Positions 1 to 42,759 of a DNA stretch of 42,759 nt are shown here, one piece after another (the stretch's first letter is position 1; every line of letters starts with the position of its first letter). The position numbers were made by a program, and so were the translations under genes. The stretch spans positions 1-42,759 of the forward strand of contig JAFGEO010000148.1 in the NCBI GenBank assembly GCA_016931575.1. The letters run 5' to 3'. Origin of the DNA: Bacteroidales bacterium (lineage in GTDB: Bacteria; Bacteroidota; Bacteroidia; Bacteroidales; UBA10428). The notes below the pieces were generated by a model. The model was not told the DNA's origin and made no database searches. It saw only the letters and a program-made list of their open reading frames with translations.

Positions 1-90
1 CAGCTCCTGCTGAACTCCCCCAGGACCGGAAGGTAGCAAGGGTAGGCGGTTGTAGCGGCGCGATATAAGTAGCTTACCCCTTTTTTTTTG
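1..90 (+). ncRNA. ffs: Signal recognition particle RNA (small bacterial type), 3' part
   Basis: The first ~75 bases carry the conserved apical region of bacterial SRP RNA: the GGAA tetraloop flanked by the asymmetric-loop bases (ACCGGAAGGTAGCA at about 25-38), followed by GGGTAGGCGGTTGTAGC and the GTAGCTT 3' arm seen in Bacteroidota SRP RNAs. The 5' strand of the stem lies outside the window, so the gene is truncated by the window edge. A run of nine T at 81-89 looks like the end of transcription. The RNA binds Ffh in the cytoplasm for co-translational targeting of membrane proteins. Identification is from the conserved motif; the exact 3' end is inferred. Confidence 0.85.
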
Positions 91-156
91 GTCTGCATAT
101 TTCATTCAACCCACTTCCCTGATAAATTATTTCATTTTAATCAATCAGACATCCAG

Positions 157-184
157 AAAAAAAAGCGTAGTCTGAAGACTACGC
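157..184 (-). terminator. Rho-independent terminator of the VOC gene
   Basis: A perfect 9-bp inverted repeat, GCGTAGTCT (165-173) and AGACTACGC (176-184), with a 2-base spacer, is followed on the minus strand by eight T (A-run 157-164 on the plus strand). It sits about 40 bases past the stop of the minus-strand VOC gene, so it terminates that transcript before the SRP RNA gene. Confidence 0.85.
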
Positions 185-224
185 CTATCCATGCAAGAAA
201 TTAAGCATACTCCTGGAAGATATC

Positions 225-683
225 CTATCCCAAGGCTTTGATCACCTCTTCAGGAGCCTGCACCAATTCTACAAGCACTCCTTCGCTGCAGAGAGGGAAC
301 TCTTCGTTACCTTTTGGGTGGATAAAGCAAATATCATAGCCGCTGGCTCCGGGACGGATACCGCCGGGAGTGAAACGGACTCCCTGGCCGGTCAGCCACT
401 CAACAGCTTTTGGAAGGTCGTCGATCCAAAGACCGATGTGGTTGAGTTTTGGTTGATCTACACGGGGCTTTTTGTCAAAATCAAGCGGCTGCATAATATC
501 TACCTCAACAGCATAGGGTCCCTCTCCTATTTTCAGGACATCCTCATCGACATTTTCTCGCTCACTTTTGAAGGTCTTCATCAGGGACAGTCCCATGATG
601 TCAACCCAAAAGTTTGCCAGTTTCGATTTATCTTCACCGCCCACGGCGATTTGTTGAATTCCTAATACTTTAAATGGACGCAT
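225..683 (-). CDS. VOC-superfamily (glyoxalase / methylmalonyl-CoA epimerase-like) protein
   Basis: A 152-residue protein with the paired beta-alpha-beta-beta-beta modules of the vicinal oxygen chelate fold: module 1 from about residue 7 (GIQQIAV) to 66, module 2 from about 80 (NHIGLWIDD) to 142 (VLVELVQ). Compared with the metal-binding pattern of methylmalonyl-CoA epimerase or glyoxalase I (H..E/Q..H..E), His82 and Glu139 are present, but the usual first His is Gln (Q10/Q11); Glu60 or Asp62 could fill the second position. Metal binding may therefore be altered or the substrate different. Monocistronic: divergent from the coiled-coil gene at 962 and closed by its own terminator. The family is clear; the reaction is not, and it need not be an epimerase. 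Confidence 0.8.
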
Positions 684-764
684 TTGATCAGTTCATGTAA
701 TTAATAATTTTTTTTTCTGACAGGAGACACATCTCCTGCTTGGTCTGTAAGCCTTGCTAAAGCG

Positions 765-772
765 CGAAAGTA
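765..772 (-). promoter_or_regulatory. Candidate -7 box for the VOC gene
   Basis: On the minus strand this reads TACTTTCG, one mismatch from the Bacteroidota -7 consensus TAnnTTTG, about 80 bases before the VOC start codon. No clear -33 TTTG is visible. The 5' leader also contains a 6-bp hairpin (AGGAGA/TCTCCT around 722-737) of unknown role. Confidence 0.35.
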
Positions 773-961
773 AACATTTTAAACGGTTTACCCCTTCCGG
801 ATTGTGGATAATTTTTCATGGAATAACTGGAACCTGGTATAGCTTAAAACGTAACTTGTCAGGCAGGATCTGATTTCAGAACCGCAATAAAGGAATTAAT
901 CCTGAAAAAAAATTAACATTCATCCGGAGAAAATATCCATACCAAGCAAAAATACTGTGCC

Positions 962-1513
962 ATGAAAAAAACCTTTTTTTTACCCGCATTATTCTTCCTG
1001 CCACTGTTAACGTCAGCAGTTGTTTTCGGTCAGTCGGGCCGCAACGATACCCGTCTGCGTAACATGGAAAAATCAATAGAGCGCATCGAACAACGGATGG
1101 AGAAAGCTGAGTTACAGATGATGATGGGAGATTCACTGATCCAGTATGGGGATCAACAGATTGCGCAGGCAGATAAAGATTTTTACCGCATAGCCGATGA
1201 GGTTAAGAAGATGAACAAGGAATACCGGGCACGGAGAAAGCGGTTTGAAAAACTGGCCAAATCAAGCGATCGCGAAACTGCCCTGGAAGCAAAGCAGGAA
1301 ATCCGAATGCTGGACGAAAACAGGCGTAATGCCATTCGGGAGTACTCATTTGAGGTCAGAGACATGAAGAAAAAGGCCATGAAGGGTGATTCGGATATTA
1401 AAAAGGGACAAAGCCTTCAATCCATGGCAGCCAAAAGCATCAAGTCTTCGCGTCGCGACCTGAGGGATGCACAGGAACGTTACGACATGACCCTCAGCAC
1501 ACTAAACCGATAG
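962..1513 (+). CDS. Secreted coiled-coil protein (paralog of the 3049 gene)
   Basis: A 183-residue protein with a clear signal peptide (MKKTFFLPALFF..., cleavage near the FGQ at about 22-24) and then almost only charged heptad-rich helix, predicted coiled coil over about residues 30-180. It aligns without gaps to the protein at 3049-3612 over roughly the last 130 residues: shared positions include DSLI..GDQ, REY..EV, KG.SDI.KG and a C-terminal L..AQ..Y. The mature protein should be periplasmic or outer-membrane associated; there is no lipobox Cys. Function unknown; the two copies flank two unrelated genes, which suggests an old local duplication. The ATG at 962 is the only start that keeps the whole signal peptide. 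Confidence 0.8.
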   Translation: MKKTFFLPALFFLPLLTSAVVFGQSGRNDTRLRNMEKSIERIEQRMEKAELQMMMGDSLIQYGDQQIAQADKDFYRIADEVKKMNKEYRARRKRFEKLAKSSDRETALEAKQEIRMLDENRRNAIREYSFEVRDMKKKAMKGDSDIKKGQSLQSMAAKSIKSSRRDLRDAQERYDMTLSTLNR

Positions 1514-1562
1514 CTTTCTGATCCGGCATATCATCCTGTTAATTTCCGGGTGGTAAATCAAT

Positions 1563-1593
1563 TTTGATTTTCCGATTTTGCACACTACATTTA
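1563..1593 (+). promoter_or_regulatory. Bacteroidota-type promoter for the DUF2378-like gene
   Basis: A -33 TTTG at 1563-1566 is followed after 19 bases by TACATTTA at 1586-1593, one mismatch from TAnnTTTG. The spacing fits the known Bacteroidota promoter layout (19-21). It places the transcript start near 1600, which rules out the upstream in-frame TTG at 1578 and supports the ATG at 1617. Confidence 0.55.
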
Positions 1594-1616
1594 GCACTCA
1601 AACCAGACTTACAACT

Positions 1617-2174
1617 ATGGACGTAAAAGGAATAGCTATTAAAACCACCCGCGATTTTGTCAAGGCAAATTTCCCGAATGATTATTCCAAATGGCTTAAT
1701 GAACTTCCTTCCGCAACACGTGCAAACTATGAATCTATGGTGGATGTATCCAAATGGTATCCCCTGGAAGATTGTTACCTTATCCCTATCAACCGGATTG
1801 CACGATTATTTTACCAGGGAAATGAGCGCACATGTGGAGAAGCCATGGGCACATACAGTGCTGATATTGCACTAAAGGGTATCTACAAGGTATTTCTTCT
1901 GATCGCTTCTCCGAAATTCCTCATGCAACGCGCCACCAAAATCATTACCACGTATTACCAGCCCAGCCAGGTTGAAGCAGAAAGTGTTTCCGACAAAGAA
2001 GCCATAATTCGGGTAACCGAATTCAAGTCCATGGATAACATCCTTGAATATCGTTTTGCCGGCTGGTGCAAAAGAGCCCTGGAGTTATCGAACTGTTCCG
2101 GTGTAAATTATCAGATCAGAAAATCAATTGCCAAAGGAGACAGCTGCACCGAGATTGTGTTCTCCTGGAATTAG
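1617..2174 (+). CDS. DUF2378/TIGR02265-like protein with a V4R/heme-NO-type fold
   Basis: A 185-residue soluble protein with no signal peptide. Landmarks: WYPLED at 47-52, a helical stretch with ALKGIYKVFLLIASPKFL at about 85-102, and a C-terminal C.GV.Y.I....A.GD.C...F.W pattern (160-184). That C-terminal signature recalls V4R and HNOB small-molecule-binding domains, and the middle (YPLED..., then the R-G-x-Y helix) resembles the DUF2378 paralogous family known from Myxococcus. It probably binds a small ligand or serves as a signalling scaffold; no catalytic residues can be named. The ATG at 1617 is chosen because a promoter lies just upstream and the family begins near 'KG.A.K...DFV'. Assignment is by remembered pattern, not by a search. 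Confidence 0.55.
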   Translation: MDVKGIAIKTTRDFVKANFPNDYSKWLNELPSATRANYESMVDVSKWYPLEDCYLIPINRIARLFYQGNERTCGEAMGTYSADIALKGIYKVFLLIASPKFLMQRATKIITTYYQPSQVEAESVSDKEAIIRVTEFKSMDNILEYRFAGWCKRALELSNCSGVNYQIRKSIAKGDSCTEIVFSWN

Positions 2175-2200
2175 GGATCTGCGGTTTTCTGACTTAAACT

Positions 2201-2244
2201 CCAACACAGACCTTAAGCCATTCCGTGTTGGCAATTTGCTTTTT
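2201..2244 (+). terminator. Weak terminator-like hairpin
   Basis: CCAACAC (2201-2207) and GTGTTGG (2225-2231) can pair over a 17-base loop, with a T-rich run (CTTTTTGTT) about 9 bases later. It lies between the DUF2378-like gene and the next gene. The long loop and delayed T-tract make it weak. Confidence 0.35.
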
Positions 2245-2342
2245 GTTGGAATATATTGTAATTTTCGATTATATATACGCTGGTAGTGATGCGATATGTT
2301 CTTGTCTGTCATTACTTTATTATGTTTTAAAATCCAAATCCT

Positions 2343-2915
2343 ATGACACGTGTAAGACTCGAAATCGATCAGGTTAGCCTTTACCGGCCAAAAAAAAGGT
2401 GGAAGCTCTACTTTGTTATTCTTGCAGAACACCCTGAAGAAAAAGACAAAATGATCATGGCAACCCTTCCCCAGGAACCTTTCAGGTTAAGCAGCCGGCA
2501 TGACAACACCTATCAGTTTGATACGGATGATGCAGGTTCCGAAGGACTTTATATTTTAAGCCGGGAGTTACCTCCCGAGAGGGAGTTGAATGTTCATATT
2601 TACCTGCGTCATACCCGCAGAACCACCCGTGAAATCGGCGCCCTGCTTCAGGAAGTTGAACAAGGTATAGGAGCTGATGCATTCGGTATCCTTACGGAGC
2701 TGGCAGGAGCAGCCACAGTACCCTGGCTGGTCATTGCCAAAAAAGCTGTTCCCATGGTCGGGAAAATCCTGAGCAAGATCCCCGATCGCGATTTCGGATT
2801 CCTGAGTGCATTTGAACGTTTCGGCCCTGAATTCGAAGAACAGGCCGAAATAGATCGTGAGAAGGAGTTCACCGGAGATGCCTCCCTGGTTTACAGCTGG
2901 TCCGTAGAATACTAA
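2343..2915 (+). CDS. Conserved hypothetical protein, unrecognised
   Basis: A 190-residue protein with no signal peptide. Residues 1-90 look like a beta-sandwich (alternating VRLEIDQVSLYR, KLYFVILAE, NVHIYLRHT), as in calcium-lipid or C2-like domains. Residues 95-150 hold a hydrophobic, Gly/Ala-rich helical segment (ILTELAGAATVPWLVIAKKAVPMVGKIL) that could insert in or lie on a membrane. The tail, rich in Phe and acidic residues, ends in VYSWSVEY. I do not recognise the family. The layout (beta domain, then amphipathic/hydrophobic helix) is compatible with a membrane-targeted protein, but this is inference. It sits alone between the two coiled-coil paralogs on the same strand. Confidence 0.65.
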   Translation: MTRVRLEIDQVSLYRPKKRWKLYFVILAEHPEEKDKMIMATLPQEPFRLSSRHDNTYQFDTDDAGSEGLYILSRELPPERELNVHIYLRHTRRTTREIGALLQEVEQGIGADAFGILTELAGAATVPWLVIAKKAVPMVGKILSKIPDRDFGFLSAFERFGPEFEEQAEIDREKEFTGDASLVYSWSVEY

Positions 2916-3048
2916 AACTTCATTGCGACAGAAATACACTCCCACCCGGATTGGAGATATCCCGAAATAATTCAATGCTGAAATGTAATTCGCAGGAGTA
3001 TGGATATTTCTGAACTTTATTGTACCTTAATGGAAAGAAACAGCAACT

Positions 3049-3612
3049 ATGAAACTATTCAAGAGTACCCTGGTGAAATGGACTATGATTTTCCTGCTTT
3101 GCATGCTATCGGCTAATCTCCTTGTGGCCCAAAGCGACAAGATCGAAGTGAAGAAGCAAAATCTTGAAACCAAAATTACCATGGCAGAAGCTAAGGTCGC
3201 CGATGCCGAATCGCGTCTGGCGACAGCTGATTCCCTTATCAATAATGGAGATCAGAGTATGACTGAAGCAGAAGAAAAGTATACTCTTCTGGAGGACCAG
3301 CATAACCAGGCCGAAAAAACCTATATGTCTGAATTCAAAAAGCTTACCAAGCTTACCCGTTCGAAAGATGAATCTGAGGTCGCACAGGCCGAGGACGATC
3401 TGAAAGCGCTGGAATTAAACCATAAGGAGAGCGTCCGGGAGTATGACTCAGAGGTAAAAGCCCTCACCCGTCAGGCCGAGAAAGGGAAATCTGACATCGC
3501 AAAGGGAGAAGAAAAAAGAAAAGACGCTCTGGGACGCCTGAAAGATGCACAAAAATCTCTCGCCGAGGCGCAGGCAAATTACAATGCTTTTCTGGAATCG
3601 ATGGAAGAATAG
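3049..3612 (+). CDS. Secreted coiled-coil protein (paralog of the 962 gene)
   Basis: A 187-residue protein: signal peptide (about 1-28, ending LLVAQS), then a continuous Ala/Glu/Lys-rich coiled coil to the C-terminus. It aligns end to end with the 183-residue protein at 962-1513 (DSLI.NGDQ, REYDSEV, KGKSDIAKG, LKDAQ..L). The Ala-rich heptads (KMAEAKVADAESRLATA-like spacing) are typical of long two-stranded coiled coils. It should be periplasmic. No enzymatic motif is seen. The porin-like gene follows after ~100 bases but has its own promoter, so a shared operon is unlikely. Confidence 0.8.
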   Translation: MKLFKSTLVKWTMIFLLCMLSANLLVAQSDKIEVKKQNLETKITMAEAKVADAESRLATADSLINNGDQSMTEAEEKYTLLEDQHNQAEKTYMSEFKKLTKLTRSKDESEVAQAEDDLKALELNHKESVREYDSEVKALTRQAEKGKSDIAKGEEKRKDALGRLKDAQKSLAEAQANYNAFLESMEE

Positions 3613-3682
3613 AGCGGTTCTAAGCTTCATTTGTAGCAATTCTAAATTAGGTGGATTCGTACCAATTCTACGCTGCTATCTT

Positions 3683-3690
3683 TACCTTTG
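3683..3690 (+). promoter_or_regulatory. -7 promoter box of the porin-like gene
   Basis: TACCTTTG matches the Bacteroidota TAnnTTTG consensus exactly and lies 22 bases before the ATG at 3713. It supports a start at 3713 (or the in-frame ATG at 3719) over the long upstream reading frame that overlaps the coiled-coil gene. No convincing -33 TTTG is present. Confidence 0.55.
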
Positions 3691-3712
3691 CAGCACTATT
3701 GGTATAAATTTC

Positions 3713-4942
3713 ATGTTTATGTTACGGTACAAATTCTTAGTCCTGCTGACCTTCCCCTACCTTTTCCTCTGCGGACAAACAGCTGAAAAACCGCCGATAA
3801 AAATCACCGTCAGTGGATATATTCAACACTCAATGTATGTGGATACCTACAAATCGACCGATACACGTGACGGGATTATGCTTTTGTATCCTAACCAGCA
3901 GGTACTGGATTCAAACGGTCAGGATGTGAATAAAAACCGGCAGTTCCAGATGATGGCTATACAATCCAGGCCCCGCATCTCTGTTTCCGGGCCGGTTGTT
4001 GCCGGAGCAGAAGTCAGTGGTTTGATCGAAGCCGATTTCCTGGGCACCTCACAGAACTATATCCAGATGATCCGGCTGCGCCATGCCTACCTGCAGATGA
4101 AATGGGCAAAAGTCCGGTTACTCATCGGACAGTACTGGCATCCGATGTCCACCCCTACGTGTCTCCCCTCCACCATTCAACACGGAGCGGGGGCTCCATT
4201 CCACCCCCTGAACCGTTCACCCCAGATCCGGTTTAGGTATGACCCGCTTAAAAACCTCAGTTTACTGCTGTCCCTGCATTCTGCCGGATACCATAAAAGC
4301 AGTGGGCCATACGATGCAGCGCGAAATGCAGGGATCCCGGAATTCCAATTCAACACGGAATACAACTGCCCTACATTTACCCTGGGAATTATCGCAGGGT
4401 ATAAATTCCTGAAGCCCAGGCTAACAACAGATGCAGGCTATCAGACCGATGAGATCATCGGCAGCTACAACCTTTCGGCCTATGGACAGCTTAAGCTTAA
4501 GTCTTTTTCGATAAAAATGCAGGGACTCCTGGGGGAAAATATAAGCAATTATGTGATGATCGGGGGGTATGGTGCGGGAGAAGATCCCGGCATGGTTGAT
4601 GATTATAGCTACAGCAACCTGGTCAGTTATTCTGCCTGGACCGACCTGGAATACGATTTCGGGAAACTGGTTGCAGGTCTATTCCTGGCGCAGACTGGCA
4701 ACCTGGGTGCCACAGGCAGCTATTACCCCTTATCAGGATACACACGGGCAGCCAATATCAGGAGCCTCAGTCGTGTTTCACCGCGAATCACCCTGAAGCT
4801 GAACCCCCTGAGCTTTTCCCTTGAATATGGTTTGACAGCAGCACGCTATGGAGCTGATACTGATCCAACGGGCACTCCAACAAACCTTGAAAGCCCTGTC
4901 ATGAACCACAGGTTCCTGTTTGTCTCGCGGCTAACATTCTAA
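3713..4942 (+). CDS. Porin-like outer-membrane beta-barrel protein
   Basis: A 409-residue protein with a signal peptide (MFMLRYKFLVLLTFPYLFLCGQTA, first ~22 residues) followed by alternating hydrophobic/polar strands across the whole length and a terminal aromatic (…FLFVSRLTF), the usual closing strand of an outer-membrane barrel. Features near the N-terminus, KITVSGYIQHSMYVDTY..., RPRISVSGPV..., and LIGQYWHPMS, are typical of Bacteroidota porin-family proteins where 'GQ.W.P' follows the first strands. It probably forms a diffusion channel; the substrate is unknown and there is no TonB box or plug, so it is not a SusC-type receptor. Followed by a short hairpin (CCTGCA/TGCAGG, 4945-4961) without a T-tract. 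Confidence 0.75.
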   Translation: MFMLRYKFLVLLTFPYLFLCGQTAEKPPIKITVSGYIQHSMYVDTYKSTDTRDGIMLLYPNQQVLDSNGQDVNKNRQFQMMAIQSRPRISVSGPVVAGAEVSGLIEADFLGTSQNYIQMIRLRHAYLQMKWAKVRLLIGQYWHPMSTPTCLPSTIQHGAGAPFHPLNRSPQIRFRYDPLKNLSLLLSLHSAGYHKSSGPYDAARNAGIPEFQFNTEYNCPTFTLGIIAGYKFLKPRLTTDAGYQTDEIIGSYNLSAYGQLKLKSFSIKMQGLLGENISNYVMIGGYGAGEDPGMVDDYSYSNLVSYSAWTDLEYDFGKLVAGLFLAQTGNLGATGSYYPLSGYTRAANIRSLSRVSPRITLKLNPLSFSLEYGLTAARYGADTDPTGTPTNLESPVMNHRFLFVSRLTF

Positions 4943-4987
4943 ACCTGCAGTGATTGCAGGGGCACCATAATGCTTGTAACCGGACAG

Positions 4988-5031
4988 TTTTCAGAAGATC
5001 ACCGCCAAAAAACTTCAGCTTTTCAGAAGAT
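4988..5031 (+). repeat. Direct repeat pair upstream of the SiaC-like gene
   Basis: The 12-mer TTTTCAGAAGAT occurs at 4988-4999 and again at 5020-5031, start to start 32 bases (about three helical turns), 50-90 bases before the SiaC-like start codon. Could be paired operator half-sites or a chance duplication. Confidence 0.5.
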
Positions 5032-5083
5032 TTCTTAATTTAGAGGTGTTAGACCCATTCATCAAACACAACTGGCAGGCGAT

Positions 5084-5467
5084 ATGGAAAAACTGGTAAC
5101 AGCTGGAAGCAATGACACTCCTTATTTTAATTTCGACCCCGAAAGTGGCATCCTGGCTTTGGGTGGAAGCTCCCTGCCAGAGAATGTCTTCGATGTATTT
5201 CTTCCGGTTGTCGAATGGCTTGACGGATACCTGCAGCAGCCCAATCCGAATACCGTGGTAAAATTTAAGTTTGAATACCTGAATACGGCCTCCAGTCATA
5301 TGATCATGCAAATCCTGGAAAAATTCCTGAAACTGGATGAGCTCTGTGAGTCCTTTACCATTGAGTGGTATTACGATAAATCGGACATGGACATGCGTGA
5401 TTTCGGGGAGGAGCTTTCTGATCTTACCCGTTTCCCCTTTGACCTGATAGCGGTTGAAGACGATTAG
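5084..5467 (+). CDS. SiaC-family (DUF1987) regulatory phosphoprotein
   Basis: A 127-residue cytoplasmic protein matching the SiaC/DUF1987 family over its full length: TPYFNFDPESG.L.LGGSSLPEN near the N-terminus, KFKFEYLNTASS at 60-71, WYYDKSDMDMRDFGEEL at about 95-110, ending in a hydrophobic-acidic tail. In Pseudomonas aeruginosa, SiaC is a partner-switch protein phosphorylated on Thr68 by SiaB, dephosphorylated by SiaA, and in its free form activates the diguanylate cyclase SiaD. Here Thr68 is conserved in register (NT68ASS). No siaA, siaB or siaD neighbour is present in the window, so the partner kinase/phosphatase must lie elsewhere or the role differs. A 12-bp direct repeat lies upstream. 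Confidence 0.85.
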   Translation: MEKLVTAGSNDTPYFNFDPESGILALGGSSLPENVFDVFLPVVEWLDGYLQQPNPNTVVKFKFEYLNTASSHMIMQILEKFLKLDELCESFTIEWYYDKSDMDMRDFGEELSDLTRFPFDLIAVEDD

Positions 5468-5571
5468 GATTACCTGGTCAACTTTTCAGGATCAGGGCAC
5501 CCAAATACCTGTTATAACGATAAAAGGTACGATCAGGAAAAACTAAATGCAGTAATGCCTGATATTTTTTT

Positions 5572-5579
5572 TATTTTCG
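5572..5579 (+). promoter_or_regulatory. Candidate -7 box for the methyltransferase gene
   Basis: TATTTTCG is one mismatch from TAnnTTTG and lies 20 bases before the ATG at 5599. No clear -33 element. Confidence 0.35.
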
Positions 5580-5598
5580 CGGGTGAAGAAAATCTGTG

Positions 5599-6363
5599 AT
5601 GGATAAAATTATCAAGCTAGCCTTAAACCTTTTCCCGCGTACCTTTCTGATACGTGCCAGTTATATATTCCGGAAAATCTCCCGGTTCACAAACCGGGGA
5701 AATGATGTGGAATGCCCTGTTTGCGGCAGTCACTACAAGAAATTCCTGAGTTACGGATACCAGCTTACCCGTCAGAATGCCCTGTGCCCCAAATGCCTTT
5801 CCCTGGAAAGACATCGCCTGGTCTGGCTTTTCCTGAAAGAGAAAACTGGTTTTTTCACCTCCCCTATGCGGGTTTTGCATATCGCCCCTGAACAGCCTTT
5901 CCTGGAGCGTTTCAGGAAGCTGGAAAAGCTGGACTACGTGACTGCCGACCTGGAATCGCCCCTTGCAGATTATAAATGTGATGTACAGGATCTCCCTTTT
6001 AGGGATAATGAATTTGATATGGTGATCTGCAACCATGTACTGGAGCATGTTGATAACGACAGGAAAGCCATGTCGGAATTACTCCGGGTATTGAAGCCAG
6101 AGGGCGAAGCCATATTGCTGGTCCCGATTGAATTCAGTCTGGAGAAAACCTATGAGGATCCCACCATAACTTCTCCGAAAGAACGAACCAAACATTTCAA
6201 ACAGTATGATCATGTGCGGCTCTACGGCAGGGATTTCCCACAGAGGCTGAAAGAAGCAGGATTTACGATCCCTGCACAAAATTACACAGATGACATTCCG
6301 GAAGAGGTCAGGAAACGTTATGCTTTGCCTGAGCAGGAGTTTATGTATGGGTATAAAAAATAA
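5599..6363 (+). CDS. Class I SAM-dependent methyltransferase with N-terminal zinc ribbon
   Basis: A 254-residue protein. Residues 39-66 hold two CxxC pairs (CPVCG at 39-43, CPKC at 63-66), a zinc ribbon. The methyltransferase domain follows: motif I region VLHIAPE (92-98), acidic loop DYVTADLES (112-120), then KCDVQDLPFRDNEFDMVICNHVLEHV.. (Methyltransf_11 signature, 126-151) and the LRVLKPEGEAIL strand. Motif I lacks the classic GxGxG and has APE instead, as in a known subset of Bacteroidota methyltransferases. An N-terminal amphipathic stretch (LALNLFPRTFLIRASYIF) may touch the membrane. The substrate is unknown; zinc-ribbon versions often act on nucleic acids or on surface-glycan/lipid intermediates. 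The ATG at 5599 is taken in preference to the GTG one codon before. Confidence 0.8.
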   Translation: MDKIIKLALNLFPRTFLIRASYIFRKISRFTNRGNDVECPVCGSHYKKFLSYGYQLTRQNALCPKCLSLERHRLVWLFLKEKTGFFTSPMRVLHIAPEQPFLERFRKLEKLDYVTADLESPLADYKCDVQDLPFRDNEFDMVICNHVLEHVDNDRKAMSELLRVLKPEGEAILLVPIEFSLEKTYEDPTITSPKERTKHFKQYDHVRLYGRDFPQRLKEAGFTIPAQNYTDDIPEEVRKRYALPEQEFMYGYKK

Positions 6364-6466
6364 TAGCGGTGCGATTAACCGCTGCTCTCCGGTTTCTATC
6401 CATTGAGTACCAATCCTTCATCAAACAAAATTTCCCTGTTAAAAAGATTTTTTTAAAATTATTCTC

Positions 6467-6474
6467 TATATTTG
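6467..6474 (+). promoter_or_regulatory. -7 promoter box of the ilvDBN operon
   Basis: TATATTTG is an exact TAnnTTTG match. It lies 19 bases before the leader-peptide ATG (6493) and about 180 before ilvD, so the transcript would begin near 6480 and include the whole leader and attenuator. There is no clear -33 TTTG. Confidence 0.6.
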
Positions 6475-6492
6475 TCATCCTATACGAAAAAT

Positions 6493-6555
6493 ATGATACA
6501 AAATTTACTCATAGTCGTGGTCATTCTCGTCAGCGTGCTAAAAACGCTGAACTAA
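6493..6555 (+). CDS. Branched-chain amino-acid leader peptide of the ilv attenuator
   Basis: A 20-codon reading frame, MIQNLLIVVVILVSVLKTLN, starting at ATG 6493 and ending with TAA 6553-6555. Thirteen of 20 residues are Ile, Leu or Val (I2, L5, L6, I7, V8-10, I11, L12, V13, V15, L16, L19), including nine in a row from L5 to V13. This is the hallmark of an attenuator leader peptide sensing charged tRNA-Ile/Leu/Val. It begins 19 bases after a consensus -7 box, and its stop codon is the first three bases of the antiterminator arm, so a ribosome that finishes translation masks that arm. The peptide itself needs no other function. By role it corresponds to ilvL of enterobacteria, but there is no evident sequence homology. 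Confidence 0.85.
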   Translation: MIQNLLIVVVILVSVLKTLN

Positions 6556-6620
6556 GAATGGTATAACTGTGATTGAACAAAATACAAGAGCCATTCTTAC
6601 TAAAGAGTGGCTCTTTTAAT
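6530..6620 (+). promoter_or_regulatory. ilv transcription attenuator (pause hairpin, antiterminator, terminator)
   Basis: Three RNA pairings are visible. (1) A pause-type hairpin inside the end of the leader frame: TCAGCGT (6530-6536) with ACGCTGA (6544-6550). (2) An antiterminator: TAAGAATGG (6553-6561) with CCATTCTTA (6591-6599), nine perfect pairs. (3) A terminator: AAGAGCCATTCTT (6586-6598) with AAGAGTGGCTCTT (6603-6615), 13 pairs with one G-U, loop ACTA, then TTTTAATTTT. Pairings 2 and 3 share bases 6591-6598 and exclude each other. Stalling at the Ile/Leu/Val codons leaves 6553-6561 free, the antiterminator forms, and ilvDBN is read; when amino acids are plentiful the ribosome reaches the stop codon, covers 6553-6561, and the terminator forms. 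Mechanism inferred from the classic attenuation model. Confidence 0.85.
6586..6620 (+). terminator. Intrinsic terminator of the ilv attenuator
   Basis: A 13-bp stem (6586-6598 with 6603-6615), tetraloop ACTA, U-tract from 6614. It ends about 30 bases before ilvD and is the 'off' state of the attenuator described at 6530-6620. It is too close to ilvD and too far from the upstream methyltransferase stop (220 bases) to be merely the upstream gene's terminator. Confidence 0.9.
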
Positions 6621-6647
6621 TTTAGAAATTAACACATAGACTGAAAG

Positions 6648-8474
6648 ATGAAACGCAAATTACGCAGTGCAACAACAACCGAAGGTCGCCGCATGGCCGG
6701 AGCAAGAAGTCTCTGGCGTGCCACAGGAATGAAAGAGGAGCAAATTGGCAAACCGATTATTGCCGTTGTGAACTCCTTTACACAGTTTGTTCCAGGCCAT
6801 ACCCACCTACATGAGATCGGTCAGGAAGTAAAAAAGATGATCGAAGCCGAAGGTTGCTATGCTGCTGAATTTAACACCATTGCGATCGACGATGGCATTG
6901 CCATGGGACATGACGGCATGTTATACTCTCTGCCTTCGCGCGACCTGATCGCCGACAGCGTCGAATACATGTGCAACGCGCATAAGGTAGATGCCATGGT
7001 TTGTATCAGCAATTGTGATAAGATCACCCCGGGCATGCTAATGGCTGCCATGCGCCTGAATATTCCGTCGATCTTCGTATCAGGTGGTCCTATGGAGGCC
7101 GGAAAGGCACTTAACCGCAAGTATGACCTGGTTGATGCCATGGTGATGGCTGCTGACGATAATGTGCCGGATGATGAAATTTCTGTTGTGGAACGTGAAG
7201 CCTGCCCTACCTGCGGTTCCTGCTCGGGGATGTTCACAGCAAACTCCATGAATTGTCTGAACGAAGCCATTGGTCTTGCCCTGCCTGGGAACGGGACTAT
7301 CGTTGCAACACATAAGAACAGGCTTAAGCTTTTCGAGATTGCCGCAAAACAAATTGTAAAGATCACTCAGGAATACTACTTTGAAGGGAATGATGCCGTA
7401 CTCCCGAGGAGTATTGCCACCCGCCAGTCGTTTATGAATGCTATGGCCCTCGACATAGCCATGGGAGGATCCACCAATACCGTTCTCCACATTCTGGCCA
7501 TTGCCAGGGAAGCTGAGGTAGATTTCACGATGAAGGATATAGATGCCCTGTCAAGGAAGATACCTGTATTGTGCAAGGTTTCACCCAGTTCGCAGTACCA
7601 TGTTGAAGATGTAAACCGTGCCGGGGGCATCCTGGGTATCCTGAACGAACTCAACAAGGCCGGCTTACTTGACGATACGGTAAACCGCGTTGACGGGCTG
7701 AGTCTGGCCGAAGCCATGAAAAAATTTGACATCACCCTTCCAGGTGCCGCAAAGGAAGCCCTTGAAGTTTACGGATCTGCTCCGGCAGGTATTAAAAATC
7801 TTAAACTGGGCAGTCAGGGAGTTATGTTCAGCGAGCTGGACACTGACCGCCAAAGCGGTTGCATTCGTGATGCAGAACATTGTTATAACAAAGACGGAGG
7901 TCTTGGCGTTCTCTTTGGAAATATTGCCGGTAAAGGTTCGGTTGTAAAGACTGCCGGTGTAGATGAATCCATCTTCTTATTTAAAGGCCCGGCGGTGGTC
8001 TTCGAGTCGCAGGAAGAAGCGATAGAAGGCATCCTGGGCGGCAAAGTGAATGCAGGGAATGTTGTTATCATCCGCTATGAAGGCCCAAAAGGCGGCCCCG
8101 GTATGCAGGAAATGCTTTATCCCACCTCCTATATTAAATCAAAAGGACTGGGTAAAACCTGTGCACTGATCACCGACGGTCGCTTCTCAGGAGGCACCTC
8201 AGGATTATCAATCGGTCACGTTTCACCCGAGGCTGCAGCCGGAGGAGAAATTGCCCTGATCGAGGATGGCGACATGATACAGATCAACATTCCCGAACGC
8301 AGGCTGGAAGTGCTGATCAGCGATGAAGAAATGGAAAAACGCAGGAAGGCACAACTGGCAAGGGGCGAAAAAGCCTTCACTCCAAAAAACCGGGATCGTC
8401 AGATATCAAAGGCACTAAAAGCCTATGCCAGCATGGTAACGTCTGCAGATACCGGAGCAATAAGAGAGATTTAA
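6648..8474 (+). CDS. ilvD: Dihydroxy-acid dehydratase
   Basis: A 608-residue protein that matches E. coli-type IlvD throughout: [12 protein letters not shown] (41-51), [18 protein letters not shown], the Cys motif [12 protein letters not shown] (119-130) and [19 protein letters not shown] (185-203), and a C-terminal swivelling domain with [21 protein letters not shown]. The Cys residues at 119, 123, 186, 189 and 192 lie in the conserved iron-sulfur-cluster motifs. It dehydrates 2,3-dihydroxy-isovalerate or -methylvalerate to the 2-keto acids, the third common step of valine and isoleucine synthesis, in the cytoplasm. First gene of ilvDBN, 24 bases upstream of ilvB and under the attenuator. 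Full length, no defects seen. Confidence 0.97.
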
Positions 8475-8497
8475 CAAAAAACACAATACATCCTATT

Positions 8498-10201
8498 ATG
8501 TCAACACGAATAGCGGGATCGCATGCAGTTATGCGATCATTAATTGAAGAGGGAGTTGAGTATATCTTCGGATATCCCGGCGGAGCTATCATGCCCGTTT
8601 ATGACTCTATGATGGACTACCAGAAAGAGATCAAACACATACTTACACGCCATGAGCAGGGAGCTGTACATGCTGCACAGGGCTACGCAAGAGTCACCGG
8701 ACGTGTAGGTGTCTGTATGGCAACCTCCGGTCCGGGTGCCACAAACCTCATCACTGGAATTGCTGATGCAATGATTGACAGCACCCCACTGGTATGCATC
8801 ACCGGCCAGGTAGTATCACCCCTGCTGGGTACGGATGCTTTCCAGGAAACTGACGTTGTAGGTATTTCCATGCCGGTAACCAAGTGGAATTACCTGGTAA
8901 CTAAAGCCGAAGAGATCCCCTGGGCTATTTCGCAGGCATTTTATATTGCCAGCACCGGCCGGCCGGGACCTGTTCTGATTGATATCACCAAAGATGCACA
9001 GTTTGCAGAGTTTGACTTCGAGTATAAGAAATGTAAAGGGATTCGAAGCTACATTCCAAAAACTGATGTTGACCTTAAAAAAATCGATGAAGCTGCCGCG
9101 ATCATCAACCAGGCGAAGAAGCCTTATATCCTTTTCGGACAGGGAATTCTTCTGGGAAATGCCGAAAATGAATTCAGGGCTTTTGTAGAAAAATCTGGTA
9201 TCCCTGCGGCATGGACCATCCTGGGTGTTTGTGCCCTCCCGAGCGACCATCCTAATAATATGGGTATGCTGGGCATGCACGGCAACTATTCGACAAACAT
9301 CATGTGCAACGAGTGTGATGCGCTGATCGCCATCGGAATGCGTTTCGACGACCGTGTAACCGGCGACCTGAAACGCTTTGCCAAACAGGCAAAGATCATC
9401 CACCTGGAGATTGATGATGCCGAAGTTGATAAAAACGTAAAAACTGATGTAGCCGTTCTCGGAGATGTTAAGGACTCGCTCCCGCTACTCACAGAAAAGA
9501 TAGAAAAGAAAGATCATGGCCAGTGGATTGAAGAATTCAGAAAACTGGATAAAATTGAATATGAAAAGGTTATCCAGAAAGATTTCTACCCTGAAAAAGA
9601 AGGACTGACCATGGGTGAGGTGATCCGTCGTATCAACGAACGGACAAAAGGAGAAGCCATTATTGTGACGGATGTAGGACAACAGCAGATGTTCGCCTCG
9701 CGCTATGCAAAATTCAAGAATACCCGGAGCTTTGTAACCTCCGGAGGACTTGGAACGATGGGCTTTGGCCTTCCTGCAGCGCATGGTGCAAAAATCGGGG
9801 CACCGGATAAAGATGTTATCCTCTTTGTAGGTGACGGGGGTATCCAGATGACCATCCAGGAGCTGGGAACCATCAACCAGACACAGGCAGCTGTAAAAAT
9901 CGTTCTGATGAATAACAAATACCTTGGAATGGTACGCCAGTGGCAGGAACTTTTCTTTGACAGGCGGTATGCTGAAACTTACCTGATGAATCCCGATTTT
10001 ATTACCATCGCCAAAGGATTTGGTATTGAAGGTAAAAAAGTGCTTCACCGTCCCGACCTGGATGCTTCCATAGATGAAATGCTGGCCCATAAAGGAGCAT
10101 ACCTGCTTGAAGTTTCCATCGAAAAGGAAAATAATGTATTTCCGATGGTTCCCACCGGGGCATCAGTTTCAGAGGTTATCCTTGAACCACAGAAAAAATA
10201 A
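8498..10201 (+). CDS. ilvB: Acetolactate synthase large (catalytic) subunit
   Basis: A 567-residue thiamine-diphosphate enzyme. It carries the catalytic Glu of the ThDP pyrimidine domain (RHEQGAVHAAQGYAR, Glu53), the FAD-contact RFDDRVTG region in the central domain, and the ThDP-Mg motif GDGGIQMT...NN near residues 446-475. It condenses two pyruvates to acetolactate, or pyruvate with 2-ketobutyrate to acetohydroxybutyrate, the first committed step of branched-chain synthesis. Translated just after ilvD (23-base gap) and 17 bases before ilvN, its regulatory subunit, in one transcription unit controlled by the upstream attenuator. Usual family length. Confidence 0.96.
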   Translation: MSTRIAGSHAVMRSLIEEGVEYIFGYPGGAIMPVYDSMMDYQKEIKHILTRHEQGAVHAAQGYARVTGRVGVCMATSGPGATNLITGIADAMIDSTPLVCITGQVVSPLLGTDAFQETDVVGISMPVTKWNYLVTKAEEIPWAISQAFYIASTGRPGPVLIDITKDAQFAEFDFEYKKCKGIRSYIPKTDVDLKKIDEAAAIINQAKKPYILFGQGILLGNAENEFRAFVEKSGIPAAWTILGVCALPSDHPNNMGMLGMHGNYSTNIMCNECDALIAIGMRFDDRVTGDLKRFAKQAKIIHLEIDDAEVDKNVKTDVAVLGDVKDSLPLLTEKIEKKDHGQWIEEFRKLDKIEYEKVIQKDFYPEKEGLTMGEVIRRINERTKGEAIIVTDVGQQQMFASRYAKFKNTRSFVTSGGLGTMGFGLPAAHGAKIGAPDKDVILFVGDGGIQMTIQELGTINQTQAAVKIVLMNNKYLGMVRQWQELFFDRRYAETYLMNPDFITIAKGFGIEGKKVLHRPDLDASIDEMLAHKGAYLLEVSIEKENNVFPMVPTGASVSEVILEPQKK

Positions 10202-10218
10202 TTTAAAGGCCGAAGAAA

Positions 10219-10749
10219 ATGAAACAAACATATACAATAACAGCATTCTCCGAAAACCATATTGGATTGCTGAACCGCATCACCATCATATTTACCCGGC
10301 GGAGAGTAAATATTGAGACCCTGACAGTCTCCCCATCAGCCATCAAGGGTATCCATAAATTCACAATCAGTGTAAATGAGACCCGTGAGATGGTTGAGAA
10401 GGTTGTTAAACAGATCGAAAAAACCGTGGATGTCATTAAAGCCTTCTACCATACCGATGATGAGATCATTTTTCAGGAAATAGCACTTTATAAGGTGCCT
10501 ACAAAAGTTCTGTTGGCAAGCAACAGCATTGAGAAAATCGTCCGGAAAAGCGGTGGAAGGATTGTTGAAGTTACACCGGAATATGCCGTAATCGAGAAGA
10601 TGGGGACATCAGAAGAAACCCAGGAACTTTTCGACCACCTGAATGCGTTGGGAATTCTCCAGTTTACCCGCTCAGGCCGAATTGCCGTTACCCGGCTGAA
10701 TGAAGAATTGCTTCACAATTTCCTTCAGGAAAGAAACATTAAATGGTAG
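10219..10749 (+). CDS. ilvN: Acetolactate synthase small (regulatory) subunit
   Basis: A 176-residue protein with an N-terminal ACT domain (residues ~4-75: TITAFSENHIGLLNRITIIF, then RRVNIETLTVSP) and the C-terminal ALS small-subunit domain (~85-160, with LASNSIEKIV... and GIL.FTRSGRIAVTR). Valine binding at the ACT interface gives feedback inhibition in the family, and the subunit raises the activity of IlvB. Length (~160-180) is that of the IlvH/IlvN long form. Last gene of ilvDBN: a strong terminator follows 20 bases after the stop. The leuA/ilvC genes that often follow in Bacteroidota are not contiguous here. Confidence 0.93.
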   Translation: MKQTYTITAFSENHIGLLNRITIIFTRRRVNIETLTVSPSAIKGIHKFTISVNETREMVEKVVKQIEKTVDVIKAFYHTDDEIIFQEIALYKVPTKVLLASNSIEKIVRKSGGRIVEVTPEYAVIEKMGTSEETQELFDHLNALGILQFTRSGRIAVTRLNEELLHNFLQERNIKW

Positions 10750-10769
10750 GCCTGCTAATACTGAATTTC

Positions 10770-10799
10770 AGGGGCATTCTGTAAAGGATGCCCCTTTTT
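10770..10799 (+). terminator. Terminator of the ilvDBN operon
   Basis: AGGGGCAT (10770-10777) pairs with ATGCCCCT (10788-10795), loop of 10, followed by TTTT. It closes the ilv operon and separates it from the LRR-protein gene at 10895. Confidence 0.88.
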
Positions 10800-10894
10800 A
10801 TTTCAGGACCCCAGGCAACCCCGGAGGCACTTTTCCCGTCTATGAAATGCAAGGAAAAATTAAATTCAACAGCAAATCTCAAAGCTGACTGCTC

Positions 10895-12766
10895 ATGCAA
10901 AAAATTCTCATCCCGGCATACGCCCTTCTGCTCATCCCCCTGGCCCTGCCGGCCCAAAATGTAGCTATTCCAGATGCCTCTTTTAAGCAGGCTTTAATCT
11001 ATCAGGGAGCCGATGAAAACTGGAATGGTGAAATCAGCTATACAGAAGCAGCTAAGATTGCGGAACTGGATATTGCTTACGCTTCCATTGCTTCCCTGGA
11101 GGGCATCAACGCTTTTACAAACCTGGTTTCACTTAATTGCCAGGGAAACAACCTTACTCAGCTGGATCTTTCAAGCAACAAGGGCCTTAGGTACCTTGAC
11201 TGCAGCTACAATGCCCTTTCCACACTTTCAGTATCCCAATTGACAGACCTGGAATACCTGGCCTGTAACCAAACCGGGCTTGTATCCCTGAATGTTACTT
11301 CCAACACAAAACTCCGGAATCTTCAGTGTAGCTGGAATGAACTAAGTGTGCTTCAGCTTTCACTCAATACCTTGCTGGAAGACCTCTCATGCGACGGAAA
11401 CAGAATTACCGGGCTTGATCTCTCCCGGAACCCGGAATTAAAACAGCTTTCCTGCTATGACAACCAGCTTTCCTTCCTTAACCTCTCCAACAACAGCAGG
11501 ATTATTAACCTGCTCTGTGGACGGAATCAGATTAAATCCCTCAATCTGACAGGGAAAACAGACCTGCTTTACCTGGATTGCAGTGACAACGAGCTCACCG
11601 GGCTGTCGGCACCACAAAGCACCGGACTGGCATACCTCACCTGCAGCAGAAATAAGCTCAGCAACCTGGATGTGGCTCATATGGTGAAACTCAGATCACT
11701 GGAATGTAACGACAACCAGCTCATGGTACTCAACCTGGGATACCATCCGGAACTTTCTCAACTCTACTGCCGGGGAAACTATCTTTCCAGTCTCAACCTT
11801 GACCAGTGCCCCACACTAGAATATCTTAACTGTAGCGCTAACAACTTTAGCGAACTGGATCTGACAGCACTTCCTTCCCTGTATATGGTAGAATGTGACT
11901 CCAACAGGATGAGTTCACTTCACTTCAACATGCAGCCGGAACTTGCTTTCCTAAGCTGTAGCAATAACCAGCTCACTTACCTGGATGTGAGTTTTAATAA
12001 GAACCTTTCATGCCTGTCCTGTCATCATAATATGCTTACCAGCCTGAACCTGGAAAATAATCCCCTCCTGAGCGATATTTCCTGCGGTTATAACCTGCTT
12101 AACGAGCTCGATATCAATCACCAGGCAAGTATTTACTTCCTCTCCTGTCCGGGGAACAGCCTTCTCACCCTGGAGCTGAGTAAACATAGCGGATTGCAGC
12201 AGCTTGACTGCAGCGATAACCAGCTATCCTCCCTCGATCTGACCCGCAATTACTATCTTGTTGACCTGCATTGCGGAGGCAATCCGATCACTGCCCTGGA
12301 CCTTTCGAAGAATACTATGCTGATGGAGTGTATGGGATTTCACTGTTGGTCGTGGGGCAGACTGGATTTAAGTGATATGCCGTTGCTGGAATACGTTTGC
12401 GTGTACACACTGCCCTATCCTCCCGAAGGAAAAGAACCCTTATTGATCACTACCGGCAGTCCGAATCTGTATTTCAGTGACGATTGCGTTGATGACCTCC
12501 CGGTTAAAAGAGAAGAGAATAGCTTAACTGTCCGTCCCAATCCTGCACAGGATAATGTTTATATTGATCTTCCAGCAAGCTCCGCGCTACCTCAGCACCT
12601 GACATTTTACAATGCCGAGGGGAAAGTTCTTTACAAGTTACAGGGGATCAGTTCGGAAACGTCACCCCTTGAACTTGATGTTTCGTCCTGGCCTGAAGGG
12701 CTTTACCTGCTGGTCATACAGCAGGGTGGATCTTTCAGCAGCTGTCAGGTGGTTGTTCAAAGATAA
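10895..12766 (+). CDS. Secreted leucine-rich-repeat protein with T9SS sorting tail
   Basis: A 623-residue protein. Signal peptide 1-20 (…ALPAQ). Residues 38-55 have an EF-hand/dockerin-like acidic loop (ADENWNGEISYTEA), as in many Bacteroidota LRR proteins. From ~57 to ~490 there are about 19 repeats of ~21 residues with the core L..L.CS.N.L..LDLS.N, i.e. internalin-like LRRs with a Cys at the strand. The C-terminus (545-623: VRPNPAQDNVY…, GLYLLVIQ, ending VVVQR) is a T9SS type A sorting domain, so the protein is exported through the outer membrane and cell-surface bound or released. Likely role is protein or glycan binding; the ligand is unknown. It lies between ilvN and the convergent ilvC but behind the operon terminator, so it is not part of the ilv unit. 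Confidence 0.88.
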   Translation: MQKILIPAYALLLIPLALPAQNVAIPDASFKQALIYQGADENWNGEISYTEAAKIAELDIAYASIASLEGINAFTNLVSLNCQGNNLTQLDLSSNKGLRYLDCSYNALSTLSVSQLTDLEYLACNQTGLVSLNVTSNTKLRNLQCSWNELSVLQLSLNTLLEDLSCDGNRITGLDLSRNPELKQLSCYDNQLSFLNLSNNSRIINLLCGRNQIKSLNLTGKTDLLYLDCSDNELTGLSAPQSTGLAYLTCSRNKLSNLDVAHMVKLRSLECNDNQLMVLNLGYHPELSQLYCRGNYLSSLNLDQCPTLEYLNCSANNFSELDLTALPSLYMVECDSNRMSSLHFNMQPELAFLSCSNNQLTYLDVSFNKNLSCLSCHHNMLTSLNLENNPLLSDISCGYNLLNELDINHQASIYFLSCPGNSLLTLELSKHSGLQQLDCSDNQLSSLDLTRNYYLVDLHCGGNPITALDLSKNTMLMECMGFHCWSWGRLDLSDMPLLEYVCVYTLPYPPEGKEPLLITTGSPNLYFSDDCVDDLPVKREENSLTVRPNPAQDNVYIDLPASSALPQHLTFYNAEGKVLYKLQGISSETSPLELDVSSWPEGLYLLVIQQGGSFSSCQVVVQR

Positions 12767-12790
12767 TCCGGGCTTTCTGGTGCGGACAAG

Positions 12791-12822
12791 GAAAAAAAAG
12801 GGCTGCCTCGATGAAGCAGCCC
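12791..12822 (-). terminator. Terminator of ilvC
   Basis: GGGCTGC (12800-12806) and GCAGCCC (12816-12822) pair, and on the minus strand eight T follow (A-run 12792-12799). It lies ~30 bases beyond the ilvC stop. The plus strand has no T-tract after the stem, so it serves ilvC rather than the convergent LRR gene. Confidence 0.88.
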
Positions 12823-12851
12823 GGTAAAGATAAGTTCTGTAAAGTATACCA

Positions 12852-14330
12852 TTAGTGAATGATCGCCTCCATGGCTTCCATGGCTTCGCGCAGCTCAGCT
12901 CCGATCAGTTCAACCGGATGGAAGCGGATTTCATCGTTAATCGCAATCAGTTCTTTGTTGTCAACATGATTGTCTTTCCCTGCATTGAAAGGCTTACCGA
13001 TAACATTGGTATCGATTTTCTTCATGAAATCAGCCAGGAGAGGCTTACAGGCATGATCAAAGAGGTAGCAACCGTATTCCGCTGTATCGGAAATCACGCG
13101 GTTCATTTCATACAGCTTCTTACGGGCGATCGTATTGGCGATCAGCGGAGTTTCATGGAGTGACTCATAGTATGCTGATTCCTCCTTGATACCGGTTTCG
13201 GTCATTACGTCGAAAGCAAGCTCAACACCAGCCTTAACAAAGGCTATCATCAGGATGCCGTTATCGAAATATTCCTGTTCTGCGATCTCAACATCACCGG
13301 CAGGAGTTTTTTCGAACGCTGTTTCAGCAGTTTCGGCACGCCATCCCAGCAGTTGTTTGTCTCCATTGGCCCAGTCTTTCATCATGGTTGAAGAAAATAC
13401 TCCTGACATGATATTATCCATGTGGTGCTCAAAAAGTGGGCGCATAATGGCCTTAAGTTCTTCGGCCAGTTTATAGGCTTCGATCTTGGCTGGATTTGAC
13501 AGGCGGTCCATCATGTGGGTGATACCACCGAGCTTCAGGGCCTCGGTAACTACTTCCCAACCGTACTGTACGAGTTTGGAAGCATACCCGGGCTCAATTC
13601 CTTTCTCGATCATTTTGTTGAAGCAAAGGATCGATCCGGTCTGCAGCACCCCGCAAAGGATAGTCTGCTCACCCATCAGGTCAGATTTCACTTCTGCAAC
13701 AAACGATGAATGCAGTACCCCGGCTTTGTGTCCACCAGTACCTACACAGTAAGCCTTTGCAATTTCAAGACCATCACCGTTCGGATCGTTTTCGCGGTGA
13801 ACAGCAATAAGCGTGGGAACGCCAAATCCGCGCAGAAACTCTGCCCGAACTTCTGAAGCAGGAGATTTTGGAGCTACCATGATAACCGTGATATCATCAC
13901 GGATGTCCATTCCTTCTTCAACGATGTTAAAGCCGTGAGAATAAGAAAGGCAGGCACCCTTTTTAATTAAAGGCATGACTGACTTAACAACCGGAGTATG
14001 GTATTTGTCGGGAGTCAGGTTTAGAATCAGGTCAGCCTTTGGGACCATCTCCTCGAAAGTACCCACTTTAAAATTATTGTCGGTGGCATTTTGGTAGGAG
14101 ATCTGCTTTTCAGTGATCTCCACTTCACGAAGGGCATAGGATATATCCAGTCCGCTGTCGCGCATATTCAGTCCCTGGGCTAAACCCTGGGCACCGCAAC
14201 CTAATACTACAATCTTTTTACCCTTAAGTTTTTCAACGCCGTTGTCGAACTCAGCGCTTTCCATAAAATCACATTTCCCAAGTTGTTCCAATTGAAGGCG
14301 CAGGGGAAGTGTATTAAAATAATTAGCCAT
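12852..14330 (-). CDS. ilvC: Ketol-acid reductoisomerase (class II, long form)
   Basis: A 492-residue protein, the length of the E. coli-type (class II) enzyme rather than the ~335-residue class I form. The nucleotide-binding motif [12 protein letters not shown] follows KIVVLG; two tandem knotted helical domains follow, with the Mg-binding acidic and His residues in the [10 protein letters not shown]…, and [12 protein letters not shown] stretches. It isomerises and reduces acetolactate to dihydroxyisovalerate with NADPH, acting between IlvB/N and IlvD. Unusually it is outside the ilvDBN operon, on the opposite strand, with its own promoter, leader and terminator, downstream of an AraC-type gene on the same strand. 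Confidence 0.96.
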
Positions 14331-14422
14331 TTTTAAGATTGTTAAATTATTATTTGTAAATAGTTTGCTTTTGTTGCAGAAAGCATCCGGATCAGTCTGC
14401 TTTCCCTGAACTTACAAAGTAA
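14331..14422 (-). promoter_or_regulatory. ilvC promoter and 5' leader with hairpin and a short Ile-ending reading frame
   Basis: On the minus strand, TTACTTTG (14415-14422) is one mismatch from the -7 consensus. The leader then has a hairpin, GAAAGCA with TGCTTTC (14398-14404 and 14379-14385), whose 3' arm holds the TG of an ATG. From that ATG (14386) a 14-codon frame, [14 protein letters not shown], runs to TAA (14342-14344), 11 bases before the ilvC start. No terminator is present, so a classic attenuator is not supported; a translation-coupled control by Ile supply is possible, or the frame is chance. Confidence 0.35.
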
Positions 14423-14462
14423 ATACATTTCAGGGCCACTTAGGCGTGAAAAAGCATTTATT

Positions 14463-15353
14463 TTAGGTATTTTTCATGGATTTACTCCGAAACTCCTTTG
14501 GTGCGATACCGGTATATTTCTTAAAAAACTTTGTGAAATAGGATTGGTCATCAAAGTTCATAGCACCAGCAATTTCTGAAACTGTCAGATTGGTATGAAG
14601 CAGAAGTCGCTTTATTTCAACGATATATTTTTCCTGAAGTAGTGTAAGGGAAGTTTTTCCGGTAGTCTGCCTGACCATTTGTGTCAGGTGATTCGGAGTG
14701 ACCGCAAGCATGGATGCATAATCGTTAACCCGAAGGTTTTTTTGGTAATTTTCCTCGATCAGAAGAAGAAACTTTTTAACCAGAAAGTGTCCCTTTGCTG
14801 AACGTATGGCCTCGTTCTCTTCCGGATATAGCTGGTCGCATGAAAGCAGGATCAGGTCCAGCAGTGAACGGATCAAATCCTCGGAACACTGTTCCCCTTT
14901 ATTAATCTCCTTGTTCCCCCGTTGAAAAAGACCTCGCAGAAAGAGTTCATCATCCTGTTGTACCAGCTTTAATGGCGGATTGGTCCGATCGACCGAGAAG
15001 AAAAAAGGAAATTCCAGCAGGCGGCCCTTTTTATGCTGGTTTAAGAGGTAAAACTCAGCAGTAAAGAGAAATATATATCCTGAAATATCCTGCGAAAGCT
15101 CAAGCTTATGCGCCTGTCCGGGAGAGAGAAAAAAGACACAGGGCGGTTCGATCCGGTACCGGTTGTTGTCGATAATATGAAATCCGGATCCCCTTGCGAG
15201 GTAAAGAATCTCATAAAAATCGTGGCGGTGGGGATAGGAAACTTTAAAATGGCGGTTTGCATCAAAAACCTCCACCTGGTAGAAAACTCCCTGGCGGCTT
15301 TCCTTCCGAAAGTTATCCAGGCTGTAAACCGGTATGGAATCGGATCGACTCAT
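14463..15353 (-). CDS. AraC-family transcriptional regulator with cupin sensor domain
   Basis: A 296-residue protein. Residues ~25-105 form an AraC-type cupin (YPHRHDFYEILYLARGSGFHIID, then RIEPPCVFFLSPGQAHKL). Residues ~195-293 form the double helix-turn-helix: first HTH around LRVNDYASMLAVTPNHLTQMV, second around LTVSEIAGAMNFDDQSYFTKFFKKYTGIAP, which is the AraC signature. It is a one-component regulator, cytoplasmic. It stands upstream of and on the same strand as ilvC (132-base gap with its own promoter-like box) and divergent from the rhomboid gene, so it may control either. The ligand is unknown. No operator could be identified. Confidence 0.88.
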   Translation of the reverse strand: MSRSDSIPVYSLDNFRKESRQGVFYQVEVFDANRHFKVSYPHRHDFYEILYLARGSGFHIIDNNRYRIEPPCVFFLSPGQAHKLELSQDISGYIFLFTAEFYLLNQHKKGRLLEFPFFFSVDRTNPPLKLVQQDDELFLRGLFQRGNKEINKGEQCSEDLIRSLLDLILLSCDQLYPEENEAIRSAKGHFLVKKFLLLIEENYQKNLRVNDYASMLAVTPNHLTQMVRQTTGKTSLTLLQEKYIVEIKRLLLHTNLTVSEIAGAMNFDDQSYFTKFFKKYTGIAPKEFRSKSMKNT

Positions 15354-15486
15354 TTGGGCAATTTGGGTAAAGATAGGAAAAAAGGGTGTTTGGCATGAAG
15401 GTTTTCTGGGGTCTGAGTTTCCGGGTATTCAGGTAAAAGGACAATCAGATTGTTGAGCTGTAGTGTAATCAACGAAAAACAAAAAA

Positions 15487-16194
15487 ATGCTCTATTTTTG
15501 GGGAAACAAGATACCATTGGATCAATATAAACCAGACAGACAGAAGCTTTTCCTTGCACTTCTTTTTCCCAGCCTGTTTCTATTCCTGCTATGGCTGATC
15601 AAAATTATTGAGGTGACAGGGCATTATAACCTCTCTGAGTATGGCCTGTATCCTCTGGAGGCGAAAGGGATAAAGGGCATTCTCTTCTTTCCCCTTATCC
15701 ACAGCAGCCTGGAACACCTCATCAACAACAGCACTCCCCTCTTCATCTTATCGGCAACCCTCTTTTATTTTTACAGGCCCATAAGCTATAAAGTTTTTCT
15801 GCTGATCTATTTCATACACGGGATATGGCTCTGGTTTTTTGCCAGGGATGGGTGTCATATTGGTGCAAGTGGCCTTATCTATGGGCTGGGGGCATTCCTT
15901 TTCACCAGCGGGATCATTCGCAAAAACACCAACCTGCTGGCCATATCACTGATGGTAGCCTTTTTGTATGGCAGTATGGTCTGGGGAATCTTCCCGCTTA
16001 AGGAAAGCATATCCTGGGAAGGACACCTTACCGGACTCGCCTCGGGGATCATTTTTGCATTCTTTTACAAAGATTTCGGGCCCAAACCAAATTTCGGGCA
16101 ATGGGAAAAAGAAATGCCTGATGACGGAAACGAACCGGACGATGATAATCCTTACTGGAATGTTCCCCTTGAGGAAGAAAAGCCGGATCCCTGA
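15487..16194 (+). CDS. Rhomboid-family intramembrane serine protease
   Basis: A 235-residue protein with about six membrane helices. The catalytic dyad is intact: Ser128 in GASGLIYG and His180 in WEGHLTGLASG; HSSLEHLINN (H72-N81) provides the oxyanion His/Asn. The C-terminal ~40 residues are soluble, acidic and Pro-rich (NEPDDDNPYW). Substrates are unknown. The ATG at 15487 gives a short cytoplasmic N-terminus. A perfect TAnnTTTG (15493-15500) lies just inside this frame, so a shorter start such as TTG 15517 remains possible. Confidence 0.88.
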   Translation: MLYFWGNKIPLDQYKPDRQKLFLALLFPSLFLFLLWLIKIIEVTGHYNLSEYGLYPLEAKGIKGILFFPLIHSSLEHLINNSTPLFILSATLFYFYRPISYKVFLLIYFIHGIWLWFFARDGCHIGASGLIYGLGAFLFTSGIIRKNTNLLAISLMVAFLYGSMVWGIFPLKESISWEGHLTGLASGIIFAFFYKDFGPKPNFGQWEKEMPDDGNEPDDDNPYWNVPLEEEKPDP

Positions 16195-16309
16195 ATCAGC
16201 AAGTTCCGGGTTCCCCTGCAGCTTTTTTAAAGCTTATGAAAAAATGCTATTTTCGAGAAGAAAAGATCACTATCTTTATGCAAATGACTCAGTAACTTCA
16301 TCATTTCTA

Positions 16310-17263
16310 ATGAAAGCTATTAGACCGCTCTTATTTATTGTCACTTTTCTTCCTCAACTTCTTTTTTCCCAGGCGCTCGAAGAAATTGAAAAACAGATGG
16401 TCGCCCGGAACAACATTGCCCAGAAGACCAGGGTTGATTACAAATATACTAACGGTGCCTTCTCGAAAGTCGGGAAGAAAACAAGCCTTACACAATACAA
16501 TTCGCAAGGCAATACCATAAAAGTGGAATACTATAATGACAAGGGAGTCGTAACGGGTACTGAAACTTACGCTTACGATACAAAAGGAAACCGAACCTTA
16601 TTCGAAAGGACAGGCAACAGCCCTTATAAAAAATATACCAGTTACACTTCCGGCGGACAGATCCTTAAGGAATCAGGATTCAACGGAACTGAAGAATTCT
16701 CAATCGATTACAAGTATAACTCAGCCGGCAAACTGAGTGAAGTCGTGAATTCAGCAGGCGGACAAGTCCGCCAGAAAATGATCTATACTCATTCCGGAAA
16801 TGTTTCTGCTATTGAGATATACATTGGGGGCAGAACGCTGAGTTCGAAGATGAAAATGACCTATGACGCAAAGGATAACCTGACAGAAGAGATAACGTAC
16901 GACCTTCAGGGAACTGAACTTGAAAAAAAGAACTACAAATACAACAGTGATTCCAGGTTAACTGAGGAAACCAAGTATACCAAAGGTAAATTTTACTACC
17001 GCATCACCAATACTTATGATTCCGGGATGCGCCTAACTTCTGTCTCAGAGGAGAGCCTGTCAAAGAAAAAATTCATTAAAAAGGAATATAACTACGACAG
17101 CGAAGGCAACCTTTCCAGTTATAAATGGCGTCGTAATCCGGATGAAGATTTCAATATTAAGAAGTACACCTATAATGAAAAAGGGGTCCTCCTGACCGAA
17201 GAGACCCAGTACCCACAGTCGAATTTCAGACTATTGGCCAGGTTCTCCTATATTTATAACTAG
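16310..17263 (+). CDS. Secreted YD/RHS-like repeat protein
   Basis: A 317-residue protein with a signal peptide ([22 protein letters not shown]) and then a run of ~20-residue tyrosine-rich repeats of the type 'Y.YD.KGN.T....' ([76 protein letters not shown]). These match short Bacteroidota YD-repeat proteins; there is no RHS core or toxin domain. It should be periplasmic or exposed on the outer membrane. Start chosen at the ATG that begins the signal peptide; a TATCTTTA box (16271-16278, one mismatch) precedes it by ~32 bases. The stop lies 8 bases before the YciO gene, so the two may be co-transcribed. Confidence 0.75.
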
Positions 17264-17271
17264 GTACGGTC

Positions 17272-17886
17272 ATGTTGATGCACATTCACCCTGACAATCC
17301 AGGTCAAAGACAAATTATGGAAGTGGTAAAAATCCTTGCCGGCGGAGGGGTCATTATTTACCCTACCGATACGGTTTACGGGCTGGGTTGTGACATCTCA
17401 AAAGCCAAAGCGATCGAGCGCATTGCCCGGATAAAAGGGGTCAGGCTTGAGAAAGCCAATTTTTCCTTTATTTGTCATGATCTCAGTCACCTGTCGCTCT
17501 ATACCAAGCATATCAGCAACCCGGTATTTAAACTCATTAAAAAACACCTGCCGGGCCCCTTTACCTTCATTCTGGAAGCCAATAGTAATGTCCCTAAGAT
17601 CTTCAAAAACAAGAAAAAAACGGTTGGGATCAGGATACCGGATAACAATATTCCGCTTGAAATTGTCCGGCAGTTGGGAAACCCTATCCTGACCACCTCG
17701 ATCCACGATTATGATGACATTATCGATTACACCACAGACGCCGAACTTATCCATGAAAATATGGGGCACCTGGTGGACCTGGTCATCGATGGCGGCTTTG
17801 GACATAATATTCCCTCCACGATAGTGGACTGCACGATTGAGCCGCCTGAAATTCTGCGTCAGGGATTAGGAGCTTTAGAACGATAA
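17272..17886 (+). CDS. yciO: YciO/Sua5/YrdC-family protein (threonylcarbamoyl-AMP synthase fold)
   Basis: A 204-residue protein with the YrdC-fold signature [14 protein letters not shown] near residues 28-41, followed by [26 protein letters not shown], a close match to E. coli YciO (RIxRIxxxxxxxNFTLxCxDLSxLS) rather than TsaC, and then VGIRIPDN and STIVDCT. TsaC/Sua5 make threonylcarbamoyl-AMP for the tRNA t6A modification; YciO is a paralog whose in vivo role is less settled. Expect cytoplasmic location. It directly follows the YD-repeat gene and converges on a carbamoyltransferase. Confidence 0.85.
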
Positions 17887-17955
17887 GGAATTAAATGGCC
17901 TGCAGGGAACGTCAAACCCAACTTTCAGAAAATTAAAAAAGTGTGCATGAGAAAA

Positions 17956-17990
17956 GGCTGTCTTTTTTGGGACAGCCCTTTATCTTGTTT
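17956..17990 (+). terminator. Terminator between convergent genes, probably bidirectional
   Basis: GGCTGTC (17956-17962) and GACAGCC (17971-17977), loop TTTTTTGG. On the plus strand the stem is followed by CTTTATCTTGTTTGTTTTT; on the minus strand by TTTT. It lies between the YciO stop (17886) and the carbamoyltransferase stop (18005), so it can serve both. Confidence 0.75.
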
Positions 17991-18004
17991 GTTTTTGCTT
18001 GTTA

Positions 18005-19837
18005 TTATACACTTTCAACCTCAGAATCCGGCAATTCCAGCAGGTAGTCCTCAAGCAATAGGGCTTTAACCTGGTAATTTGCTTTAAGGAACGTATTTAT
18101 AGCCTGCTCAGGAATTTCAACGATCGGTCCACCAATATTGAATGAAGTATTGATCAGAATAGGCGGTTCACCCGAAAGTTCTGCAAACCTGCGTAACAGT
18201 TTTGTCAGGAAGGGATAGTACTCCTCCGATACGGTTTGCACCCTGGCAGATCCATCAACATGGCAAATAGCAGGAGCCAGTTTTTTTGTATGCTCTTTCA
18301 CATGCGCGTTGATGGTCATGTAGGGAGCCTCATCAAAAGGTGCATCAAAATATTCATGGAGGGCTTCTTTGAGTACCAGCGGTGCTACCGGCCTGTACCA
18401 TTCACGCCCTTTAATAGTATTCATCTTTTCGAGCATAGCAGCATGCTTTGGTGATGCGAGGAAACTCCGGCTGCCCAGTGCACGCGGACCGAATTCTGAA
18501 CGTCCTTTAAAGATACAAACCACCTGGTCATTTTTCAGGTGTTCAGCAAGGCCATCCAGCTGCTCTTCCTCGTTCTCCAGTTTCTTCCAGGTGAAAGGCA
18601 ATCCCCAGGTCTTGCCAAAGATAGCATCTTCTACATGCGCATTGGAATATTGCTGTCCCAGACAAGTATTGTAAACTTTCTTGGTGTAGGGGCGCTCCTC
18701 GCCATTGAATATTTTATAATAACCCCACAGGGCTGCTCCGATGGCGTTTCCTGCATCATTAGATCCGGGTTGTACAAATAGTTTCTCTATGGGAGTCTCT
18801 TTCAGGATCCTGTTACAGGCCGTAACGTTTAACATGGTACCCCCGGCAACACAAAGGTTTTTACTACCGGTCAGATCATGGGCATGGCGTGCCATTTTTA
18901 GGATGTATTCCTCAAGGGTAAGCTGAGCCTCATAGGCAAACATGGCATTTTCAAAATCCTGGAGGGGAGTTTTTCTGTAGTTCCAGTAAATGTGGTTCCT
19001 CATGTTCCAACCGAACATTTTCTCATAGGGGATCTGTAAATCTGCATCGAACACCTTCCCCCTGCTACGCAGGTATTCCAGCATTTTTTCGATTTTTATA
19101 ATATACCTGTGGCCTTCTTCTTCAACAATATCAGGAATCTGAACATCAAAAACTCCACTCTTGAAAAGATTTCCGAGCCGTCCCTTGTACTTTTTCCGCA
19201 TATCCTCATTGAAATAATGAGCAGCATAACCCATCAGCTTTCCTCCGCTTCGCATAGGATCATCCTTCCCGTAGTCCCCTTTAGGATCAGGGCTGAGTTG
19301 AAGGATCGTACTGTAAATGGTATATAATTCGGGGACACTCAGTTCGCCAAAATCAAGGTAATCCAGGAATACAGGCTCCAGCTTTGATCCCTGCCCATAA
19401 TAAAGCGAGTAGTTCTCTTTCTGGGTGTTGTTATTATGCAGTCCCCCGTTAACATCGAGAGAAAGGACTGCTGCCTCCTCAAAAGGACTGGGATAAAAAG
19501 CTGAATACGCATGACATAAGTGGTGTCCCGGACGCTCAACATTCATGATCTTGTCCCAGGGAATACCTATCATTTGCATTTTCAGGGCATCGATAGCTGA
19601 AACATAGACTGCATTTACGAGCCACAAATCAACATCTGTGGGCTGTATCCCCAGGTGGTCACAACAGTAACGGATCGAGAGGTAGGGGATTATTCTTCCA
19701 TAGGGAGACCTGCCGTCACAGTGTTTTACTCCATTGAGCCTTTCTTCTTCAATGGCAACCTTCACTTCACCGTCAACAACAGCTGCACAGGCAGTGTCGT
19801 GACTCATATTTATACCGAAAATAATTTTTGAATCCAT
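18005..19837 (-). CDS. NodU/TobZ-family carbamoyltransferase
   Basis: A 610-residue protein (618 if the ATG at 19861 is used; 19837 fits the family, which begins just before GI..SHD). The N-terminal Kae1-like domain has GINMSHDTACAAVV and the metal site HHLCHAYSAF; GGTMLNVTACN follows. The C-terminal carbamoyltransferase domain has FKGRSEFGPRALGSRSFLASP and NTSFNIGGPIVEIPEQAI. The family makes carbamoyl-AMP from carbamoyl phosphate and ATP and transfers the carbamoyl to hydroxyls of antibiotics, Nod factors or glycans. No natural-product or glycan cluster surrounds it, so the acceptor is unknown. A consensus -7 box precedes it. Confidence 0.88.
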   Translation of the reverse strand: MDSKIIFGINMSHDTACAAVVDGEVKVAIEEERLNGVKHCDGRSPYGRIIPYLSIRYCCDHLGIQPTDVDLWLVNAVYVSAIDALKMQMIGIPWDKIMNVERPGHHLCHAYSAFYPSPFEEAAVLSLDVNGGLHNNNTQKENYSLYYGQGSKLEPVFLDYLDFGELSVPELYTIYSTILQLSPDPKGDYGKDDPMRSGGKLMGYAAHYFNEDMRKKYKGRLGNLFKSGVFDVQIPDIVEEEGHRYIIKIEKMLEYLRSRGKVFDADLQIPYEKMFGWNMRNHIYWNYRKTPLQDFENAMFAYEAQLTLEEYILKMARHAHDLTGSKNLCVAGGTMLNVTACNRILKETPIEKLFVQPGSNDAGNAIGAALWGYYKIFNGEERPYTKKVYNTCLGQQYSNAHVEDAIFGKTWGLPFTWKKLENEEEQLDGLAEHLKNDQVVCIFKGRSEFGPRALGSRSFLASPKHAAMLEKMNTIKGREWYRPVAPLVLKEALHEYFDAPFDEAPYMTINAHVKEHTKKLAPAICHVDGSARVQTVSEEYYPFLTKLLRRFAELSGEPPILINTSFNIGGPIVEIPEQAINTFLKANYQVKALLLEDYLLELPDSEVESV

Positions 19838-19910
19838 GCGAAAATCAATGAAATAATGCATACGGCCCTATCTCTGAGCCTGCTGCGTGAGTCAAAAAAA
19901 AATCAAGCCC

Positions 19911-19918
19911 CAAATATA
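19911..19918 (-). promoter_or_regulatory. -7 promoter box of the carbamoyltransferase gene
   Basis: On the minus strand this is TATATTTG, an exact TAnnTTTG match, 50-75 bases before the possible start codons (19861 or 19837). It does not decide between the two starts. No clear -33 TTTG. Confidence 0.55.
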
Positions 19919-20046
19919 GTCTAAATTATTAGAAGGCGGTAATGTAACATTTAATAAAGCATTATGTTACATGGCAGTCATACTATTCTATACATTTTCT
20001 CTATCTTCATGCCCTGTATTTTAAGTATTAATCTTAATATAATCTG

Positions 20047-22647
20047 ATGGATAATTCGACGCAAAAATTAAGGATGAAGGAGAAACTGGGCTATGGTTTT
20101 GGAGACCTCGCCTCTGTCCTTTACTGGCAGACCTTCATGCTCTATTTTACATATTTCTACACGGATGTCTTCCTGCTTCCTGCCGGGATAGCAGCCACCA
20201 TGTTCCTGATGAGCCGTCTCTGGGATGGCATAAACGATCCGATCATGGGAATGATTGCAGACCGGACAAAAACAAAATGGGGTAAATTCAGACCCTACCT
20301 TCTATGGCTTTGTGTACCTTTTGCCATATCAGGCGTGCTGGTCTTCACCACACCCGGATTTGGAATGACGGGGAAAATCATTTGGGCATACGCCACCTTC
20401 ATTCTGATCATGATGCTCTATACGGCCATTAACATTCCTTACACTTCGCTGCTGGGTGTTATTTCGGCCGACTCAAAAGAGCGCACCAAGGCATCCTCCG
20501 TGAAATTTATGTTCGCTTTTGCCGCAGGTATCATTATCTCGGCGACACTTCTTCCCATGGCCAAGTGGCTGGGTAAAGGTGATACCTCCATTATCGATGC
20601 CAAAATCGTCAATGACACCCTGATCATCCAGGAGAAGGATCAGGGAAGCGCACAGCTGGTTGTCTATGCTAAAGACCCTACTAACAATAAGGAAAAGCTT
20701 GAATTTGCCTTCACCGTGAATTCAGCCGATGACGTCCTCCCATCAGTTAACACTGAAGTCGCTCAAAATGAGTTAATTCTGACCCAGGGCTTTGGCAGTG
20801 CAGAGATCAATATTGAAGGCTATTTCATCAATCCCTCCAATAAGAAATTCAAATACAAAGCGGAAAGCCAGGATAAGAAAATTGCCACGGCAGAGCTTAA
20901 CGGGACCAGGCTCACCATCAGGGAGAAGAAAGCCGGAAATGTTGACATCAAGATCACGGCAAAAGACAGGCGGTGGGGCGAAACTTACCACACCCTGCAG
21001 GTCATCATAAACAAAGAAGGTAACTCTGCCCCTGTTTTGGCGGATCCTCAAGCTTTTAAGAATGCAGCTGGAGTGGAATTACCCACAGAACCCGTTGTTA
21101 TTGTTGTTGGGGCAGACAGTATCTATGAGTTTCAGACCATAGAACTTTGCGAAGGGTTTGGGACAAAGACGATCAGCCTTGCCGACTACCTGGAAACAGA
21201 TTCCGGCCTGATCTGCAGTTATAAGGCTGAAAGCTTTAACACCGACATTATTAACGCAATGGCTGATGGTTCGGACCTGATTCTTTCCGGAGATAAAGCA
21301 GGCATGGCTGCACTAAAAATAACCGCCACTGATCAGTACCTGCATGAAACGGACTATTACTTTAGTGCCAGCATAACTAAGAAATGGCTTGAACTTGACA
21401 AAAGTGATTCAAAATACTCCATTGATCTGGACCAGGTTTTCGAAGATCCTGATGACGATAAGTTAAGTTATAAGGTAGAAAGTAATAATAAGAAGATCAT
21501 CGCACCCAGCCTTGAGGGGTCAGTGCTATCGTTCCGCAAAAGTAAACTGGGAATAGCCACCCTTACCATTACGGCGATTGATAACAACGGGGGTCAGGTC
21601 AAACACGAGCTGGCTTGTATGATCTATGACAAAACAGACAATCCGCCCTTTATAGCCAGTACTATTGATAACCTTAAAACGAATGCAGGTTATAAAAGCC
21701 TTGAGATATCCCTGGCTGATAAATTCACCGATAAGGACGGTGAAAAGCTGACCTATGAAGTCAGTGTTATCAATCCTGCAAAGGGATGGCAGCGTGCCTG
21801 GATGATCTTCGGAATTGCTGCTATCATTTTCTTCCTGATCTCCTTTAAATCGACCAGGGAAAGGGTTACCCCGCCGAAGCAGCAAATAAGCTCCGTCAAG
21901 CAGGATCTTAAAGAACTTTTCACGAACCGCCCATGGCTTATTCTTCTGGCGACAACCATCACCTTTATTTTATTTGTAGCTGTCAGGGGGAGTGTTACCG
22001 TACATTATTTCAAGTATGTAATCGGAACGCAGGACCTGAAGCTTCCCTTCCTGGGCCTGCAAAGCTATGATTTTGAAACGCTGACTTCTGCTTACAATAC
22101 CATCGGACAGATTTCTTCCTTCCTGGGCGTACTGGTAATTGCCTGGTTTGCAAAGATCGTTGGCAAGAAGAAAGCTTTCATTTTAACCTTTATTGTTGCC
22201 ATCCTGAGCACGGGCATTATATACTTCCTGACTGCAGAGCAGCTGGGGCTTATCTTCTTTTTCCAGATCACAGGATCGATGACGGGAGGACCCTTAAGTT
22301 TCCTGATCTGGGCTATGTATGCCGATACCGCCGACTATGGCGAATGGAAGAACGGGCGTCGCTCAACCGGTTTGGTCTTCTCAGCATCTACCATGTCTCA
22401 AAAAATCGGTTGGGCCGTTGGTGCTTTTATTGCACTCAGCCTGATGTCGCAACTGGGCTTCCAGGCTAATGCGGAACAATCCCCTGATAGCCTGAAAGGT
22501 TTGCTCCTTCTGTTCACCCTGATCCCCGCTGCAATGGGTATCATCTCTACCCTTATCCTTCTGGTTTATCCTCTGAATGATAACCGGGTGGAAGAAATTG
22601 AAGGTGAACTTCTCGAGCGCAGAAAACTGGCGGATAGTGCTGAATAA
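20047..22647 (+). CDS. GPH-family cation/sugar symporter with periplasmic cadherin-like repeat insertion
   Basis: An 866-residue protein, nearly twice the ~450-480 usual for the MelB/GPH family of the major facilitator superfamily. Residues 1-175 are the first five helices, with GFGDLAS (17-23), FYTDV (37-41) and RLWDGINDPIMGMIADRTKTKWGKFRPYLLW (57-87), the GPH signature. Residues 579-866 are helices 6-12 (MIFGIAAIIFFLISF onward, and the GSMTGGPLSFLIWAMYADTADYGEW region typical of GPH carriers). Between them, ~179-578 is a soluble insert of cadherin/Ig-like repeats: a C-terminal half-repeat (179-226), three full repeats (227-326, 327-445, 446-532) and an N-terminal half-repeat (533-578). In MelB topology the helix 5-6 loop is periplasmic. 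It probably imports a disaccharide for the GH94 enzymes downstream, though a terminator separates them. Frame is unbroken. Confidence 0.88.
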   Translation: MDNSTQKLRMKEKLGYGFGDLASVLYWQTFMLYFTYFYTDVFLLPAGIAATMFLMSRLWDGINDPIMGMIADRTKTKWGKFRPYLLWLCVPFAISGVLVFTTPGFGMTGKIIWAYATFILIMMLYTAINIPYTSLLGVISADSKERTKASSVKFMFAFAAGIIISATLLPMAKWLGKGDTSIIDAKIVNDTLIIQEKDQGSAQLVVYAKDPTNNKEKLEFAFTVNSADDVLPSVNTEVAQNELILTQGFGSAEINIEGYFINPSNKKFKYKAESQDKKIATAELNGTRLTIREKKAGNVDIKITAKDRRWGETYHTLQVIINKEGNSAPVLADPQAFKNAAGVELPTEPVVIVVGADSIYEFQTIELCEGFGTKTISLADYLETDSGLICSYKAESFNTDIINAMADGSDLILSGDKAGMAALKITATDQYLHETDYYFSASITKKWLELDKSDSKYSIDLDQVFEDPDDDKLSYKVESNNKKIIAPSLEGSVLSFRKSKLGIATLTITAIDNNGGQVKHELACMIYDKTDNPPFIASTIDNLKTNAGYKSLEISLADKFTDKDGEKLTYEVSVINPAKGWQRAWMIFGIAAIIFFLISFKSTRERVTPPKQQISSVKQDLKELFTNRPWLILLATTITFILFVAVRGSVTVHYFKYVIGTQDLKLPFLGLQSYDFETLTSAYNTIGQISSFLGVLVIAWFAKIVGKKKAFILTFIVAILSTGIIYFLTAEQLGLIFFFQITGSMTGGPLSFLIWAMYADTADYGEWKNGRRSTGLVFSASTMSQKIGWAVGAFIALSLMSQLGFQANAEQSPDSLKGLLLLFTLIPAAMGIISTLILLVYPLNDNRVEEIEGELLERRKLADSAE

Positions 22648-22666
22648 AAGTTTAAACTCATAATTA

Positions 22667-22704
22667 AAAACGGGCATCTCAGAGATTCGGGTTGCCCGTT
22701 TTTT
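22667..22704 (+). terminator. Terminator of the symporter gene
   Basis: AAAACGGGCA (22667-22676) pairs with TGCCCGTTTT (22693-22702) and runs on into T. It lies 20 bases after the symporter stop, so the GH94 genes must have their own promoter or depend on read-through. Confidence 0.88.
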
Positions 22705-22831
22705 CAGATCACAAGGCACAAGGAATAATAGGTATAGGAATAAAAACCAAAAAGGAATTTTAAGTTAGGTAATAATCCTAATCACACAGTTATGATAATA
22801 GTAAGATCAATAGTTATAAAGATTTACTGCT

Positions 22832-23023
22832 ATGCAAAAATCAATGATTAGGGTAGAATCTGTCCATAAGATATCTGCAGTTTTTTCAAAATATGAACAG
22901 CATTGTCTGTTTCCACAACTTCGCCGGAGTGCAATATCTGTGCCTTCAACTATTGCTGAAGGCCATGGTAGAGGATCTTCTTCCGACCATAAACGATTCC
23001 TGAAAATTGCCCGGGAATCTTAA
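22832..23023 (+). pseudogene. Remnant of a four-helix-bundle protein (23S rRNA IVS-protein family)
   Basis: A 63-codon frame whose residues ~18-63 ([22 protein letters not shown], then RFLKIARES) match the core of the four-helix-bundle/S23 family, normally ~115-125 residues and encoded in 23S rRNA intervening sequences or scattered as orphan genes. The N-terminal 'L.VW..A..L...IY..T' helix is missing and replaced by unrelated sequence, and a TAA cuts the protein where the third helix should begin. Both ends are therefore lost, and it is best seen as a decayed copy. It occupies most of the 440-base gap between the symporter terminator and the first GH94 gene. Functional short form is possible but unlikely. 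Confidence 0.7.
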
Positions 23024-23089
23024 TACAAACTTAAAACTCAAACCAAGCAATAAAAAAGATAACTTAAATTAGAACATAAAACCTTTGAG

Positions 23090-25483
23090 ATGCAATACGG
23101 ATATTTCGACGATAAAAAAAGAGAATATGTCATTGAGCGCCCCGATACGCCGGAATCATGGAGTAATTACCTGGGATCAACTGAATATGGTGCTATTATC
23201 ACCAATAATGCCGGAGGTTACAGTTTCTTCAATTCTGCAGCTGACGGTAGGTTCATGCGTTTACGCCCCAATACGATCCCGATGGACCAGCCCGGAAGAT
23301 ATATCTACCTGCACGACCGCGACAGCAGGGACTACTGGTCGGCATCATGGCAGCCGGTAGGTAAACCGCTTGATCAATATAAAACCATCACCCGGCATGG
23401 AACAGCTTATACCATCATCGAATCGCAATACAAGGGTATCGAATCGGAAACCCTGTACTTTGTCCCCCTCGGGAAACATTTTGAATGCTGGCACCTGAAG
23501 CTTAAAAATACCGGCACCGGGAAACGCTCGCTACGCATGTTCACCTATGCAGAATATACTGGGCACTGGAACCTCTGGCTTGATATTGTCAATCTTCAGT
23601 ATACCCAATATATCATGGCCATGAAGGTCGTGAATGACATCATTGACCATGGCACCAATGTTAACCTCGGCTTTAATCCGGACAAACTTGAAGAAGGTGG
23701 ACAGGGACGTCATACCTTCATGGGAGTAGCAGGAGCCAAAATTAGCGGCTACGATACCGACCGCAAGAAGTTCATTGGACCCTATCGCTCCTATCACAAT
23801 CCCCTGGTTGTTGAACAAGGTGCCTGCACCAATTCCATAGCCACCAGTGATAACGGATGCGGAACCCTGCAGGTGGACATTGAACTTGAGCCCGGCGAAG
23901 AAAAAGAACTTACCATTGTCATGGGCTTCGGTACCGCAGGGGAACACGGGAAAAAAGCTGTGGCTGAATTCAGCAGGCCCGGGAAGGTCAGCGAAGAATT
24001 CACCAGGCTCCGCGATCATTGGCATGCCCGCATTGAAGGCATGACTGTTGAAACACCCGATGCAGAGTTGAACAGCATGCTTAATATGTGGAGCCCCTAT
24101 AATTGTCTGATCACCTATGCCTGGTCAAGAGCTGCCAGTCTGGTTTATAACGGGGAACGCAACGGACTTGGTTATCGGGATACCGTTCAGGATATCCTTG
24201 GTGTGCTTCATTCAATTCCTGAAGAAGCGATCGGGCGACTGGAACTCATGATCACCGGCCAGGAATCCACCGGAGGTGCAAAGCCTGTCATTAAACCCTT
24301 CTCACATAAGCCGGGCTGGGAAGAGCCCACTGCTGAGGAAGATTACCGGTCAGACGACTGTCTTTGGCTGTTTAACACAGTTCCTGCCTACGTTAAGGAA
24401 ACCGGAAAGATAGACTTCTTCAACAAGGTCCTCCCTTACACCGACAAAGGAGAAGCCACTGTCCTGGGCCACCTGCGCAGGGCAATCGAATTCAACCTGA
24501 ACCGGATGGGGGCTCACCAACTACCCTGCGGCCTCTTTGCCGACTGGAACGACTGCCTCGAATTAGGGCATCATGGAGAATCGATCTTTGTTACTTTTCA
24601 GCTACGCTATGCGCTGAGCACATATATTGAGATCTGCCAGCTACTAGGTAAACCCGATGAGATTGAATGGGCAAACCCGCTTCTGCAGAAACTGGACAAG
24701 CATATCGAAGAATACGCCTGGGATGGAGAATGGTACCTCAGGGCCTACCGTGAAGACGGGTTTAAATTCGGCTCAAAAGAATCAGACGAGGGTAATCTTT
24801 GGCTCAACCCACAAACCTGGTCCATCATATCAGGACATGCCGATGATGAGAAAGCCGGGAAAGTTTTGCAACAGATCAGGGACAATCTTTTTACTGAATA
24901 TGGTATTATGGTCTGTAATCCCCCCTACACGGAGATGGATGAAACCGTTATCAAAGCCACCCTTTTCAATCCGGGAACCAAAGAAAACGGAGGCATCTTC
25001 TGCCACACCCAGGGTTGGGCAGTCATGGCCGAAGCCATGCATGGCAATGGTAACCAAGCCTATAAATATTACAGGGCCTATCTGCCGGCAGCCTGCAATA
25101 CCAAGGCCGAAATTCGTGAAATTGAGCCCTATGTCTATTGCCAGTCCACCCACTCCACATACAGTCCGCGCTTCGGTGCTTCACGTCTTCCCTGGCTAAG
25201 CGGTGCTGCTACCTGGGCATTCTTCTCGGCATCTCAGTATATCCTTGGGGTAAGGCCCGGGTATGATGGGCTGACCATAGATCCATGTATCCCTTCGGAC
25301 TGGGACGAAATAAAAATCAATCGCCGGTTCAGGGGTAAGATGCTAAACATCACGGTAAAAAATCCTGACGGAAAAGAAAAAGGTGTGAAAAGCCTGACAA
25401 TCAATGGAATAAAACTGGAGAGCAACTTTATCCCCGTTTCTGAAATAAAGGGAGAAAATGAAGTAATGGTTATCATGGGATAA
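23090..25483 (+). CDS. GH94 disaccharide phosphorylase (chitobiose/cellobiose phosphorylase-like), copy 1
   Basis: A 797-residue cytoplasmic enzyme (no signal peptide) of GH94, usual length ~790-820. The N-terminal beta-sandwich begins MQYGYFDD..REYVI.RPDTP.SWSNYLGS and contains NNAGGYSFF and WS.SWQPVGKPLD; the (alpha/alpha)6 catalytic domain covers ~320-720 with GLGYRDTVQDILGVLH, YRSDDCLWL, and the catalytic acid Asp485 in ADWNDCLELG; a C-terminal sheet ends KGVKSLTINGIKL...VMVIMG. GH94 enzymes cleave beta-linked disaccharides with inorganic phosphate, releasing a sugar 1-phosphate. The N-terminal sequence resembles chitobiose phosphorylase more than cellobiose phosphorylase, but specificity cannot be settled (cellobionate or laminaribiose are alternatives). 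38 bases upstream of copy 2. Confidence 0.9.
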   Translation: MQYGYFDDKKREYVIERPDTPESWSNYLGSTEYGAIITNNAGGYSFFNSAADGRFMRLRPNTIPMDQPGRYIYLHDRDSRDYWSASWQPVGKPLDQYKTITRHGTAYTIIESQYKGIESETLYFVPLGKHFECWHLKLKNTGTGKRSLRMFTYAEYTGHWNLWLDIVNLQYTQYIMAMKVVNDIIDHGTNVNLGFNPDKLEEGGQGRHTFMGVAGAKISGYDTDRKKFIGPYRSYHNPLVVEQGACTNSIATSDNGCGTLQVDIELEPGEEKELTIVMGFGTAGEHGKKAVAEFSRPGKVSEEFTRLRDHWHARIEGMTVETPDAELNSMLNMWSPYNCLITYAWSRAASLVYNGERNGLGYRDTVQDILGVLHSIPEEAIGRLELMITGQESTGGAKPVIKPFSHKPGWEEPTAEEDYRSDDCLWLFNTVPAYVKETGKIDFFNKVLPYTDKGEATVLGHLRRAIEFNLNRMGAHQLPCGLFADWNDCLELGHHGESIFVTFQLRYALSTYIEICQLLGKPDEIEWANPLLQKLDKHIEEYAWDGEWYLRAYREDGFKFGSKESDEGNLWLNPQTWSIISGHADDEKAGKVLQQIRDNLFTEYGIMVCNPPYTEMDETVIKATLFNPGTKENGGIFCHTQGWAVMAEAMHGNGNQAYKYYRAYLPAACNTKAEIREIEPYVYCQSTHSTYSPRFGASRLPWLSGAATWAFFSASQYILGVRPGYDGLTIDPCIPSDWDEIKINRRFRGKMLNITVKNPDGKEKGVKSLTINGIKLESNFIPVSEIKGENEVMVIMG

Positions 25484-25521
25484 CACAGGAATCGGAATTA
25501 TAAAACAGATAGTGAAAAATT

Positions 25522-27912
25522 ATGCAGTACGGATATTTTGATGATGCGCGAAAAGAATATGTAATTACCAGGCCCGACACGCCTAAATCATGGAGTAATT
25601 ACCTGGGATCAACCCGGTATGGTGCAATAATCACCAATAATGCAGGAGGATACAGCTTCTTTCACTCCTCCGCACAGGGCAGGTTTTTACGCTTGCGGTT
25701 TAATGCTGTACCCCTTGATCAGCCAGGCAGGTATCTCTATTTTCACGATCGTGAAAGCAGGGACTACTGGTCAGGGTCCTGGCAACCCGTTGGGAAACCC
25801 CTTGACCGGTACAAGTCAGAATGCCGGCATGGTTCAGCCTATACCATCATCAGTTCAGAATATTCAGACATTTCGAGCGAGACCCTCTATTTCGTTCCCA
25901 TGGGGAAGGATTTTGAGTGCTGGAGAGTAAGGGTGAGCAACAAAAGTAACAAGAAGAGGTCACTGAGAGCCTTTACCTACGTTGAGTTTGCATCCAACTG
26001 GAATGCACTCGACGATATGAACAACCTTCAATATACCCAGTATATAATCAAAACTGATTTTACAGACGGCATCGTTGATCATGGTTCCAATGTTTTCATT
26101 CCTGCCCAGCCCGGTAATTTCGAAGAAAAAGACCAGGCCCGGCATACCTTTATTGGTGTAGCAGGAGCAGAGGTCAGCGGATTCGACTCATGCCGTGAAG
26201 ATTTTATCGGACCCTACCGTACCTATTCAAATCCAGTCGTTGTAGAGCAGGGAGCCTGCAAGAATTCTCTTACAGAAGGGGATAACGGATGCGGGACGCT
26301 GCAAATCGACCTGGATCTCGAACCAGGGGAAACCCGCGAATTCACAATAATTCTGGGCATTGGGGAAGCCCGTAAAGAGGGTAAAGCCGCCATTGCTGAG
26401 TTCACCGCTCCCGGAAAAGTAGAGGAAGCTTTCGTAGCGCTTCGCAACTACTGGCATTCGCGGATCGAAGGGCTAAGCGCCCGGACCCCGGATCCGGACT
26501 TCAACAGCATGATCAATATGTGGAACCCCTTCAACAACCTGATCACCTATGCCTGGTCGAGGGCTGCCAGTCTGGTATACAGCGGAGAACGAGATGGGCT
26601 GGGGTACCGGGACACCGTTCAGGACATGATCGGGGTACTACACAATATTCCTGATGAAGCCGGAAAGCGCCTTGAACTTATGATTACCGGCCAGGCATCA
26701 ACGGGAGGTGCCCTGCCTGTGGTGAAGCCTTTCGCACATACCCCGGGAAAAGAAAAAGCTCCCCAGGAGTCGGAATACCGCTCCGATGATAGCCTGTGGC
26801 TCTTTAATACCGTTCCTGCTTTTGTGAAAGAAACCGGAGACCTGGAATTTTACAATAAAGTACTTCCCTATGCTGATCAGGGCGAAGCTACCGTGTTGGG
26901 GCACCTGCGCCGTGCTATCGAGTTCAACCTGGAACGAAGCGGTACACATGGTCTTCCGTGCGGACTGGCAGCCGACTGGAATGACTGCCTGGTTCTGGGA
27001 CAAAAGGGGGAAACCGTTTTTGTATCCATGCAATTGAGGTATGGGCTGAAAACTTATATCGGGATTTGTGAGATGCTCGGCAAACCTGAGGAAGTACGCT
27101 GGGCAAGCAAAGAACTTGCTGGCCTGGATGAAAACATTGAAAGACATGCCTGGGACGGAGAGTGGTACCTGCGGGCCTATCGTCACGACGGACTGAAATT
27201 TGGTTCGAAAGAAAATGAAGAAGGCAGTATTTACCTGAATCCCCAGTCCTGGTCGATACTCAGCGGCCACGCCCGGGGAGAGCGTATAGCTCAGGTGCTG
27301 GAACAAGTGGATAAATACCTGGCCACCGATTATGGAGTTGCCCTGTGTGACCCTCCTTATGAAAAAACGGAACACTCCGTTGTAAAAGCCCCCTTGTTCA
27401 ACAAGGGAATGAAGGAAAATGCAGCCATTTTCTGCCATACCCAGGGATGGATTGTCATGGCCCAAACCCTGGCAGGGAATGGTGATAAGGCTTATCAGTA
27501 TTACAGAAATTACCTTCCTTCGGCATTTAATGAGCGTGCAGAGATCCGGGAAACGGAACCCTATGTTTATGCACAATCAACGAACAGTCGCTACAACATG
27601 CGGTACGGATCCTCCAGGAACCCCTGGCTAAGCGGAACAACCACCTGGGCTTACTATGCTGCCGCTCAGTATATTCTGGGCATTCAGCCCGATTATGGCG
27701 GACTGATCATCGATCCCTGCATCCCGGCAGCCTGGAAAGGCTTTACAGCCGAAAGAATTTTCCGGGGAAAAAAGATCAGTATCCGGGTTGAAAATCCGAA
27801 CGGCTCACAAAAAGGAGTGAAGAGTCTTGAGCTCAATGGCGAAAAACTGGAGGGGAACTACATCCCTGTCGCCAGTCTGAAAGAAGAAAACACTTGCATT
27901 GTTTTACTCTAG
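25522..27912 (+). CDS. GH94 disaccharide phosphorylase, copy 2
   Basis: A 796-residue paralog of the preceding enzyme, colinear throughout: 41 of the first 47 residues are identical and the catalytic Asp falls at the same position (Asp485 in ADWNDCLVLG). The GLGYRDTVQD, YRSDDSLWLF and WLSGTTTWAYYAAAQYILG blocks are conserved. No signal peptide, so cytoplasmic. Divergence is greatest in the loops around residues 165-215 and 275-310 and near the acceptor-side segments, which suggests that the two copies differ in acceptor or chain-length preference rather than being redundant. Same-strand, 38-base gap after copy 1, so one operon. The hybrid kinase follows 90 bases later. Confidence 0.9.
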   Translation: MQYGYFDDARKEYVITRPDTPKSWSNYLGSTRYGAIITNNAGGYSFFHSSAQGRFLRLRFNAVPLDQPGRYLYFHDRESRDYWSGSWQPVGKPLDRYKSECRHGSAYTIISSEYSDISSETLYFVPMGKDFECWRVRVSNKSNKKRSLRAFTYVEFASNWNALDDMNNLQYTQYIIKTDFTDGIVDHGSNVFIPAQPGNFEEKDQARHTFIGVAGAEVSGFDSCREDFIGPYRTYSNPVVVEQGACKNSLTEGDNGCGTLQIDLDLEPGETREFTIILGIGEARKEGKAAIAEFTAPGKVEEAFVALRNYWHSRIEGLSARTPDPDFNSMINMWNPFNNLITYAWSRAASLVYSGERDGLGYRDTVQDMIGVLHNIPDEAGKRLELMITGQASTGGALPVVKPFAHTPGKEKAPQESEYRSDDSLWLFNTVPAFVKETGDLEFYNKVLPYADQGEATVLGHLRRAIEFNLERSGTHGLPCGLAADWNDCLVLGQKGETVFVSMQLRYGLKTYIGICEMLGKPEEVRWASKELAGLDENIERHAWDGEWYLRAYRHDGLKFGSKENEEGSIYLNPQSWSILSGHARGERIAQVLEQVDKYLATDYGVALCDPPYEKTEHSVVKAPLFNKGMKENAAIFCHTQGWIVMAQTLAGNGDKAYQYYRNYLPSAFNERAEIRETEPYVYAQSTNSRYNMRYGSSRNPWLSGTTTWAYYAAAQYILGIQPDYGGLIIDPCIPAAWKGFTAERIFRGKKISIRVENPNGSQKGVKSLELNGEKLEGNYIPVASLKEENTCIVLL

Positions 27913-28002
27913 TTGGTGAAAAACTTTGCTTTGTAAACTTCACTCAAAATGATTACCTTGGGTCATATTGCCGACTCATTTGCCCGGAAGTGCATACCAA
28001 AT

Positions 28003-31000
28003 ATGACTAGAATATTCCCTTTTTTCAGTACCTGTTTGCTCTTGCTGATGCTCATTTCGGTTCCTGAATCGGATGCTCAGAATAAGCAATACATGTTCAC
28101 CAATGTGAATAAGGAGAAGGGTTTGTCTCATAATAAGGTTACCTGCTTTCACAGGGATCAGAAGGGTTTCATCTGGATTGGAACTGACGATGGCCTGAAT
28201 CGTTACGATGGATATGACTTCAAGACCTTCAGCCATGATCCGGATGATCCCGGATCACTTCGCAGTTCGGAAATCAGCTTCCTGACAGAAGATCATCTTG
28301 GACGTATCTGGGTAGGTGCGGGAATAAACCTGGACATACTCGATCCGGAAACGGAAAAGATCATTCATGCGGATACCATTTTTAACGGGAAGTTAAGTTT
28401 CGAACCAAATACCCGATGGGATCTTCATTGTGATAAGTATGAAAATTACTGGTTCAATAGTTCGTTTCAGGGTTTATTCCGGTATTACATTGAACAGGAC
28501 TCCCTGGTAAAGCTGCTGAATTCGGACAATGTAGTCTATTTCAACCAGGCCTACAGGATTTGCAGTATTGCTGAAGATTCAAACGGAGATATCTGGGCAA
28601 TTGACAACAGGGGCCTTATTCAAAAAATTGAAAACCAGACAAACAGGATTGTCGACAGCATCCGTATCACACCTACTATCGATAATGATTTCAGTCTGTT
28701 TATTGATAGCGATGACGATCTCTGGATTTATGACCTGAATAATCCTTTTGGAATTATCTATATAGCTTTTCAAAGTCGTGAAATTTATCATCTGAACACC
28801 CAATCAGCGAAATGCACCCTTAGCAGCGAAGCTGTTACAGGATGTCTTGAGAACGACCCTGGAGAAATCTGGATTTTAACAGATCATGGTGGCCTCAACA
28901 TCATTAACAAAAGTGACTTCAGTGTCCGCTACATCAAACATGATCCGCTCAATAACAGGAGTATCGTCGACAATGTAGTGATAGCATCCTATAAAGATGA
29001 AACAGGAATTATCTGGCTGGGGACCTACAAGGCCGGGTTCAGCTATTATCATGACGAAATGTTTCATTTCCCCCACTATAAAATAAAGCTCGATAAAGAT
29101 GCCCCACCTGAGATCAATGACATTGATAATTTTGCAGAAGATAAAAAAGGTAACCTCTGGATTGCCACTAATGGAGGCGGTCTGATCTATCTCGACAGGG
29201 CAACCGGCAGGTATACCCGGTATCATCATGATCCAAATGATCCCAATAGCATCAGTGCTGACGTTATCGTCGGGCTGACTATCGATAGCAGGGGCAATTT
29301 GTGGGTAGGTACCTATCTTGGCGGAATGAATCTCTTCGACGGGAAAAAATTTACTCGCTTTAATAATGACAGTGGCAATCCGCACAGCCTTACAGATAGC
29401 AGGATTTGGGATATACATGAGGACAGGGACGGAAATATGTGGATTGTCACCCTGATGGGCGGGGTGAATGTGATGGATCCTGATACAAAAAAGGTGACCG
29501 AAGTATTTCAGTGGGATAGCGATTCTTCGATTCGCTCCACCATTGTACTGACAATAATAGAGGATCGCACCGGCCTTCTATGGTTTGCCACGGTTGACGG
29601 GATCAGATCCTATAACAGGGAAACCCGAAAATTTGAGTATTACGAGAATGTCCCGGCTGACCCTACATCACTTAGTAACAACTGGACATTTGAAATCTTC
29701 GAAGATTCCCGCGGCCTGATTTGGGCCGGAACAAGCAGCGGCCTGAACCTGCTAAACCGGGAAACAGGTAAGTTTCAGCGATTTTACAAGAAAGATGGCC
29801 TGCCCTCCGACCGTATCCTGAATGTACTTGAAGACCACGACTCTACAATGTGGATCAGTACGCCGGATGGTATTTCAAGGGGCGAAGTAAGCTATAATAA
29901 AAAAACAAAACTCTATAAGTGTAAATTCACGAACTATGACCGGTACGACGGGTTACAGGGAAATGAATTCAATGAAAAGGCAACCCTGAGAACCTCAAAA
30001 GGGGAGATCATTTTAGGGGGCAGGAACGGATTTAACATCTTCTATCCGGACCAGATAAGACGTACCAGGGTTGAACCAAATATTCAATTCACCAATTTCT
30101 CAGTGTTCAACCGCTCACTGTCTGCCGGTGATAAACTTAACAACAGGATTCTTCTTAACGAAGATATTTCCTACACCAGTCGTATTGAACTGGATTATTC
30201 AGAGAATATGTTCACCCTTGAGTTTTCAAACCTGAGTTATTTGTATCCGGAAAGGCATCGGTACCAGTATAAACTTGAAAATTTCAACAGCGATTGGTTG
30301 GAAGCCAATAGCAAAAACCGGAGGATTAGCTATACCAACCTTGATCCCGGGACCTATATTTTTAAAGTTCGGGGATCGTATCCGGATGGAACCTGGAGTG
30401 AGAAATATAAGCAGATCATTATTGTTATCAAGCCTCCTTTCTGGAAAAAATGGTGGTTCAGGATCCTTGCCGTCCTTATCGTCCTCCTGGTCACCTCAGC
30501 ATTGTTTTACTTCCGCCTGAAGTCGCTGCGCCAACAGAAAATAATCCTTAAAAAAGCGGTGAAAGAACGCACAATCGAGCTTGAAGAGATCAACCAGGTG
30601 CTTGAAGAACGCCAGGAAGAGATCTCCCTCCAGAATGAGGAACTTGATTACCATAGGAACGAACTCCAAAAACTGGTTGATGAAAGGACTTCCGACCTGC
30701 AGAAAGCCCTCGAAAAGGCTAAGGAATCAGACCGGCTTAAATCAGCCTTCCTGGCAAATATGAGCCATGAGATCCGCACCCCTATGAATGCAATTGTCGG
30801 ATTTTCCAATTTGCTTCGGGATGATGTTATGGAAGTTGATCTGAAAAACAGCTATATCGACATCATTGAGAAAAACTGCAATGCCCTTCTGGTGATCATC
30901 AATGACATCCTTGATATTTCAACCATTGAGGCCAATCAGCTGTCCATTGCGTCAAATCCTTTTGATATCATTGACACTTTCAAGGACTTGCACGAAACCT

Positions 31001-31839
31001 ACCAGCTCCGTAAAGAAAAACTGGAAATGCGGCTTAGGCTGCCTGAAAACAGGGAGCATCTCATTATCAACCACGATGAGATCCGCATCAAACAGATCAT
31101 GCAAAACCTGATTGATAATGCACTAAAATTTACCGATCAGGGATTTATTGAGTATGCTCTTGATTATAGAAATAATGAGCTCTCCATAAGCGTACAGGAT
31201 ACCGGCATTGGCATTAATCCCAACGCCCTCAGGATGATCTTTGAACCCTTCATTAAGGCCCAGGAGAATGAAAACCGGTTTTATTCAGGAACCGGACTGG
31301 GACTGGCTATCTGCAAAAAAATCATCGACCTGATGGGAGGTGAAATTCAGGTTGAATCCGAGCCCGGACACGGTACTATCTTCCGCGTAAATATCCCGGC
31401 CGAAGAACTTGACCAAATCCTCAGCACTCCAAGCTCTGACGAGACCATAATACAAGCTGAAGGCAGCTTCGACATCCTTATTGCAGAAGATGAAGAAGCC
31501 AATTTTAAGCTTATCGGGCAAATTCTGCGTAAGACCAACGTCAGACTAACATGGGCAAAAAACGGAAAGCAGGCTATAGAATACATGAAGGAAGATCCAT
31601 ACAAGTACAGGATGATCCTGATGGATATCAAAATGCCATTGGTTAATGGTATCGATGCGTTCGAGGCCATCCGGGAGATCAACCATATCGTACCCGTTAT
31701 TGCTGTAACAGCCTATGCCAATGAAAAAGAGAAAGTTGCCCTTATGAAGAAAAAGTTTTCTGCATACATTTCAAAACCCATCAATATTAAAGACTTGGGG
31801 GATATGTTTGAAAAGTTCCTGGGCCGTAAAATTATATGA
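28003..31839 (+). CDS. Hybrid histidine kinase with periplasmic beta-propeller sensor, no DNA-binding domain
   Basis: A 1278-residue protein from the ATG at 28003, chosen because it starts a clean signal peptide (MTRIFPFFSTCLLLLML...); an in-frame ATG at 27949 adds 18 residues that spoil it. Domains: two-component regulator propeller repeats ~30-735 (repeated G.IWIGT..GLN.YD), Y_Y_Y domain ~740-805, one membrane helix ~815-838, coiled coil ~840-905, HisKA with phospho-His922 (NMSHEIRTPMN), HATPase with N box QNLIDNALKF (~1036), G1 DTGIGI (~1066) and G2 GTGLGLAI (~1097), then a receiver domain with Asp1208 and Lys1258. It resembles Bacteroides hybrid two-component sugar sensors but ends at the receiver; the AraC-type output domain is absent, so a separate phosphotransfer partner or regulator is needed. 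It probably senses the substrate of the transporter and phosphorylases. Confidence 0.9.
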   Translation: MTRIFPFFSTCLLLLMLISVPESDAQNKQYMFTNVNKEKGLSHNKVTCFHRDQKGFIWIGTDDGLNRYDGYDFKTFSHDPDDPGSLRSSEISFLTEDHLGRIWVGAGINLDILDPETEKIIHADTIFNGKLSFEPNTRWDLHCDKYENYWFNSSFQGLFRYYIEQDSLVKLLNSDNVVYFNQAYRICSIAEDSNGDIWAIDNRGLIQKIENQTNRIVDSIRITPTIDNDFSLFIDSDDDLWIYDLNNPFGIIYIAFQSREIYHLNTQSAKCTLSSEAVTGCLENDPGEIWILTDHGGLNIINKSDFSVRYIKHDPLNNRSIVDNVVIASYKDETGIIWLGTYKAGFSYYHDEMFHFPHYKIKLDKDAPPEINDIDNFAEDKKGNLWIATNGGGLIYLDRATGRYTRYHHDPNDPNSISADVIVGLTIDSRGNLWVGTYLGGMNLFDGKKFTRFNNDSGNPHSLTDSRIWDIHEDRDGNMWIVTLMGGVNVMDPDTKKVTEVFQWDSDSSIRSTIVLTIIEDRTGLLWFATVDGIRSYNRETRKFEYYENVPADPTSLSNNWTFEIFEDSRGLIWAGTSSGLNLLNRETGKFQRFYKKDGLPSDRILNVLEDHDSTMWISTPDGISRGEVSYNKKTKLYKCKFTNYDRYDGLQGNEFNEKATLRTSKGEIILGGRNGFNIFYPDQIRRTRVEPNIQFTNFSVFNRSLSAGDKLNNRILLNEDISYTSRIELDYSENMFTLEFSNLSYLYPERHRYQYKLENFNSDWLEANSKNRRISYTNLDPGTYIFKVRGSYPDGTWSEKYKQIIIVIKPPFWKKWWFRILAVLIVLLVTSALFYFRLKSLRQQKIILKKAVKERTIELEEINQVLEERQEEISLQNEELDYHRNELQKLVDERTSDLQKALEKAKESDRLKSAFLANMSHEIRTPMNAIVGFSNLLRDDVMEVDLKNSYIDIIEKNCNALLVIINDILDISTIEANQLSIASNPFDIIDTFKDLHETYQLRKEKLEMRLRLPENREHLIINHDEIRIKQIMQNLIDNALKFTDQGFIEYALDYRNNELSISVQDTGIGINPNALRMIFEPFIKAQENENRFYSGTGLGLAICKKIIDLMGGEIQVESEPGHGTIFRVNIPAEELDQILSTPSSDETIIQAEGSFDILIAEDEEANFKLIGQILRKTNVRLTWAKNGKQAIEYMKEDPYKYRMILMDIKMPLVNGIDAFEAIREINHIVPVIAVTAYANEKEKVALMKKKFSAYISKPINIKDLGDMFEKFLGRKII

Positions 31840-31844
31840 CAGTT

Positions 31845-31860
31845 CCCGGTAATTACCGGG
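31845..31860. repeat. Perfect 16-bp palindrome after the kinase gene
   Basis: CCCGGTAATTACCGGG is an exact palindrome starting six bases past the kinase stop codon. It has no T-tract, so it is not a standard intrinsic terminator; it could be an RNA-stability hairpin or a protein-binding site. The remainder of the 250-base gap to the next gene shows only a T-rich stretch near 31936 and no clear promoter. Confidence 0.7.
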
Positions 31861-32087
31861 CATGTTATTAAACGACTTAAGCCAGACTAAACAGGATTGA
31901 GGCCTGATATTCGGCTTACAGGAAAAGCGTCAGTTTTTTTATCGCTGCGAAAAAGAGCAATGTTTCTATAGAATTATGAAAGAAAAATACTCCTTATTCT
32001 ACTAAAAACAAGGCTCACAGGCAACTTTCCTGACAAATGCCACGTAACAGGGATTTTAGAATCAAACGTCACATTAAATAGTATGCT

Positions 32088-34730
32088 ATGAATAAAAATT
32101 TACTCCAAAAAGAAAAACTTTCATCCAGGCTGGCTGGCTACGCCCTGACCGGTGGAGCGTTATTGGCTGTTGGCTCGGTTGCATCCGGACAGGTTAATTA
32201 CTCCGGAATACAGAATCTCCCGGTAACAGATCCAATAAATCCGGTTGAACTTGACCTGGATGGTGATCTGCATGCTGATTTTGCCTTTGGTCTGGCATTA
32301 ACCAGTACCTATTGGAATAATTATTCAAGTTATAACAGTGCTTTCATTATGGCTTCATCCGGCACCTACCAGAACAGTTGGGTAGGTATCAGCATGAATA
32401 TTGCCATTCCTGAAGAAACTATAGTCTTCACATCAAATTATTTTACTGATAATCGGGTCTCCTATTGGAACCTCGGGTTCGCGATGGTATTTTCCACAAG
32501 TTCGTACGGGACTCCGGCCGGCTCTTTCGCAGGACAGGGAGATAAGATTTTAGGTGTGAAATTTTATATCGGCAGTGAGCTGCACTACGGGTGGATCCGC
32601 ATAAATATCCCCGCAGAAGTAAACACAATAACTATCATTGACTGGGCTTATGATGAAACTCCGGGGCGGGGTATCAAAGCAGGTGCCATGGTGGAAAGCT
32701 CTGATGTTACAGGACCGGTTGTTACGATGGTTCCGGATGTTCTTCCAAGGACAAATATCCAGACTACCACAATTGCTGTGAGCATTGATGAAAAGCCTCA
32801 TGGAATACTGGATATATCAGATTTTACAGCTGTAAATGGTATTCTCGACGGCCTGATCCAAACAACTGATACGAGCTATGATCTTACTGTTACAGCAGAA
32901 GTTCATGGTAATGTTCAGGTATCCCTGAATCCCGGAGTGCTAACAGATTACCTTTTAAATTCGAATAGCGGCACCACTATTAACTGGTTCTACGATAACA
33001 GGCCACCCGTCACAACCATGAACCTGGCTGCGGGTGCCCTTAATAACCTTTCATCGCTTTCAGCCAGTCTTGTATTCGATGAAGAAGTGATCGGTCTGGC
33101 AGTATCGGATTTTGTACTGACCAATTGTATCATCACAAGTCTGACTGAAGATGTCGCCAACAAGGAATATACCCTTGAGCTTGACCTACTTGCTGAGGGT
33201 CCTGCAAGCATTGTACTCCCAGCTGCAAGTGTTGTCGATTACGGAAACAATCCCAATTTAGAGGCTACAGTAAGCTGGGAATATGATGGTACTGTTCCCA
33301 CTCACAGTTTCAGCAGAGGATTTAACTATATCACAGCTGAAGAAACTGTTCTGATGACCATAGACTTCAGTGAGGAAATTCAGGAGTTGGTTGCTGAAGA
33401 TTTAACCATTGAAGGAGCTACCATCGCCAACATTACCGAGAATACAGCAGGATTAAGCTATGATATACAACTCACCCATATCACAGAAGGGATGATCACC
33501 TTGCAGCTGGATCCGGGCAGCGTTCTCGACCTTGCCGGCAATGCGGCAACCGGAGGATCAACCAGTTGGTACTACGACATCACTGCACCTGTGCTCAGCA
33601 TTGATATCCCGGTCACCAGGACAAACAGTGATACTGCAATGACAATACAGATCAATGCGGACGAGCTTGTTTCCGGTCTGACCCTTGATGATATCATTGT
33701 GACCAATGGTACAGCATCGAACCTGGTCGTTGTGCCGGTTGATAAAGGAATGCCATCTCCGGAAAGTGCAAGTTATCGTGTAGATATAACCCCCATTGCG
33801 GAAGGTGAGGTCAGCATTGAAATCCCCGCTGATGCAGTATATGACAACGCAGGAAATACAAACTCAGCAGCCAGTGCGAGCTACATTTACGACCTGACTG
33901 GCCCAACGCCATCCATGACGGCTGGTTCATCTGAGCTTTCCAACAATGAAACCGGGCAGTTAACGATTACCTTCGACGAGCCGGTTACCGGATTGTCTGC
34001 AGATGCCTTCGTCATTACTAACGGTACAGCAGGTTCACTGACTACCTTGACAGAGGGAACCGAATACAAGCTGGATGTGAACGTAAGCGATCAGGGCATG
34101 GTGGTTGTCGAGCTTCCTGCGGGGGCAGTAGCTGACGAAGCTGGTAACCTGAGTGTTGCTGCCGCAACAGTTGCCTGGACGTACGATGGCATAGCACCTA
34201 CGGCCAGCCTTTCCAGCGGACTCACAGAGCCCACTGAAGAGCTTATACTTACCATTACCATCGACTTCAATGAAGAAGTTGAAGGATTAGCTCTCGATGA
34301 TTTCAACCCTACCAATGGAACTGTCAGCAACCTGGTTGAAGTTACAGCCGGCCTGTCATACACCCTTGACATCACTGCTACCGCCGCCGGTGAAGTAAGT
34401 GTTGAATTAGCAGCAGGTGCTGTAACAGATGCTGCAGGAAACAAGAATGCTGCTGCATCAGTAAGTTACACATATGAACCTAATGTTGCGGTCAACATGA
34501 TAACCGACCTGCAGGTGAAGCTGTATCCTAACCCTGCCAGCGAGGCGCTGAACGTGGAACTTGACAGGGCTGCTACCCTTTACATTACCGATGTAAATGG
34601 CAGGATTGCCATGGTGAAAGAAGAAGTGCTTTCTGAGCGCTTCGACATCAGCACACTGCCTTCAGGAATGTACATCCTCAGCATTGAAACGGAAGCTGGC
34701 ATAGCTGTAAGGAAATTCGTTAAGGAATAA
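32088..34730 (+). CDS. T9SS-secreted protein with six Big_12-like repeats
   Basis: An 880-residue protein. The N-terminus has a long signal region (ALTGGALLAVGSVASGQ), then a ~170-residue beta-rich domain (VNYSGIQNLPVTDPINPVELDLDGDLHADFAF begins it, GWIRINI near its end). From ~205 to ~800 are six repeats of ~95-105 residues of the type 'P…V..ITF.E.V.GL…DF…TNGT..NL…Y…I…A.G.V.V.L.A.AV.D.AGN…A…W.YD', i.e. bacterial Ig-like (Big_12) modules. The last ~75 residues (KLYPNPASEALNVEL… ending RKFVKE) are a T9SS type A sorting domain. It should be displayed on or released from the surface, as an adhesin or matrix component. Own terminator follows. Confidence 0.87.
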   Translation: MNKNLLQKEKLSSRLAGYALTGGALLAVGSVASGQVNYSGIQNLPVTDPINPVELDLDGDLHADFAFGLALTSTYWNNYSSYNSAFIMASSGTYQNSWVGISMNIAIPEETIVFTSNYFTDNRVSYWNLGFAMVFSTSSYGTPAGSFAGQGDKILGVKFYIGSELHYGWIRINIPAEVNTITIIDWAYDETPGRGIKAGAMVESSDVTGPVVTMVPDVLPRTNIQTTTIAVSIDEKPHGILDISDFTAVNGILDGLIQTTDTSYDLTVTAEVHGNVQVSLNPGVLTDYLLNSNSGTTINWFYDNRPPVTTMNLAAGALNNLSSLSASLVFDEEVIGLAVSDFVLTNCIITSLTEDVANKEYTLELDLLAEGPASIVLPAASVVDYGNNPNLEATVSWEYDGTVPTHSFSRGFNYITAEETVLMTIDFSEEIQELVAEDLTIEGATIANITENTAGLSYDIQLTHITEGMITLQLDPGSVLDLAGNAATGGSTSWYYDITAPVLSIDIPVTRTNSDTAMTIQINADELVSGLTLDDIIVTNGTASNLVVVPVDKGMPSPESASYRVDITPIAEGEVSIEIPADAVYDNAGNTNSAASASYIYDLTGPTPSMTAGSSELSNNETGQLTITFDEPVTGLSADAFVITNGTAGSLTTLTEGTEYKLDVNVSDQGMVVVELPAGAVADEAGNLSVAAATVAWTYDGIAPTASLSSGLTEPTEELILTITIDFNEEVEGLALDDFNPTNGTVSNLVEVTAGLSYTLDITATAAGEVSVELAAGAVTDAAGNKNAAASVSYTYEPNVAVNMITDLQVKLYPNPASEALNVELDRAATLYITDVNGRIAMVKEEVLSERFDISTLPSGMYILSIETEAGIAVRKFVKE

Positions 34731-34752
34731 TTCCTTTGATATACTAGGATTC

Positions 34753-34783
34753 AGGGCTGTCTCTTGTAGGCAGCCCTTTCTTT
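34753..34783 (+). terminator. Terminator of the Big_12-repeat gene
   Basis: AGGGCTG (34753-34759) pairs with CAGCCCT (34771-34777), followed by TTCTTT. It lies ~25 bases past the stop codon. The remaining bases up to ssb (34784-34931) show nothing identifiable. Confidence 0.8.
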
Positions 34784-34931
34784 ATGCTACCCGTCAATAG
34801 TCGCCCGAATGCACCGAAACCTTACCTGAAATGCAGGAAGCTCTTCACCTGCGCCATCAGAAAAATGAAGGGCAGGAGAACTTTTTACCCTAGCCTCCCC
34901 TACCCTTCGTTGTAGCCCGAATCACCGATAC

Positions 34932-35297
34932 TCACTTCTCCCCGGCTACAACTTCCGATGCTTCTTTTTTGGATATCTTAATATATTCGCTCAGAACAAT
35001 CTCAGTCATGTAACGGGTAATCCCTTCCTTATCTTCATACTTTCGGTAGACCAGTTTCCCTTCCAGGGCCACTTCCATACCCTTTTTCAGGTATTTCTCC
35101 GTTGTCTCTGCCAGTTTACCCCAGGCTACTATGCTATGCCACTGGGTATCCTTTACCCACTCGCCATCGCTGTTGGTATAACTCTGGGAAGTTGCAACAG
35201 AAAACTTAGCCAGCTTGTTGTTGCCTTTAAAATTGATCACCTCAGGATCTTTTCCCAAATTTCCGATAAGGTGAACCCGGTTTCTTAAATCTTTCAT
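34932..35297 (-). CDS. ssb: Single-stranded DNA-binding protein, short form
   Basis: A 121-residue OB-fold protein with the SSB pattern: RVHLIGNLGKDPEV at the N-terminus, LAKFSVATSQSY, WHSIVAWGKLAET, YLKKGMEVALEGKLVYRKYED and TEIVLSEY. The protein stops at …ASEVVAGEK and lacks the acidic C-terminal peptide (usually DDDIPF-like) that recruits partner proteins. It binds single-stranded DNA in replication and repair; the tail-less form suggests a second SSB paralog, with the main copy elsewhere. On the minus strand the box CATTTTTG (35337-35344) is one mismatch from TAnnTTTG. Confidence 0.9.
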   Translation of the reverse strand: MKDLRNRVHLIGNLGKDPEVINFKGNNKLAKFSVATSQSYTNSDGEWVKDTQWHSIVAWGKLAETTEKYLKKGMEVALEGKLVYRKYEDKEGITRYMTEIVLSEYIKISKKEASEVVAGEK

Positions 35298-35512
35298 AAC
35301 GCTGTTTTTAGAATTGCATATTTAGTTATTACCCTACAAAAATGATATTCAGAATCTACCTAAGTCGTATTTTAAACGGATACTTACGTATGTGTTTCGT
35401 TTATCCCAGATCTTGGGTTCAGTTCTGTCAGCTCAGAAAAAGGAAAACCTTGTTTTTTCAACATTATTCTACTACTTTCATCCAGTCAATTCTTAAAGAA
35501 GATTCCTAGCAA

Positions 35513-36377
35513 ATGCTTTTCAATACCCTCCCATTTGTCATTTTTCTGCCGCTGGTAATCATTTTATATTACTTCATACCACATAAATACAGGTGGATTT
35601 TGCTCCTGGCTGCCAGCTACTACTTTTACATGTGCTGGAAAGTCAGTTATATATTCCTGATCATTGCCTCCACGCTGATAGATTACCTGTGCGGGATACT
35701 CATGGAGAGGCAGAAAGTAAGGAAAAAGAAGATCCCTTATCTTGTCCTGAGTCTGATCATTAATCTTGGATTACTGTTTACGTTTAAATATTTCAACTTC
35801 TTTACAGGAGCTGCCAATTCATTCCTTCATAGTATCAACTTCGGATATCAATTACCTGTATTGGAGAAATTCCTTCTGCCGGTGGGTATTAAATATTTCC
35901 GCTGTGTTCATTATCAGCTGTTTATGGCATGGCGCCAACTGGACTTTCATCGTCTGGGGAACACTATTTGCCATTGTCTACCTGACGGAGAAAGCATTGA
36001 ATACCCTGTTTAGAATCAACAGGGAAGCCGCACCATATTCTGTATGGCACATCCTCCTGGTCCTTAAAACTTTCATTCTTGTCACCTTTATCTGGGTATT
36101 TTTCAGAAGTCAGAGCATAATGGATGCCCTGCAATTAGGCAAGCATATCCTGATTCCCGGCAACCAGGTAACCACCCGGCTGGAGGTTCCTGTTCTAACC
36201 TGGGCACTCCTCGGTATTTTTATACTCAGTGATATCCTACTCTATAACAAGCGCTTTGACAGCTGGATCGGAAAAATGCCCCTGTTGCTGCGCTGGAGTA
36301 TTTATACCCTCATTATTTTTACCATAATCGTTTTCTCAGGAGTGGAAAATTTCCCCTTCATATATTTTCAATTTTAG
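35513..36377 (+). pseudogene. MBOAT-family O-acyltransferase, internally deleted and frameshifted
   Basis: The first ~126 codons (from ATG 35513) are the N-terminus of an AlgI-like MBOAT (MLFNTLPFVIFLPLVIILYY… to LLPVGI at 35890). The C-terminus, with the invariant His in SCLWHGANWTFIVWG and then ~140 residues of membrane helices to F-IYFQF, is present in another frame from about 35892. The ~200-residue middle of a 470-520-residue MBOAT, normally containing SFYTFQTLSY and the PQLVAGPI region, is missing at the junction. In the original frame the reading stops at 36013. It is therefore inactive in this assembly, unless the gap is a misassembly. The partner SGNH-like gene starts four bases after the stop. 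Confidence 0.85.
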
Positions 36378-36381
36378 CTGA

Positions 36382-37479
36382 ATGAGTGACCTGAAGAAGA
36401 CGATAGTAAAGCTGGCTGCTCTTGCAGTAATCCTGATTGGGATGAACTACTTCTATGCAGCCTTCTTCTTCGAAGGGGACCTTCAGAAATACTCCCCTGA
36501 AATCAGGATGATCCAAAACATCCCTGCTGATGCCGAGGTTCTTTACCTTGGAGAATCTTCAAATAGTACCTGGCGAGATGATGACCAGGACAAGCGGAGG
36601 ATCGGTGAGATGATCGGTGATTTTTATCCTGAACTGAGGTTTTATGACCTTACCCGTCCTGCAGCCCATGCAGGTATCTTTAAGGTATTACTTAGCAACA
36701 TCCCTAAAGATTCAAAGATCCGTACAGTAATTGTTACACTTAACCTGAGATCATTCAATGCACAATGGGTCTATTCCGACCAGGAAACCGGGCTACAACA
36801 AAACATGGTGCTTCTCAGGCCCTATCCTCCGTTGGTGAACCGGATGCTGCTGTCTTTCAAGGATTACGATATAAAGACGGACGAGGAGAGGATTGCCCAG
36901 TTTAAAGAGGCCTGGCTAAAAGATGAGTTGCCGGGGAAATTTAAAAACGTCACCGAATGGGATAATTGGATGGCTGTAAATGGAATCCGGAACCCTAACG
37001 GTACCATCAACCAGTCAGAGACTGAATTAGCCTGCCATTACATCAAAGCATATGCTTTCCGGATTGATCCGGATCATCATGTGCGCATCAAAGATCTGGA
37101 TGATATCATCCGGCTTGCAGAGAAACGCAACTGGAGGCTGGTCTTTAATCTGATGGCCGAGAATGTGGAAAAGGCACAGGAACTCGTTGGCGATGAACTG
37201 GTTTTCCTGATGGATGAGAACAGAAAAATGCTTGTTCGTTATATTACGAATAAGGGCGTTATAGTCGTTGATAACTTTAAAGCTGTAGAAAACAGGGAGT
37301 TTATTGATCAGAACTGGACCACAGAGCATTATGCCCAGAAAGGCAGGAGAACAATTGCCCGAAATGTTGCCGGGTCGCTTAAAAAGTATTATCCTGATCA
37401 GTTCAGGGATGTTGAGAGGTATCCCGGTAGTGATCCATTAAATTACCATGTATCACCCGGGACTGGTATACACCCCTGA
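36382..37479 (+). CDS. SGNH-like/AlgX-AlgJ-type protein, partner of the MBOAT
   Basis: A 365-residue protein with an N-terminal membrane anchor (about residues 8-30) and a periplasmic domain. Near residue 55 it has LYLGESSNSTW, resembling the GDS(N) nucleophile block of SGNH hydrolases (Ser59), and near 313-325 TTEHYAQKGRRTIA, a possible equivalent of the C-terminal catalytic His block (His316). AlgI-type MBOAT proteins typically work with such a partner: the MBOAT moves acyl groups across the membrane and the SGNH protein transfers them to a polysaccharide or other surface molecule. It is 4 bases downstream of the broken MBOAT and itself looks intact. The family is inferred from motif and context. 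Confidence 0.72.
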   Translation: MSDLKKTIVKLAALAVILIGMNYFYAAFFFEGDLQKYSPEIRMIQNIPADAEVLYLGESSNSTWRDDDQDKRRIGEMIGDFYPELRFYDLTRPAAHAGIFKVLLSNIPKDSKIRTVIVTLNLRSFNAQWVYSDQETGLQQNMVLLRPYPPLVNRMLLSFKDYDIKTDEERIAQFKEAWLKDELPGKFKNVTEWDNWMAVNGIRNPNGTINQSETELACHYIKAYAFRIDPDHHVRIKDLDDIIRLAEKRNWRLVFNLMAENVEKAQELVGDELVFLMDENRKMLVRYITNKGVIVVDNFKAVENREFIDQNWTTEHYAQKGRRTIARNVAGSLKKYYPDQFRDVERYPGSDPLNYHVSPGTGIHP

Positions 37480-37580
37480 AAGCTCATAAAAACCCTTCCG
37501 GACAAACAGGGAAACACTTTCCGAGGAGCTCTTCTTTTCCGGTCAAACTTCCTCATAGACAGGCAATACATATAGTAATA

Positions 37581-37605
37581 GTCAGGGATTGAAGCATCCC
37601 CTGAC
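37581..37605 (+). other. Hairpin in the 37480-37729 gap
   Basis: GTCAGGGAT (37581-37589) can pair with ATCCCCTGAC (37596-37605) with a single-base bulge. No T-tract follows. A smaller repeat, GTGCA/TGCAC, lies near 37644-37660. The rest of the 250-base gap shows no gene; the hairpin may help end the MBOAT-SGNH transcript. Confidence 0.4.
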
Positions 37606-37729
37606 AGAAATTATCCGCATATTTTTCTGAATTCTTTAAATAGTGCACAAACATTGCACAGCTTATTCTTATTTTCACTTAAATTTTTGGGGTATGCCCC
37701 GTTATAGCAAATCATTATAATTCCACCCT

Positions 37730-38098
37730 ATGAAAGTATACAGAACCTGTCCGGTCTGCGGAGATCAATTCACAGGCCGCATCGACAAGAGATTCTGCAC
37801 CGATCAGTGCAGAGCAGAATTCAACAATTATGTGAACCGGGATGCTATTAACATGATACGCAGAATTAATAGCACCTTGCGTAAAAACCGAAGGATCCTT
37901 GCTTCCCTGAAGGAAGAGTGTGGAAATCAAATCTGTCGGGATCAGTTACTTGAAAGAGGCTTCGATTTCAGGTATGTTACCAGTCTTCAGACAACGCATT
38001 CCGGGAGCATGTGCTACTACTGCTACGAACAGGGATATGAGGTCCTGGAAAAAAATTCGCTGACTTTGCTCAGACGGGAAATACAGCTGCACGTTTAA
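37730..38098 (+). CDS. Conserved Bacteroidota zinc-ribbon protein
   Basis: A 122-residue cytoplasmic protein beginning with a four-Cys zinc ribbon: CPVCGDQFTGRIDKRFCTDQC (Cys 7, 10, 22 and 26). A conserved NNYVNRDAINMIRRIN…LRKNRRIL helix follows, then a C-terminal domain with GFDFRYVTSLQTTHSG and CYYCYEQGYE. This combination is a recurrent small protein of Bacteroidota of unknown function, annotated as DUF2116-like/zinc-ribbon. It may bind nucleic acid or protein; no catalytic residues are seen. Start at the ATG just before the ribbon. Confidence 0.8.
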   Translation: MKVYRTCPVCGDQFTGRIDKRFCTDQCRAEFNNYVNRDAINMIRRINSTLRKNRRILASLKEECGNQICRDQLLERGFDFRYVTSLQTTHSGSMCYYCYEQGYEVLEKNSLTLLRREIQLHV

Positions 38099-38135
38099 TC
38101 AAGTCAACAGACTGACAACAATACGTTGAAACCTG

Positions 38136-41100
38136 CTATTGCTTCACTATGCGGAACGACCGGATTTGAATGTTGTCCTCGGCTATCAGGTTATAAATCC
38201 CGGAGGGCAACTGGCCAATATCCATCCTGAGCTGGTTTTCAGCATTCATTTCAGCTGAAGACATGGTCAGCAGGACATGACCTGCCATATCCACCAGTGT
38301 CAGGTTAAGGATGCTGTGTCCTGATCTGTAGCTATCCAGAAAAACATAATCAGTTGCCGGATTGGGGTATACCCTGAAAGGTTCTGGATCTTCTGCTTCA
38401 CTTACGCTCAGGACTTCCTCTTCTACTGTCACGGTAAAATTAACCCTGGTCTGTTTTCCCCAGATATTGGTTGCACTGACTTCGACATTACCCATTCCTT
38501 TGCTGGCGGGATAAAGAACGAGGATATGATCTTCGTTAATATAATAATCCAGCAGCATTGCATCTGTACAGGAGGCTGAGAAATCCAGGTTATGACCCTG
38601 GCTATCCGAGAAGTATTCAGTTAAATCAATGATCTCAGGATCCAAACCCAGGTAGAGTATCCGGTCTTCGGGTTCAGCAATCACCTGTGGAGCCGGCGGA
38701 AGGATCGCTTCAGCCAGGATCGTCCGTTTCAGCCGGATATGGTTTATCGAGTAGCAGTTGATGTACATATCGACTGAGTCAGGTCCGGCTATAATCGGGT
38801 TGTAAAGAATCACCAGCCTGACACTATCACCCGGAACCAGGATCTTATTCTCAAGTACGGTTTCAAAGGATGAACTCTCAATGCTTACCTTATCGACGGA
38901 AAGTATTCCGGGCCCATTGTTCACCAGGTAAGAAGTATCTCTCAGAACGGAACCAATGGTTGCCTTGCCGATAAAAGAAATGTGATTATAACCAATCTGA
39001 TCTGATTCTATAACTTCCAGGTAAACAGGAATAACAAGTTCGGGCTTTTGTATGTCATTGCTGAGAATACGAATGGAAGATCGGTAGGTACCTGCTGTTA
39101 ACTCCACTGCAAAGGCCTGAAAGGTAAGGGATGCGGAAGACCTGGGATCAAGACGCAGCGATTCGGTATAGGTGCTGATCATCTCATATTCCGGGATAGC
39201 AACCTGGACCTGTGCCTTTTCCAGCTCAATTCTGAAATCAAGAATACCTGCTGAATCAAGGTTGGAGACCGTCAGATTGAAATAGTCCATGGTCCCGCTA
39301 ACCAGGGATACCTTAATTGTATCCATGTTTATCTGTATGGCGGGTGAAGGTAAAACCGTCAGGGTTTTAACCAGGGTATCCGTTCCGGAACAATTGGAAA
39401 CATACAGCATAATTTCTTTGGTTCCCGGAGTGCTGAATGCATGAGCAGGGTTTTGCTGTTCAGAGTTGCTGCCATCTCCAAAACTCCAGTTCCATACGAG
39501 GGGTATATTGGCAGACAGATCCGAAAACTCCACTGCCTGGTTAAGGGCCGGCAGGGTGTCCGAAATACTAAAATCAGCAAAAACAGCCTGTGGATCCTCA
39601 TTATTTTCAAGATAGACGAGACCTTCATAGCTTATGCTATCAGCTTGATTACAGGTATTTAATCCTGTTGCCACCAGGCTGACAGTATAAACACCGGCAT
39701 TTTCATAAGTATGCAGGGGATTCTCCTCACTGCTTGTATTTCCATCACCGAAAGTCCAGTAATATTCAGCTGCATTTTCACTACGATTCAGAAACTCAAC
39801 ACTGGCGGGTGATGTACATGCCAGATTCCCCGAAGCAGAGAAATTTGCAATTACCCTTCCGCTAAAGGCTTCTCCAACACCTACGGCATACCAGGCATTG
39901 GTAACTGCTTCAACTTCCGGGGAGCAGGCTCCGTATAGATCAGCGGCCGACTGGATTGAGAAAAAGCGGGCATCTTCATAATCAGAAAGGGGAGTCAGGT
40001 AAACTGTCAGATTCCTGTATGCGATGGCCGCAGCCCTCTCGATACCTATCCCCTGAACACTAAAAGAATGACCAAGATCGTTGATTCCTGTACCCCCTTC
40101 AGCGAGCAGGTAGAACCAGTGGTTCTGCACACCGTTATTGGTATGTACACCTCCGTTATCGGCTGTTCCGGTAACCCAGTAAGCTCCTTTATAAGTATCC
40201 GGGTGTTTACAGGCTTTAGGATCAATCATATTCCTGACTGGTTTACCAAGGGTAGAAAACTGTTCACCAAGAAAATAGTTGGCAGTAGTCGCATCTGTGT
40301 AGAAATCAATTGCCACAGCGAAAATATCACTAAAAGATTCATTCAGGGCTCCCGATTCGCCTTCATATTCCAGTCCTGCGCTATACTGTGTTACCGCATG
40401 GGTATACTCATGGGCCACAACATCCAGTGTAGTCAGTGCTGTATAGAAAACACCATCGCCATCACCGAAGACAAATGTATTGCCGTTCCAGAAAGCATTT
40501 GTAACACCTTCTCCGAAATGTATATAACTGCTTATATCAGCTCCCTGATTGTCAAACGAATTTCTTCCGAACCGTGACGAATAATAGTCAAAGCTTTGCA
40601 AAACAGCAAAATGTGCGTTGGTAGCCGCATTGTCCTGGTTAGCCTGTTCATTCCAGAAATTGTCGTCATCCCTGAAATCGACTGCCTGTGAAAAATTGGT
40701 TCCTGTATTTAAATCCAGGGTAGAAATATTCACCCCCCTCGATTCATCCCTGAGGATGTAGCCATAACTGTCTGATTCGGTATTTATCAGTTGTGTTCCC
40801 TCATACAGGGTGACTGCTTCCCCAACCTGATTCAGGTCATGGAGTCGGTCTGTTTTCTTCAGGATTGAACCATCCATGGCATCAACATACACAAAATACC
40901 GGGAGAATGGTTCCCTGGCAAAAACATCAAGTTTATAGGCCAGGAAGGATGCATTCGCAAGCGGAAGGATCACCAATTCGGGAGCATCGGTTTTAACACC
41001 ATTTCCGTCAGTATAATATTCTGATGCTCCGATATACTTACGAGCCTGATTCAGAGCCATAACAGAAGAAATTGCCGGCCGGATATCTTTAATACTAACC

Positions 41101-41471
41101 TCATCGAAATTACCATTTGCACTGATAAGCATGTCCCCACGTGAATGAAGGACTACCCGGGCACCTTCGATAGGTATCCCTTTATACCGGGGCTGGTATT
41201 TTGTATGGCTTACCCCTTCCTGGTCCTGGAAGCGGCTAAGTTCCCTAAGTTCAGAGCGATCCCCCAACCTAAGGACTTGTTTCAGCTGATCTGCACCCTT
41301 TGCACGGGTATCCTGATTGAAATCGAAATAACGAACAGATGAATTGGAAGGTTTTAACCAGACTTTACGGGCATGGGTATTTATCTCAGATGCTTTTTTC
41401 CCCTGAAGAAGCTGGGAATATCCTGAACCAGGAATAAGGAGAATAATGAAAATGTAAACCAGTCTTTTCAT
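38136..41471 (-). CDS. Secreted M4 (thermolysin-family) metalloprotease with PKD domains and T9SS tail
   Basis: A 1111-residue protein from the ATG at 41471, which begins a signal peptide (MKRLVYIFIILLIPGSGYSQ); the frame is open 75 codons further upstream but that extension runs into the neighbouring terminator. After an FTP/PepSY-type propeptide (~25-230), the catalytic domain holds HEYTH (His354, Glu355, His358), the third zinc ligand Glu378 (ALNESFSD, 20 residues after His358 as in thermolysin) and NNGGVHTNNGVQNHWFYLL with the catalytic His. Two PKD domains (~537-615, ~627-705) follow, then a choice-of-anchor-like region, a cadherin-like domain (~930-1020) and a T9SS sorting domain (~1030-1111, VYPNPATDYVF…). 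Extracellular protein degradation is expected. Confidence 0.92.
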   Translation of the reverse strand: MKRLVYIFIILLIPGSGYSQLLQGKKASEINTHARKVWLKPSNSSVRYFDFNQDTRAKGADQLKQVLRLGDRSELRELSRFQDQEGVSHTKYQPRYKGIPIEGARVVLHSRGDMLISANGNFDEVSIKDIRPAISSVMALNQARKYIGASEYYTDGNGVKTDAPELVILPLANASFLAYKLDVFAREPFSRYFVYVDAMDGSILKKTDRLHDLNQVGEAVTLYEGTQLINTESDSYGYILRDESRGVNISTLDLNTGTNFSQAVDFRDDDNFWNEQANQDNAATNAHFAVLQSFDYYSSRFGRNSFDNQGADISSYIHFGEGVTNAFWNGNTFVFGDGDGVFYTALTTLDVVAHEYTHAVTQYSAGLEYEGESGALNESFSDIFAVAIDFYTDATTANYFLGEQFSTLGKPVRNMIDPKACKHPDTYKGAYWVTGTADNGGVHTNNGVQNHWFYLLAEGGTGINDLGHSFSVQGIGIERAAAIAYRNLTVYLTPLSDYEDARFFSIQSAADLYGACSPEVEAVTNAWYAVGVGEAFSGRVIANFSASGNLACTSPASVEFLNRSENAAEYYWTFGDGNTSSEENPLHTYENAGVYTVSLVATGLNTCNQADSISYEGLVYLENNEDPQAVFADFSISDTLPALNQAVEFSDLSANIPLVWNWSFGDGSNSEQQNPAHAFSTPGTKEIMLYVSNCSGTDTLVKTLTVLPSPAIQINMDTIKVSLVSGTMDYFNLTVSNLDSAGILDFRIELEKAQVQVAIPEYEMISTYTESLRLDPRSSASLTFQAFAVELTAGTYRSSIRILSNDIQKPELVIPVYLEVIESDQIGYNHISFIGKATIGSVLRDTSYLVNNGPGILSVDKVSIESSSFETVLENKILVPGDSVRLVILYNPIIAGPDSVDMYINCYSINHIRLKRTILAEAILPPAPQVIAEPEDRILYLGLDPEIIDLTEYFSDSQGHNLDFSASCTDAMLLDYYINEDHILVLYPASKGMGNVEVSATNIWGKQTRVNFTVTVEEEVLSVSEAEDPEPFRVYPNPATDYVFLDSYRSGHSILNLTLVDMAGHVLLTMSSAEMNAENQLRMDIGQLPSGIYNLIAEDNIQIRSFRIVKQ

Positions 41472-41669
41472 ACAACATGCCCAAGTAGTGTAATAAAAAT
41501 ACGCTATCTGGCCTCCGGAAGCTTCATAAAGTTGATGAACCGGCAGGTTTTGTTGGTGAATGAACGGAAGCAGGAAACAGGCGAAATCTACCCCGAAAAA
41601 ATTATCCGGAAAGTCCCTGGCTATGTTCCCCGGACAATGCGTTTTTATGCATTTCCTCCAGTTGAGGGC

Positions 41670-41707
41670 AAAAAAAAAGGTGCTCCCGGGGAGCACCTTT
41701 TTATATT
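41670..41707 (-). terminator. Terminator between the CBM9 gene and the M4 protease
   Basis: GGTGCTCC (41679-41686) pairs with GGAGCACC (41690-41697) with flanking A and T runs on both sides, so it can work in both directions. It lies just after the minus-strand CBM9 gene stop (41721) and upstream of the protease, thus closing the CBM9 transcript. Confidence 0.85.
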
Positions 41708-41720
41708 TTGAAGAGGTTAA

Positions 41721-42710
41721 TTACTTCTTCATGAATCTAAATGAGCTGTTGCCATTTCTTGCAACATAAACGCCACTGTTCAGGCCAGAGATATCAACTT
41801 TATTAGTAGCTGATGTCATAACCAGACTTCCAGTGATGCTGTAGATCTCGATAGAAACTTCACCTTCTACGTCGAAAGTAATCATGTCATCAGCTGGGTT
41901 TGGATATGCATTCAGAGTGCTCTGAGTCATTTCATCAATAGCAGTCCAAGTCTGAAGAGTTACATAACCAAATGTAGCAGTGTTGTTCCAAGCTAAGTCT
42001 TCAGTACGGTCAGCTTCGTCTGATGGGTCATCATCGTCCCATGCAGCCTGTACGTCTCTGTTTCCAACAGTAGCGTCACCGTCAGAGTTGTCAGAGTCAG
42101 CAGCACCAAAATCAAAACCGATGGTAGCGTCAACGTTAACATAATCCATGAAGTCGTCAATAACAGCACCTTCTGCAAGAACAGCAGTCCAGGGGATAGC
42201 AACTTCAGCGATCCAACCACCAGCGGCAGCAGCTTCCATGTAGTAACCAAAAGCAGTACGTGGAGCACGACCAGCGCTTTCAACTGAGTCCAGTGTGCGG
42301 CAAACGCGAAGCTGAACAGTAGTACCAGTGTAAGAACTAGGAACAGTTGCGGTATCCAGCATGAGGAAAAATTCAACATTGTCAAATTCCCATGCATTAC
42401 CGACAGTCCACTCATAGCTATGATCTACATCGTCAGTTATCTGTACAAATGCATACAGATTCTCAGGAGTGTAGCATACCTGAAGAGTAGCTGTGAAGTC
42501 AGATTCTCCGTCATAGCCAGTTGGATTGAAAATGTTGGTAGTCTGTACATCACCGTAAACATCCTCAGCAACACCGTCAAGTGCAGGAACTCCAGCAGCA
42601 GCTGATGGAATAACCATTGTACGAACGGGCTCAATAGGAGCAGCATAAGAAGCTACGTACAGTGCAAGAGCAACAGCAACAAAGCTAAGGTTTAGTAATT
42701 GTTTTTTCAT
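41721..42710 (-). CDS. Secreted CBM9-like domain protein with T9SS tail
   Basis: A 329-residue protein. Signal peptide ~1-24 (…YVASYAAPI). Residues ~30-255 resemble a CBM9-type beta-sandwich (PALDGVAEDVYG, TATLQVCYTPENLYAFVQITDD, W.FDNVEFFLMLD, GWIAEVAIPWTAV, IGFDFGAADSDNSDGD), which in other proteins binds carbohydrate reducing ends. The tail ~262-329 (LNAYPNPADDMITF…, ending FRFMKK) is a T9SS type A sorting domain. There is no attached enzyme domain. Codons ending in T or A (GCT, GTT, GTA, TCT, GGT, CCT) are much commoner than in neighbouring genes, suggesting high expression. The start codon lies at 42710, ~50 bases from the window edge; no clear promoter box is visible. Confidence 0.85.
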   Translation of the reverse strand: MKKQLLNLSFVAVALALYVASYAAPIEPVRTMVIPSAAAGVPALDGVAEDVYGDVQTTNIFNPTGYDGESDFTATLQVCYTPENLYAFVQITDDVDHSYEWTVGNAWEFDNVEFFLMLDTATVPSSYTGTTVQLRVCRTLDSVESAGRAPRTAFGYYMEAAAAGGWIAEVAIPWTAVLAEGAVIDDFMDYVNVDATIGFDFGAADSDNSDGDATVGNRDVQAAWDDDDPSDEADRTEDLAWNNTATFGYVTLQTWTAIDEMTQSTLNAYPNPADDMITFDVEGEVSIEIYSITGSLVMTSATNKVDISGLNSGVYVARNGNSSFRFMKK

Positions 42711-42759
42711 AATACTGATAGTTTAAGTTTGTATTAGTAATACGATTAATTATGATTGG

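Follow-up and report, generated by a model that had tools for sequence, protein, structure and literature searches.

A GPH sugar symporter from Bacteroidales with a probably permuted immunoglobulin-like module in its periplasmic helix 5–6 loop

The question raised by this locus is how a sugar carrier can hold about 400 residues of soluble repeats in the middle of its membrane core, and what such repeats might be for. The carrier is encoded in a 42,759-nt stretch of Bacteroidales DNA, analysed as a whole and here called the window, by a single uninterrupted ATG frame (Table 1). Its product scores 370.3 bits against the GPH model TIGR00792 in the NCBIfam search, well above the cut-off of 231.35, which places it among the GPH symporters, presumably TC 2.A.2. 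Pfam MFS_2 matches the 866-residue protein with 297 bits in two stretches, the best of them covering residues 15–177, MFS_1 is found at residues 579–793, MelB aligns to residues 8–180 and 624–859, and a Foldseek search with the core of the AlphaFold (AF2) model returns MelB and MFSD2A.

The last MelB residue aligned ahead of the break is 175, three past Gly172, which a MelB study places in "periplasmic loop5-6" (PMC8437787), indicating that the insert sits in the periplasmic loop between helices 5 and 6, as the first-pass annotation had proposed. The cation site given there for MelB (D55, N58, D59 and T121) corresponds in the alignment to D60, N63, D64 and T126, and all four residues are identical. 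At the sugar site the MelB residues K18, D19, D124, W128 and R149 are replaced by S23, V24, N129, T133 and F154, i.e. all five compared residues differ (W342 lies outside the comparison), indicating that the substrate is probably other than melibiose; this mismatch informs the substrate and not the family membership. The protein thus has the 12-helix core, the cation-site residues and the full GPH score (MFS_2/TIGR00792) in common with the MelB and YagG symporters, but where MelB has a short helix 5–6 loop it holds about 400 residues. Judged from its sequence, it is a GPH sugar:cation symporter with predicted cation-coupled uptake and with an insert at about residues 180–577, which agrees with the earlier description of two GPH halves parted by soluble repeats at about 179–578 within one frame. 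Third-position GC is slightly lower in the insert (0.50) than in the N-terminal (0.57) and C-terminal (0.55) halves.

Table 1. Features of the symporter gene and of related genes in the window.
Feature	Position	Strand	Evidence
GPH (MFS_2) sugar:cation symporter ORF, 866 aa, insert in helix 5–6 loop	20047..22647	+	Pfam, NCBIfam, MelB alignment
GPH core helices 1–5, residues 8–176	20068..20574	+	MelB alignment, AF2 helices
Probable base-domain half B, residues 181–231, strands 4–7 of Ig-like repeat, profile 44–93	20587..20739	+	AF2, repeat HMM
Intact repeat unit 2, residues 240–327, with Trp310 of "WGE" hairpin	20764..21027	+	Repeat HMM, alignment
Low-confidence linker, residues 331–362	21037..21132	+	AF2 pLDDT <50 at 343–362; absent from the other 14 aligned rows
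Extra intact repeat unit 3, residues 363–443	21133..21375	+	Repeat HMM; absent from aligned three-unit relatives
Intact repeat unit 4, residues 448–533	21388..21645	+	Repeat HMM
Probable base-domain half A, residues 534–576, strands 1–3, profile 2–44	21646..21774	+	AF2, repeat HMM; last strand stops one residue before helix 6
Helices 6–12 and C-terminal tail, residues 577–866	21775..22644	+	Pfam, AF2, MelB alignment
GH94 phosphorylase, downstream neighbour	23090..25483	+	Pfam
Second GH94 phosphorylase	25522..27912	+	Pfam
Single repeat of the transporter-insert family in the T9SS-tagged M4 protease	38418..38690	-	Repeat HMM

The insert does not consist of four whole repeats. The repeat HMM, which was derived from 18 intact repeats in nine other loci and leaves out the window, matches the symporter in five pieces, at residues 179–228, 240–327, 363–443, 448–533 and 534–576, with 240 bits summed. 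The first piece is a half-repeat (profile positions 44–93), followed by three whole repeats and by a second half-repeat (profile 2–44); at the level of sequence the insert is three whole repeats flanked by two complementary half-repeats, out of register with its own ends. When the two halves of the window protein, A and B, are rejoined they score 69 bits as a single domain with the repeat HMM. With leave-one-out profiles half B matches from profile position 46 to 90–95 and half A from 4–14 to 42–44 in nine of nine loci, and in the same nine the rejoined halves score 46–73 bits as one domain, against 11–40 (A) and 23–36 (B) when apart, so that the rejoined ends score as one domain in all ten loci tested (the window and the nine leave-one-out loci). 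In four loci the insert is one unit long, and its rejoined ends score 30–36 bits whereas the natural order gives two fragments. Shuffled rejoined ends (2000 made, 1922 reported) reach at most 13 bits with the same HMM.

The lengths of the inserts are close to whole numbers of repeats, with 93–94 residues in the four one-unit loci, 285–291 in the three-unit loci and 398 in the window; the measurement took 14 of 16 loci, missing L041 and L045, whose alignment gaps are 286 and 285. Between the halves there are no whole repeats in four loci, two in eleven and three in the window. The copies are related by descent, and the near-integral length is therefore an independent observation only at the origin and at two changes of unit number, to one and to four.

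The AF2 model of the window protein (25-row alignment, mean pLDDT 77.8, pTM 0.69) shows each whole repeat as a seven-strand sandwich, three strands and then four by DSSP, an order also seen in the model of L039. Four strands follow helix 5 (183–225) and three precede helix 6 (543–575). The pLDDT is 87–91 at residues 181–220, 74 at the rim (221–230) and 82–89 at 541–580, with 76–92 in unit 2 and 75–88 in unit 4, while the extra unit 3 has 48–75 and most of its linker stays under 50. Modelled alone, the three-unit insert of L039 gives a pLDDT of 83 and a pTM of 0.72, with 86–93 at its residues 21–60 and 88–90 at 261–300. Taken together, pLDDT, sequence and strand count suggest that halves A and B pair. 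We regard it as very likely that the insert is a permuted Ig/cadherin-like module whose halves form one base domain, and the domain that shuts the loop is probably a single Ig fold cut in two by helices 5 and 6.

Foldseek matches the insert to cadherins and Ig tandems, in line with the cadherin-like repeats named in the first-pass annotation, and the fold is thus common to the two; superposition of three domains on cadherins gives an rmsd of about 20–30 Å, however, indicating that the modelled insert is no extended, straight cadherin rod. A Pfam search of the window symporter finds no Ig or cadherin family above its gathering score, the nearest being Y_Y_Y with 25.2 (cut-off 26.6) at residues 261–321 and Big_2 with 16.1 (cut-off 22.8), and the rejoined bases of the window protein and L039 likewise have no Pfam match above gathering score. 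Among nine inserts of profile A2 members, weak Cadherin_4 matches are seen in three (best E 6e-4) and weak Big_9 matches in four (best E 2e-3). Pfam search and AlphaFold model, both proposed earlier as checks on the insert, thus yield seven-strand sandwiches with no family above gathering score. The motifs DPDGD and NNPP in the insert are, we assume by analogy only, suggestive of cadherin-like calcium binding between repeats.

In the arrangement we propose, halves A and B would fold into one base domain resting where helices 5 and 6 reach the periplasm, and the whole repeats would make up a closed loop above the N-terminal bundle. The permutation would then answer a geometric difficulty: the two termini of an ordinary Ig domain lie at opposite poles, but the end of strand 3 adjoins the start of strand 4, and there the domain could be joined into a short loop between adjacent helices.

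Further loci were collected by a genome scan (68 loci), a relatives search (60 genomes) and a search of the order. Twelve distinct loci have the three- or four-unit form, namely the window, L038–L045, L067 (cut by the contig end), L106 and L167, and four have the one-unit form (L074, L077, L078 and L080) with the insert at the same residues as in the larger ones; L009, L010 and L012 carry the same inserts as L038, L039 and L043 and are not counted twice. The one-unit carriers are all from Bacteroidales, three of the four from ruminant gut samples according to their titles, whereas the title of L077 gives no such source. The recurrence bears on the possibility, raised with the first annotation, that the long frame is an assembly chimera or a frame artefact. 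The window does come from a draft assembly of 168 contigs, but the junction recurs in six differently named metagenome projects (Zod, GH49, AS22, CSSed, RGIG and UBA) and in L067, which is not labelled a MAG, and together with the near-integral lengths and a dN/dS below 1 (see below) this argues against chance or misassembly, so that an artefact is extremely improbable. Profile A2 picks out the carrier with insert in 4 of the 393 genomes searched for the order and in 4 of the 23 for the family; in the phylum the window's genome is the single case among 395, and the order around L067 has one among 128. These counts refer to the three- and four-unit form since the one-unit forms fall under those search thresholds. 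Most other matches in the phylum and order are long frames whose examined stretch contains few hydrophobic segments or none, some with T9SS cargo-like ends.

The three- and four-unit form is rare, and its frequent loss or movement would also suit a dispensable decoration, i.e. a folding-competent passenger under weak selection that is tolerated in the loop and gained or lost without much consequence. The distribution is patchy, and the best core trees require five changes of insert state among 46 rows (12 with and 34 without insert), four of them forced by well-supported branches, and six among 86 rows (15 with and 71 without), five of them so forced; the trees are unrooted and the changes do not separate gain from loss. 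A single clade of insert-bearing rows was rejected by the AU test with p 9e-6 (46 rows) and p 3e-35 (86 rows), for a group that was named post hoc and has long branches. Identity between inserts follows that between cores moderately (rho 0.58 over 45 pairs), but in the 20 closest of these pairs the inserts are 0.36–0.47 identical where the cores are 0.68–0.85, which is in line with a decoration. On the other hand, dN/dS is below 1 in all seven of the eleven pairs with unsaturated dS, at 0.07–0.42 in the insert and 0.02–0.09 in the core, indicating that selection keeps the insert, if loosely; six of these seven pairs are among four related loci, and the other four pairs are dS-saturated. The near-integral repeat number and the presence of another permuted Ig domain in the same loop of other carriers (see below) also speak against a passenger, and we consider this explanation unlikely, though one to be reckoned with.

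The core of L167 is at most 50% identical to that of any other row and has the same permuted three-unit insert, whereas insertless carriers reach 75.5% core identity to the window protein. Two insertless carriers, L048 and L051, have a longer helix 5–6 loop with the sequence VINEAKG, which resembles the last residues of the insert and may be a deletion scar. We read the insert as old, lost and probably transferred several times, and a single origin of the window-type insert (class A) followed by losses and gene transfer is possible.

The genes around the carriers suggest what is transported. The first annotation had noted that GH94 genes adjoin the symporter and had asked whether the architecture recurs next to such genes, and this is borne out, since a GH94 or GH130 gene is found in the flanking DNA examined of nine of the twelve three- and four-unit loci (the window, L038–L041, L043, L044, L106 and L167), with GH130 named by Pfam for some members and by a shared sequence cluster for others. 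In L167 the neighbour of 809 aa matches the two GH94 proteins of the window with 1159 and 1186 bits, and L043 (by Pfam) and L044 (by cluster) additionally encode a member of the GlcNAc 2-epimerase family. No GH94 or GH130 gene was found in the flanking DNA examined of L042, L045 and L067, the contigs of L045 and L067 being shorter than 4 kb. The two GH94 genes of the window form a tandem of 797 and 796 codons with N-termini that are alike. Judging by these neighbours, the likely substrates of the transporter are beta-linked disaccharides resembling cellobiose or mannobiose, taken up for phosphorolysis in the cytoplasm. A GPH carrier and a GH94 enzyme occur in one cellulase gene cluster of a rumen bacterium, where, according to that report, GH94 activity was undetected under the conditions used (PMC5831590).

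The insertless homologs have a GH94 or GH130 gene in the examined flank in 28 of 31 cases, which together with their core identity to the window protein supports an accessory role for the insert, and homologs this close indicate that it should be separable from transport; transport itself would probably proceed without it. The function we prefer, tentatively and by analogy, is that of an accessory, dispensable and fast-evolving docking platform. The module would keep near the mouth of the carrier a partner that is periplasmic or linked to the outer membrane, for instance a glycosidase or the sugar intake of the outer membrane. The analogy is with the peptide transporters PepT1 and PepT2 (SLC15, POT), also MFS carriers with Ig-like domains in an external loop. 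According to their structural study, PepT2 without these domains retains its KM, so that its module can be separated from transport, trypsin is bound by the Ig domains of both carriers, and clustering with a partner is proposed (PMC4597091). They belong to another MFS family and carry the insert between helices 9 and 10 rather than 5 and 6, and in that study the module is described as two tandem Ig-like folds with a short loop after strand 8, whereas in the window carrier one domain would be split around the membrane core. As a whole, the explanation by a split Ig module that serves for docking on an importer of beta-disaccharides is the best we have, and we hold it at a little under an even chance.

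The second-ranked function after docking is sugar capture, suggested by the single tryptophan of unit 2, in which the repeats would bind the incoming oligosaccharide and concentrate it at the carrier mouth in the manner of a carbohydrate-binding module. Trp310 belongs to the hairpin that ends unit 2 (..DxxWGE..) and is conserved in 11 of the 12 three- and four-unit loci, this hairpin should lie near the base domain, and most of the loci are disaccharide-utilisation loci. Against it, no Pfam carbohydrate-binding family is found in the window protein or the nine A2 inserts, mean identity among these nine inserts is 33–39% by segment, and the one-unit form is without unit 2. Beyond this tryptophan no conserved binding face or partner was found for the insert, which weighs against the docking platform. 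Capture is the next best function and in our judgement improbable.

A role in signalling, where the module would touch the periplasmic Y_Y_Y region of the hybrid two-component (HTCS) sensor encoded downstream (27949–31839) and so couple transport to induction, was also considered, since the HTCS gene comes after the GH94 pair and the insert has the weak Y_Y_Y similarity mentioned above. However, the flanks contain a gene of the HTCS cluster in 2 of 11 loci with the insert and in 3 of 31 without it, to which phmmer adds the insertless L084 and L081; there is no association between insert and sensor, and this role is very unlikely.

Matches from the relatives search with longer frames gave two further classes of carriers with an insert in the same loop. 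Class B (L187, L188, L224 and L225) has a permuted Big_9 Ig domain of 121–125 aa in the helix 5–6 loop, which scores 37.0, 39.4, 42.3 and 35.5 bits respectively when rejoined, over Big_9 profile positions 4, 4, 9 and 13 to 88, and 22.4, 26.0, 34.7 and 29.8 bits in natural order, over positions 42, 39, 42 and 42 to 88, with a cut-off of 23.6. The A half contributes 6–15 bits, and three of the four natural-order stretches pass the cut-off by the second half already. The cores of class B match the halves of the window protein with 160–181 bits per half, compared with 315–326 (N) and 450–461 (C) for the GH94-linked L046, L047 and L057. Class C comprises seven GPH carriers (L189–L191 and L226–L229) with an insert of 87–92 aa, and the two of them that were scanned have no Pfam match above cut-off. 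Comparison of profiles among classes A, B and C finds no kinship, with small alignments and a highest probability of 13% that comes from the shared helix 6 flank, whereas the positive control, the window-type repeat against its own half-domains, reaches 97.6%. Class B carriers thus have the loop and the permutation in common with the window protein and an insert that is not detectably related by profile. In 80 genomes of the order, 5 of about 51 places matched by MFS_2 (a hand count) are split at the helix 5–6 loop. Another GPH carrier of the window's genome, L192 (G000 C122), with a frame of 561 aa, carries some 70 additional residues close to its last helices (about 434–506) and not between helices 5 and 6.

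The helix 5–6 loop of GPH carriers may then be a repeated landing site where at least two permuted Ig families were installed independently, each split at an inner loop with the membrane core inside, and where extra repeats would close into a ring above the carrier mouth and recruit a partner in the periplasm, as a bacterial parallel to the clustering of PepT1 with trypsin. The small alignments and the weak Big_9 matches to four of nine A2 inserts (best E 0.0018) lower the odds for two independent families, and we consider this general picture possible but doubtful.

The anatomy of the insert is well supported, and its interest comes from the split-domain design and from the apparent recurrence with another Ig family. 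The permuted register with split ends, the series of one-, three- and four-repeat forms and the other inserts in the same GPH loop go beyond what was first described for this gene. Searches of open-licence papers listed none whose title or opening of the abstract reports an Ig insert in a bacterial MFS carrier; the authors of the PepT1 and PepT2 study present theirs as the first structure to show a domain placed inside the core of a transporter (PMC4597091). Bacteria appear to have placed at least two forms of Ig domain in a single loop of a sugar carrier, permuted on each occasion. This suggests a natural way of building a domain whose termini lie far apart into a narrow loop of a membrane protein, and the existence of close carriers with and without the module allows a direct test of its purpose.

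The repeat family is also found outside the carriers. When the frames of the window are searched with the repeat HMM, the M4 protease matches once, with 32 bits (E 2e-10), at residues 1003–1093 of its 1186-aa frame; the first annotation had seen the shared repeat core, at about 930–1020, a shift that is probably due to a different start codon. This copy belongs to the same family as the transporter insert but consists of a single complete repeat with the usual register. The same repeats also occur in long proteins of Bacteroidota, which are of secreted type without a membrane core and several of which have T9SS-like ends; these proteins or the M4 protease of the window are a possible source of the transporter module.

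Two other regions of the window were noted. At 35513–36377 on the plus strand two overlapping frames of 166 and 203 aa, which we take to be membrane acyltransferase-like, resemble the two ends of one gene with a frame change and perhaps a missing middle, i.e. a pseudogene or an assembly fault; no Pfam family matches the 166-aa frame. Immediately downstream of the HTCS gene, at 32088–34730 on the plus strand, is a gene for a T9SS-tagged protein with six Big_12 stretches.
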